The notes under the pieces were generated by a model that saw only the letters and a program-made list of their open reading frames with translations, was not told the DNA's origin and did not search any database. Both the position numbers and the translations under genes were made by a program. This document shows positions 1-64,000 of a stretch of DNA of 64,000 nt, one piece after another (position 1 is the stretch's first letter; every line of letters begins with the position of its first letter). The stretch comes from Thysanoteuthis rhombus. Taxonomy: Eukaryota; Mollusca; Cephalopoda; Oegopsida; Thysanoteuthidae. The DNA is taken from assembly GCA_963457665.1 (NCBI GenBank), contig OY735227.1, positions 45,336,459 through 45,400,458 of the forward strand, read 5' to 3'.

Positions 1-56
1 TTGAAGGTTGAACTGGCTCTTCCAACAGTTTGCCAACCTAGAGTGTGGAAACTTTT
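1..56 (-). mobile_element. RTE-clade LINE fragment cut by the window edge
   Basis: This short stretch is clearly related to segments at about 5448-5500, 15230-15285 and 30049-30100, all of which lie inside minus-strand RTE-type LINE remnants downstream of the reverse transcriptase core. It is cut by the window start, so its true extent is unknown. No reading frame is usable. Confidence 0.6.
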
Positions 57-404
57 TTTGCACACATTACTTTCCTTTGTGCTCTGGTTGCAAAATGTGT
101 GTGCATGTGCACAGCTTAGGGGGAACAATGGTAGAAACGTGGAGCCTTAAACGTAATGTGGTCTGCCACTTCCTGTTGAGTAATCAGGAGGCAGAATTTT
201 AAGAGGCTTAAGCTTAATATCCTATCCTTCTTGATAAAAGGCTCCAGTTAATCAGTGCAAAATAATGGTAATCCCTCATCTCAGAAATTCAGATTGTATT
301 AAGCTTGGTAACCAGCAATTTGTTTTGATACACCATCTACAGATGCAAAGAAACAAGAAAGAAAGTTATACATAAAGACAAACCTATGAATACTAATATC
401 AAAT

Positions 405-795
405 TACCGTATACCCACAAATCACCCACCTAACCAAGAAGCCAAGGAGGCTATAGATTCTCCTCTCTTTGCTTGTCTTTGCCTCTGTCTGTCTGTGTCT
501 CTGGACATGCCTGGTCACATTTTGAGGGCTACAACATTAAAAATTTGCATAATACACCACTAGGCATTATCTGAAATCATTTCTTTTTTCTCTAAAAAAA
601 AGTCCTTTTATGTATATCTGTAGTCATTTTGGACTAACAATGCCCAAATCATGTGCTGGTATTTTTTAAAGATAATTTTAGATAAAAGATCCATTTTTAA
701 GATAATTTTAGATCATGCAATTAGTTAGACAATTAGTTCTGATATTCATGCAGACTACATTGATTCATTTATCCAAGGTACAGATATTATCACTT
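405..795 (+). repeat. Dispersed repeat family A, copy 1
   Basis: About 390 bp with a recognisable order of blocks: a pyrimidine-rich stretch of GTCT repeats, a block around CACCACTAGGCA, an AAGTGCTTTT-like block, repeats of AGATAATTTTAG, and an end near GATTCATTTAT. The same order occurs at 20600-20925 (plus), 21205-21588 (minus), 48305-48583 (minus) and partly 52165-52320 (plus). No open frame is conserved. It is probably a non-autonomous transposon whose class I cannot assign. Confidence 0.75.
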
Positions 796-1030
796 TATTT
801 TCAATAGTACTTATTTTCCTTTTCTTGAATACATCACTATCACTTGAATCACAATAATGCTTTTGTTGTATGGTTACTATGGTAAATAAGAGAAGTACGA
901 GATTTTTAATGTAAGAAACTTTGTGGCAATCCGTTCGTAAATATGAGTTGTCTGCATGTCATTGTCACCTGGGGACTTTTTTTTTTATTTACGATGAAAA
1001 GAAACTCAAATCAAGTTGAAAAAATCCAAG

Positions 1031-1578
1031 TACAGGATGACATGAAAGTTGTGAAAGAGTTCAAAATATTCATTTCTTTTTAGTTCTAATGATTTTTTAA
1101 ATATTGTTTTCAATAACTGAAACATAAAAACAAAGGGAATTTAATTAAACTTTGTACGGAATTTTCCCTCCTCCAAAGTCTTGCACATTCAATGATATTC
1201 AGCATGACATTTTTTGAAGAATTTCTGCTCCTCTGCACACGTATATGATTTTCAGTGTTTTGGACGAAATGTGGTTTACCTGTTTGTAGGTGATTGTTAA
1301 CAGAGCCCAATCCTAGAAAATGTGCAGAAAACGACTATTCAGGGACTTGGATGGTGGTGTCTGCACATTCAAATCATGAGAATATGCTCTTTGGATTAAA
1401 ATTAAAGGTATTCACAATAAAATTCAATCATTTTAGTCTAGTGCTTAGTTATATACTTTTCCATGATGAATTCCTAAGGGTTCCTTTATACATTTGGGAA
1501 GAAGAAAAACAAAAAGCATTAAAATAGAAAAAGTTATGATTATTTTAAATTTCTATGCAACTTTTGAGTCACCCTATA
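1031..1578. mobile_element. Mariner/Tc1-like MITE, copy 1
   Basis: The element begins TACAGGATGACATGAAAGTTG and ends with the near reverse complement, GCAACTTTTGAGTCACCCTATA shortened by decay, so it has ~20-bp terminal inverted repeats with a TA at each edge, as expected for the Tc1/mariner superfamily. Its interior aligns along most of its length with the element at 4248-4757. At about 550 bp it is too short for an intact transposase and no usable frame remains, so it is a non-autonomous or internally deleted copy. Confidence 0.8.
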
Positions 1579-2094
1579 AAATACCCTGCAAACTTGTAAC
1601 AACTAATATTGTTATATTGTAACAGAGAAATACTGTTTAATCTTCCAGTTCATCCAATTTTGGTGTACCTACTGATAAAAATGAACAAATAATCGGTCTG
1701 ACCAATATGTTATTTACAAGACAGTGAACAAATGATTTGTCTTATCAACCTTAACAGGGTTTTGTGGTTATATCAAACTGATGACTAAATTCCCTTTATA
1801 AACTAAAGATACCTTATAAGTTTGAGATTTTCTCTCTTGATTAAACAACTCAACTCTTCTTTATTTGTGGCTGTCTATCAAACTCTGAAGGACCAGGCAT
1901 TATAGCCACCTTAGAATCTGAGATCAAAAGGAAGACGATAAAGTTTCAGATTCAAGTCTACTTATATTCTTCAGTAACAACTCATCACTTTCCTCTTTAT
2001 TTCATTTAATTTGAACTTTGTAACAATATTCACCATTCTCTATATCATTTATTTTGTTTCTTTTACTTATTATTTACATACACTTACTAATATA

Positions 2095-2280
2095 CTGGTC
2101 GGACATATCCAGTGGTAACTGGAATGAAAATGGAATTGACAGACTGACTTCAAGTTTGGGCTGTGGTTGTTTTTTTCCATTTCTAACAAATGTCCTTAGG
2201 AAAGGCATGAATCCACTTCTCCTCATCTCCCAGATAAGGGCAAATATCAGGGCAGGCAGTTAAAGCCTTTTAGCGCTATA
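2095..2280 (+). repeat. SINE-like unit (tRNA-like head plus conserved body)
   Basis: A weak tRNA-like head (CAGTGGTAACTGG, then ACTTCAAGTTTGG at B-box spacing) is followed by a block with CCTTAGGAAAGGCATGAATC. The same body block recurs at 6535-6575, also behind a tRNA-like head. This type of CCTTGGGCAAGGCA-like body is common in animal SINEs. The copy is old; boundaries are approximate. Confidence 0.45.
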
Positions 2281-2350
2281 AGACAGAAAAAACCTACAGC
2301 ATGGAAATCGTCACGGCTGGTCCCAAGCCCGTAAAAGGAGGAGTATTAAT
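2281..2350. repeat. GC-richer block with a CTGGTCCCAAGCCCG core
   Basis: A short GC-richer segment with the core GGCTGGTCCCAAGCCCGTAA sits between the SINE-like unit and the minisatellite. I see no second copy in this window. Its composition differs from the surrounding AT-rich DNA, so it is probably part of an interspersed repeat, possibly a retroelement untranslated region. Confidence 0.3.
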
Positions 2351-2515
2351 ACTTGCTACAGAAACCAGAGAACACTGTTTGCAACCCAACCTTGTTTAAT
2401 GTACATGTTACTGAAACCACAGAACTGTATTTGTAACTCTACCTCATAAAACTTACTTGATACGGAAACTACAGCAGAGTTTTTGAAATTCAATCTCGTG
2501 AAACTTGCTACTGAT
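2351..2515. repeat. Degenerate ~54-bp minisatellite, three units
   Basis: Three head-to-tail units each follow the pattern CTTGCTACAGAAACC-like, then a CAGAGAACTG-like block, then TTTGNAA and CAACCTC. Units begin near 2351, 2406 and 2459. The sequence is well diverged between units. Confidence 0.6.
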
Positions 2516-2519
2516 TCTC

Positions 2520-4247
2520 AAATCAAGATTTGAGTTGTCTTTAATTTCCTTTGAATTTGTTTTCCTGTAACACAAGAATAATGCATAGTAACCACAAAAG
2601 AAATGATAATAAATATACTGATAAGACCAACTTATTCAGAGCAATGTATGTAACACAGGCAATTCTATATTTCATATGCAGGGTAGCTCTCTCTTGTACT
2701 GTTAATAGTAATTGTCTCATAGCTAAGCAAATCATCCTCTTTTTGTGGCCTGTTTGGTGGCTAAGATAGTTGAATATTTCCCACTGTAGCCAGTGATTAG
2801 TGATTGTGGCTTGGGGTTGGTTTTTGAGGTAGAAAAGCTCTCTCTAATTGGAAGATTGGTGCCACACTATATTTCTACAACTATTTCACCTCCATCATTT
2901 GATTATGTGACATGCTAAACTGAGATTAGTGAACTCATCTTTTATGTAGCTTTTGTTCTTAATACAATGTTTTGGTCAATACATTCTATAGCCTTCTCCA
3001 GATGTACAACTCATTAGGAAAGAGAGGAGTCACTCAAATAAATTCTCCTGTAAATTAGTGTCTTTTGAGAACTTTTTTTATCATTTTTTTCCTGGATTAA
3101 ATCTTCAGGATTTTGACCTTCCAGGATTATGGTTTCCAAGATTTCATCCTTTATGGTCTCTTTTTTTTTTTTTTTTTGAAATTTCAAAATTCAGGATTGA
3201 ATCTTTTGGGATTAGGACCCAAACTCTCAAGAGGGTACCAAAGGTACATTTTGTTTCCCTCACTGAAGAATTTGTAATAGCCCACTTTTGGTGAGTATTG
3301 GTCTCAGTGCAAGAGGGTAATAATTGTTTACAGGGCTATGAAGGTATAAAAATCGCATTTGTAAACCTAATACTTAAAAGTGGAATTTGATGATTCAACC
3401 AACAAGCAAGTATTAGCATTCAAACTATATTTTGCCTTGAAAATCAGGAAAAAAGAAATTGTCCATTAATTAATGCAAGTGTTACTGACAGAATAGGGCT
3501 ATTACATGTACACTGTAAATGTATTCCCAATCATTTTGCTATCAAATTGCAGCGAAAACCAAGAAGAAAAGGATTGTCAGTTTTCAGGAATTAATTCAAG
3601 CATATCTGATAGGGCTATAGTATGTATAAAGTGAATAAATTGCTAATGATTTTACTCAAGTAATGGATTTCCAATGATTTTACTCTATTAATGCATTGCT
3701 AATACTCTTACTATAGAAGAAAGTTGTTAGCGGTTACAAATGAATGCAAATATTTCTAATAAGATATATAGATTCCAGAAACATTTATAAAAGCATTCAT
3801 AGACCAAAGCAGCTTTCATTCCACAGTTTTGATCAGAATAGGAGTTGGAGAAAAGTTTCACCCTGTAGAAGAGTTATTCCAAGAGTTGTTTGGACTATTG
3901 ATCGCATTATTTGTGTTTTTGTTGTTTCAATGATTTGGAAAATATTTTGTTTTCATGTTTTGGAAGAATCATGTAAATAGTCCTAACAACTCTTGGAAGG
4001 ATATTATTTATTTTATGACTGTTCAAAAATTGTTAAAATGTTGTTTTTTTAAAAATCTTATTGTTTTTTCTAATTTTTGTTTTGCAGGTAAGTTTCAACT
4101 GAATCCTGAGTAGATGAGAAAGTACATTGGGTACAAGAAATGGTTACTTCCGAGGCAAGTCCTCTCCATTTGTACATTCATCATTTCAGAATCATTTATA
4201 AAGGTATTTTAAATGTGTTTTCTTACTACTTTCCTTTTGAGATAATA
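2520..4247. other. No recognisable gene
   Basis: AT-rich DNA with only short chance open frames. It holds a 17-base T run near 3161-3177 and short repeated phrases of the CTAATGATTTTACTC type at 3640-3715 that suggest a small degenerate duplication. No splice-bounded coding signal is visible. Confidence 0.6.
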
Positions 4248-4757
4248 TACAGGGTGGTGCAAAAATCATTCATATCTTTTTAACTTCGATGATTTTTCAA
4301 AAATTGTCTTCAACAAATTGAATAAAGAAGGGGAATTTAATTAACCTATGTACAGATAATTGTTCTTTCCAAATACCTGTCATTTTCAATTTTATGAATT
4401 CTTGCTCTTTCAATAACATTCTGCATAACATTTCAAAGGATATCTTCTGCTCTGCACATGTATATGATTTTTAACATCTTGGATTGAATGTGATCACTAA
4501 TGGAGTCCAGTTCTAGAAAACACACAAATCTTGGACTAAGATGGTGGTGTTCAAATTACAAGAATGTGCTCGTTGGGTTAATGTTATAGATATTTCAAAT
4601 AAGATTCTATTATTTCAGTTTGTTGCTCAGTTGTGTACTCTTCAACGATGAATTCCCAAGGGTTACTTCATCTAAGAAGAGGGAAAAACAAAAAATACTA
4701 AAATAGAAAAAGTGACAATTATTCAAAATCCATCAGTAACTCTTGCACCACCTTGTA
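4248..4757. mobile_element. Mariner/Tc1-like MITE, copy 2
   Basis: The ends are TACAGGGTGGTGCAA on the left and TTGCACCACCTTGTA on the right: almost perfect terminal inverted repeats flanked by TA, the Tc1/mariner target. The interior aligns with copy 1 (1031-1578). On the minus strand the first ~25 codons inside the right end read like the start of a mariner-type transposase (TTEQQTEIIESYL), after which stops appear. It is therefore likely an internally deleted mariner relic that spread as a MITE. Confidence 0.85.
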
Positions 4758-4914
4758 TTAAGAGCATTGCAGTAAAGATGTCTGCTCTCTAGAGAGCCAA
4801 ACTTCATTCTTATGAGACAAAAAGTGATCTTCATCAGAGGCCAAGAAAACTGATCTTTCAAAACAATATCATTTTAAGATCTAATGACAGATTTTGCCAA
4901 TGTCCTCAGCATTG

Positions 4915-4917
4915 CTC

Positions 4918-4982
<65 letters not shown>

Positions 4983-5680
4983 GTCTTTCAACATCCGTCG
5001 TTGGACATAGACCTTGCCCAGGATTTACTACACTTCTCTATCATGGGTGTATCAGAGCCAATACTTTCTGAATTTGTCTAGCTTGTCTCTCCTTCTAATA
5101 TTCTGCCAACTTCGATTGGGCATGTGATCTCAGGGGATCCATGTCATGAGTCGCGATGTCTATCAGTTGTCTGGCATGCTTGTAACATGGCCTGCCCACT
5201 GCCATTTGAGATTTTTAATCGATTCTATGATGTCCCTGACTCTTCTCTTTTCCTGGATGTACTGTGCTATCTTGTGGTCTCTCAATGTAAGGCCCAGCAA
5301 AATTCTTTCATGAGCACGCTGCATAGCTCTCAATTTGCAGACCTGTCTCTTGGTTAGGTTCCATGTTTCAGCTCCATAAGTGTCTACTGGGAAGATGCAT
5401 TGGTTATAAACCCTTCTTTTTTGGACTAATGGGATCTTCTTGTTTCTGAAGGTTGAGCTAGCTCTGCCAAAGTCTTGCCATCCTAGGGTGATTCTTCACT
5501 TGATTTGTTCTTCTTTTGAGGGTCTCATGGAGATTCGTTGTCTTAGGTAGATGTAGTGATCTACTTTCTCCAGTTCTGTGTCCTCAATTTTGATCTTAGT
5601 GTTTTTATCTCCAATGTGGTTGTTGCACATGATCTTCGTCTTGCTGAAGTTCATGAGTAGGCTGAGAATTTTTGAGCAAC
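4915..5680 (-). mobile_element. RTE-clade LINE, 3' end with (ATC)n tail
   Basis: Read on the minus strand this is the 3' part of the RTE-type LINE also seen at 14781-17200 and 29566-30905. It covers the region after the reverse transcriptase core, including stretches matching KTKIMCNNH and the C-terminal HVARLADNRW and RWRDELDKFRKYW blocks of the better copy, all broken here. The element ends in a pure ATC/GAT microsatellite at 4918-4982, consistent with RTE-clade tails made of short tandem repeats. It is 5' truncated, as usual for target-primed insertions. Confidence 0.85.
4918..4982. repeat. (ATC)n microsatellite, LINE tail
   Basis: About 21 uninterrupted ATC units. Read in the sense of the LINE (minus strand) they are GAT/TGA units at the 3' terminus. 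Other copies of the family have the same, shorter tail at 29566-29585 and 43062-43083, so the array likely expanded from the element's own tail. Confidence 0.9.
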
Positions 5681-5888
5681 TCAGTGCATAGAATACTTCA
5701 GTACCACATGGGAATCATGAATCTTGCAGATTCTTTACTGGAAAGGAGGTGAACACGACCAGGTTTTCTCATCATGTATGCTATTTTGGCAGCACAATGC
5801 ACCCCCCTAACTTATAACGCCATCAGTTGTTGGCTTGACTATAAGCCAATATAATCACCCAGCCCTAAAATGATTATACTGTCTAAAT

Positions 5889-6187
5889 CAGCTATTTTCA
5901 ACCAGTGTGCTGTGAAGCATCCGTTTTTGAGGAGGGACAGCATTCCTTGTACGGATACAAAAAAAACAAAACAGCATTCCCAGTGCGGATACAAAAATAT
6001 GATCAACATCAACAATATACCTTTGCAGTGAATTTAATAGAAATATCAGTTTGTTCGATTTATGAATGCATTATAATCATTCATTTTCTTTCAAATGATC
6101 AAATCTATCTTTAAATACTGATGGTATGCCTCAATCATTTTGCCTGGTTCACTGTGCCGCGAGATGAAAAAAGATTGAAAATCACTG
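5889..6187. mobile_element. hAT MITE with SPIN-like ends
   Basis: The left end reads CAGCTATTTTCAACCAGTG; the right end, on the opposite strand, reads CAGTGATTTTCAATC, giving terminal inverted repeats of the hAT type. Inside the right end is CACTGTGCCGCGAGATGAAA, a phrase typical of SPIN and related hAT non-autonomous elements. The flanking octamers GTCTAAAT (5881-5888) and GCCTACAT (6188-6195) agree at six of eight bases, as expected of a decayed 8-bp hAT target duplication. The 299-bp length and lack of transposase make it a MITE. Confidence 0.75.
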
Positions 6188-6434
6188 GCCTACATAAACA
6201 ATCCTCATTCGTCACATCAGTTTTCTTTTTTATGAATTCAGTCTGCTATTTTGATGGAAAAACATATGAAAATCTCTTCACATCTTTGTTCAGACAGCAT
6301 TTTTTTGCTTACCTTGGATGTATATTCTTGTCATGATGGAATATGGCAAACTCATTTGGGAATAAATAACATCCTGCCTTCTAAATAACTAGAACTATCC
6401 ACCATCAATTATGACTACAGGATTATCAGGTTGG

Positions 6435-6790
6435 AGGGGTACAGCAGCTGAATGGTTTATGATACTGAGGGTGAAATTGGCAAGCTGAATTCAAATTCTG
6501 GTTGTGACAATTTGTGCTTATTTTGCTCTAATGCCCTTTGGAAAATTATGAATCCATCTCTTCTCACCCATTAATAGGTGAATAGTAGCACCATTTTTTT
6601 AAACTGTTTATTCTATTTATGCTGTCTAGGCCAAGTGACTCATTCTCTGTGTCATAGCAAGAAGTCATTTGAAATAAAGTTTCAAATAATATTACGCAAT
6701 CATAAATATTTTGTCGGACTATACATCCATTCCTTAATTGAAGATATATATATAATTCCTATATATCTATGTTATACAAATTGAATTTCA
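6435..6790 (+). repeat. SINE-like unit with tRNA-like head and AT-rich tail module
   Basis: A tRNA-like head has CAGCTGAATGGTTTATGA at the A-box position and GAATTCAAATTCTGG at the B-box position about 40 bases later. A body block (GCCCTTTGGAAAATTATGAA) shared with 2180-2235 follows, then a tail beginning CTGTCTAGGCCAAGTGA. The tail module recurs at 11283-11410 behind another tRNA-like head and in the palindrome at 11045-11175. No long A tail is visible. Confidence 0.55.
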
Positions 6791-7319
6791 TCATAGTTAT
6801 CTATGTATAAAAAAAGTAGTATATACATGGGGTGATAAAAGAGTGGATTAAGTCCCCCCGCACATGCTTTTTACAAGCGTGTAAGTGTAAATTGCAAACA
6901 AATGCAGCATTAATCAAAATTTAAACCCCAAATATCATCTTGTCACCTTATACTCCAATGTATTTGGTTGCTTTTGTTAAATATTCATTTTATTATGAAT
7001 AAAATATCAAACTTGTTTCGCTTCATTCGTCTGTCCTGTCAGGTTGTAGTAATAAGACTAGAATGATCTCCAAAATCATTTTCTCAATAATATTTGATTG
7101 TTGTTTGAAAACATTTTCCACTATCTTGTCATTTCATCATGTTTATCCTCCAAGGTCGATGTTAAACAGAATAAAGACGCCTTTGTGTATACCTTTTCAA
7201 TGTATACTTGTTGTTCCACATTATCCTTTATGAACTTGCTCTTTATCTTACTGTGGTTGCCAATTCTCCAGAACATCATATCTACTTCGAAAGTATCACT
7301 AGAAATAAAAAACTACTTG

Positions 7320-8195
7320 AACACTGTCAACCAAAACTGTCAACATAGGTTTCTTCAGTTTTCAGGTTTCAAGCATGCTTGCTGGCTGGCTATGTGTGTA
7401 TCTATTCATTCTCACTCCCACCAGAGCAAAATGTGACACAAGGTCAGGGCTTTACATGGGGAAAATTGGAGCTACCCATCAACAATAGCTCCAGCCGGCA
7501 CGACTTTGGTTGCTAAAGCAACCGCAGTCACGAAAGCATCAGGACGAACTTGACCTGTCCCTTTAAGTGCAATGGGACAGCGCTGCCCCAGGGCAACTGA
7601 TTCCCCACAGCTGGGCCGAGTAAGAGTGGGAGAGCCCAAGGATGAATCCAAAGGCTCCCAATACATGTAGTATTGTGCCGCCTCAGTGTAACCTCATTGG
7701 TTGATGCATTGCAGCGGTGCACTCAGTCTTTGATGCTCACCTAAACACAATCTCTGGTCCATTCAGTAGGCAAGTATCCGTACTGGCACCTCGGTCAATG
7801 CAAGGGAACAGATACTACACTTTGATCCTTGCTGAAAAGGCCAGAAAAATTGGGGGGGGGTCAGTATGTATCAATCATGGATACAGGCCACAGTAATGGT
7901 ACTAGAGGGCTGAAATTTTCGACGCTTTATAATGTGAAAAAAAAATGTTTTTTTGATTTTTTTAAATTCCTCCCCTGAATAGGTTTTTATTGGGGATTCA
8001 ATGTATGTTCATGCTAAATTGGTCACTAGTTTTTTTTTTTAAATTCAAACTCTTCAGTGGTCAAAAAAAAGGTAAGAGAAATAACCTATCTATTAATCAC
8101 CTCTTATTCCAGCTTTTTGATTGATCACTCCCATATAACATGCTGCCAAAATATGTTGGTCATGTGACAATTTCATTAGTGAGACTAACCAGTTT
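7320..8195 (-). repeat. Dispersed repeat family B, split by a GC-rich insert
   Basis: Family B in forward order has a block with CATGCCATG and TGATCAATNA, a block ACATAATAAGGAGT, a CAGCCCTCT block and an end block CCTATGTTGACAGTTTT. All blocks are found here on the minus strand: 8195-8090, then about 7985-7880, then 7437-7320. Between the last two lies a GC-rich segment (7437-7862) absent from the copies at 18370-18745 and 21641-22070, which shows the insert is younger than the host copy. Confidence 0.7.
7437..7862 (-). repeat. GC-rich insert with U2 snRNA-like 5' end
   Basis: On the minus strand the segment starts with a run of eight C, then TTTCTGGCCTTTTCAGCAAG and GATCAAAGTGTAGTATCTGT. 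This follows the known U2 snRNA 5' region (GGCCUUUUGGCUAAGAUCAA then GUGUAGUAUCUGUUC) over roughly 40 bases with few changes. After this point similarity to U2 fades. The remaining ~370 bases are far more GC-rich than the flanks and contain a perfect hairpin GGTTGCTAAAGCAACC (7509-7524). No second copy is visible here. It could be a chimeric retropseudogene formed by template switching, or a member of an snRNA-headed SINE family. Confidence 0.55.
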
Positions 8196-8205
8196 TTTAT
8201 ACTTC

Positions 8206-8965
8206 TCTTCCAGGAGACATAATGAAGAATAAGAAGTCAATAGTTTATGAAACAGACTTCCAAAGTATTTAGTAGCTACTGTGACTCAAAAGTGTAATGG
8301 TATTTCTTTTTGTTTCAAAAGTGAATATCAGAACCTCTTGAGCCAACTGAAAATATGGCATTGCTAAAGGTTATTACTGCTGCCCGACAGCATCTACTGG
8401 CATTTTTTAAGTCTATTCTTGTTATTCTTTCATATTAATGAATATTTAATATCAAAGAAAAATGAAACTTATGTGTGTTGAAGGCATACTAATGATAAAG
8501 AAGAAATTATTAATGAATGTACTGTGGAAATTGTAAGGTTAAAATGTATTATTCAATATTATAGAAGGAAGTACTGTGTTCTTAAGGTTAAGAAGTCTTT
8601 TCCACTGGACTTTCTTTCGGATATTATTTTTTGAACTTTTTAGGATGAGGAGAATGCCTGTGATGGAAATGCACAAGGAGACAGATATTATGCACAAAAC
8701 AATTAGAATATTTGATTGTGATAAGAGATAGACAACATACATGCACCTTCAATACCGCTAATAATGAGAAAGCATGCTGTAATAGAATGCAAGTCAATTA
8801 AAGATTGTGCACAAAATCCTCTAATGGATGAATTAAAGTAAAGAATAGCTACTCATAGTGTATTGGTAAGTATATGTATTGACAACATACCAGTAAGAGA
8901 TATTTACAAATGTGAGAATTGGTGAAGAGAATACATATTAACTATTATAGCTAAGATGGAAAGTG
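8206..8965. other. No recognisable gene
   Basis: AT-rich sequence between a family B repeat and the Penelope-like element. Open frames are short and unlike any family I recognise, and no repeat shared with the rest of the window was found. Confidence 0.55.
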
Positions 8966-10213
8966 AGACAGGTCCTTGAAAAGGCCAGAGCCTCCGAGCC
9001 AAATACGAAAAAGGAGGAATGGGCAGCCATCAAGACCCTTCAGACACAAGCATAGTCATACTGCCAGCGGATAAGGGAAACGCAACTGTAGTAATGGACA
9101 AGCTAGCATACAGTGAAAAGTTGGCTAACATAATTGGGGAGGGTGGCTACTGCAAGTTAAAAAGAGATCCAACTCTGAAAACCGAGAGGAAGCTGTCACA
9201 GATCCTAAGCAAGAACAAGGATCATTTCCCCCAATAACCTACAGACAGTTAACTCAAAAATATAGTAAGCCACCAAATATGTACAGCTTCCCAAAGATTC
9301 ACAAGGTGGGTACTCTATTACAACCCATAGTAAGCTGTCGGGGCTCAGCATACCATCCGCTGAGCAGGTACCTGGTGAGTATAATCAACCCGCTGGTGGG
9401 TAAGACCTCATCCTATATAAAGAACTCAACTGACTTCGTAGAAAAACTCAGTGGGGCTCCAATTCAAACACAACGAATGTTGAGCCTAGACGTGGTGAGT
9501 CTCTTCACACAAGTACCTACATCTGAAGCACTGTCAGTAGTTAGGGATAGATTAGGTTCAGATCCCACATTGGATGAACGCACCAGCATTCCTCTTAACA
9601 ACCAAATGGAAATGTTGACCTTCTGCATTGAAACAACATACTTCCAACTGGGCAATGAGATGTACCAACAGGAGGAAGGCTTAGCTATGGGATCACCGCT
9701 ATCACCAGTCATGGCAAATATATACATGGAGTACTTTGAGGAATTGGCCTTAGGAACATCACCACCATGGCCAAGCATGTGGCTTCGATATGTAAATGAC
9801 TCCTTTGTACTATGACCACATCCGGAAGACCCACAGTTACTACTTGACCACGTGAACTCAATCAGAGCTCCAATACAGTTCACAATGGAAAAGGAGAGTA
9901 TCAATAAATTAGCCTTCCTGGATGTACTGGTAACAAGATCGGAACAAGTTTTCAATACATCTGTGTATCGTAAGCCAACATTTACTCGTCAATATCTCAA
10001 CTTCGCCTCTAACCATCCATACAGCGTTAAGAAAGGGATTGTCCGATGCTTACAGCACCGAGCAAAGCTAATAAGTAATGACACTGAAACATACCTCTGT
10101 GAGATGCATACCATAAGGAAGAATCTCCAGAAAAATGGTTACCCAAAAGGTTTAACTGTCACCAAGAGAGAAAGGAGAGTGACGGAGGAGGAGGAGGATG
10201 ACAATCATTAACC
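8966..10213 (+). pseudogene. PLE reverse transcriptase, broken
   Basis: Reading begins with RQVLEKARASEPNTKKEEWA in one frame, shifts near 9042 into the frame with SIVILPADKGNATVVMD, and shifts again at the C run near 9226 into PPITYRQL, YSFPKIHKVG and SLDVVSLFTQVP (motif A). Then come GLAMGSPLSPVMANIYME (motif B) and RYVNDSFVL (motif C). The catalytic YVDD is YVND here, so the second metal-binding aspartate pair is lost. A TGA at 9813 replaces what appears to be tryptophan, and the same frame continues to 10211 through LAFLDVLVT and VYRKPTFTRQYLN. The PADKGN and FPKIHK motifs with this palm are typical of PLE, not of LINE or retron RTs. Confidence 0.92.
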
Positions 10214-10351
10214 AACTACAGTCTGTCTCCCCTACCTTAAGAATGTGTCTGAGAAGATCCAGAAGATCTGCGCCCCATATAATATCCGGGCTGTATTCAG
10301 AAGTAGATCAGCTACCTCTCCCGCACCAAACCACCCACTGAGTTATCGAAC

Positions 10352-10687
10352 ACCAAGAACCGAGTATACTCAATACCGTGCAGCTGTGGTCACGAATACA
10401 CAGGAGAAACATGTCGCCCCTTGAAGGTTTGGGTGGAAGAACACCGAAAAGCGGTGAGGAAAGGTGAAACTAACAAATCGGGTATAGCTGATCACGTATG
10501 GAGGGAAAATGGAGACCACCTACCCCTGTGGAACAAAGTTGAAATAATTGATCAGGAAGAACACTGGAAGATTAGAAAATTGAAAGAGTCGGCCCATATG
10601 CTAGGCAAGCAAAACTGCCTCCGTAATCCTAGCATTGAAATCGATACCATATGGGAACCATTGATAATGAAAGACAGAAAACAGTAA
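10352..10687 (+). pseudogene. PLE GIY-YIG endonuclease domain
   Basis: The frame reads VYSIPCSCGHEYTGETCRPL, then EEHRKAV, SGIADHVW, LPLWNKVEIIDQEEHWKIRK, LKESAHML, SIEIDTIWEPL and ends at TAA. This matches the PLE-type GIY-YIG nuclease: the cysteine pair before YxGET, the EEH block and the IWEP end. The usual YIGET reads YTGET here. It lies in a different frame from the RT part that ends at 10211, so at least one frameshift separates them. In active elements it nicks the target DNA to start reverse transcription. About 110 residues remain, close to the normal domain length. Confidence 0.9.
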
Positions 10688-10719
10688 CATCAAATACCAA
10701 AAAACTGTCAGGTTTAAAG

Positions 10720-10850
10720 TTCCTAAAAATTAGCACCAGTTGTTCACATGGACAAATAGCGTAGTGGTTACAGAATCAGACAAAATTACTGCAAGTAATC
10801 TGATGGTTCTAGTTTCAATCCCAGTGTGAGACAATAATAAAACTACTAAT
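10720..10850 (+). repeat. tRNA-like A/B-box segment in the PLE 3' region
   Basis: TAGCGTAGTGGTTA (10757-10770) fits a Pol III A box, and GTTTCAATCCC (10812-10822) fits a B box, at tRNA-like spacing. Between them CAAAATTACT and AGTAATCTG can pair as a long anticodon-like arm. The same segment at 19785-19895 has a cleaner B box, GGTTCGATCC. It follows the endonuclease stop codon by only some 40-70 bases, so it seems to be part of this PLE's 3' region or a SINE fused to it. Confidence 0.65.
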
Positions 10851-10926
10851 GCTAAGAGGGGAGTGTGGTCAATATAACCCCTGTCAGTTAAATAAAGGGT
10901 TTGGTTTGTTACTTCCCCACACCTAC

Positions 10927-10960
10927 CTGATGAAGGCTGTTGAGTACAACGGCTGAAATG
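10927..10960 (+). promoter_or_regulatory. Hammerhead-like hairpin in the PLE 3' region
   Basis: CTGATGA (10927-10933) is followed by A, an 8-bp stem GGCTGTTG / CAACGGCT closing a four-base loop AGTA, and then GAAA (10955-10958). The boxes CUGANGA and GAAA around a stem are those of the hammerhead ribozyme core, and PLEs are known to carry such ribozymes. The extra A before the stem and the unclear cleavage triplet argue for caution. The second PLE fragment has the equivalent hairpin at 19999-20033. Confidence 0.5.
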
Positions 10961-11044
10961 TTGTATGAAAAACAACCAAGATGAGGATAGTCTGAATAAT
11001 AGAAATAACTATAATATTGTTTTTTCTGTCCATCTACCTTTATA

Positions 11045-11175
11045 TACCATTAGGAAATGGATATATAATCTGACAGAATATTTATGAATGTGTTATATCA
11101 TTTGAAACTCTAGTGACTCATCCTCTGTGTGATAACAGGTCATTTCAAATAGAGTCTCAAATAATATAACACATT
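11045..11175. repeat. Palindromic foldback of the SINE tail module
   Basis: GTGTTATATCATTTGAAACT on the left is mirrored by AGTCTCAAATAATATAACAC on the right, with the CTGTGT-containing tail module between them. The arms together span nearly the whole segment, so it could fold into a long hairpin. Pieces match 6640-6730 and 11330-11365. Confidence 0.6.
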
Positions 11176-11194
11176 ATGGGCCTTTCCATTACTG

Positions 11195-11410
11195 GTGGCA
11201 GTTCAACTCAATGGTAAGAGCAACATCACGTGGCTACTCTATCAGTTACAGGTTCAATTCCTTTAGCAGCCCCAATTTCTTTCATCATCTATTCTATTTA
11301 CATTGTCTAGGTCAAATGATACATAATAGGAGATCATTTCAAATAAGAGTTACAATGTGATATAACGTAATTCATATTCATTCTGTCTGATCATATATAT
11401 CCTTTTCTGA
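11195..11410 (+). repeat. tRNA-derived SINE-like unit
   Basis: The head (11201-11275) has CAACTCAATGGTAAGAG at the A-box position and GGTTCAATTCC at the B-box position, and starts and ends with complementary GGGC/GCCC-type bases, as a decayed tRNA would. The tail from about 11283 (ATTGTCTAGGTCAAATGA onward) matches the tail of the unit at 6435-6790. The flanks on both sides carry related ATCATTTCAAAT blocks, so it may have inserted into, or share ancestry with, the neighbouring palindrome. Confidence 0.6.
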
Positions 11411-11488
11411 ATAACATAATTGCTGTGTTGAAAGAAACAAATAGAGCAGATATAGACATTGAATAAACAAAATGAGAATTAAAGAGTT

Positions 11489-11529
<41 letters not shown>
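11489..11529. repeat. (TA)n microsatellite
   Basis: About 20 TA units with no interruption. Confidence 0.95.
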
Positions 11530-11533
<4 letters not shown>

Positions 11534-13064
11534 AATGAAATAAAATACTGAAGAACAAATTACCAACATAAACATTAAGTATATTATCAATGCATAGTAC
11601 CAGCTATGACAAGTAAGTGCAAAATCTGGAAACGTACAAAACCACTCGAAAACTAACACAGAATAGAATAGAGACCAATGGACAAAGCAATGTTTGGAAT
11701 AACTCCTAAAAAATATTAGCACGTATCTGAGAGTGGATAAGTGTGATGGATATCGTAGAAGAAAAATGAAGATTGGATAGGCTCATAGCAAGACGAAGGC
11801 TTAACAGTAGGAAAAAACAGTTACAAGATGTGGAGACAAGATAGAAAAGTTTGGTGGTAAGACATGGCAGATATTAGCACAATCTTGCTCATCATGGAAG
11901 GAGATAGAAAACCTTTCTATCTAATTCTTTTTCTATCGATTTCTAGTTTTTCTTCATCTTTACTTATCTATCTAATTTTGTTCCTACTTATTCCATCCAG
12001 GGTTTTGCTTTCAAAATGAAATATGATTTCTTTAGATGGAAACTCTTACTTTAACTGAGAAAAGTATTTTTTATAAAACCTTTTCTATTGTTGTACCTCC
12101 TGGGAAAACAATGGTATTAATGTTGGTATTTCATTTGATCTGAGAATGCCAATACCTGTTGGTCAACCAATGAGAAATTTCCCTGTAGACTACCAAATGA
12201 GAATACCATATGAATATTGAGATGAACAAAAATTATTCTCATTTGCTCTATTCTTTTCACAAGTAATCTGCAATTTTATCTCTGTATTGTTGCATGTATG
12301 TATGTATGCATCTATCTATCTATTGCATTGTATTTATGGACATCTAATCCAGTTCATTATCTATCAATACATATGTATATATTCCCTCAAAAGAGATATC
12401 TTCAGAACAAGAATATATATACATGAAAAGAATGGATATGGATCCAACAGAATGTTGTGGAAAGTTTACCGTGTGGAAAGGAAAAAAGACTTGATACTAA
12501 TTAGTACATAAATTATAATTGCTTACATTTTGCCCCAGGAATAGCAAGCTTCTTCAGAGCATCAAGGCAAAAAATGATATGAGAAGATGGTGAAACTATA
12601 TATACGTCCTCATAATAGTTGGGGTTGAGAAAATGTTATGTTGGGTTATGGATAGAGAAGAAGGGGTTTTATTACTGTATTTCAAGAAATGGGTCTGCTG
12701 GTGGTTGGGTTTCCTTGAAAAGGGTTTTCTTTTCAATTGATAAGGCTGTCTGGGTTTATCTATGAAGATGTCTGGTGGAAGAAAATGAAGTTGTTGTGAT
12801 TAAGTGGTTAGTGCTGGTATGGGAAAGATTAGAGCCATACAGAAAATAGGATGATGATGGGATATCAAAGGGATCTATAAAAATGTGTGTATGAGAGGTA
12901 AAAGGGTTGAGAGTCATTCCAGTGAAGCATCAAATATGTTGCCCTTATTTATATGAGGTGTTATTCTGTGTTGAATAAGGACTAACCTTGCTAATGGTAG
13001 TGCCAATAGAAACCTCCTAGGGTGCTGAATGATCATATTGCTGATTGAGAGGAGGGTGGATTCA
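11530..13064. other. No recognisable gene
   Basis: AT-rich DNA with short TATG and CTAT runs near 12294-12325. No repeat shared with the rest of the window and no believable coding frame. Confidence 0.55.
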
Positions 13065-13065
13065 A

Positions 13066-13066
<1 letters not shown>

Positions 13067-13118
<52 letters not shown>
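13067..13118. repeat. (AT)n microsatellite
   Basis: About 26 AT units. Confidence 0.95.
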
Positions 13119-13121
<3 letters not shown>

Positions 13122-13699
13122 TTATAAATTGTGTTACATTGTATAGAAACTTATTTGAAATAATCTTTCATCATTACACAGTTAAAATATCACTCAATTT
13201 AGACAATGTTGATAGAATAAACAATTAAAAAAAATGGATCAGTTTAGATATTCATTCAGTTGGACCAAACATTTCGTAAACATATACATATACATATATA
13301 CACATTTTTGTGACCCCCTATAAAGACTGATGCCAGTATCAAATCAAGCATCTGCCATTGGTTTGTTGCACAGCAAATGAATTGTAACTCAAAGGGCAAA
13401 AAATATGAATAAACAATATTATGAGATATCTGAAGTGAGATTAGGAAAAATAATTTCATGCATGAATGAAATTATCAACCTTCATTAAATCATTAATTTC
13501 TATCATTGTTAACAAAATCTTTTATAGATTCTGGTGTTTATAGTTTTTTCTAAAAAGAAGTGGACACTGATCTTTACTGACCTTTATGATTCATAGTTAG
13601 AAGTGGAGTCAAAGTATTTATTATTTGCATTCCAAAGTTCACAAAGGTTGGATTACAACTTCTCTCTCATGCAAAAACCAGGGAAACTGGAAATCACTC

Positions 13700-14335
13700 A
13701 GAGAATGCATACCTCTGCCAATACCATTGTCAGGGGGAGTGACTGTGCATGGATCTACCCCAAAATTTATTCAGCTTTCACAATATATCATTGAAATTCA
13801 TTGAGAACTTTTGGAGATATCGTGTTGAAAAACTTGAAGATTTGGCAATATTATATAGTTTTGACATATAGCTATGACATAGGGTGGGTTATTGTGTTTG
13901 GATCTTCACCAAAATCTTATCAGTTCTTTTGTAGCCTACTGTCAACCTTTCCACAAAATGTCATTGAAATCCATTGAGAACTTTTAGAAATATCTTGGGG
14001 ATAGACCAGAAAATTTTGTAATATTATGTGGTTTGGAAATACTTAACTTAAGGGAGATTATTGTGGAAGGATCCACTCTGAAATTTGATCAGTCCTTTCG
14101 TAGCCTACTGCCTATATCTCCAAATAATTTCATAGAAATTCATTGCAAACTTTTGGAATTATTGTATACTAAGTCATGAGTATCTACATATGCCTAAATG
14201 TAATTGAAAAAAATGAAAAAATATCCCCCATTAGAAAAAACTCTCTGGATCCACTCCAAATTTCACCACCTCTTCTTTACCTCATTGCCCACCCTTCCAT
14301 TAAGACATTGGTTACATGACATTTTCTATTGAGTA
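13700..14335. repeat. Modular repeat family F, about 168-bp units in tandem
   Basis: An anchor of the form CATTGAAATTCATTGAGAAC followed by TTTTGGAGATAT occurs near 13791, 13961 and 14128, with a partial unit at 14240-14310, giving a ~168-bp period. Each unit also has a preceding block of the AGCCTACTGCC type. The array starts near ACCTCTGCCAATACC; another copy ends in the reverse complement, GGCAGAGGT (48184-48195), so the full element probably has terminal inverted repeats. Related copies lie at 26325-26600, 47870-48200 and 56240-56550. Confidence 0.75.
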
Positions 14336-15931
14336 ACAGGAAACAATCAAGAATTTCATATCTTATCTCTCATTTGACAAATTTTAGTTCTTAAAAAAGC
14401 TAAATCATGGTTTTCAGACATGAGGAATGCATGTAATATTGTCCTCAGTGCACACACGGAATGTGCAGAAACATAGGAGAATCCTCATGAGCAACATCAA
14501 TTTTGTGAAAACTATGTTGATTGAGAGAATGTCCTGTTCAGTTCAGTGTTGTTGTCATGTCAGCAGCTTCTTGGTCTACCCCTTGATCAAATACCTATAA
14601 TAATTTGCTTGAGAAATGCTTTCGGGAAACCAGTGTTGCTTCTTTTAATGTGATGAAAGAGTTTGTGTTCCCTACACTTGATGATTTTGGTTATTGGTCA
14701 TTGTTTGGTGGTGTGTTGTAGCTATTCTGTCCTCATATGAACTTGTAGATGGTTTCCTGTTATAAATCTCAGGATGTTATTCTCATCATTAGTCATTTAG
14801 CATCCATTGTTGGATATAGACCTTCCCTAGGATTTGCCACACTCCTGTATCATGGGTGTTGCAGAGCCAAATCTTTCTGGTCTAATTCATCTCTCCATCT
14901 TGTATTCTGCTGGCCTCGGTTGTACATGTGATCTCTGGGAGGTCCATGTTGTGAGTCATGATGTCCATCGGTTGTCTGCCATTCTTGCAACATGACTGAC
15001 CCATTGGCATTTGAGTTTTTTAATGAATTCTATGATGTCTTGGACCCCCATTTTCTTTCTGTCTTGTGATCTCTCCATGTGAGATTGAGCATGATTTTTC
15101 ATGTGCACGTTGCACGGTTCTCAGTTTTTTGGTAAGTTTTTTGGTTGTTTCAGCTCTACAGATGATTATTAGGAGGATATATTGGTTGTATACTCTTCTT
15201 TTTTAGGGTAATGGGATCTCCTTGTGCTTGAAAGTTGAGGTTGTTCTGCCAAAGGCTGGCCACCCTAGAGTGATTCTTCACTTGATTTCTCCTTTTGAGG
15301 ATTTCATGGAGATCCGTTGTCCCAAGTAAATATATTGGTCTACATTCTCCAGTGCTGCGTTTTTGATTTTGATCATTGTGTGTTTATTTCCAACATGATT
15401 GTTGCACGACCTTTATTTTGCTCAAGTTCATGTGAAAGCTGACTTTCTTGCTTTTTTCATTCAGTTCCTATAACATTAGTTGGAGGTTGTGTAGGTTTTC
15501 TGCAAAAAGGATGGTGTCATCTACAAATCTGAGGTTGCTCAGATATTCACTGTCTATTTTGATTCCTTGATTTTCTCAGTCTAGATTTCAGAAGATCACC
15601 TGTAAAGAGTTTGGGTGAGCTGGTAACACCTTGTCTTACTGCTTTTTGAAGTTGACAGGCCTCCAAATCTTTGTGTAGCCTGATAAAGGAGCTGATATGA
15701 CTGTATACATGTTGCTATACTCTAATATATACTAGGTCTATAGCTTGTAGAGTTATAGCCTCCATGATCATGGGAATTTCCACCAAGTCAAAGGCCTTCT
15801 TGAAGTCGATGAATGCTACAGCAAATAGCATTTTGTTTTCAGCTGCTTTTTCTTTTCACTGACTCAACAAATGAAGATGATCCATGGTTGAGCAGCTTCT
15901 TCTAAAGCTAGCTTGTTTCTGTGATTGCTTT

Positions 15932-16345
15932 TCATCTAATGTTTTTGTGATTCAGTTGGAGATAATTTTTGTGAAAAGTCTGCAGACTCACTAGAAGTGA
16001 GAAGAAATTTGTTTGCAGTTGTTGGTGTTTTGGGGGTTTTTTTTCATATGAAAGCATTATAATTGCAGTGTTCCAATCGTCTGGGACTTTACTTTGTTTT
16101 AAGCCTAGCTTGAATAAAATTACTAGTTTCTTAGTGATGATCTTACCAGCCCTTTTGATTTGGTGGATGGTGATATTGTCTGGCCCAGGGGCCTTTTTTT
16201 TCTTTGTTTGTTGGCTTATTTTACCTCCCATGGTGTAACTTCTGGGAAATCCTCGAACTGATTGCCTGTGTCTTGTGTTTGTTGTTTTGCAATCCTTGTT
16301 AGGAGAAGTAAAGTTTTTGGTAGAATTCTTGGGCACATTTGACAA
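15932..16345 (-). pseudogene. RTE reverse transcriptase, N-terminal part
   Basis: The frame contains KKKKAPGPDNITIHQIKRAG, LFKLGLKQSKVPDDWNTAII and a degraded KKPPKHQQLQTNFFSLLVS. These match the RT fingers block (APGPD, IPxDWNxAxI, PISLL) of LINE RTs of the RTE and related clades. The block after it, seen on the same strand at 15830-15780, reads like KAFDLVE, the motif A neighbourhood, in a shifted frame. It is not functional. Confidence 0.85.
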
Positions 16346-16771
16346 TCCTGTCTCTGTCTATTCTTAGGTTTCTATTTTCCTCAAGAATGCTTTTTCAAAA
16401 ATTATTTTGATAATTACTTTTGTGCATCTCCTTTTGTTTCCTCTTCATTTCCTCTTGACTGTTTTATTCAGTTCAGTTGCTTTAATTTTCTCTCTTGTTG
16501 CTGTCAGTGGCTTTAGGTTTTATGTTTTTCCAATGAGATTTTGCTAATTGTTTGTGTGCTCCTCAGTTCAGATATAGTGGTGACTTTTTTCAGAGAGGCT
16601 TTTATTTTGTTGTTGAGTTTGTTGATGCTTGTGTCGTTCTCTTTTGGTTTGGTAAAAATTTTCATATCTGTTTTTCAGTTCAGGCTTGAAGGATCAATTG
16701 AGCTCTTTTGGTACGTTCAGTGGTTGCAGTTTGGTGTGGAACATTTCTTAGCATTCTTTCTTGGTGTTAAT

Positions 16772-17176
16772 TCACATTCCACATCTCACGATTCTGTGGT
16801 CATTCCCTTTGTTGACTTGATTTAGGTCTTGAACGTCTTTGATGGTGTCAGTTTTGTCCGTTAGGATGTAGTCTGTATCGTTCTTGGTTTTGTGGTTGGG
16901 GCTCTTCCTTGTCCATTTTCTCGTGGGTTTATTCTTGAAGAAAGTGTTCATGATTTTGGACCTGTTCATGGTTGCGGAGTTTACAAGATCTTCATCTCTC
17001 TCGTTCTGTACTTTATATCCAAACTCGCTGACACAATGTTCATTCCCTTGTCCTACCTTTTTTCCATAGTTATAAAGAAGATCTTTGCTCTTTAGTTCAA
17101 TTAGTTTTTCTCTGGGTCTTTTCATTTCGGTAATGCTGATTGGACCTCGAGAAGAACTAATTGAAATAAAGAGCAA
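16772..17176 (-). pseudogene. RTE APE-like endonuclease, C-terminal half
   Basis: A 134-codon open frame holds LVNSATMNRSKIMNTFFKNK, TRKWTRKSPNHKTKNDTDYI and NQVNKGNDHRIVR. Functional relatives have WTWxSPxGxTKNxIDYI and SDHRxVR, so the catalytic-site SDH is NDH and IDYI is TDYI here. In active LINEs this domain nicks the target DNA for reverse transcription. The front half of the domain is missing. The last 20 codons upstream overlap the inverted repeat at 17066-17194 and are probably not original. Confidence 0.88.
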
Positions 17177-17194
17177 ATACCTTCATAACTATGG
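17066..17194. repeat. Inverted repeat at the 5' edge of the RTE copy
   Basis: A ~40-bp arm at 17066-17107 beginning CCATAGTTATAAAGAAGATC is mirrored at 17157-17194, ending CTTCATAACTATGG, with about 50 bases between. Arms agree at most positions. Such a short inverted duplication at the 5' end of a truncated LINE is what twin priming or end-joining repair can leave. Confidence 0.75.
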
Positions 17195-17784
17195 AACTGG
17201 AAAACTCCAATTCTGTTATGAAGTGCTTTGGTTCAGGTTTCACATTCAAGCCCATATAGGATGATAGGTAATATGTAGATGTTACATGACTTAGTTTACA
17301 CCCATTATTTTGTTGAAGATTGTTCTTGCTGTTTTTGTTCAAATAAGGAAACAAAATCAACTCCGGACTTTGTACTGAAGTTTGACAAAAACATGATCAG
17401 TTAATTTGGCTTATAACTGATCAGATGGTAAGCAATAAAAAAATTAGCTCTCCCCTGATGCAATAGTCAATTAACATGAGGAGTGACTTTCTCTGATGAA
17501 GCATTAATAAATCATAAATTTCATAGACTTGAATTTCTTTTTTAACCCATGACTTTTGTTACAACACTTTACTGTCTACATGTTTATGTTTTTTATGACA
17601 TTTTTTCCCATTATTTCCCAAATGAAATAAAGTGTCTGCAAGCATAGATCAAATATCTGCATATCCTGGCACTAATTACCAAGGCATATAATGTTATATG
17701 TTACTTGACTAATTTGATGAAGTCATTACTAAGAGAAAATGCTTTGGTCATCTGCGATCTCTTCTCCCCTGAGGTTCATTATCA

Positions 17785-18004
17785 ATAAATGGGTTTGATC
17801 AACGTACCCTTGAATATCACATCATCTTGATGAAAACTTATATGATTGTACGCTAACAGATCTTTACAAACTGAGTTTTGTCTCTCTAGCTTTATGGACC
17901 CTTTAATATCCTGCTTTTCCCAACCTGCTAATTTGGCTTTCTTTTCAGTTTTCATTCCGAATTCTTCTTTCAGCCAACTTTCCGCTTTCTTTTCATAGGA
18001 TGAC
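17785..18004 (-). other. Unidentified open frame without ATG, lysine/glutamate-rich
   Basis: On the minus strand a frame of roughly 75 codons runs from an upstream TAA to a TGA near 17788 and reads SYEKKAESWLKEEFG, then KTEKKAKLAGWEKQDIKGSI and QNSVCKDLLAYNHISFHQDD. Its charged, helical composition looks more protein-like than the surrounding AT-rich frames. There is no matching domain I recognise; it may be a relic of a transposon protein or chance. Confidence 0.25.
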
Positions 18005-18369
18005 CAAATCCCTTAGTTTCTCTTATAAGACTCTTTTTTAAAAATTATCAAACTCTCTTCTATCTGTCATTTTCTGTGCTGCCTCTATCATAACAGCATA
18101 ATCCTGACAGGCCAGTTCTTGTATTTGAGCCCCTGTTGTCTCTGGTTGCACAAAGGAACAAAGAACATCTGGTTACTTGAACCATATCTCCAGTTCCCTA
18201 ATGTTTTGTTAACAAATGGCTTTGTTCTCATTCCTGTTCATAATGACCTACAACCTCTTGCTCTTAGAATGAGGCTCCCTCAAAAGTATGCCTTTTGCAT
18301 CTGCAAGACTTCCAATCATGGTGAGACGTTTTTGCATAAAGACATGACATATGAAAAGATTTTACAGTA

Positions 18370-18745
18370 GATCTGGTGAGTCACTCAATAGAAACTGTCA
18401 CAAGCAAAACTTCTGTCAGCAGCATGCCATGCAGGGATGATCAATTAAAAAGTTTAGAAAGAGGTTGATCAATGGATACTTTTTCTATCTTCTCTTGGTG
18501 GGTAGTGATCAGAAAAAAAAAGGCTTAAATGCTGCTGGACAAAAACTCACATCGCAAGTTTAACCCTCCTGGGGGGATTTTTTGAAAAACGAAAAAACTT
18601 TTTGTTAGACATAATAAGGAGTTATGTTTAAGTTCTCAGCCCTCTTGCTCCTCTAGTGTGGCCTCCACATGAAATGCATGCACAGCCAGCTAGACCAACT
18701 TGGAAACTGAAGAAACCTATGTTGACAGTTTTGGTGGATGGTTTG
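18370..18745 (+). repeat. Dispersed repeat family B, copy at 18.4 kb
   Basis: Starts near GATCTGGTGAGTCACTCAAT, contains CATGCCATG and TGATCAATTA, then TAGACATAATAAGGAGTTA, CAGCCCTCT and ends with CCTATGTTGACAGTTTTGG. It is the cleanest uninterrupted copy and defines the block order used for the others. Confidence 0.75.
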
Positions 18746-18849
18746 AATTTGACTGTACAGAATAAGTAGAGAAACAAAGTATACAAAAAGGTTAAGGTAT
18801 ATACATGAGCTAATATTGAACAAGAAATTAGATACCATCGTAGTTTATA

Positions 18850-18873
18850 AAATATATATATATATATATATAT
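18850..18873. repeat. (TA)n microsatellite
   Basis: About 12 TA units just after a family B copy. Confidence 0.9.
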
Positions 18874-19354
18874 GCATACAAAAAATATGTATATTTGAAT
18901 TTATTTTATCAAATTGCTGGATACTTTCCAGGCAGACCTGAGAGACTCCAAACTTCTGGATTTTACTTGCTTTGGTTTTATTAATCAATTGAATCATGAA
19001 CCAAACACTGCGAATGCATCCCTCAATTATTTGATTATGATTCTTTCATATGCATCAGAAAATTGCTTTTCCTCTGGAAGCATTTTGTTGAAAAGTGGAT
19101 CCAATAACATTTTTAGTAATTTGTTTGAAAAGAAGATTCACATTGTATTTATAAATTCTAAATTCAGATAAACAATAAGTCTCATGTTTGCTTTTATGAA
19201 TTTTTTCTTTTACATCTAATGCAAGTTAGATTCCAATTGTGCATATTTAAAAGGTCATTTTATTTATTGTAAAAAAACTTATTCTTTGTAGACTATTAAA
19301 ATTTATGTATTTGAACTGTGTTTTTATATTCTACACTCAGAATTTGTATTACTT

Positions 19355-19487
19355 TGATAAAATGAACCCTTTTTACATTATCAATCAAATTATTTTTTTA
19401 CATGAATCAAATCGATCCATTTAACATTATTCCAGTCAAATTGACTCTTTTTACATTACTTCAATCAAATTGATCCTTTTTACAACA
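19355..19487. repeat. ~30-bp minisatellite next to a family B copy
   Basis: Four degenerate units of the form TCAATCAAATTGATCCTTTT followed by TACATTACT. Units of the same motif occur at 20408-20500, on the other side of the neighbouring family B copy. Confidence 0.65.
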
Positions 19488-19784
19488 CGTATGTTTAGTC
19501 ACTTGATAAAAACTGTCATGGGACCAACATCTTTTGGCAGCATGCCATGATGGAGTGATCAATAAGAAAAATAAAAAAGGTTGATCAATAAGTAAATTGC
19601 TTCTCTGGTCTTCCTGATCAATTATCTCAACCTTGTTCCAGAGGGGTAGGTGGTCTCCCTTTTCTTTCCATACCTGGTCAGCTATACCCGATTTATTGGT
19701 TTCACCTTTACTCACCGCTTTTCGGTGTTCTTCCACCTGAACCTTTAAGGGGCGACATGTTTCACCTGTGTATTCGTGCAGCTG

Positions 19785-19895
19785 TGGGCTAAAAATTAGC
19801 ACCTGTTGTCCACATGGACACAGTGCAGTGGTTACAGCATCAGACAAATTACTGTTAAGTAATCTGATGGTTCTAGGTTCGATCCTAGTGTGAGA
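19785..19895 (+). repeat. tRNA-like A/B-box segment, second copy
   Basis: CAGTGCAGTGGTTA (19821-19834) and a textbook B box GGTTCGATCC (19876-19885) sit about 42 bases apart. CAAATTACT and AGTAATCTG between them can pair. It is the counterpart of 10720-10850 and less decayed at the B box. Confidence 0.7.
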
Positions 19896-19998
19896 TATAA
19901 CAATACTACTAACGCTAAAGAGGGGAGTACGGTCAATATACCCCCGTCGGATAAATAAAGGGTTTGATTCGTTACTTCCCAAATCTACCAGATGATAC

Positions 19999-20033
19999 CT
20001 GACGAAGTCCGTAGAGTGCAACGGCCGAAACGT
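19999..20033 (+). promoter_or_regulatory. Hammerhead-like hairpin, second PLE copy
   Basis: CTGACGA (19999-20005) fits CUGANGA, followed by A, an imperfect stem GTCCGTAG / CAACGGCC with loop AGTG, then GAAAC and the palindrome ACGT. Comparison with 10927-10960 suggests an ancestral perfect 8-bp stem GGCCGTTG / CAACGGCC; both copies have decayed differently around it. Confidence 0.5.
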
Positions 20034-20407
20034 ATGAAAAACAACCAAGATGAGGATGGTCCGAATATCAATAGAAATAATAATAATACCTCATCTCAGA
20101 AATTCCGAGATATACTAAAAAAAGTCCTGATTTTCAAAAAAAACAAGCATGAAAACTAGCTGACACTAACTATGGACTGATTTAGGATAAACTTACATAG
20201 TAGATTGAACCGCCGCTAAATATCTATTCTTGGTAGAATATTAAAAAAAACAAAAAGGCTCTTTTTTTCAAGACATAATAAGGAGTAAATGTTTAAATTT
20301 TCAGTTCTGTACGTCCATTAGTACAGCTAGACCAACTTAAAAACTGAAGGAACCTATATTAACGTTGACTATTTTGATGTTGCCAGTTTTGGTTGGGAAT
20401 TTCTAAA

Positions 20408-20500
20408 ATACTTCAGACAAATTGATCCTTTTTACAACAGATCTGGTGAGTTGCTCAATCAAATTGATCCTTTCTGAAAACATTCAATCAAAATGGATAT
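20408..20500. repeat. ~30-bp minisatellite, second array
   Basis: Three loose units of AATTGATCCTTT, interrupted by a fragment ACAGATCTGGTGAGTTGCTC that resembles the start of family B. It mirrors the array at 19355-19487. Confidence 0.5.
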
Positions 20501-20599
20501 CATTCATTCTATCTCATATGACTTTCCACAAACATCTTTGATTTTTTTTTTGATTTTAAACAAAATTCTATGATCTTTTGTCTTTTTCTTAATATTTTT

Positions 20600-21588
20600 T
20601 AATCATCGTAGCCCCATGAATGGCCCAACCAATCAACCAACCAATCAAGTGGGCTTCAAATTCTCCTCTCTTGGCCTGTCTGTTTGTCTGCTTGTTTCTC
20701 GAGGCAGTCCTGGCCACATTTTTGGCAATAAAACCTTGGAAATTTGCGTGAATACACCACAAAGCACTATTTAAAAAAGTTTTTTTCATTTAAAAAGTGC
20801 TTTTAGGGGTCTCTATGAACCAAAAATGCCCAAAGCTGGTACTTATAGATAAATATTTAGATAATTAGTTCTGGTACTCACTCAAGCTACGGTGATTCAT
20901 TTATGCAAAGTACAGATATTGTATTAATCCTTATCTCCAGTCTTTATATTGTTTTTATTTCTGAAAAATTACATTTTTTGAAAATTTAATTAATAGCTTC
21001 TAAAATGTCTGCCGTTAGTTTTGCTTGTCATCCATTCCAATTAGTTACATGTCTTTATATTTTTATTCCATTCTAGAAATAGATGATCAGACTATTTTAT
21101 AACCCCTTTTCAAATTAATATATTCACATTAAGTAGTATTAAATTTGGATTAAGGGTGCACAAAATGAATAACTGCTTTAAAAGTTATCAAAATTGAATT
21201 AAAAATCCATACCTTGCATAAATGAATCACCATTGTCCATATGTGTTTCAGAAACAATTATCTAAAATTATCTAAAAAAATAGATCTTTTATTTAAATTT
21301 ATCCAGAAAAAATGGCAGTGCAAGATTTTGGAATTATTGATCTAAAACACCACTGAGACCTAAAAAGCACTTTCCTGAAAAATAAGACAAACTGTTTTTA
21401 TATAGTGCCTAGTGGTATATTCATGTAAATTCTCAAGGTTGTAGCTCTAAGAATGTGACCAGGAAGGCCCGTAGACACACACATACAGACACACAAGAGA
21501 CAAAGATGAGCAAAGCTAGAAGAATCTGTTGCCAATTTGGCTGGTGAGTCTGGTGGGCCACTTGTGGAGCTATGGTGATTTGATTTTT
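20600..21588. repeat. ~1-kb foldback of repeat family A
   Basis: The left arm (20600-20925) is family A on the plus strand; the right arm (21205-21588) is family A on the minus strand; about 280 bp of AT-rich spacer lies between. Blocks match in mirrored order: GTCTGTTTGTCTGC against the GTGTGTCTG complement, CACCACAAAGCACTAT, AAGTGCTTTT, AGATAATTAG, TTATGCAAAGTACAGAT. Arms are diverged and differ in length, so they are either two independent insertions or an old foldback transposon. Confidence 0.75.
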
Positions 21589-21640
21589 TGAGAAAAAAAA
21601 CACCCTACAATTTCTAGAAACAAAACTTTACTTCATATAG

Positions 21641-22070
21641 GTCTGATTAGTCACTCAGTTGAAACCATCATGCAACCAATGTCTTTAGATAACATGCCAT
21701 GTGGAGGATAATCAACTAAAAAATTTTAAAAGGTGTGATCAATGAATAAGTTACTACTCTTGCCTTTTGTTGGACAGTGATCACTGAAAATATCCATTTT
21801 CAAAAAATTGGCAGTCACAAACTAAGGGGTCAATTTAGTATAAACCTATATTGTAAATTGAATCCCACACTAAAAAGATAATTTGAAGTGAGTTTATAAA
21901 AACAAAAAACTTTTTTTCCTAGGCATAATAAGGAATGAATGTTAAAATATCCAGCCCCTGAGCTATATTGGTATGACCTTTACGTGTGAGACATACATAG
22001 ATAGCCAGCTAGACCAGCTGGAAAACTGAGAGAAACCTATGTTGACAGTTTTAGTTGATGGCTTCTAATA
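21641..22070 (+). repeat. Dispersed repeat family B, copy at 21.6 kb
   Basis: Full-length-looking copy: TCTGATTAGTCACTCAGTTG start, ACATGCCATG, TGATCAATGAATAAGTTAC, GGCATAATAAGGAATG, CCAGCCCC and CCTATGTTGACAGTTTTAG end. It starts only about 50 bp after the family A foldback. Confidence 0.75.
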
Positions 22071-24210
22071 AGTAAAAACTTTACTTTTTCTCATTTGTTC
22101 TTGCTTTAATTCTTGTTTTGTATTTGAGGAAAAAATAAATAAAAGTCTCTGGAAAAAACTTTGAAAGTAAGGATAGAAATTCATGTGATGTTCATATCTA
22201 TATTATTCTCTGCAGTTGAGTTTTATCACTGGTTTCTACCTTGCATCTTGGCCATTTGCAAGTTTTTCTTGTGATCTTCACATCTTTTTCTATATTCTTC
22301 AAATTGTGTAAAAATTATATAACTTTATGCACAATACATTGAGTACAGGTACAGCATTTATTTTCTGATTGTGAAAGAAATGCACCATAATCATCTTTAC
22401 CATCATAAAATACAGCAAAATTATGACTTTTAATGAGAAGATAAGAAACTTGTCAAAGTTCTTGTCCCTTAATTATGTTGGTAGTTTTTACTGGATAATA
22501 AATATTGTTATAATCAAGCAAATCAGGATGTGTTAATTTGTTGATTTTTCAGGTTTTTTATTGCAGTGATATAAATCCTTTACTAGTCTATAGTTTTCAA
22601 AACAAATAAGTAATGATGAAATAAGAGAATATAATGTAAAGCTGAAATTTCAATCTTCTTAGAACATAGAAGTTCTAAACTTAATGGAGACTGTCAAATT
22701 ATAGAGTTCAATCATTATCATTTTTTTGAAATTTTGACTTTTTTTACATTCATTTTAATTTTATCAATTGCTTTTTATCGCAACTTTTTACTCAGGTCGA
22801 TTACCCTTTGGCAACACTATTTTCTCACTGTCGAAAAGTCAAAAAATAATAATGATTTATAATATTTCACCTAATAAAAATTGGAAAAAAAACAGAAAAA
22901 TGTTTCAAATCCATAGTTTGGAAATATTTGTTTGTTTGAGTCAAGTATAATAATGTGCATGATAAGAAATATATACATATATATATATATAAATATATAC
23001 AAATTTGCAGCCTAATGATGGAAAAAAACATTATTTCAGACAGCAAATATCTATTTTTTGACTTAGTATCCTTCCTTGTCAGTGTGTACTCAATTCAGTC
23101 ACAAATATTAATCATATAGATCAAACATGGTTTAGAGAAAATTACAGATCAAAATACAGCTAATAACTATGTGTCAGACCACAGAATTATAGTTCCATCC
23201 TCATATATATACCTATAAAAAAAGATCAAACAATCTTTTGTTTTTTTGTACATGAAAAAAAAAAATGGATGGATACATAGAATATATTGTTTGAATGGTC
23301 ATTTTTTTCCGTTTGCCAAAAAATAAAATACACCAGTTAAAAGTTAGTCAGCAGACGTCCTCAACTCATCAACAACAGATCCCATGAAGTCTAAAAACAC
23401 TTTATCGACAAATCTGAGGCCTGTATCTCTCACTCAATAAATATGTTTGTTGACTAATTAGAGGCATAGACCCTTCCCCACTACCTACACAAAGAAATAA
23501 TTGTGAAGGTCACTAAAAAACTAATTTAATATGAGTGCACTTCATATATTAAATTGATTTCTACAAAAAAAAACATATAGACAAAACTTCAAATATACTT
23601 AGGATGAATAATAAATATATGACATTAGACCAAAATATTGTATACAAAGATGATTCTTGCCAAAGCGAAATATATTAGAGTGATGTATCCCATGTATACT
23701 CAGGGGTAGATTGTTCTCATTTCATTGTCCATGCTAGAAGATATCTTATATCAGCTAATTCTACTTTGTTAATTTGTCTTTAGGATATAGATTAAAGAAT
23801 TGTTCTGTAAAAAAATTACCAGGTTACCAACTACAATTGACACATGAAGAAGATTGGAAGGTACAGCGCCAAAAATTAGGTGACTATAACAACCAAGATG
23901 AGGGCACTAGTTCAAGTTAATGTGGATAATCATGGTAATTACTTTCAGGCAAACATTTTTGGTTACTTCTGTCTTATTCTAAGCTACATACAATGCCAAT
24001 ATAAAGAGTGAATAGCCATAAAATCTTTTCTGATGTTAATTATGTATAAAGCAAAATCCTTTATTGCGGCAGTGTAATATTTTTATATAATGACTAATAC
24101 ATGATCAAAATGGATCAAGAAGTTAATAAGTTTAATAAAACACTCAAAACCAGAAATCTGATTTTGACAGGTAAGACAGGAATGCTTGAACTGAATATAT
24201 TTTAGAATCA
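22071..24210. other. No recognisable gene
   Basis: AT-rich, with a short TA run at 22975-22992 and A/T homopolymers. At 23888-23903 the phrase ACAACCAAGATGAGG matches the end of the PLE 3' region (10973 and 20041), so a very small PLE remnant may sit at 23840-23905. Confidence 0.5.
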
Positions 24211-24214
24211 TCAT

Positions 24215-24480
24215 CACCACCGATTCATTGTCCTAGGTAGATGTAGTGATCTACTTTCTCCAGTTCTGTGTCCTTGATTTTGATCTCAGTGTTTTTATCT
24301 CTGATGTGGTTGTTGCACATGATCTTCGTCTTGCTGAAGTTCATGTGTAGGCTGACTTTCTTGCTCTCTTCATTTAGTTCATCTATCATTAGTTGGAGGT
24401 TGTGTCGGTTCTCTGCAAAAAGGGCAATGTTGTCTGCAAATTTGAGGTTGCTCAGATACTTGCTGTCTATAAATTCAATA
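24215..24480 (-). mobile_element. RTE-clade LINE internal fragment
   Basis: The minus strand encodes DSKYLSNLKFADNIALFAEN, then MIDELNEESKKVSLHMNFSK and TKIMCNNH. FADN corresponds to the FADD catalytic motif C of LINE RTs, so the second aspartate is lost. It is truncated at both ends, lacks the C-terminal region and 3' tail, and adjoins a CATCATCACCACC stretch. Confidence 0.85.
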
Positions 24481-24949
24481 GTCTTATGCCAAATACAACA
24501 GCAGGTTCCCTGTAAAAAAGTAAGCAACATATTTAAGTGTCATTTTTTCCTCATTACTTTGTATAAGCAAGTATATTTTCTTTGTATCTTTTCCAAAATT
24601 ATTGTTTTGCTGTGGATGCCAATTGTTCATAAAATAAATACTTTTTAATTTCTCGATTTAGTACAACTTGAAGCATGGCCAATACTAAACAATCTTGAAC
24701 CATGTGTAAAATAGGTATTAGCTTAATGAGCTGTAACACATTAACCATGGCTACTTACTCCACTACCAATACTATCTTGGAACCTATAGGCATATGGGAA
24801 TGCTTTCTATAAGGGGAGCAAAAGGCTTGATTTATACAAAATTTTTCCTGATTTTTCCCAAATTACACCCATTTTTATAAAATTCAACATGTTTTGCTCA
24901 AATATGATGGGGACATTCGTCCTACCCCACTGAGTGTACATTTTGTGCA

Positions 24950-25235
24950 ATCCTGTTATTGTATGGGTTCTTTTGAAAGTTGTCTCCAGGGAGTCAAAGC
25001 ATTTTGCTATTACTGCCTGGATAGGTAAAGTAGTTATGGGAGAGCGGTTTTCCCAAATCCTCACTCACAAACTCTTTTCTCCATCAACCATTGTGGCATC
25101 CTCTTATTGGTCCTTGACAAAGTTAACTCTGGGAATTAACAGCTTTTTGCTGATACAACCTGGCTAGGTAATGTAGTCATGGGAAAGCCGTTTTCCCAAA
25201 TGTCTACCCACCAACTCTCTTCTCCGTCAATTACA
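24950..25235. repeat. Tandem duplication with ~142-bp unit
   Basis: Two units, the first about 24950-25091 and the second 25092-25233, share blocks: AGCATTTTGCTAT against AGCTTTTTGCTGA, CCTGGATAGGTAA against CCTGGCTAGGTAA, and GCGGTTTTCCCAAAT against GCCGTTTTCCCAAAT, then CAACTC and TTCTCC. Short palindrome GGAGAGCGGTTTTCCC could form a hairpin in each unit. No coding role is seen. Confidence 0.75.
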
Positions 25236-25547
25236 TACCAGTAATGAGAATTCAATCAAGATATTTGGTGATGAGACAGAGTACAGGGAGAAGAGGATTC
25301 AAGCCTTTCATAAACAAAGTCAAAATTCAGGTTCAGTTTGCCCGTTCCATTTTCCAGGCTGGTAGATGTTATGCCATCCTGTGAAATAATGAGAGCTATA
25401 TAAGTTCTTTTGACTTATTAGAGAGACTGAAAATTACTAACAATGATATTAATTACTAATTACCATTACTAACAAGACATGCTCTATTGCACATCTGCCT
25501 TTTCAGATATTATGAAAGTTGTATGAAATTTTGTCTATTTTTTTAAG

Positions 25548-25864
25548 ATGGCAAAAAAGTTTGTCTAGTTCATCTCTCCAACAAGTACTCTGCTGGCCTC
25601 GATTGCACATGTAATCTCTGGGGATCCATGTTATGAGTCATGATGTCTATCGGTTGTCCGCCATTCTTGCAACATGGTCAGCCCATTGCCATTTGAGTTT
25701 TTTAATGGATTCTATGGTGTCTCTGACTCCTGTTTTCTCCCTGATATATTGTGCTGTCTTGTGACCTCTCCATGTGAGGTAGAGCATGATTCTCTCATGT
25801 GCTCATTGCATGGTTCTCAGTTTGTGGGTCTGTCTCTTGGTTAGGTTCTATGTTTCCCAGCCCC
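25548..25864 (-). mobile_element. RTE-clade LINE 3' fragment
   Basis: It matches the C-terminal region of the RTE copies at 4995-5360 and 29690-29965 (read on the minus strand, the GHVARLADNRW region through the MQRAHERI block) but lacks the 3' tail. It directly abuts a family B fragment. Confidence 0.8.
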
Positions 25865-25875
25865 CAAAAGAAAAG

Positions 25876-25992
25876 TAACTTATTTATTGATCACAAATAT
25901 ATCTAATTTTTATAATTGATCATCCAAGATGTTGCCTAAAGACATTGGTCATGTGATGGTCTCTATCGAATGACTAACCAGACCTGTTTTGT
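25876..25992 (-). repeat. Family B front block
   Basis: Only the front block is present, on the minus strand: TTATTGATCAC, TTGATCATCC, AAGACATTGGTCATG and GACTAACCAGACCTG. The rest of the repeat is absent, replaced by the RTE fragment at its left. Confidence 0.65.
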
Positions 25993-26324
25993 TTTTTTTA
26001 ATCAAATTTACAAGTGAAACTATACAGGTAGTATTTTCATTAAGGTGAATTAATTTTACCACCACCACTACTTAATTTACAAGGTAAAAAACAGTATATA
26101 TGAGTGGTGTTGATTCATAATTTCCCTTGGAGTGCTAGTTTAATTTTTAAACTAAATATTTTTGATACTGATAGTAAAACTCTACCCAGTTAAGAACTTG
26201 AAAGTTGCAATCATGTAGATGAATGTATGGAGAAATTTCGAAAAATTGCTTACTATAAACATAATCATATCTTCAAAAGTGCCAATTTGTACCTACCTTT
26301 TATACTGAAGACCTTTATGAACTA

Positions 26325-26600
26325 GAGAGCACATACCTCAGCTAACACCATATACTTACTAAAAACTGAATTAGAATTGATTTATATTATGCCGGGGAGG
26401 GAGCTGAAAGTTTGATTTTTCAATTTTCTGATTATTATTTTCATAAATAGAAAAATATCTCTTAATCAAAAATGAATTCCTGAATCAGCTGTAAAATTTG
26501 AAAAAAATTTTTTTTCTTTAGCCCATGGCCCACTCTTTCACAAAATGTCAATGAAATTCTTGGAGAAATTTTGAAGGTATTGTGCAGACAAACATAAATG
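26325..26600. repeat. Modular repeat family F, single copy
   Basis: Begins with ATACCTCAGCTAACACC (compare the ACCTCTGCCAATACC start at 13708) and contains CCCATGGCCCACTCTTTC and GTCAATGAAATTCTTGG, ending near GTGCAGACAAAC. One unit long. Confidence 0.6.
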
Positions 26601-27533
26601 AATACATATATGGTCATTAAAAAGCTAACGTTTTTATTCAAAAAGATTCAGTATCCATCTTGGTATATCATTTGACTGCATGCAAGGAGTTGGACACTGC
26701 AACAGGCACATAAAATTCTGCTAAAAAAAACAAACTGAAATTAACTTTTTATATACTTCCTTAGCAAGTGTAATAACCACTAGACAACAAGGGGGTTAAG
26801 ATTCACTCGCTTGCTTGTCGAGACTGACCTCCAGACAACTTTGTCCAGAAGTATGTACCAAAGTCAGTGTCTAGGATTTGCCATGTTTTTGAGAAAATCC
26901 AGACAAAGTTTGAATCCTTCTTAATCAAGCAGGTTGCAACTAGAGAATGTCTAGAGAGAAAGTCTACTATTCACTATTACTGCTAAAAACCTTCTTCACT
27001 TCTATTCTATTTCTCTCATCTTATCTCATCAAGTAAAAGAACTGAAATGTCTGAACAAATATTAAAGAACTCACAAACATCAAGGCATTTACCCATAAGA
27101 TAAACAGGTAGGTTTGTTTTCCTATTAACATTCATTCTAGACTTGGATTCTTTACTTCTTCGAAGTCCAAGTCATAACAGCAACATTACAAACACAGAAT
27201 ATTATGAGGAATGAAAATTAGATCTCTTTGCCAATGAGTAATCGAAAATATCAAGAAATCATAATGACTATGTTTTCAGGCTATAATTTTCAGACCAACT
27301 TGTTTCTGGGCCAAAGAATATCTTTTGGGTGATACTGTTTATCATCTCAAGAATTTCGCAAGTAGACTTTATGAGACGAACATTCTTTGTTGATCAGACA
27401 TTCAAAAGATTGTGAAAAAGTAAATAGTTAAGATGGATAAATTAAAGTAGACAGATTTTTTAAAACTGTATTGACACATATATGATTGAATATTGATATA
27501 GATTTTGGTTAATCTGACAATATGAGAAACAAA
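26601..27533. other. No recognisable gene
   Basis: AT-rich with no shared repeat or sustained coding frame seen. Confidence 0.5.
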
Positions 27534-27805
27534 TGACAATACTGGAAGTCTTGTTGAAATAAATGAAATATTTTATTTCGTCATTTTGCTAATTCTTTTG
27601 GACTTTTTCAATGAAGGGGGAAAAAAGGAAATGGTTGTTTTTAAGTAAAATTTGAATACAAATACACATTCACCCACAATTCAAATTTACTAAAAACAAC
27701 TGTTTCTTTTTTCTCTTTATATTTACCTTGAGAAAGTCCAGAAAAATGGATAAAACATTGGAATGAAATATTTCATTTATTTTAATAAGACTTCCAATAT
27801 TGTCA
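27534..27805. repeat. Palindromic foldback, ~130-bp arms
   Basis: The left arm starts TGACAATACTGGAAGTCTTG and the right arm ends CAAGACTTCC-like (AAGACTTCCAATATTGTCA), with mirrored blocks GAAATAAATGAAATATTTTA, TTTTGGACTTTTTCAATGAA and GGTTGTTTTTAAGTAAATTT throughout. There is almost no spacer. Each arm carries a decayed hairpin motif of the hammerhead-like kind (27581-27613 minus, 27727-27760 plus). It sits just before a long compound microsatellite. Confidence 0.8.
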
Positions 27806-27816
27806 TCCATTTCTCT

Positions 27817-27921
27817 CTCTGTCACACACACACACATATATATGTATATATATATATATAGAGAGAGAGAGAGATAGATATAGCTAGCAAGCTGGCAAGA
27901 TATGTAGATAAATAGATAGAT

Positions 27922-27962
<41 letters not shown>

Positions 27963-27965
27963 GAT
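27817..27965. repeat. Compound microsatellite (CA, TA, GA, GATA)
   Basis: Runs of CACA, TATA, GAGA and then GATA/TAGA repeats follow one another without break. Confidence 0.95.
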
Positions 27966-29565
27966 AAAGAGATGATTTTTTTCATTTAGAGGATCGTGTA
28001 AAGACCAGAAGAAATGGAAATCCGAATGTACAATATCTATTGCATTCAATGGATGAGTTGATGCTTCCCAGCTAAGCTGTAACAATCTTAGCATGGTCAT
28101 TAATAAAAAATGCAGTCTAGTCTGGCATTATTCTGATGAAACGTTCTCTTTCTTTCAATCAATTCTGGTCGCCTCTTGTTGATTGCTGCCTACAGTTGGT
28201 CTAATCGGGAGTAGTATTTATTCAAATCAATTGTTTAGTTATCCAGAAGGAGCTCATAGTTGAAGACTTCCTTCCAATACTGCCATTTACACAGGATTGC
28301 CTTCTTTGAATGAAAACCGGCCTTTGGTATGCTTAATGGTTGTTTATTTAAATTGCCCCAAGATCTTGTGTTCCACATTGTTGTAAAGCAACCCTTTCTC
28401 ATTACTATTGCAGATTGTTTTGAAAAAATAAAATTTTCATTATGTTTAAGTAGCAAAGTGTACATGGAAATATCTAGTTTAACTTATGTAGAAGCCCAAC
28501 ATCAAAGTGACTAACCAAGTTGTTGGAATGATTTTCACTGCCTGATTTGGATATTCTAAATATGTTGGCTATCTCTTGCGTCAATAAAATTGATAAATCT
28601 CAAGTAATGTCTCAGTTTAATTGCTCTCCGATTGTAAAGCATTGTCCAGTGAGAACTCTCCTGTACAAAACTTTGCAAACAATTTCTGATTCACTCAGTT
28701 TTTCACAGTACCTTCTCCATGAATAGCACAAATCTTATTTTGTATTTGAGTTGCCTTTTTACCTTTCTTGAAACAGAAAAAATTCTTGAACATCAGAATC
28801 AATCAACAAAAATATACCAATTTTGATAAATTTAAAAAAAGTACATGCTGATATGACAGCTGTCACAATAAAATTAAAAGTGATCTTATTGAATAAACTT
28901 AGTTAGAACTAAATGTTACCTACACACAGAAATAACTTTTTGGACAACTTGAAAGGTTGATGAGTTTTTATATCATGTATCTAAATGTATGCTTTTTTTA
29001 TATATTTATACAGATCTCTTTCTTTCTCTCTCAATATATGTAAATATATATAAAGATATCTATTTATATAATGAACATGAAATCACATGAAAAATTTGCA
29101 AGTAAAAAAGATGTGCATATTTTTGCTTGTACCTCACCTCTGTTGAAGTTATTTGCTAGAAAAGTTTTTTTGTTTTCTTCAGTTGTTATGTATTTGTTCT
29201 GTCTATTTTTGAAGTTGTTTACTGTTTTCATTATTAGTATAGTTGAGTCATTCTAGTTGTTTATTATTCTTTGAGAGAGGAAGTTTTTTTCTAGTCTTTT
29301 TTTTATAAATTTTGTTGTTTCTCTTGTTCATTGTATAGAAATTTTTTGCTGGGATGTTATCTATGCCTTTTATCATTTTGAATGTTTGTATTTGCATCTC
29401 CTCCTACTCTTCTTTCTTTTAATGTAGTTAGTTTTAATTTTTGAAGTATGTCTTTATATGGCAGGTTTTGAAGGTCTGGGACCATTTTCGTTGCCCTTCT
29501 TTACATAGTTTCTAGTTCTGTAATGTCTTTTTAGAGATGTGGATTCCATGCTTGGGCTGCATATT
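27966..29565. other. No recognisable gene
   Basis: AT-rich; only chance open frames, none resembling a known family. A short CT-rich and TA-rich run lies at 29010-29060. Confidence 0.5.
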
Positions 29566-29639
29566 CATCATCATCATCATCATTAGTCTCTTAACATCCA
29601 TTGTTGGACATAGATTTTCCCCAGAGTCTGCCAAATTTC

Positions 29640-30302
29640 TCAATCATGGGTGTCGCGGAGCCAGTATTTTCTGAATTTGTCAAGTTCATCTCTCCATCTT
29701 GTATTTTGTCGGCCTTGGTTTTGCATGTAGTCTCTGGGGATCCATGTTGTGTGTCGTGATGTCCATCGGTTGTCAGCCAGTCTTGCAACATGACCAGTCC
29801 ACTGCCACTTGAGCCTTCTCATAGATTCCATGATGTCTTGGACCTCCGTTTTCTTCCTGATATAGTGTGTTGTCTTGTGATCTCTCCATGTGAGGCTGGG
29901 TATGATTCTCTCATGAGCACGCTGCATGGTTCTCAATTTGCGGGTCTGTCTCTTGGTTAGGTTCCATGTTTCAGCCCCATAAGTGACTATCAGGAGAATG
30001 CATTGGTTGTATACTCTTCTTTTTAGGATGAATGGGATCTTCTTGTTTCTGAAGGTTGAGCTTAATCTGCCAAAGGCTTACCATCCTAGGGTGATTCTCC
30101 ACTTGATTTCTTCTTCTTTTATGGGTTTCATAGAGATTCGTTGTCCTAGGAAGATGTAGTGGTCTACTTTCCCCAGTTTTGCATCTTTGATTTTGACAGC
30201 TATATCCTTATTATCAGTGTGATTGTTGTACATGACTTTTGTTTTACTGAAACTCATGTGTTGGCAGACTCTTTTGCTTTCTTTGTTTTGTTCATCTGGC
30301 AT
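29640..30302 (-). pseudogene. RTE C-terminal region
   Basis: Two frames, 30302-30078 and 29936-29640, hold SFSKTKVMYNNH, KVDHYIFLGQRIS and then RIIPSLTWRDHKTTHYIRKK, RLKWQWTGHVARLADNRWTS and NTRWRDELDKFRKYW. This is the conserved post-RT region of RTE-type elements, ending with the GHVARxxDNRW and RWxDD-like blocks. Frameshifted between the two parts. Confidence 0.88.
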
Positions 30303-30314
30303 TGGTTGGAGGTC

Positions 30315-30605
30315 TTATAGGCTCTCTGCAAAAAGGACGATGTTGTGAACAAATCTGAGGTTGCTCAGATATTTGACGTCTATTTTGGTTCCTCTATTCT
30401 CCCAGTCCAGATTACAGGAGATCATTTCAAGGCAGACTGTGAAAAGTTTTGGTGAGCTGGTATCACCTTGTCTTACACCTTTTTGGAGTTGGAAGAATTT
30501 AGTCTTTATGTAGCCTGATAAAGGAGTTGCTGTGATTGTATATATGCTGCAGTGCTTTGAGTTGAATGCCCTCTTGAAGTCTACAAATGCTACAGCAAGT
30601 GGCAT
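30315..30605 (-). pseudogene. RTE reverse transcriptase palm
   Basis: The frame has AVAFVDFKRAFNSK (motif A), FQLQKGVRQGDTSSPKLFTV (motif B) and YLSNLRFVHNIVLFAESL (motif C). The FADD box reads FVHN here, so both catalytic aspartates are gone. The spacing of motifs is normal for LINE RTs. Confidence 0.9.
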
Positions 30606-31214
30606 TTTGTATTCTGCTGCTTTCTCTTCAGCTGATTTATTGAATGGAGATGGTCCATGGTCGAGTAGCTTCTTCTAAATCCAGCCTGTTCCCATAGTTA
30701 GTTTTCATCTAGTGTTTTAATGATCTGGTTGGTAATGATTTATGTGAACAGTTAATAAATGCAGTTGAGTAGGCTTATAGGTCTGTAATTGTTGAGGTCT
30801 CTGGGGTTTTCTTTTTTATATAGAAGCATTATGATTGCCATGTTCCAGTCTTTAGGGACTCTACTCTGTTTTAGACTCAAATTGAACAGATTAAATATTT
30901 TTTTCTAGATGATTTTCAAAGTGTGGTCTATTATATATCGCGTAGAGTATCTTTTTCGAGTTTTTGAGTCCAAGTAGTTGAATCTGGGTCTTATCATACC
31001 TGTAATTTGAGTTGCACTTTCAGTTATTTATTTTTGCTTCTGTGTATAACAATGAACTCTTCCTCTTAAAGGTAACAATTTTGCTGATAAAAATATCTTT
31101 TATCCACCATTTAAAACAATGGACTCATCCTTTGAAATGATTCAATAGCTTCATGCCTAAAAAAAAATAATCTCATAGAAATCCAAATATATTTGTCAAT
31201 CATTTTCATAGCAA

Positions 31215-31221
31215 TTAAGTA

Positions 31222-31290
<69 letters not shown>
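31215..31290. repeat. (AT)n microsatellite
   Basis: About 35 AT units, one of the longest simple arrays here. Confidence 0.95.
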
Positions 31291-31371
31291 GAACTGTAAA
31301 GAGAGTGAGACAGACTCGGGAGTAAAATGTTTTGAGGTGAAGTTTATTTATCCGTAGATGTTAATGGTCCT

Positions 31372-31402
31372 GACATGTTTCGAGATTTATTCCCATCTTC
31401 AG
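31372..31402 (-). promoter_or_regulatory. Hammerhead-like hairpin, minus strand
   Basis: On the minus strand CTGAAGA (31402-31396) is followed by T, stem GGGA / TCTC around ATAAA, then GAAAC and the palindrome ACATGT followed by C. The boxes again fit CUGANGA and GAAA, and the GUC after the palindrome fits the usual hammerhead cleavage triplet. A PLE origin of the flanks is not visible. Confidence 0.4.
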
Positions 31403-31439
31403 TGGTTAGTGCTGTGTGAGTATGTGTTTTTAGGGGTTA

Positions 31440-32560
31440 AAGTTTTCGTATGGAACCAGAGTCCACTATCAGGAGCTATATATAATATTAAATTTTGAAC
31501 ATGAATATCCAATAACAAATTCAAAACTGTTTCATGTTAAACACTTATCCAGACTGGTACTGACCTTCAGTGGTTACTTTTCAAATTTTAACATTGAACT
31601 CATTGAAAATCGAATATGTATTTCCTTTCCACTTATTTTGTTCATAAAACATTTGAAAATCAAAACTATTCTTTCTCAACCAATTCATTACAACATGTAT
31701 ATTATTTAATCCTTTTATAATTTGATCTTTCATCATACTTTTATTTTTGTTTTTATTATTTTTTTCATCATTATCATTGATTTTTTCATGTATGCATACA
31801 TTTTACATATGTATATAAATTGTACACACACGCACATACACAATATATATATATCGGTATATATAATAATAGTTAATAATTATGTCATCGAAAGACAGCT
31901 GTTTCATTGTATTACAACTCTTCAGTACCCTTTCTACTGCCACAAGGTAGGGTCAAGACCTTTGCTTCAGACCCAGAGGCAGATGCTCTACCCTTCCTTA
32001 TGCAGAACGGGACTTATATATATATCGTACAAATCAGGCTTGCTATATAGCATAATATAATGTAATATAAAGGAATGTCTGATATGTGATGGATTTATTT
32101 CATAGAGTACTTGATACATTCAACTTCATACTCCAAGAGTTAAGTTGGTTTAGAGTAGAGCTGGAAATATAATATTGAGTGGATCCGCTATACAAACAAG
32201 TTATATATATATATGCATGGTGACAGGAGTTTTTATTTTTGTTTTAGTGTTGTTTTTGTTGTGTGTGTTTAGTTGGTGGTTGTAAGTTACATGTCAAGGG
32301 GTGTGGACTAGGTTTAGGAGTTATCTCTAAGTGGATGCTGAATTGTGTCTTAAGGGATGTTTTGATCTTAACCTTGATTTTTACATTAAATTTATTGCCT
32401 ATGTTGGAGCCCTTTACGACCATAGTGGATTGTATTGTTCTTCCTTTAGTGTTCTAATGTATGGGTTGTTGAGTTGATGGTAACACCCACATACTCATCA
32501 TCACAAAGAAACATCTAATCAATATTATTTACTGTCTCACATGTCTAAATAAATCAACAA
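31440..32560. other. No recognisable gene
   Basis: AT-rich with TA runs at 31840-31860. A short GC-richer stretch at 31935-32010 has no identity I recognise. Confidence 0.5.
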
Positions 32561-32567
32561 CAATACA

Positions 32568-32825
32568 ACATATATATATATATATGCAATGCTCTTCCAT
32601 AGGAATAGAGCACTCTGGTGGATGAGGAGTTTCTGCGTAAAAATGAATATATCACTTAAATTCAGCCTTATTGACCACCCAGTTCCGTAATCCAGAGGTA
32701 GGATATTGGCCTCCGGGTCCGATGTGAGGGTTTCAATTCTGCCTCGCGATATTGGATGGGTTAAAGTCTATAGCCACCTGAAGAGATGTAATACATCAAA
32801 ACAGCTGTCTGTGGATGACACAATA

Positions 32826-32895
<70 letters not shown>
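32568..32895. repeat. TA and CA microsatellites around a tRNA-like stretch
   Basis: TA runs at 32571-32584 and 32826-32842, CA at 32844-32861 and TA again to 32893. Between them at 32680-32760 lies CCGTAATCCAGAGGTAGGAT, then GTTTCAATTCTGCCTCGCG, which has the look of a tRNA-derived SINE head (B box GTTTCAATTCT). Confidence 0.6.
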
Positions 32896-32897
<2 letters not shown>

Positions 32898-33480
32898 AAA
32901 ATCTTTTCTATCTTTTTGTTAGTCTCAGGAAGCAATGTATGCAAATGTTGTTTGAATGTAACAGCAAATCGGTGAAACTGCCTGATTGATAAAACTTTTC
33001 TCATAAAAAAATGATGAAGTACGTAGTATGAACTTTTTTTTCACAAAAATAAATAGATATGTCTTTTTAATTTGATCAAAACAAAGATATAAAAAAATTG
33101 TTCTTCTTTCATCAAAAATTTCTTTAATCAAAGAGAAATCAAACTTTTTCTTAGAAAACTATTCAAAATTTCTCCAATCAGCCAATTTTACCTATTTGGC
33201 ATAACATATACGTTGTGCGTTCTGTCCTTATTATATCAAGTAGCTTTTTTTTCATTATGTTTCCGTTCCTGGTACATCTAACCGACTTTTATTTTTTTTT
33301 TACATGGCTATAATGATTTAAAAGTTCTTTTGGCTATCAATAACTAAAATAAGATGCATTTGCATTCAATAGAATCAACACCCTTTTTTCAAAATATCAA
33401 ATCCAAGTAATAAAATAAAAAAGTTTTTAAAAAGAGTCGAAAACTTTGAAAATATTTTTCTAAAATAAATATTCTCAAAT
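32896..33480. other. No recognisable gene
   Basis: Very AT-rich with many homopolymer T and A runs. No repeat shared with the rest of the window. Confidence 0.5.
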
Positions 33481-33688
33481 TGATCATATGACAAGGGCGA
33501 GTCTCCTCCGTGAAGAAATTGTATCCCTAGTAGGCCACCGTAAATGGGAATTGACGATCACTGTTGCTTTCTGCCACGCTGTTATATCAGGACGAGGCTG
33601 GCTGTTAGCGTTTCGAGAGAGAGAAGGGAAGAGGAGGTATGACTTACAGAATGAGTGGGTAGAGAGAGGGAGAGAGACAGAAAGGTAC

Positions 33689-33719
<31 letters not shown>

Positions 33720-34144
33720 AGAGATACAACCGAAAATCGTCTGCAGTCCGAATCACTTCAGCTGTTAACAACTCTAAAGAGAAGACTGATGTTTTGTCTT
33801 CTTAGGAAGAAATTGGAGAAAAAGACAAAGAAATTTCACCAATTTATTTAAGCGAAAGGAAGTTTAATCCAAGGATTTTGTTGTACGAGAAGAAAAGTGT
33901 ATTGTTCGAGCAATATTTGTCTTATAAGAAAAGGCGCGTTGAGTGTTTGGGAAGAGAAATAAAAAAAAAAGGCAGGCATGTTGAATAGAGGGAAGAGACT
34001 CTACGACAGGAATGAGTTCGGTTTTACTTGATACATTTCAAAAAGATTTTGATTAAAAAAATATATAAAGAAGAGAAGGAAGGAAAATCACCCTATTATC
34101 GACCTGCAAAAGTGGATTTAATAAAGAATCGAAACAAAAGAGAA
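33481..34144 (+). other. CpG-bearing candidate promoter and 5' UTR
   Basis: Relative to the rest of the window this stretch keeps many CpGs and mixed-composition sequence (for example GACAAGGGCGAGTCTCCTCC at 33491 and AAGGCGCGTTGAGTG at 33929). It holds a GA microsatellite at 33697-33719. It lies just upstream of the only candidate coding exon. I infer, but cannot show, that transcription starts here. Confidence 0.3.
33655..33722. repeat. (GA)n microsatellite
   Basis: Imperfect GAGA followed by about 11 pure GA units. Confidence 0.9.
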
Positions 34145-34242
34145 ATGGTCTCTCAAGCGGATTTTCAAGTCCCTCCCTTGCCTCCCCGGTACCGTTTCAG
34201 GGATTTAATATGGGGAGATTCGGCACACCCTGATGAAACAAG
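34145..34242 (+). CDS. Candidate first coding exon of an unidentified host gene
   Basis: ATG at 34145 has G at -3 and G at +4, a strong Kozak context. The frame reads MVSQADFQVPPLPPRYRFRD then LIWGDSAHPDET and runs into CAAG|GTAAAA, a good splice donor after 34242. The peptide has a proline-rich stretch and a YRFRDL block that look protein-like rather than like random AT-rich translation. The preceding DNA is CpG-bearing. An in-frame upstream ATG at 34028 would give a lysine-rich extension typical of untranslated AT-rich sequence, so I prefer 34145. The protein family is not recognised and no second exon was found downstream in this window. Confidence 0.35.
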
Positions 34243-37200
34243 GTAAAAAAGGATTTTTAAAAGAAAAGAAATTGGATTTAGTGTTGTATTTTCCACTAAT
34301 TCTCAGTTGCATGCTTTTTTTTTGGTTGTTTTTGGCTTCAGTTTCCGTGTTTAGAAGTACTAAATGGCATCTCTTTACCTACTCCGATAGTTGCGCCAAC
34401 CACCATATGGTTTGTTTGTCTTTAATCCTTCCAATGATTATCCAAATAATGACTTTAAAAAAATGATATAAAGGTATTTGATATCGGGAGATAATATATA
34501 TTTAGATATATTTGTTATGCTTTTTAATCTAAATGTTTGAGCGTAATCCGATAGGTTTCAACGCCAAAAACAGTCAACATACCAATTAACACCACGCACC
34601 TGATGAAGATCGGATATAACTAATTGAAACGTCGCTCTCATTTAAAAAAAAAAATCTTTATAAATGAATTGGTTTCGATGAATTTTTTTAAAGGGCTTTG
34701 TATAAATTGTAAATTAACCCTCAATTTGGTCTGATTCAATAAGAAGGAAGAAGTATATATATATTAAAAAAACTGTATTTCCTTTATAAAATTGGAAATA
34801 TACCAGAAAATTCTGAAGACCTAGAGGAAGGGGAACTTGGGAAAATTCACCTCAATTCATGTAGATAAATGGGTCTGGTTAGATTATTCGTATAGGTGTA
34901 GGCGAGAATATTGAATGAGATTCGTTCCTCTGTTGCCAAAAATAAATAAATAAGTTGTTATTGCTGTTGAGTTTCATATATTAACTATTTATTCGATTCA
35001 ACAATGAAACCTGAATATTTAAAACCTCAGTGTGTCTATATTCTCAAATTTGGTTATATCTTGTTGTGTGTAGTGAATTACAAATGTTTTGTTGAAGGAA
35101 AATTAATCTTAAAGTTCTCTCTTGAAAATTGACTATGGGGTGAAATGAAGATTAAATATTCTTCATATGTGAGAAAATATTGCAGAATAAGATGAGTAAC
35201 TTTAATTATAAATCAAATCAATGTACAACCCAAGGTGAAGTTAAAAAATGAATTTTGTTTGATGTTTTTCTAGACGTGTTCAAATAAGGGGACACATTTC
35301 ATTTCAAGGTTAGTAAAAACAAACAAAAACAACAAAGAAATTCCTAATCAATTCACGCGACAAATATTTAACGTTTTATTGTAAATCAAAAATAAGATTA
35401 TCAGATTTTTTACACACAATTCTTGAGGTTTTATGTCCTTTTATTTCAACTTAGTTTAGCCTAAACTTTCTACTCAATAAAAAAAAATAATTTAAATTCA
35501 ATTTTTGGAAAATGTCTCACCTGATTTTTTTTCTATCAAAAATATAATGACAAATCCATTTTTACAGTTATTTGTCATCATTTGTATTTTTTTAGTTTGT
35601 GTGTTTATACTTTTTGCGTGTTTCATTTTGCGGAGTTTTTGTTTGTTTAAGTTTTTTGGTTTCTTTTATTGAATTCCGTCCTTCTGCGATTTTTGAGATG
35701 TTGTCAGTTGTTTTATCAAATCGGTGAAATAGAAGAAAATAGAGTTCATCGCGAAAAGAAGAAAAATGTACAAAGAAATAAGTTAATAAATTAACCATTA
35801 TTTGTCCCCTGAGAGGGGGAATAGAAACATTGATTTATCACCTCATTTATTTACTTTTCAACAAGAATCAGATTTTTTCCATTCCCTTTATTTTCTCATT
35901 TACTTAAAACTAAAAGAATCAACTGTAGGCGGTGCGCAAATGATCGGTTATTTTGATTTCACCCCCCTTTTTTACAATCTATATCCACCCCTCTTTGATT
36001 CCCCCCCAAATTATTCCATCGTAACCTATGAAAGATTCAACAACCACAGTCACCTGTGAGGACCACCTGCTCCGTCAAAAAATAAATAAAATATGCTAGT
36101 TGTTGGAATTATTTATATTTTTTAGAAGCTTTGTAAAATCTTTCAAAATATGATCAGATAAAAAAAAATAATTTTCCGAATTAAATTCTATGCAAATCAC
36201 ATTTTTTCAAGTTATTGGATTCCCAAATCAATAGATGAGACGGTCATTTTCATAATTGCTGGAAGACTGGGCAAAATGCCATAAGTTAGCACAATGAGGA
36301 GTAGTTCTACCTCATCCAGCAACAAACTGAGAAAAGGGTGCCACTAATTTCAGAATTTGTCTTTGTCACTTGACCTCCAGCAGTTACCCACTAAAAATAG
36401 TGACTATTTATTTTGGTGAGAATAGTAATTGAGAAATGAACTTTCAGCAGAAAAAAAAGGTCTGACTTATTTTTTGTTGAAGTTCTAAGCGATAAGCAAC
36501 ACTGGTGTAAAAAACAGTCTGTACTTTATTTTGGGACATTGAAGCTTGCATGGAGAATGAAAATTATAAATATGATTTTAGAATGATTCTCTCCGTGCAG
36601 CAATTGTGATTTGAATGTTTGTAAAACCAACAATTATAGAAACGACACAAACCGGCATCGACTTCCATATTAGGTGGGTGCGCGAGGTTGACGAACGTAA
36701 TTAATTTTTCAAAAATGGATCTCTTTCAGGTCTCCTCAAAAAAACCTTTTATAAAGACTTCTTATTGTACGTCACGATTGTACTTCTGAAATCTGAGACT
36801 ACCCAATGTGCCAATTATGTTAGTCGCTCCTGTTAATAACTTAGTTGTATCCGTTTATTACGTCTATTGGATAAAGACAAAAGCAAAATTCGGTGATAAT
36901 GATAATAATAATAATAATTAAAAGATGAAGGTGTTTGTTAATCTGACGAGTGAGACGTGATCTTGTTGAGTGGAGGAAAAGATAGATAAAACAGAGCGAA
37001 GGTGAGTGAATTCTGAAAAAAAAAAACCCTCAGAAATGACTTGATTTGGCAGAAATTAGGAAAATGGCATTGAAAAGCACCCCCCCCCCCAAAAAAAACC
37101 CAAAAAAACAAACAAAAAAAAAGACTCAGGTGGATGTTATTGTTTATTGAAGAAATGTCAAAATTCCTGTTTGTAAACAAAACATGTGATTAGGAAATAC

Positions 37201-38229
37201 TTTTGTTTCACTTAATTCTCTCGGTATTTTTTAAATGTCAAAAAAAAAGAAGAAAAACTAGTGAATTTGAACAGTAAATTTAGATATTTCATATTTAAAA
37301 CTTTAAAAAAAAAATGAATAAAAAGGCTGCTAGTAGTTAGTCTAATTAAAAAAAACATAAGGTTGAGAAATTCTTTTGATCGTATTATTTCGTCGGAAAG
37401 AAACTAGATTTATTCCAGTGTGGATGATAGTTTGAAAGTTTCTTTTGAAAATACCTTTAAAAACCCTTGTATGTTTATTTAGAAATGTATCCTCTTAGTC
37501 TTTCTCTTTTAGTCAGTGGTGAAACCAAAGCACGTGATTTTGTTTAATGTGGTTTCGGGAAGAACACTGCTTCGGGATTTGTTCTGCGAAAATAACTTTC
37601 AAGAACCTTGTATTAATTTTTCTTTTCTAGCAATATTCATTAATCTCTTGGCAATAATCATAACCATATATCTCTCCTACTCATAAGATATAGTTCCAAT
37701 GACAGTTTACTTCTGTAAGATGAAAGGAGATGATTGTTCGATGTTTGTTTGATCAATAATACTTCTCTTCCTGTATTATCATCCATACACTACCGCGAAA
37801 AATGCAGTTTTGTGTCAAGTTTCAACAAAGTGGTATTAATCGATTCATATTTAATTTAGATCAAAATGGATCAACTGGGGTAATGCATATCGGATCCAGT
37901 TACCATTTTAAAATCAAAATTAAGCTTAGTTAACAATATAATATGTCATAGTTCAATGTGTAGCCACTGTTACCTTGAAATGATAAAGCGAATCCTTACA
38001 AAATGCCGTATGATTTTTCTGTTGGTTACCATTTTAGAAATTGCCATACAACTTACTTTAATTTTGGTTTAATATAATTAGAGTATAAAAGATGGCATTA
38101 TAGTGCGTCCCAGGCACAGGTTTTGTTTTTCTCCGCTTAATATCAACCAATTGTCGCGGCGTTAAGGTATTCTTTGTTACAAATTAAAAAAAACCCAGCT
38201 ACTCAAATCGTGGAATGGGCGCACATGTG
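34243..38229. other. Largely unique AT-rich DNA, possible intron
   Basis: No shared repeat family apart from one hairpin motif near 34600. Contains a run of ten C followed by A-rich sequence at 37081-37120. If the exon at 34145 is real, this would be the start of its first intron. Confidence 0.4.
34600..34632 (+). promoter_or_regulatory. Hammerhead-like motif, weak
   Basis: CTGATGA (34600-34606), then about 19 bases with poor stem potential, then GAAACGTC (34626-34633), with ACGT followed by C. The boxes match the pattern of the other copies, but the stem is not convincing. It is followed by GCTCTCATTT and an A run. Confidence 0.35.
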
Positions 38230-38600
38230 CGTCAAAGATAATTACACAACATGCCGCAAGACTTACACGTGCTTCGTGTGGCAGTAGACGTGCCGTCTTC
38301 GTTTTGTGTTACAATGGAGATTATCAGTTCGTATTCCATCCGCATCAAGAGTGAGTGGGTTAGCACGTGGATACCATACATTTCCCAACTGCCACCGACC
38401 AGACCATATTTGGGGCTGGTCTGCTTTCTTTCCAAGATACCACGAGTCTCGCACACTTCATTTCACAAGCTTTTGAACACTCTTTCTTTCCCGATTAGGC
38501 CCCTGGGACTCCTGGTCTCTTCCTGGCTACTGAATGAACCAAGCCATCAAGTGCTACTACTACTACTAGTTGCTCTGTTTATCAATACTCAATATTGACA
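38225..38600. repeat. CpG-rich segment with tRNA-like B box
   Basis: Composition changes sharply here: many CpGs, ACGTG words, and CAGTTCGTATTCC (38326-38338), which resembles a B box, preceded about 45 bases earlier by TGTGGCAGTAGACGTG at the A-box position. It ends with CTACTACTACTACTAG at 38552-38567, a possible SINE-like tail. On the minus strand an open frame of 74 codons exists, but its sequence is not familiar. I favour a tRNA-derived SINE over a gene. Confidence 0.35.
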
Positions 38601-41600
38601 ATAGTGTAACAACACTTCGTTTTGTTCCTTTGCCAATTTGCAAGTGGTGAGACACGAGCAGGGTTGTGAATTTCGCAGACAAGCTGAAATAAAAGTATTA
38701 TTGTTATCCTTTGCTGTCTTATTGAAAACTAATTGATTTGTTAGAATAAATGTAAAGGTGATTTCAAAGTAAAAAATTACGATTACTCTGATAAGAATTC
38801 TATGGTCATAAGGTTTTCTCACTGAAAGTCTCGTTTTCAGTTCAGACTTGTTTTATCTTAAATTGTTTCATAAGTCAGCTATTATTCTTCCAATTGGTAA
38901 AAGTCTTACGTACGTAATTTGAAGAAAAGTTTTTTCAAGTTTTTCATTTTGGATGAGCTGTGATGTGAGTTTTCATTTTTATATCGGCCTATGCCTTGCT
39001 TGAATTCAGAACTTTACAACAAAAAATATATGTATATAAAATAAAAATGAAGTTGTGCGAGCACGTGTGAAAAAAAAGCATGGGTCATTGATTTGAAATT
39101 AAGAGGTTGCTGATAGCATAGAGAAAGAGAGAGATAGCCAGCGCCAACCAACCAATGTGGTACTCTCTTTGTTTGCACTGCGTATTATTTGCAATACAAC
39201 GAGTTCGATATTTTTTCGTCTTTCTATTTCACCCATCCTATCTACGGGAGTGGCTAATAGCGCTTGTCACGGAAATTGTGCCTCTGCCCTGGATACTTGA
39301 CACCTATCTTTTTGATAACTTTACCATAATATCTGATAAAAAAAAAGGACTGAAGTGGTTTAACAATCTGGCCATCCCAGTGCCTCTAACCCATTATAAA
39401 CAAAGATCATACATCTAAAGAGGATTCTTTTCTCACTATCCGAGGGACAGAGCTTTCTTGTCTGACTTGAATTGAAACCGCTCAGTGGCGCCCCTATAGG
39501 TGGCGCTCAGCACACGTGCCATAGATACACTCGATGTTAAAAACGGCGTTCAAATAAAAATAATTCTATTATTCAACAATTGAATTTATTCAATGTATTA
39601 ACCTATGATTTATGTATTTAGTTCCGCTTTTCTTTCATGAATTGCCTTTTTAATGCGCTGTGTTTAACCAACTATTTTACACTACGCCAGTTCTGTCATG
39701 AGGAATTTTAAAAAAATTAGAAAAAACAAAACTTATAATTACAGTCACTTTGTTTCTCACAACACGTGCTAGACGGCGTGTTTTGTCACATGAATAACTT
39801 GACAGGCAGGTAATTTCAGAACTGACGGAAGTAGCTTTCTCTAGTTTTTTTTTTACCATGTTCGTTCTTTTCCCGCTTTTATGAAAATCTTGTGTGCCTT
39901 TTTATTTATTTAATGTATGAATTATAAGTTTTGAGGTGAGTTTATAAACAAAATCTATAGAATATAGTATGCCAATGCTTTCCTTCAAGTTTCGTTCTTT
40001 TAAATGAAAAATAGTGATAGTTCTATTTTCACTTTCACTTTCAATGCAAATCACATTCGTTTTATTTTGCAATTTATTTCTTTAGAACACCGAAAATGTA
40101 TCAGCAACAACATCTAAAAAATTGTTACGTTTGATAGAAACTTTCAATAACTTGCATGATTTTTTTTTCTTTCGTTAAGTTCATAAATTTAACTGTAATG
40201 AAATTCTTGAAAATAAAATTATTTTTCTTTGCCTTTTTTTGTTGCTTTATTTTTTGTTTTCGTTTTTATTTTCTCAATGTGTTTTTGAGAGTTTATGTGC
40301 ATGGCTATGTTTGTGTTGCTGTTTATTATTTTTTTTAAAAATATTCTCAGACTGATAAATTTGAGGCAATATTTTGAGGATTAAAAAATAATAAAGTTGG
40401 AAGAATGAGAGATCTACTTTACAGATATTGTGTAATTTACAGAACAACTAGCATTTAACTTATGTGACAACCCTCTGTCCATTATTTTTGTTAATCATTT
40501 ATTCCACACTGTGCCGTATTAAACATGTGGTACAGGCCTCAAGCCCCAAGAATCCTGGGAGCCCCGAGTAGTATATGGCCTAAAAAAGAGAAAACCAATT
40601 CTACAGTAAATAATAACAATCAATTCACTTCTTTTTCATTATGTAAAATGATGTTTTTTTCACCATTAGTCTACAAACTTATTGATGTACCCACCTATTT
40701 GGGAAAAGTTGAAAATCTTTTGTCACACCAGAGAACAGTTTATATGTCAATACCATAGCAGCAATCATACTTGCATTTTCCCGAGAAATTACTCATTGAA
40801 ATCTTTTTCATAAAGTAAAAATAATGAATATCCCTGCTAAATCTCCCAGGGCTTGTATAGTTTGTAATCTTTTACAAAATATTCAAACGAGTTATATTTA
40901 TCTTCCTAATGGGTAATCCAGAATATAAGCATTTTCAATATTTTGTTCTTTTCAAAACTTCTCAAATTAACTCGTTTATAAAATAACTTTTGATTTAGGA
41001 CAGAATAAAAAAAATATCAGGGTAGCTTGTTATATTTTAGGGTAAGAATAAGTCAGTCCTGAACTTATGCTCAGCAAAATCAGTTGAAACCACCAGATGT
41101 CACAATTTTAGCTATTTCTGAGCTAAATGTGGAGTTTTTATGCCTGGTATAAAGTGGAAAAAATTCTTCTTGACTTGCTAACAAGAATATTAGCCCTATC
41201 AATAAATATATATTGGTAGAAAAATTGACCTGGTAGATGGTCAAGACATGCTTATCAAACTCTGTATGTCCATGCACACATGAAATTTGATTGTTAAAGG
41301 TAGTTTTTTAATTTGTTTATTTGTCAAATTTCTTGTTAAATCATGTTTTGCCATTTTGTACTTACCAAATGTGATGACATATAAGACCACCCCCATTTTA
41401 AGGAAAACATTTTTAGTGTATACTTTGGAAGCATTTAGTATTATTGAAATATGTAGCAACAGTATGACAGAAAACTTGGGACTAAACGCGCAGGACAGCA
41501 GGGGAATCTTTCAATAATAACACTTCTGTTTTTATAAGAGAAAACGAAAGCATCTTAGCTGTAGTTCAACTTTGCATGCAAGACATGGGTTATTTTCTTG

Positions 41601-42840
41601 GCCATTTTTTGCTGGGAAAAAATGGGTCTTTATTCCATCAAACATGGTTAATTTCCCCTTTCTTTTACATTTGTGTTTGAAAGGCAGGGAAAAAAATTTT
41701 GAAAATAATTCTGTATAATTGTAATTGCAAGTCTTAATATATACAACATGATTTTGTATTGAATGGAGCACCTGGCCTGTTTTATTCGTCTGTTTTTAAA
41801 TTCTTTGGTATAAAAAAAATTTCTGGCAGTCAGAAAATTAGTAGAAATATCGGTTGACTATTTCAACTACTATAGCTACTTTACTTGCTAAGTGCCCACC
41901 CCCCAAATGTTGGCACCAAAGGTGTCAATGAATGTTGGAAAAGAGCTATGTGTTCAAGACAACAAGATACCAGCTTATGTTCACCAAAATTTTTCATTGT
42001 CACTGTTGATTGACAATTTTCATTGCTTACTGTTTATTTGTTGTGAACATTTTCATTACAATCATTTTCTAACCAACATGCAAATTTCTATTTGGTTTGA
42101 TATAATTTTCGCTTTCAATCTATTTTGATAAAATTAACTGTTACCATATTACAGATGATTTTCATATACCTGATCTTATATTTTGACTAAAACTATTGAT
42201 AGCTATTATTTAATACAGAAAACTCAGTTTATAACAATCAAAACTAAAACTCTAATCAAAAAACCCAATTTATGGATGACAGAGGAATTGTTTCATCAGT
42301 TTTAGCTTCTTTTCTCAAAACTGACAAAATTACGTGGTAAAATAAACTATTATATATTCCAGATCAATGATTTTTTTTAACTTGACCCATGATTAGGGAT
42401 GATAGTACTGTGACATTTTTGAGGACTTTGGAAAAGTCAAAAGCAGATTTTGATAAAAAATACAAGGAAATAAAACCTTCAGCCCTTAGGGGATGTATAA
42501 TCTGAAAAGAGACGCATCTTTTTTCTCCAGCAAAAGAAAAGGTTTGCTTCTGCTTCATGCATTTGACAAGGACTAAAGAATGAGCTGGCCAAAGCATTGT
42601 TTATGATATCTAGGTTTTAAAGGAGACTTTCTATTGTTTTAAGAAAAATTTGAATGTAATGACTCTTATTAAAATTATAGAAGGGGGAACAAAAGTTTGA
42701 GGCATTTACAATTTGAAATCTCAATCATATTATTCTACAGTAGAAAAATACAGAAAATCTTATATCATTTATGATTTAATTAGTTAGGTTTTCATGGAAA
42801 ATCTTGTTATAAATTGTGTGACTATAGTATCTTTTGTTGG
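38601..42840. other. No recognisable gene
   Basis: Mostly AT-rich. At 39482-39520 the phrase GTGGCGCCCCTATAGGTGGC is strongly GC-rich for this window and partly self-complementary (GCGCC and GGCGC), followed by CACACGTG. The open frame at 39155-39418 has no recognisable domain. Confidence 0.45.
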
Positions 42841-43085
42841 GTAATGGGATGGCCATGTTGCAAGAATGGCTGACAACTGATAGACATTACAACTCACAAC
42901 ATGGATCCCCAGAGATGACATGGACTACCGAGGCCAGTTGAGTACTACATGGAGAGACGAGCTAGACAAATTCAGAAAGTACTGGCTCGATGATGCCCAC
43001 AATAGAGAAATGTGGCAAATCCTGGGGAAGGTCTATGTCTAATGACGGGTGTCAAGAGACTGATGATGATGATGATGATGATAAA
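42841..43085 (+). mobile_element. RTE-clade LINE 3' end, plus strand
   Basis: GGATGGCCATGTTGCAAGAA corresponds to GHVARM, and GAGAGACGAGCTAGACAAAT to RDELDKF. The element ends TGATGATGATGATGATGA at 43062-43082, the same tail as the minus-strand copies. It is the only plus-strand RTE copy here and very short (about 245 bp). Confidence 0.88.
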
Positions 43086-43694
43086 TTGTCAATCTACTTC
43101 TGCTGCTGTAATTTAGGCAAAAGCTACGTTTCTGTACTATTGTAAAATATCTTGCTTTCTTTCCAATAGTTTCACTATGAACCCATCTACTATGTGTATG
43201 TTGGGACAGTTAGTTGTTTAGAATAAACTAATCAATCAATAGTTGGTTTCAAGGGATATGATATGATTTGAAAAATTTGGCCACTGTTTGATATGCTTTT
43301 AGGCTTGATGCTTCTCTGGCCAACAAATGCAAAATATCCTATAGATTATCCATAAGAGACACATTTTAGTTTGATTTATCTTTTCAATACTCATCAACAT
43401 TAGGCTGGTGAAATCCCTCAGACTAGTTTCCTAATCTTTCAACATAATATCTTGGGTAATGTTGCATCCGATAATCTTTTTATAAATGTTTGCCACCTTA
43501 GTATGAGAACCAGAGCTAAGGAGAGTATTTAGAAAAAATTTTTAAAATGAAGAAAAGCTGTTTGGATCATATTTGATGTTGATGAGAATGTAGTGGTGAA
43601 GGTTTCCCATACCTAATTATACACAAATAAGCCTATTATATTAGCTTTTTTAAAAATATTTATTAGGATTTTTTCCATTGTAACTAAACTGTTT

Positions 43695-43870
43695 ATAAGG
43701 GTTCATAAGTGGTGTAATGGTTTGCAAGATATTCTTGCAGATCATTACAATCGTGTTGTGAGTTCAATCTCCACTGCCTGCTCCATGCTTTTGGCCTTTT
43801 GTCTAGACTAAGCTAAGCTAAGTAAATAGAAGCTAAACAGTTGGAAGTGTCAGTACAAATCTTTGGTCTT
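43695..43870 (+). repeat. SINE family G, tRNA-like head and CTAAGCTAAG tail
   Basis: AAGTGGTGTAATGGTTTGC at the A-box position and GAGTTCAATCTCC at the B-box position, 45-50 bases apart, followed by GTCTAGACTAAGCTAAGC and AAGTAAATAGA. Related units lie at 47590-47730 (minus), 54385-54480 (plus) and 55975-56100 (minus). The ATGATCATTAC-type arm is shared. Confidence 0.7.
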
Positions 43871-45815
43871 TAGATCAATGAATAGTTCTTAAAGAAGTGA
43901 CAATTTGACTTGAAACTAAATTCTCACAAGAAGAAGCTAAAACATCATGGGAAAATTTTTATTTTGAGGAAAACATGATAAGCAAATGCTGTGCAGAAAC
44001 ACTGAAAACAATATTTTCATGGCATTATCTCTGCAGGAAAAATGGATTTTCTCAGTGTGGACTGGTGTACCAGTATGGGGTCTGTGAAATCATCTTCACT
44101 TTTTCCACTGCAAATAATGAAATTTCTCATTAATTTCTTTTATTGTATCAAGTAGTCACTTCAAGCTGTCAAGTTTATGCTTGGTTCTTGTGATTTCATA
44201 TATGTCAGTGTTTATCAAATGCCCACAGACAAAAGGAAGAAATCCTTATCTGTCCATTAGCCGATGACCTCTTAGCTATTACCTGTATTCATGTGGCCAG
44301 TATCTGGTTATCAATGGTCTTTTCATTCTGATATCAGTCAAGTTAAGTAGAAAAACAATAAATGAAATTGCCTTGCATTTGTGTTTTCATTCAATATTGA
44401 TGGTCTTATTATGAAAGTATTTATTCAAAAGGCAAGTAAGTTGAATGAGTTAAATACTTGCCATTAGAGCGATCTTCAACAAGATATTTTGGTGAATTCA
44501 ACTTTCACATGTTTCTCTATTGTGATCATGCACCAGATTAGAGTAATCTATGTAAATAAAATATTTTTTTCCCAATCCCCCATAGTGTCGGTTACATGAC
44601 TAAGTACACTATTTGGTACATTGAAAATCAGTATCATAGAGATATTACTATTGTTTGTTTATGCTCTATTTTAGTATATTGACCACTATCACCATAGATA
44701 AAGTGATCCCTAAAAACAGTAAAGGTATAAGACAAAAGTCCTGTAATTTTTTCCTTACTGAAATTTTGTACTGAGTATTATGGTAGGTTGATTTTTCACT
44801 ATTTAGAAATATTAACTTTGAACAAGTCTAGATAGTTGGAGTTTGATATGATGAGAACTGATACTTAGCTTCTACCATCATTTGAGGAAACATATTCAAA
44901 AATCATCTGCTGAATGCATACCCCCCACCTCATGTTTGCCAGATTTGGTCAAATAATCATGCTATTCTATTTTTAAAAAAATATGATCAATAAAGAATAA
45001 ATACAAAGTATATATTCTTTTATATAAATATGATTAAAGAAAATGTATATTTCTAATTTGAATTCCATTTATTAATTTCTCTTAAAAATGATATGATAAA
45101 AAATAATGGGATTTTTTTATTAAAATGGAGAAAACTATTGCTATGTGACAGTCACATGAATATCAGAGGCTACAAAGAATGAGTGAAAATACCAATAATA
45201 CAGAAGAAAAAAGACAACTAATAGTTAAGGCCATTTTTATTACAAGTAATATTAGTGTTTACAATCTTTTTGAAATTTTATACAGGAAAATTCATGTTAG
45301 CAAAAATTACCCCCATTGGGGAATTGTAAAGTACAGAAATGATAATTAGAAATGAAGGCACTTCTAATAATGGGATATGTTATGAAACAAATTCTCCAAA
45401 ATGTTTTTTTTCAGGAAAATTCCACCGCTGCATTTTAATGATTGAGGGAAATTTAGTTACAGAAAAAATATATGTATAAAAATAAAATATAAAAATTCAA
45501 AAAACAAAATATTTTTTTTTAAAGCGGAGATAAAATCATGGATAAAAACATGGTAAATATTTACCAGGACTATTTATGTTTGATATGTTCTGTTTCAGAA
45601 GGAAAAAAAAAGCAGTAAAAAGACTTTGGTTTTTCCTTGTTATCTGTTAATCACTCTCCATTTTGGTAATCCCACTGCTTGGATATTTCAATCTTTGAAG
45701 TACTTTCCTCAAAGGACGATAAAAGCTAGGAATAAAATACTTTGTCAGTTTTTAACGATCTAGACTTGTCCAAGACAACAGTTCCCAAATCAACCTACCC
45801 TATTGGGTATGTGTA
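43871..45815. other. No recognisable gene
   Basis: AT-rich; no shared repeats or plausible coding frames seen. Confidence 0.5.
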
Positions 45816-45948
45816 TTTTCTTTTTTTTTATCGATTTTTTTTCCTTTTTGATCTTTATAAAACTACTAATGCTGTCAAAAATAAATGGACTGCTTTTATA
45901 ATATGCCTAATATTGAAAAGAATAACCCCTAAACGACAATACTTAATG
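45816..45948. repeat. Direct repeat, first copy
   Basis: A T-rich tract is followed by AAAACTACTAATGCTGTCAA and AAATAAATGG, repeated at 46500-46640 some 690 bp away. Both copies can be read in frame as TTNAVKNKWXAFXI, but differences are mostly amino-acid changing and neither has an AG splice acceptor next to the tract. Confidence 0.7.
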
Positions 45949-46499
45949 ATGGCCTGAAAATCCTTGGAACTTTGATACGCCACAATATTTAGAATTGCAT
46001 ATGCAAAACATGATTCGAGAGTGAATTAGCTAATTTAGTTCCGAAAAATTAATGATGTGCTTTTGGATGATATAGATTATAAAATGATAGCATTTTAGAT
46101 TTGCATGATTCTCATTTATTGTTATTCAAAATGATCACAAATGTCATTTTTCCTAAGGGGAAAATTCTTAGTTATAGATGAAGAATTACATAACTCATAA
46201 AATTGTTAATTTTATTCTAATGTCTTGTTATGGTCGTATATGAATAAATATTTGGTGTCTCCTGATTCATTGACAGACCCTGATTAAAATTGATTATTTC
46301 TCCACCTTAAAGGTGGGAGACAGTCTGTTGCTGTTAGACTCCAAAGCTGCTACTTATTATAAACCAAACAGAACTGGTAACTTTGTATCAAAAGTGATTA
46401 ACTAAGGTGAAAGTTTGACATTGTGTTACAACAAAGTAATCAATCCTAATCTAATTAAGATAATTAATTGTCAGTGATTTAAGTCTTCATCCAGCATGA
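45949..46499. other. Spacer between direct repeats, no gene
   Basis: AT-rich, with CACCTTAAAGGTGGGAG near 46301-46317 as a small palindrome. Otherwise nothing recognisable. Confidence 0.45.
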
Positions 46500-46640
46500 T
46501 TTTCTTTTTTCTATCAATTTTTTTTTTCCCTTCATTTTTCCTTTCACAAAACTACTAATGCTGTCAAAAATAAATGGTCTGCTTTTGTAATATCCCAAAT
46601 ATTAAAAAAAAAACAAATCTAATAAACAACTCGAAAACTT
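46500..46640. repeat. Direct repeat, second copy
   Basis: T-rich tract, then CACAAAACTACTAATGCTGT and CAAAAATAAATGGTCTGC, matching 45816-45948. Diverges into an A run at 46604-46613. Confidence 0.7.
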
Positions 46641-47589
46641 CAGTTATAGCTGTTATATTCATGATGTTAAATAGTAGCACATGTTTGAAGGTGTTTTATT
46701 TAGCTATTTATGATCACTTCTATTTATATGTTGTTCATTGTAAGACAAATTGATAGTAAATCATTACAAAATCATTCACTAAATTCCTCAGGTACAACCA
46801 TTTTTTTTCTCAAGTAAAATATTTGAATATAGAATTCCTCTGTGGAAATAATTCACATTTGGGTTGCCATATAGGTGTATTTTCCCAGACATGTCCTCCA
46901 TTTAGGTCTCAATCTTCACCTAGAAGAAATTTCAGGTTCCATCATTTTCTCCACAGGAAAAAAACCTGGAATTAATGAGACAAAGCCTGAGAGTGAGAGG
47001 AGAACGCCTGTATGGTATTGTCAACTTGGCAATTTTAGGGCTAGTATGTAGTGCCACGTACTGCTTTTTCTTATGGCTTCTTTTATATCATAGCTTTTAT
47101 CGATTTGTTTTTTCCCTGCATTTAACACTTTTAGCAATTTTCAACCATAATCTAGCCACTGTTATTATATTATGTGTGTTGACAACTTTGACAGTAACTG
47201 AGAGCATCCTCTTTTTTCCATAATGGTGACTGAGAAATGGTAAGCTGAATTGAAACCCAAAGATTTATCTTAATCAGAATTTAAACTTTTCTCATTTTCA
47301 TCACAATATTTCACATTTTGATCTTCATTAGAACTTGATGTTGTAATGGAAACAAGATATTAAGATGCTAATCATAATACATCATTGATTTTTCACTGCA
47401 GCCTTACTTTTTACTCAGAAGTCTCCTCACAAAGTACCAAAGTGATGAGATTCAGTTCCAAATGATCTTTGGAAAAAGAAAATTCTGATTTTTCAACCTG
47501 AAAAAGTATGACTGTTTTATTCCCTATGGGTTATGTTATATATACAACATATTAACTATACTGCATACCTAAGAGTGGATAACTCAAAT
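46641..47589. other. No recognisable gene
   Basis: The open frame at 46975-47223 encodes a very hydrophobic peptide but has no start context or homologous features that I recognise. Otherwise AT-rich unique DNA. Confidence 0.45.
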
Positions 47590-47730
47590 ATGTACTTATT
47601 TACTATACTTAGTTTAGACACCAGGCCACAAGCATGTGACACCCAGTGAGGCCTGAACTCACTACAGAGTATTAATGATCTGCGAAACCGGTTTGCTGAT
47701 CATTATTCCATGACAAGACAGCCTCATTTA
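47590..47730 (-). repeat. SINE family G, minus strand
   Basis: On the minus strand: GGAATAATGATCAGCAAACC, CAGATCATTAATACTCTGTA, GTGAGTTCAGGCCTCACTGG and GTGTCTAAACTAAGTATAGT. Order and tail match the copy at 43695. Confidence 0.6.
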
Positions 47731-47869
47731 TCTATTTGAAACTGTCAACCAATACTATTGCTGTAGGTTTATTCAATCTTTAAGTTGATTTGGTTGGCTA
47801 TGAATAAATGTATGCACCATGTGTACAGGTAGCTTTGGGGATATTGTGTGAACAGTCATAAGTCTATAC

Positions 47870-48200
47870 ATAAATGGAAAAAATATTTCTGAAAAACATT
47901 CCACCCCCAAAGTCAATCAACTCTTCCTTACCTCACTGCTCTCCCTTCCACATAATTTCATTGGAATTAATTGAGTATCTTGTGGACAGATGGAAAAACT
48001 GGAAGATGGACACAACTGAATACATAAAATTTTGTTGAAGTAATAATAACAAATATAATAATTGATTACAAATTTTGTGTCTAAGATTATCTTGTCCTTT
48101 CGAGACAGATATATATATACATATGTATATGAATATAAATAATATCCATAAACTACCCTTGAATTCAGTCATACCAACTTCATTGGCAGAGGTAATGAAT
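47870..48200. repeat. Modular repeat family F with GGCAGAGGT end
   Basis: CCTTACCTCACTGCTCTCCC, CATAATTTCATTGGAATTAA and TTGAGTATCTTGTGGACAG match the family F unit; it ends CATTGGCAGAGGTAATGAAT at 48180-48199, the reverse complement of the family's start (ACCTCTGCCAA at 13708). Confidence 0.65.
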
Positions 48201-48304
48201 CAAGTGGAATCCTGCCTAAAGAAATGAGTGGGCATGATTAATTAATCCAAATATAACAGGAAATACTATTTTTGAACAAATTAAATCAGAAAAGAGAATT
48301 TAAA

Positions 48305-48583
48305 TATCGTTACCTTGCATAAATGAATTACCATAGTCTGTGCATGTACCAGAACTAATCATCTGAAAAAAACAACATTACCAGCAGAAGATTTGGGCAT
48401 TGTTGATCCAAAGTGACCGTAGAGGCCCAAAAAGCATTTCCTTGGGAAAAAAAAAATGTTTTTAGATAATGTGACTGGGAGCACCCGGAGACACACAGAC
48501 AAATTTAACAAGATGAGGAAAGAAAGAAGAATCTTTTGGTTAGTTGGTTGCACGTACCATTTGTGGGGCTATGGTGATTTGAT
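48305..48583 (-). repeat. Dispersed repeat family A, minus strand
   Basis: Blocks in mirrored order: ACCTTGCATAAATGAATTAC, GAACTAATCATCTGAAAAAA, GGCCCAAAAAGCATTTCC, ATAATGTGACTGGGAGCAC, AGACACACAGACAA and GGGGCTATGGTGATTTGAT. Confidence 0.75.
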
Positions 48584-50999
48584 AATAAACACCATTTTTA
48601 TTGAAAAGAATGTAAATATAGAATGTTATTTTTGAATCATTAAATCAGCAAAAAGAGCCATTCAGAATGAATATAAAGGAGACACCTCAGTTGATCGTAA
48701 TACTTCTGTCATAGAAGAGTCTTACCTTAAATTTGGCACCTTTTTTCCACTCAGATATTTCTAGAACTTTTTACATTGAAATTATTTCCCTCTTGGACTA
48801 CATGGAACTTTGATTACTCTTTGCAAAGAATTTTTCTTCCAATATCTCTTATTGTACATTTGATTTCTGGAAGAACTCAGAATGCATGTACCAATAAATT
48901 ATTTTTATGAACATTTCAGGTTCTATTACAAACTACACCTTTTTTTAAATTGTAAGCATGTATCTTTGAAATCCATGCAACATTTACTGTCATAAAAAAG
49001 CTCAACAACGATTGCATTACAAAGATTGCGTAATCAGTTGTTTTCATCATAATAATTTTTCTACATATTAAATGTATATATACTTGTTATTTTAAAACAG
49101 TTTTTTGCCTAATTTATTTTTCTCTTGACTTGCATACTGCAACCTCCTTTACATTTTTAATCCTACTAATAGAAGAAAGAAATAATTTTGCACACATGAT
49201 CTGTTATATCAAGCAACAATGGATACCTGATGATTATTGAGACCATTCTTTTTACATTATTTAATAACACATATGATTTTTTTGAGTTCCAAAGAATTGA
49301 AAGGCCTTTTTCCAATAGGTTTTAACTAAAAATGAAGCATGTAAAATATGGTAATTAAATTTCAGACTTAATAGTCTGTTGTTAATATGAAAATGAAACT
49401 TATAGTTCATTAAATGAATGGTTATTTTCACTAGTTATATATTGTTAAGCACATATGCTTCAAGTTTGTGCATTTGAGTAGCTATCTTACCCTTGGACAA
49501 GGTTGTTTGTTTTTATCTTTGACACTTTATGCCAAGGGAATCCCTTGTAAAATTTGCAATAACAAAAAGAATGGTTATCTATAATTCTTGTTCATCCAAA
49601 CTAATGTCATAGTTTGTGTGTTCTTGCTACCTACTCTCAGCCTACAGGTAGTCAACTCAGAGCATTCCTCTTGGGACTCTTTGGCATTGGTTTGTTCTTC
49701 TGCCATATCACATTACATAGAAACTAAACTTAGCTGAAGTAATAGGTTATTAATACATTGGCTGCTGGCAGAAATATTCTTTTGACAATATGAGAAAAAA
49801 TATGGCAGGAATAAAAGGCATTTCCTGTTTGGCAAATACTTGTTTTCCTTCAGTAATCTCTTCTGATTTGCTTCATACTTGAAGGCGTAGAGGATACAGT
49901 TTTTCTCACTGTATCTATAATCTTTCAGGAGTTGACTCTTTAAAACTTGAAAATACAAGGACAAATTAATGAAGAATCAGAGGAATTTTTAATTGATAAT
50001 TAGTTTACTTTGAAAAATATATGGTATTTATCTGCTAATGACTTGAAAAACCAAAATATTCTGATATTGTTTCTTCAGGGCTTTGTTAGTAATCTGTGAA
50101 AAATTTGATCTTGATTCTTTTTGAGCAGTGTCCTCCTTGTCTTTATCACATTTCAACTACTGTATCTTTCAGCCTTCTTCAATTTCAAACAGAAATGATT
50201 CTGATTAACTGAGTTGTTCTCATTCCTTTACCATTCATGTCTGGTGTTCTTCCCAATGAATCTTAGAACTTATAATCGTTATACATCAATTTACTTGGAC
50301 AAGTGGCCTCATCTTGATTATAGTCATGACTATTTGGCAGTTGTACCCTCAAGGAGTCTATCATTATTGGGAAAATGAAACCAAGTAAAAACTAAAGTTA
50401 GAGAAATTTAATAATGGTGCAGGATGAGCACGAGATTTAAATCTGGAAATGACCCACAGTTTATCTGTATGATGAAGTAGTATCCATCAAGCCTTGTTAG
50501 ACTGATAAATAGGTTTGCACCTATTGCATGTCTTACCTACATGGAACTGCTGAAGTTATGGATAGACCATCCAGAGATGTAGATGTCAATGACTTTATTC
50601 AGAACACTGATCATATCCTGAAATGTGGAAAGTACATTGTTACGTATAATCCTTGTAATACATGCAATTGTGCTCATGTGATGGGACCCCTAGCCAGCCT
50701 CTGCCCCCTTTGCTGGTCAGTGAAGCTGGTTAGGCTGTAGTTGACTTATTGCCTCAGGTCACCCCTACCTTGCCCACGTTGTGTCCAGATCTGAAGGGGT
50801 GCGGCTGTTGACTAAAAGACTCTGCGGCACTGGAACAAAGACTGCTGGAGGCATCACAAATTGAAAAAGAACAATCAACACTTGGTGTAATTATGCAACA
50901 AGGTTTAGGTCAGTATTATTATAGGTTGACTGGTCAAAATATACGCTGATACAGATGAAGACACTATGGAATGACTATCAGTCTGTCTTTTGGGTTATC
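48584..50999. other. No recognisable gene
   Basis: AT-rich until about 50520. From 50520 to 50870 composition becomes more GC-rich (for example GACCCCTAGCCAGCCTCTGC at 50687), which suggests an unclassified interspersed repeat; no second copy is visible here. Confidence 0.45.
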
Positions 51000-51135
51000 A
51001 CCTTGATGTCTCTTGGTATGTCTTTTGGTATAGCTTCAACAAAATTCTTATGTTGAAATTGTAAGTTGTTAGGGGAAACCATTTGATGTCTCTTGGTATA
51101 TCTATTGATATAGTTTCACCAAAGTTATAATCATC
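51000..51135. repeat. Tandem duplication, ~79-bp unit
   Basis: GATGTCTCTTGGTATGTCTT at 51006 and GATGTCTCTTGGTATATCTA at 51085 start two units; GGTATAGCTTCAACAAA and GATATAGTTTCACCAAA follow in each. Confidence 0.7.
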
Positions 51136-51448
51136 TGCGGGTCAGGATATTCTATGCAGTGTCCCAGCAGCTTCTCTGCACTCAACTCCCCTCTACTCAA
51201 AAACAGGTGGCTTATATAATAGCTGGCCCCCCTTGTGGTCGGGGCTGATAACTGGAGTGTTTATGGTTGATTTCTTCTCCTCTCAGCTGGCTAATATTGA
51301 AATCATGCTAGCCTAAGAAATCTTCATTCTGATCTCTCCAAATTTGGGAATCCATAATTTTACCTTTGGAAATATGCGTAGACAATAGGCAGTGCTAGAT
51401 CCTCTGGCCATCAATTTGCCTGTCCGGAAACTAAAGATATTTTCCTAA

Positions 51449-51698
51449 AAAAGGTAGTTAATGATCATACATCTGTAATCTGTCCAGGCCTTGCTTGCCT
51501 GACACTCTGGTACAAAAATATTTTCTTGACTTAGGGATCTTTTAAACCTCTCAAACAAAGGTGATTAATCATACATCCAGGTTCTCTCCAGGCCTTGCTC
51601 ATCCGACCCTTCAGTGCAAAATTATTTTCCCAACTCAGGGATTTTCCAACTTCTCCAACAAAGGCAATTTATCATACATCTGGATTTTTTTCAAAAAG
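51449..51698. repeat. ~105-bp minisatellite, about 2.4 units
   Basis: Units begin AAAGGTAGTTAATGATCATA (51449), AAAGGTGATTAATCATACAT (51556) and AAAGGCAATTTATCATACAT (51659). Each contains a TCCAGGCCTTGCT block and an ACTTAGGGAT or ACTCAGGGAT block; the third unit is cut after about 40 bases. Confidence 0.8.
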
Positions 51699-52164
51699 CT
51701 CTATAGATAAGCATACTGATTTGTAGGTACATTCAATCTCACAAGGTTATCTTATTTCCACTTCCAGATTTTTCCAATTAACCTTTCATTTTGATTGTGT
51801 CATTTTTCTTATTAGCCCTTCAATTCCAAAGGTGTGGCTGGAGAGGACTGATACAACAGAGGGAAAGGTAAGAAAGGAAAAGGATTGAGAAGGAATGGTA
51901 TAGTGGAAAAGGAGTGATATGGGTGATGGTGGTGATATTGGTGTAAATGCTATATTCAGTCATGAATACTTTTAATGTGGTGATGGTTTTTGACATTCAT
52001 CTTGAAATGGTCTTTTATGTGGGAGGAAGAGTACTTCGGGGAATGATTTTAGAAGTCAGCCACCTCCTGTATATTTGTGTGTGTTTATAAACTTCTCTCC
52101 AGCTGTACGTGTCATTGTATCTTCATTCTGAGTTATGTAATTCAAGTCATTTGAGGCGGTTAGT

Positions 52165-52320
52165 TGAATCATACAATTGATAGCCTCCCTGGTCAAACAG
52201 CTTGTTTTCTGTGTCTTTGGGTGCTCCAGATCACTTTTTCGGGGCTACAACCTTGAAAATTTACATGAATGCACCACTAGTTATTGGCAATATTGGTTAA
52301 TGCATTCTAGAACCAGATAA
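52165..52320 (+). repeat. Dispersed repeat family A, partial
   Basis: GTGTCTTTGGGTGCTCCAGA, CGGGGCTACAACCTTGAAAA and TTTACATGAATGCACCACTA match the front part of family A. The rear blocks are missing. Confidence 0.65.
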
Positions 52321-54384
52321 TATATAAAACAGATCTAATCTCATCTAATTCCTGATAATCCTATTGGTAATACCCCCTCACAAGCTGTCTATCAACTTGT
52401 ATATATTTATGATGGCCTGTTTCCTTCACATTAATGTAAAGGTATAATAGCTTTGAACCCTATTCTCTTGCAAAAGGGTCAATATGTATTTAGTATTTGC
52501 TATGTACAATAATCATGAAGATAAACGTTCAAGTATTAGAAGAGTTTTTTTATCAATAAAAGTAATATTATTCTTTCACATTTCCCTCCTAATGATTTCT
52601 CAGTGAAATTCTTTCAATTAAGATGCATCTAGTAATTTGAATTCATCAAATTCTATTACTGCATCAGTTGCTGTAAGTTTTTTTTTTTTCTTCATTCTTT
52701 ATTGAGCCCCCATTTTTCTCACGATTCAATACCAGACAATTTTTTACAACTTTTTATATTGGGATAAAATAAAGAAGTAATTGAATAACTTGTCAAAGAT
52801 GACCTAATTATGTACATTTGACCCTTGAAAAAATTTGTTGCCTCAGAAGATAAAAGATGTATTGTGTTCAGTCAAGATTTGTGAATATGATTTTATGACA
52901 AGTCAACTTAAGCATACTAATCCAATGCACAAGAATTTAAAAAAATTTTGATAGTCTTTAATCACATAAAACTAAACTAATTTTGAGTGACATATCGGCA
53001 AAATACCTTGTCAGATACTCCAAGACAATTATTGGTTCCACTTATGAGTCACTATCTGATTCAGTGCCTGAGACTTCTGACTCTGGACAAAGACAATTAT
53101 TCTCACTACCTTGGCACCATCTTGATTCATAGAATCTCTACCAGAGTAAGGAAACTCTGAACAAAGAAATTTTTCACTAGATAACTTGTCATCCACTCCC
53201 ATGTTGTTAATTAGGTATTTAAGGTTCTAAATCATGGCAAATCTCCCTGCTATGCCTGATGGAATCTGACAGTTGCCGCTCCTTAGCCAAATATATAGTG
53301 GAATTGTGCAAGGTAGGGTTTATCTCAGAGTAACTTTTGAGATAGAGGACTTTTTTCATAGTAACATTTCTTATACTTGAAAATTCTTTCTATAAATATA
53401 GCATAACTATTAGTTTTTGCGCTGGCCTGATGATATAACTGTTACACTAGCCATATCCTAGCAAGATCATTTCCACCTGTAATTTTGTGCATGTAGTATT
53501 TTATATGAGGAAGATAATCCAGCCTTGCCATCACCAAAATTGCATTCAGATCTATGGCTGAGGTTAAGGAAACCTCAATCCCAGTTTAGCATAAATGAAT
53601 CATTCATAAAGTATGTAATGGAATTGACTCAATTTTTTGCTTCTGTTGTTGATCTTAAAATCATACAATGTTTCCATTAAGAAATTTCCATTTTTCAAAA
53701 TGATTTTTTAAAAAGTATTTGACAAAAGGCAGTTGATGAAAAGTCAAACCAAGTCAACAAAATATCAAGGTTGTCTACGAAAAGACTGCATGATCAAACT
53801 ATTGTCGGCTGATTGTGTGCTGGTAATATGCCATTCGATAAAATTACTGAGAAGCAGAAAAGTTGCTTGGTGTTGTTTGGCAAAAACTCTATTGAAGTTC
53901 ATCATTTGCTTTTTTTGGTTGAATTTGTTTTATTAGATCATCTGACCACAGTAAAACACTAAAAAGGATGGAGAAATTTAATAAAATTTGATAGCTCAAA
54001 CCTGTTTGTTGTATTTTTATTGCTGTGGCAAATCTATTATTCTCCTGGTTCTATGGGTGATATCTATTCCTTTTGTTTTTCTGAATTTTTATTTTGATAA
54101 TGAATCACTTAGTAAGTTTTAAAAAATCTCAATTCTATTTTATTCATTTTGAGGACACATATCTTGATATAAACCCTATTACTCTTGTCATAAATTATCT
54201 AGATTGTCTCTTAGCTTGAGCTCTTCACTAAAATACCCCAAAATATTTCTTCCATTCTCTCATACCAACGATTAAGATGATTGTCAAGTTTGATATTCCA
54301 AATAATCCAGTTATTATAAATTAAAAAGAAAAGTGGGTGCTAATTATACCACAATTTTTAGTAAGTTTAGACCAATATGCAAGT
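52321..54384. other. No recognisable gene
   Basis: AT-rich. Phrases of the AGACAATTATT type recur at 53024-53104, suggesting a small degenerate duplication. No coding frame is convincing. Confidence 0.45.
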
Positions 54385-54480
54385 GTATGGAGTTTGATTC
54401 TCACTGAGTGCCCTTCTTTTTTGGCTTTGTGTCTGACCAAGCTGAGCTAAGTGAATAATTGGTGGTATGTACCAATAATT
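54385..54480 (+). repeat. SINE family G, 3' part
   Basis: GGAGTTTGATTCTCACTGAG at the B-box position, then TTGTGTCTGACCAAGCTGAG and CTAAGTGAATAATTGG, matching the tail of the copy at 43695. The A-box half is missing or too diverged. Confidence 0.6.
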
Positions 54481-55017
54481 GGCAAAAAGCCAAGATTTCA
54501 AATATTTTCAAAACAAGGCTCTTTCAACTTTGAGGGTTGGTGCAACATAATCTCCCTATCTCCATTTCCCCTTATTTGGCTTCATACTATGCTAAGATTG
54601 GTAAATATCAGAAATTAAGAAACAAAAAGAACAAAATAGACTAGCATTCCAAGAGAAATTATGAATCACTGCCACCCATGTAAAATGTTTTTATTTTGTA
54701 AGCCAAAGCAAGTGAAAAATGAAACAAACTTAGCTGTGCTGAGGTCAAACTCCCTTGCTTCATCAAAATCTAAAAAGTAAACAAAACAGTCAATTTCTCT
54801 ATGAAATATTCAAAAACTATGATTTGCATTTCAACTCCTTCATTAATACTTCCTGTAAATGGGATTTTCTATATTTAGCAGAACAAGTCAACGTGTTGGG
54901 CATTAGAGGTGGGATTGAATTCATCATTAGTTCTCGCATATGTCACTGTTATTTGTGTATGACATCATTTGTTTTTTCATCTGGTCAATGAAGTCTAAAT
55001 TTAATATTAAGTATCTG

Positions 55018-55180
55018 ACAAAAGAAAGAAAAGGCTTACTTAACCTCATGGTTAATCCGTCAGTATCGTTGAAAGTGAGCAAGAAAGAAAAGAAAAGCCC
55101 ACTCAGCCTAATGGTTAATCTGGCACAGACCTTGAAAGCAAAGAAAAGAGAAAATACATATTTTGCTCTCGATCCCCAAA
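55018..55180 (+). repeat. Tandem duplicated tRNA-like A-box segment
   Basis: CTTACTTAACCTCATGGTTAA (21 bases shown short: TACTTAACCTCATGGTTAA) and CACTCAGCCTAATGGTTAAT lie ~63 bp apart, each at an A-box-like position and each followed by a GAAAG block and a purine-rich stretch. CTCTCGATCCCC at 55167-55178 looks like a B box for the second unit. This suggests a tRNA-derived SINE with a duplicated front half. Confidence 0.45.
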
Positions 55181-55974
55181 TCAACTGATGTCTGGTAGAA
55201 CACCCTAGACCACTGTGCCTGAGAAACACTACTGAAAATTGTAATTTATTTGTAATTATAAATATCATGGTCAGACAAATACCTCAAAATCACGGACAAA
55301 TTTCTCCTACCTTAAAATTCTCATGTTTCTTAATTGTTTGATTGTTCTATTATCATATTAAATATTCTAATGACATCTTTGGTAGCAAAGTAATTTTATC
55401 AAAAATGAAAATAAAATTTCATTGTTGTATAAAAACAATATTTTCATAACAGAAATTCAATGTTTACAGAAAAAATTATCAAGAGCTCTGGAACACAAGT
55501 TGACACGACATGATGTCATAGAATCACTCTTTCTCTTCCACTCTCTCTGTTATTCATATCTGAAATTCACACGTCTTAAATTACAGATCTGACTAATTGC
55601 GATAATAAAGTCAACTCTGAGAGCATGATATCAAAGATAATATGAGGCTAAGGCAAAGTTTATAAAATAATTTTTGAGGCAAATGCAAAAATGAGATTTT
55701 TGCTCTATTTTTTAGTACTGAATTTGATTGTTCGCTAACCAAAAACAGATAAGAAAAACAGAATTTTTACATGCAATCTTATATATTCAATGTAGTTTAT
55801 TGACTCCTGGTCTACATGCAAAATTTTTTCAGTAGAATTCTAGGTTTTCTATCAAAGTCAGGAATACATTCAGAAAAATTGTCCTCCCTTCAGTTAATGA
55901 CTTTATATAATCAAGCAAGAGATAAAATTTAGCTTTTTTACCATTAATTCTAAATATTACTCCTGATACCCTAT
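55181..55974. other. No recognisable gene
   Basis: AT-rich unique sequence with only short frames. Confidence 0.45.
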
Positions 55975-56100
55975 AGGTATTCACATAAAAGACCACATAT
56001 GGGGCACCCAGTTGAGATCAAACCGTCTACACTAGTAATGATCTACTAAGCTAGCTTGCAAACCATCACTTCACAGAAAGGAAGCTCCTCTTTATAGATT
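55975..56100 (-). repeat. SINE family G, minus strand, second
   Basis: On the minus strand: GAAGTGATGGTTTGCAAGCT, AGTAGATCATTACTAGTGTA and GGTTTGATCTCAACTGGGTG, then TGTGGTCTTTTATGTG. A- and B-box positions are preserved. Confidence 0.65.
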
Positions 56101-56239
56101 CAAAATTCCTTCAGCTTAAAAAAGTATTGTATCATTGGAAAAGCATCAAAAAGCACTCAGATCCAATATCCCTGCTAATGTCATTAACTGTAAAACTAAG
56201 TTAAAATCAGTTCTCAAATATTTATGATGCACGACAAGT

Positions 56240-56550
56240 AACTATTAATAGATTCCTTGATCCAGCCCCAAATTATAAAAAAACCTCTCTTTGTTAGCCC
56301 ATGGCCTACTCTTCAACAAAATGCCATTGGATTTCAGTGAAAATCTTTGGAGATATTGTGAATGAATACACAAATGTATGAGGGAAAAAATGAAAAAAAT
56401 TTCTCTGAATCGAATAATTCTTTGATCCAATTTAACCAATTTTTCCATACCCCATGGCCTATCCTTCCAGAAAATGTCATTGAAATTCATTGAGAATTTC
56501 TGAAGATATCGTGTTGACAAACAGACCAACTGACACAACTCAATATATAT
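56240..56550. repeat. Modular repeat family F, two units
   Basis: Anchors GCCATTGGATTTCAGTGAAA (56322) and GTCATTGAAATTCATTGAGA (56475) lie ~154 bp apart, each preceded by CCCATGGCCTA and followed by GGAGATAT or GAAGATAT. The end carries GACACAACTCAATATATATA and CCTCCTTCC. Confidence 0.7.
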
Positions 56551-57540
56551 ACCTCCTTCCAACTTCATAATATTTGAGCACTCATTGACCAGAGATTGTT
56601 GATTTGAATAAAAGTAGGTTTTTAGTTTTAGTTTTTTCCCAGAACTCAATGATTTACTGACAAATGCTTTTATGTGTTATATCTGATATTTACACATAGG
56701 CCAGAAAAAATCTATTTAATTTATTCTAACACTAATCTTATACAAAAATGAGTATACTTATCAATAATTACTTTTACTCATGAGACACAATGCGAACTCA
56801 AGATTAGAGAATAAAACAGATGCTCAAGGAAGGATGGCGGGTTCAACATCCAAAACATGGTGATTAAAAGAAAACGACAAAAACAAGGAAGTTAATCTGG
56901 GGAGTAGAAATGGTGTAAGTGGCTGAGATAAATTGCGTACTTTGAACAGAATTGGCAAAAAAGACATTTAGGAAGCTGACATTTATTCCAAGTATCATCA
57001 CTGGAATCTAACCCAGGAACAGACTCTGCAAAGTTGATTAGAAATAAAAATAATTAAAAACACTTGTACTTTTCCTTACCTTTATGCCTCTCATTGTACC
57101 TTGTTCCTCCATTTCAACGATCTTCATATCCGTTCAGCTTTTTGTTTGTTAAATCTTCAGGCTGCATTCTGTTAAATTGAATGGCAGAAATGCTTCTTAA
57201 TGATACTAAGGAGTACAGCGCTGACGGATCCACCATCAATTCAGATTGTTGGCATGGTTACTCCAATGAGGGAGTTAAATGCAGTAGGTTTTCATCTCTT
57301 CATGGTGAATCATCCATATAATCTTGTCATCCCTGAAACAAGAGTAACACACTAAAGCGGAACATTGTGGGGATCGTTAAAATGAAGGAACAAGGTGCAA
57401 TGAGTAGAATACAGATAATGAAGGGTTTTTTTTTTTTCTTTTGTTCAGAATATCTTTATTTTTAGGATAAGTTTTATTAGAATTTATAAAGTTTTATAGA
57501 CTAATATATGTTGTATGGATGTAAGGTAATCTGATAAAAT
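56551..57540. other. No recognisable gene
   Basis: AT-rich with no shared repeat; a pyrimidine run lies at 57425-57440. Confidence 0.45.
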
Positions 57541-57790
57541 GGTGGTTGTAACTTGACAATGTGGAAGGGAAAGATTTGAGAAAAAGTGTTACATCTCAAA
57601 AACTTTTAAAATCAAAAAGATAGGCTTGATGCATTTCACCAAATTTCATCAGCATCTTCAAGAAGCTCTTCTGTGATGCAAGAAAACTATTGTAAGATGC
57701 AGTTCTTTACATGTCCGGTTGTAGTACTTTTTTGAGATGTAAGACTTTTTCTAAAATCTTTCACTTCCACCTTGTTAAATTACTTCTACC
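57541..57790. mobile_element. MITE with ~65-bp terminal inverted repeats
   Basis: The left end GGTGGTTGTAACTTGACAAT and following GTGGAAGGGAAAGATTTGAG, then TACATCTCAAAAA, are mirrored at the right: TTTTTGAGATGTAAGACTTT, AAAATCTTTCACTTCCACCT and TACTTCTACC. Total length 250 bp, no coding capacity. The superfamily cannot be named because flanking duplications are not clear. Confidence 0.8.
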
Positions 57791-59456
57791 AGGTTTGTTC
57801 CTTGTTAGCACAATATTTTACCCAACAAGATTTTTGTTTTCAGGCTACATAATTTGAGATGATTGACTGTTTTCATGTACAAATTATCCAAATACCATGT
57901 CTTGAAAATACTTCACAAAGTTTTGTTAATCCTATCTTTCCTATGGTAATTATCATTTTCATCATGACTAATAATTAAAGTTTAATGCAATGTAACTTTC
58001 ACTTACAGTTTTAAAATTCAATTTGTTTCACCTGAATAACAAAATTATGTGTAAAACAAGACTACACTCAATGAAATGTGTACTTTTATTAGAACTTGAC
58101 TATCTCAGAAGTTCATCATTATTTGTGGTTATATATTTGATATTTTTAGTTGCCTTGAAATACATCTCAATAAGATACTTTTTGGTTGGTTGGTCTGTTC
58201 TAATTATGTTGAACAATGGAAATAAGAAGAAGGTATCATGTTTTATTTACTAGCTGCTATGATGTCAGAATATTCGGCACTTTCATATTTTAAAAACCTA
58301 AAATGTCCGAACAGATACTTCACATAGCCAAAAAATGCCAAAAGTGGCCATTTATGATTTTTATTGAAAATTATACTTGCGAAACATTTCCATATTGCAA
58401 TTGCATGAAAATCAATACTCAAGACTTTAAAAAGGGATATTTTTTTGTATATTCATTTTATCTATAGGATACATAGTGGTTGGACAAATAGTATTTTATA
58501 TGTATGAAAATCAATTGACCCAGAGAAAGACTATTGGCTCCTCATTCTACCATGGTGGTGAATACATTATTGAACTTATGGTTCTTGTTCAGTAAGAAAA
58601 ATATTAACTAAAAGAAAACAGAAAAATATATATCTATCACTCCTCTTGGTAAAGGTAAGGAAATCAACCTTGTGGAAAGATATAGACAGAAAATCATTTC
58701 AATTACTTGCTGGATAGGTTCAAAAGTCATGCAACACTGCCTGGCTTTCCCTATGTGTGTGTTGATGTCAATCATTCAAGGCTATATGTTCTCTATAGTA
58801 ACAGCAGGAGAAGACAAGGTTGACCGTTGAAATAAAAATGTCAGAATTCGTTTAGATTATATTGAGAAGATGATCTGCCCAGAGGGTTGCTTGGACCTAT
58901 AAAGAAAATGAAAAGAAACTAAGTATGTGAACAAAAAAAATCAACAAAAATTAGCTGTCCATATAAGCTGTGGTACTACAAGCATGATTTATTGAACAGT
59001 TGTCACAACTTTCGTTCACTTGAATGATAGCATATTTTGTGATTGCAAATTTTGGTAGTAGGGATTGAATGAAAATGAAACAATAATCACTGTGGCATTT
59101 TAGCATTGACTGCATTTGAACCCTTTATGAATAATATTTATTTAAATTTAAATATAAATCCACTTTTTTTGTCACTGCCCACTGACTTTACTGCTACTCA
59201 ATGACTTCCCTGCTTTGCTTTAATAATTTCTTGCTCTAACCAACAAGATATTTCTGTTGATAGGGAAAATGATTTATTGATTAAGCAGTCAATTTTGCAA
59301 TTCTTACCTGAAATTTGAAGTTTCAGCATTCAGCCTGTGTGTGCACTGACAATGTCTGGAAGGACATTGGTTAGCACTGGAAATAAATTTGATATTACCA
59401 GAGATACCAAATAGGATTGATCAAGGGATGGTTTATTGATTATTCAGGTATACATT
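57791..59456. other. No recognisable gene
   Basis: AT-rich; chance open frames only. Confidence 0.45.
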
Positions 59457-60208
59457 ACTAGCTGAAGTACCTGTCTAAGACAAATAGTATATTTAGGGAG
59501 TAAAAAAAGGATTGAAGCTTTCAGACATGTGAAAAAAGTTTCCTATCACTCAGAGCATAGCTAGAAATTTATGGACTTGGAAGGCTTGGATCTTTCAGGG
59601 TTGTTATTGTATAGTAAGCAGGAATGCAGTAGTTGAACTACCAATCATAGATTTTATGGAAGTCTCCTCCATTAGGTACCTAGGGGATGTTTCAAAATTA
59701 GCTCTCCACCCCTTCCCTTCAACCACGCTCTTGACTTTACCTTTGATCCTTTATTGGGAAAAAAAAAATTCCCTTCGCTTCCAACCCCTTAAAGGTGGGG
59801 GTGAGGACTCTCATTATTATGCCAGGTAAAATATTTTAAGAAGTAAAAAAACACTTGAAACTCTCAGATATGTGAAAAAAGTTTACCTTTACTTTTGACT
59901 CCTTATTATTCTTACACTGCTGACCTTTGATATATGAAAAAGTTTCCTTACTCTTTTGAGAAGGAGAAAAAGTCTCACTTCACTTCAGAGCTTTTAAAGC
60001 CAGAAAAAGTCTTCCCTTTTTCTTTTTAAGTTAGAAAAAATATCACCTTTTTTTTTCACTTTCAAGTGCTCAGAAATGAAGTGAAGCTTTTTTCACCAAT
60101 GGGGTGTCAAAAGTGAAAGGAAACTTCTTTTACTGTCTGAAAGTTTTAGTCCATTTTTTTTCCCCTAAATCATTTTACCTGGTGTAGACAGGTACTTCAG
60201 TTAATTGT
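59457..60208. mobile_element. TIR element with reiterated interior
   Basis: TAGCTGAAGTACCTGTCTAA at the left mirrors AGACAGGTACTTCAGTTAAT at the right, and the match continues inward for about 95 bases (TTTCAGACATGTGAAAAAAG against the complement of CTTCTTTTACTGTCTGAAAG). A third copy of the inner half of the arm lies at 59823-59890. The interior is filled with short AAAAAGTTTCCTTT and CACTTTTGACTCCTT-like phrases on both strands. No transposase is present. Confidence 0.75.
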
Positions 60209-60560
60209 ATACAACAAATTCATGAGTTTTAGAGGTGAGGTTTTATTTACAATTTAACCGTAATGCTTAAGTGGAACCTTACTTTCCACTCAATAGTTTT
60301 AAAGTGTAGGGAAATTCCCCTTCCCTTAAGGGGTGAAAATTTAAAGGAGACTTTTTGCCATCCAGTAACAGCTTAAAAGTGAAGGAAGACTTTCCTCGCA
60401 TCTAAGGAGTCAAAAATGGATAATATTCCCCCTTATTTGAGAGGAGAAAAAGTTTACCTGCACTTATGAACCCTCAAACTTTGAAAAACAGTCTCCAGTT
60501 CATTTCTGACCTTCTCAAGAAGAGTGGGGGGGGGTCTTCATTTTTGACTCCTTAGAGTCA
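60209..60560. repeat. Purine/pyrimidine phrase repeats continuing from the TIR element
   Basis: AAAAGTGAAGGAAGACTTTC, AAGGAGTCAAAAATGG, GAGGAGAAAAAGTTTACCTG and GACTCCTTAGAGTCAAAG repeat the interior vocabulary of the element at 59457-60208, beyond its right TIR. So either a second, older copy lies here or the true element extends further. Confidence 0.55.
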
Positions 60561-62877
60561 AAGTTGGAAATGATTAGAAAGATGATCATTGGTTTTTATG
60601 TCAGCAGAAAATATAGATCATTTTGACTTGGAACAATTTTATGAATGCATTGAAAGCATAAGATAGGCTATGATTACAAAATATCTAATAAACTGATATT
60701 TAATTTCATTAATTCAATATCATCAACTTAATGTTTAATATATATCACTTTGATATTATTTATCTATTTATAGTACTATTTATTTATATTACTATTCATT
60801 AACTATATTGTTAATATACTAGCATTGTAATTTGCTAAAATGACGGGACCCAACATTTTTAATAGGTTTTATGCTATTATTATTGTAATGATCTCTAGTA
60901 TGATGTCAAGAGAGGTCAGTTCTGTGTGTTGGTGAATAGCTACAATTGAGACTGATGAGTAAGAGTTCTGTGTTCCCTGCTGAGTAGAGTCTTTCTGTCT
61001 TTCAACATCAATTATCTCCATTGTTTTTGGACAACAGATGCAAACATGCATATGTATGCCTTTTGTTACACTCACACATAACAATGGATCAATTAGTCAA
61101 CAGTCTGGTGCATAGTTATTTGCTGAATTTTGACCTGAAATTTTGACTGTATAATATTTCATCTATGTGATAAATAGATAAGTGGTAAATTTGTTAAGTG
61201 ATGATAGTAAAGACTTGAGAATTTTGTTGGCCTCGTAAGATAAATTTTCCAAGAAATATTGTTTAGTAGAAATTGAGTAGTTTAGATCACCATTGAAATG
61301 AAGCATTATTTGTTGAGAAATGTACGCATATATTTTTAGTAGTGTGCATTTGTAAAATCTGTCAAATATAACGGCAGAATACATGCGGAAGAAATATAAG
61401 CAAAGCAGATATATTTCTATACAAATATGCACATTCAATCACAAACGAATGAGTATTTGAGAAATAAAAGGAAACCTGCATGTTCCAGAACATTTGTAAT
61501 ATGAAATGGCCGATAGAGTCAACGCAATAATGAACATATGTCATCAAAGCATGCAAAATGAAAAGACAAGATAAAAATGTGTGTTGAGAGGAATTAGCTT
61601 TGAAGCAATACTAAAGGATATTAAGAAAGTAGTTTTACGTCTGCCAAACACACATGAGCTAGCGTATGTTTGGACATCAGTGAGCTTGCTAAAACACTCA
61701 AGGCATAGCCGTCAAATAAAGAAAGAAGAACGCTAAAAAATTTGCGCTGAAAATATTATCTTTCTGTGAGAGCTCTTTTAAAGAGCTATCTTACTCTAAC
61801 TTTGTAGAAAGGTGTGTCTATGTTTATATTGAATTTATCATAAATTTCATAATTAATAAAAAATATATAAATTTTTTTTGGACACAGTAAAAAGTTGTTC
61901 AATAATGTAATACCATTATTACAGCTCAAGTGTTTTGACAAGGAAGGAAATTATGTGAAAAAATAAATATTCATTGTGTGAAATAAACGTTTTTTTTTCA
62001 TCATTAGACTGTGGTCTTATTCATTTACCTATACAAGCGAGAAAGTGTATCTGTTAGCTTGCAAATCTACCCAGCATTGACCTGATTTGGAGAATCATCA
62101 TTGAAATTTACTTGTTCTTAAGAAGACAAAAAAGTCTTAGTCTTGCTGGAATATTTTATTGTGAGTACAGTTCAAAATCCCACTTCATGACTGTACAGTT
62201 GAGAGCAAAGTGTAGTAGTTGTTTTTATGCTTGAATTATAAAATTTGAAAAAGAAATATATGGGCACTTCTAATTTCCATTTCAAAATTCATAAAAATGT
62301 TTTATAATGTAAATTATAGTCGATTTTAAGAGTAACAGTTGATTAATATCATCTTGCATATCATCTGAGGAATAATATTGGTTTGAGCCTGAGGTAAGTT
62401 TAGAAGTAGCTTTTATTACAATTTTTCCCCTTATTGTGAACTTCAGTTTAAATATCTAATATGAAAAAAATGTGATCCCCTTAGTTCATGTTTTATATTG
62501 GTAAACCAGGTAACTTTACAGTTTTTGCATTGAATGCAAAAAGTGAGTTATCAAATAATTCACTTTCAAATAAGAAGGAAAATCATTTGCAAAATACTTG
62601 AAATAAATTTTCAAAATATCTTTTTCCTTTGGTTTCCCTTTCGTAAAAACAAAAAATTACTTCAATAATCCAGAAAGATGTTTTTGCCAATATTTGTTGA
62701 AGGCAGTAAAACCATGTTTCTTTCATTTGTGTAAATAAACAGTGAATGAAAAGATAACATCCATCTGATTTTGTTTCCTCATCATCCAACACTTGATTGT
62801 TAAACAAATATTGATTATCTGTAAACATGTTATTAGGAATTACTTTCATCCTTCATGTTCATACATTCAATCAATCA
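60561..62877. other. No recognisable gene
   Basis: AT-rich. A perfect 17-base palindrome AGCTCTTTTAAAGAGCT lies at about 61770-61786. Open frames at 61163-61438 and 62583-62849 have no recognised domain. Confidence 0.45.
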
Positions 62878-62887
62878 AACACACACA

Positions 62888-62943
<56 letters not shown>
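62878..62943. repeat. (CA)n microsatellite
   Basis: About 33 CA units with one CATA interruption near 62892. Confidence 0.95.
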
Positions 62944-62947
<4 letters not shown>

Positions 62948-64000
62948 TTTGTAATTTATATATATATACTTAGAATGTACCTGTCAAAAATGCCAAGGTT
63001 ATGAATGGATCAACACCATGGAGCATAAACTAATTAATTAGGTAATTTATCTTGTATATTTATGTTTGTGAAAAGTTTGTCTTCTCCTCCTAAACAGTGC
63101 ATTGGAGCCAGAGCTAATAATTCGAAGTTTCCATAAAATGTGCAGGATTAGTGCAAGCAGAAAAAAAATGGAATCATTTCTAATACTTGAAGGAGGGTTT
63201 ATATACATGACTACAATACTGAACTGAGCCCTCAGTTTGTGCTACTAGTGGGATGCCATATTAGAACATTAATCTGTACACATTAATGGAAAGATTCTTT
63301 CAAAATTTAAGGATCTATAATACTAGTTATTTCCCGTGAAAAATCTCATATATTTGAATTTCCATGAAATGTTTTTTCAGAAAAGAAACTACTTAATGAC
63401 TCAGTAGTTCACAATTTCAAAGCAGTTAATAGTATAAATGAATGTTTATGTCTTATCAATTTCATCTCAGGTTTTATTAAAAGGTGACTGGACTTGTTTT
63501 AGCTGAGTCCATTATTTCAAATGGCATTGAAGAAATATTTTTATCAGCTAAATTTTCACTTTCAAGTGGATGAGTTCATTGTTATGAAAAAAGATCAGGT
63601 CACGCTGTTCCTTGTATAGATATTCAGGTCCATTGACGTTAGCTTATGAAATACTAACATTGAATATTTTCTCTCTTTTATATTTTTGATTCAGGTCAAA
63701 AGAGATTGTTTTGTCTGTAACTATCAATATCATTCTCCAGATTAGGATCCTCCAAATCTTTATTTGTTTTATAAACCTAGCGATGTACATTGTGATGTAT
63801 AGATGCAAAATTTTGCAATGTATTTCTGCAATTATTTTAGAATCATCTTAACATGTCAAGAAAATTTGCTGCTTTTTAACTATGTTGTAATTTATTGTTT
63901 ACAGCTTTGATGTCAAACCATTATCAAAAGGATAGTTTTCCCATGCTATACGGCAAGAGATTTTCTTCTTTCAGAACAGAATGTCATCTCAAAGTTACAG
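62944..64000. other. No recognisable gene
   Basis: AT-rich with TATATATA at 62959-62967. Nothing else identified before the window end. Confidence 0.45.

Follow-up and report, generated by a model that had tools for sequence, protein, structure and literature searches.

Does a tRNA-like module with Pol III-type promoter boxes, lying next to a hammerhead-like hairpin at the end of a PLE, belong to a SINE or to the PLE itself? The question arises from a 64,000-nucleotide stretch of the Thysanoteuthis rhombus genome (hereafter the window), for which a first-pass annotation had proposed either a SINE that uses the PLE 3' end or a PLE with a captured SINE. tRNA-derived SINEs of the tRNA-Core and tRNA-Deu type share tails with LINEs. 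As described in the available text of two studies, such SINEs of octopus and other cephalopods have a tRNA-like head and a high copy number (PMC8967140, PMC13282606), both of which are seen in the unit analyzed here; unlike these SINEs, the unit has a PLE tail at its end and double-arm insertions. We characterized the unit in the window and searched the genome (2.73 Gb, 514 contigs) for further copies.

The window holds two copies of one unit of approximately 270–310 bp, in which tRNA-like A and B boxes are followed by a minimal hammerhead-like core and then by an in-frame ATG with a tail. In the alignment, copies 1 and 2 are 82% identical over 10723–11016, and past 20088 the tail of copy 2 resembles that of genome copies.

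10741–11007, + strand: copy 1 of the unit (5' end from solo genome copies, 3' end from the shared short-tail end), read here as a PLE pseudo-LTR (pLTR) with tRNA-like head, hammerhead-like core and ORF start/tail
19807–20116, + strand: copy 2 of the unit, long tail form, with sequence in common with copy 1 from 19789
8939–8949, no strand: possible left target-site duplication of copy 1, pairing with 11006–11016 with 1 mismatch in 11

The candidate 11-bp duplication would flank the whole of copy 1, PLE part included; one as good is found in 10.5% of 200 random place pairs, and it is therefore weak alone. Upstream of copy 1 lies a degraded PLE coding part, and a related fragment accompanies copy 2:

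8950–10722, + strand: PLE coding part, 5'-truncated and degraded, then 3' flank up to the unit (from ORFs)
9129–9815 and 9816–10211, + strand: putative PLE RT fragments (from ORFs)
10307–10687, + strand: GIY-YIG-like C-terminal fragment (ORF, assigned by eye)
19606–19778, − strand: GIY-YIG-like fragment of copy 2, inverted relative to the unit, 91% identical to 10391–10563

The first RT fragment (9129–9815) matched RVT_1 with an E-value of 8.5e-6 and 26.1 bits, which is under the curated cut-off of 29.6, this copy being degraded. No Pfam match was obtained for 9816–10211 or 10307–10687, and no meaningful match for the latter among PDB sequences; we take it to be GIY-YIG-like from a motif recognized by eye. 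In viral contigs, two unit patterns had no match and the RT fragment as query gave no confirmed relative. Among the bacterial genome contigs searched, an exact 21-mer in one Chitinophagales MAG (L001) was taken as chance.

The tRNA-like head is defined by its A and B boxes, whose consensus sequences are TRGYNNANNGG and GGTTCRANNCC, respectively:

10757–10767, + strand: A box of copy 1, TAGCGTAGTGG, 0 mismatches to TRGYNNANNGG
10812–10822, + strand: B box of copy 1, GTTTCAATCCC, 1 mismatch to GGTTCRANNCC
19821–19831, + strand: A box of copy 2, CAGTGCAGTGG, 1 mismatch
19876–19886, + strand: B box of copy 2, GGTTCGATCCT, 1 mismatch

The boxes of copy 1 are 55 bases apart and form the only pair with 1 mismatch in total on both strands of the 64 kb; 10 simulated 64-kb sequences contained none. 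Pairs with 2 mismatches occur at 4 sites against 2.7 expected per 64 kb, so the boxes of copy 2 alone would not stand out. Across all fetched loci and the window, some of these loci overlapping, the 55-base spacing is kept in 43 of the 52 pairs with at most 1 mismatch, and as in tRNA-derived SINEs the boxes lie at tRNA spacing near the 5' end of the unit. ARAGORN predicted no tRNA in the window, and neither window copy had an Rfam tRNA match even at E ≤ 10. When eight other loci were searched at E ≤ 2, the tRNA model RF00005 matched six (27.7 bits in two loci, 27.2 in one and 23.1 in three), all under the gathering score of 29, and two had no match. All four arms (acceptor, D, anticodon, T) are aligned by the model, and the anticodon loop contains a long insert. 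Over 52 copies, the tRNA-like pairing shows no covariation beyond shuffles, and the T-stem pair 66–77 fails in 33 of 50 copies. A relation to tRNA is thus suggested by the box pair, the sub-threshold model match and, as described below, the fixed 5' end, and not by covariation. TTTT is present in 3 of 54 unit copies, rarer than the 25% expected, and AAAA in 44 of 54 against 81% expected, these copies not being independent of each other.

Other box-like and unit-like sequences were seen in the window. One further tRNA-like A/B pair, unrelated to that of the unit, lies at 11204–11261 (2 and 0 mismatches), about 190 bases past copy 1, between stretches near 11085–11160 and 11310–11360 that by eye resemble inverted repeats; it is possibly a SINE inside another element. 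The pair at 43710–43771 (0 and 2 mismatches) has a spacing unlike that of the PLE unit and no good alignment to it. Exact matches of 17 and 15 bases to the middle of the unit (10837–10853) occur at 45857–45873 and 46548–46562, within another two-copy repeat, and represent a shared motif or chance.

Downstream of the boxes follows the hammerhead-like core:

10923–10966, + strand: minimal type I hammerhead-like motif of copy 1, identified from the sequence, with its layout compared with genome copies and with PAc (available text of PMC11167929)
10927–10933 and 10955–10958, + strand: CTGATGA and GAAA of this motif, with stem II and a helix I of 3 bp
10960–10962, + strand: GTT of copy 1, after which the cut is predicted, two bases before ATG
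19999–20036, + strand: degraded hammerhead-like motif of copy 2 (CTGACGA ... GAAAC GTATG), from the alignment with core positions checked

The arrangement reported in the first-pass annotation holds for copy 1: 3' of the GIY-YIG-like fragment, A and B boxes at tRNA spacing are followed 105 bases past the B box by CTGATGA, an 8-bp stem (with two G-U pairs) and GAAA. Its statement that 19785–20088 repeats this arrangement stands in part. The unit is repeated, but the GIY-YIG piece of copy 2 is inverted and there is no second succession of GIY-YIG and module, so that a fixed position of the unit behind GIY-YIG could not be read from these two copies alone. The inverted piece, joined at the 5' side of copy 2, looks like an inversion during insertion. 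The hairpin of copy 2 has a weaker stem and lacks three bases of the cleavage and helix I region compared with copy 1, which leaves its hammerhead broken. The majority sequence of 50 copies reads as a 4-bp helix I, CUGAUGA, one extra base, a 6-bp stem II, GAAAC, directly GUU, and helix I, and contains all parts of the minimal type I hammerhead in its PLE form (CUGANGA, GAAA, stem II, GUH and helix I). The PAc sequence and its description show the same order of parts (available text of PMC11167929). Standard pairs fill 93.9% of the hammerhead cells compared with 94.0% in shuffles, and the stem pairing shows no covariation beyond shuffles. No Rfam hammerhead match was obtained at the gathering threshold in the window, at E ≤ 10 in the two copies or at E ≤ 2 in eight loci. 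Cleavage in the unit is a prediction from the layout of the motif.

The unit ends in an ATG and a tail:

10965–11009, + strand: putative start of the PLE reading frame inside the copy 1 tail (MKNNQDEDSLNNRNN)
20034–20117, + strand: putative start of the PLE reading frame in the copy 2 tail (MKNNQDEDGPNINRNNNNTSSQKFRDIL)

Among 28 long tails with a conserved end word, 26 have this word at a multiple of three bases from the ATG, and 25 have an open frame. From this frame, and by analogy with described PLEs, the tail probably consists of the first codons of the PLE reading frame. A genome copy with an intact 5' pLTR–ORF junction was not found, the one candidate followed being 5'-truncated, and no tail was seen to continue into the ORF. 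Past the tails there was no shared ORF-like continuation; one stretch is common to two loci (L035 and L036), which over 97 bases past the tail are alike at 92%, perhaps because the same other repeat was the target rather than because of an ORF.

The available text on two well-described cases gives this layout a precedent. In PAc of Anolis the hammerhead lies at the ORF start, and the protein, which begins to copy from within its template, both cuts and extends the two strands (PMC11167929). In Adineta vaga Penelope, the first ORF codons lie in the pLTR, and a 31-bp tail is optionally present at one of the inverted pLTRs (PMC3846280). Like the unit as read here, these Penelope/Poseidon-type PLEs have a pLTR with the first ORF codons, a minimal type I hammerhead at the ORF start, inverted arms, short target duplications and solo pLTRs (PMC11167929, PMC3846280). 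They differ from the unit here, which has a tRNA-like A/B-box head (the main text of PMC11167929 and of PMC3846280 contains no 'trna') and very many solo copies. By this analogy the stretch looks like a pseudo-LTR with a hammerhead at the start of the next ORF; a plain PLE 3' region with a hammerhead is not supported.

Is the tRNA-like head a regular part of this pLTR, or did it arrive by accident? With the 293-base region as query, the genome search returned 4,198 first-look candidates, 40 of which were scored. A 25-mer at the ATG/tail has 5,080 exact genome copies (0 for the reversed-pattern control); for a 25-mer taken from the PLE 3' region immediately 5' of the unit, the numbers are 521 and 0. 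In 12 of the 20 loci fetched from the 293-base search, the window copy included, GIY-YIG sequence lies directly upstream of the unit; others break off immediately 5' of the unit or begin close to the A box. Of the 5,080 tail places, 100 were listed, and the first 80 of these, which lie on a single contig (C1), correspond to 64 insertion sites: 28 complete solo units without PLE coding sequence, 28 copies truncated inside the unit, and 8 linked to a PLE. Both kinds of copy that the first-pass annotation had thought decisive thus exist, those that lack PLE coding sequence and start near the A box, and those that are preceded by it.

Arms in both orientations are present at 48 of the 64 sites, with the outermost arms pointing outward in all 48, and all 20 pairs of neighboring tails at most 3 kb apart in the list of 100 places are tail-outward. 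Of the 64 sites, 41 lie between exact target duplications of 8 bp or more, compared with 1.3% in shuffled flanks, and 29 between duplications of 10 bp or more (0.03% in shuffled flanks). Duplications of 8 bp or more are present at 21 of the 28 solo, 18 of the 28 truncated and 2 of the 8 PLE-linked sites, and at 36 of the 48 two-armed sites. Given that the duplications lie outside both arms, a two-armed site flanked in this way represents one insertion event. The unit accordingly has an inverted, head-to-head arm and a target duplication, as a PLE pLTR does, and outward-facing double tails are what we take to be a Penelope signature. Hence, the solo units were most likely inserted by PLE machinery. 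Arms of the same insertion differ by a median of 5.3% and arms of different insertions by 6.7% (34 pairs; one-sided p 0.004), a small difference that does not decide whether both arms come from one RNA.

An accidental arrival would mean that an ordinary tRNA SINE landed by chance in one PLE before the two window copies arose. The A/B-box module is SINE-like, and at 3 of the 8 PLE-linked sites (L031, L041 and L052) the tRNA-like part is missing between PLE and tail. These three sites have three different junctions, just inside the unit start in L031, in the RT region in L041 and in the 3' flank in L052, and because the junctions all differ they look like deletion or template jumping and not like one empty site. 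Furthermore, the tRNA-like part alone as genome query gave 40 scored matches, and all four fetched loci, one of which is window copy 2, also have the hammerhead region and the tail. Unit copies that were chosen by likeness to the unit do not count against a chance insertion; the duplications do, since those found enclose the whole insertion with its tails, and a duplication around the module alone was sought in copy 2 and not found. The pattern of separate insertion that the first-pass annotation had named as contrary to its proposal, a tRNA-like part with duplications of its own, was not seen. We therefore disfavor the chance SINE and consider it extremely improbable.

The two ends of an insertion differ in a regular way. 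Tails end approximately 47 bases (short) or 80 bases (long) after the A of the ATG, that is, approximately 33 bases apart, and 38 of the 48 two-armed sites have one short and one long tail, with 0 short/short, 1 long/long and 9 unclassed. If the ends were independent at one half each, 38 mixed sites out of 39 would have a p of approximately 1e-10. The longer arm is at the short-tail end in 25 of the 38 sites. Four PLE-linked sites have two arms: L031 and L069 show one short and one long tail, L052 is the site with two long tails, and L042 could not be classed, the locus ending there. The pattern looks as though each target strand had its own copying start site, the two lying approximately 33 bases apart. 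A tail extension at one of two ends is a feature of PLEs, and its length of approximately 33 bp here is close to the 31 bp on the inverted pLTRs of A. vaga (available text of PMC3846280). The 3' end of the solo units is also that of a possible autonomous partner, as in SINEs, given that PLE-linked copies carry the same tail; these PLE copies are truncated or degraded.

The 5' ends bear on which RNA was copied. In all 28 complete solo units, which were chosen for starting near the unit 5' end, PLE sequence is matched 0–16 nt upstream of the A box and none further, with 21 of the 28 at 8–16 nt (the measure is ungapped, and small deletions shorten some). Over the 80 tails, with a PLE-linked copy as reference and positions 1–18 being the first bases of the shared region upstream of the tRNA-like part, the copied sequence starts at positions 1–18 in 0, at 19–40 in 24, at 41–194 in 19, at 195 or beyond in 31, and in the PLE in 6. 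A reading of the starts at 195–245 as truncated copies was rejected, most being inverted second arms. Because the sequence further upstream is common to PLE-linked copies, the 5' end of solo units is an end of the copied RNA or of the copying, and not of conservation. A tRNA-type (Pol III) promoter would place the RNA start at about this position. Like SINEs, the solo units are short, non-coding copies with a fixed 5' end and, for the most part, target duplications.

The main rival to a Pol III transcript is a by-product route, in which a Pol II PLE mRNA would start at the pLTR, copying would begin in the tail of that first pLTR and proceed up to the 5' end of the RNA, leaving a solo pLTR, and the tRNA-like module would be a relic or a sequence used by Pol II. 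It is made plausible by in vitro work on PAc, which copies from within the ORF start on a template of 5' UTR plus ORF start (available text of PMC11167929). Solo pLTRs are reported in the corresponding text on A. vaga (PMC3846280), and the mixing of solo and PLE-linked copies in both subtypes, described below, also agrees with the route. It leaves unexplained why the RNA 5' end falls at the tRNA-promoter position in all of the solo units, and why the A and B boxes are kept at the same spacing in both subtypes. The position of the solo 5' ends favors a Pol III transcript of solo units, and we consider the by-product route rather unlikely.

A further template that would produce short units is a hammerhead-processed circular RNA. 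In the available text on metazoan retrozymes, these are short, non-coding elements with a type I hammerhead that propagate via circular RNA, and PLEs are proposed there, by inference, as the mobilizing partner of the non-LTR retrozymes (PMC7761336). The units here are likewise short and non-coding, with a PLE as probable partner, and their majority sequence has a complete minimal hammerhead layout. They differ in that their solo 5' ends coincide with the tRNA-like start instead of the predicted cut site, the hammerhead being retained uncut inside the unit, which makes a circular template very unlikely.

A third possibility is a self-sustaining SINE lineage that took a PLE tail and runs on its own Pol III transcripts, the PLE having received the head by recombination. 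Complete solo units outnumber PLE-linked sites in the sample of 64 and combine promoter-like boxes with the tail. In a tree of 52 copies (54 unit copies minus two L043 rows, which are the same insertion as L042; L042 is still two rows), the 30 solo and 22 PLE-linked rows are intermingled in either subtype. The labels change 11 times, compared with a shuffle mean of 17, and a value as low occurred in 3 and 0 of 500 shuffles. This is more than one origin would need yet fewer than in nearly all shuffles, and solo rows thus cluster in part. The clustering may reflect sampling bias, with PLE-linked rows coming mostly from the copy-1-like search and solo rows mostly from a 25-mer ending in G. No large solo-only clade is present among the 52 copies, only groups of 2–3 rows, and PLE-linked members occur in both subtypes. 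As judged from these sequences, the tree favors a repeated origin from PLE pLTRs rather than an old SINE lineage of its own, which we regard as improbable, if less so than a circular template. The tree agrees equally with Pol III transcripts of solo units and with the 5' portion of a PLE mRNA as the RNA that was copied. Of the two original proposals, the outcomes expected from each do occur, and a clear separate SINE lineage is not seen.

The reading that we consider probable is that the unit is a PLE pLTR whose RNAs are copied by PLE machinery. The unit would open with a tRNA-like promoter module of Pol III type, carry a minimal hammerhead motif in its 3' part, and close with the first PLE codons, serving as tail. 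RNAs would start approximately 8–16 nt before the A box and include the tail. Copying by the PLE machinery would begin at one of two fixed tail sites, usually a different one for each end of the cut target, and would yield a solo unit that resembles a SINE, in most cases has an inverted second arm, and is enclosed by target duplications. A more specific reading, in which the solo unit is a Pol III-transcribed SINE with the PLE as obligate partner and the PLE pLTR itself carries the tRNA-like promoter, is put forward tentatively, at somewhat less than an even chance. If it is true, every complete insertion, solo or PLE-linked, would bring its own Pol III promoter, ribozyme and copying start site, and SINEs with a tRNA-like part and a hammerhead such as Sm-alpha, and retrozymes, would arise as freed PLE pseudo-LTRs. 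The readings weighed here overlap, and their likelihoods do not sum to one.

The combination of a tRNA-like module with a hammerhead is not new. In the available text on S. mansoni, 2,342 of 2,368 tRNA-Gln-TTG predictions were classified as SINE (Sm-alpha; PMC2770079, PMC8490949), and Sm-alpha and Sj-alpha of Schistosoma are, like the unit here, short and tRNA-related, with a type I hammerhead and very many copies. They differ in that no PLE partner is named in that text (PMC2770079, PMC8490949), and the likeness noted here is one of build. What is new, as far as searched, is a tRNA-like head inside a PLE pseudo-LTR together with a visible PLE partner; a literature search of incomplete coverage, with sources available in part, turned up no PLE pLTR described as having a tRNA-like module, and this absence is weak. 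The partnership becomes testable when solo units and PLE in one genome share head, ribozyme motif, tail and insertion build. Possible start points of PLE-type RNAs are suggested by the fixed 5' end next to a tRNA-type promoter, and the rule of one short and one long tail offers a handle on how PLEs copy into both cut strands.

Among the other repeats of the window, 4957–5665, 14783–15598, 24222–24511, 25560–25856, 29560–30424 and 42840–43082 resemble one dispersed set, with direct and inverted members, and some of its ORFs read by eye like LINE reverse transcriptase.
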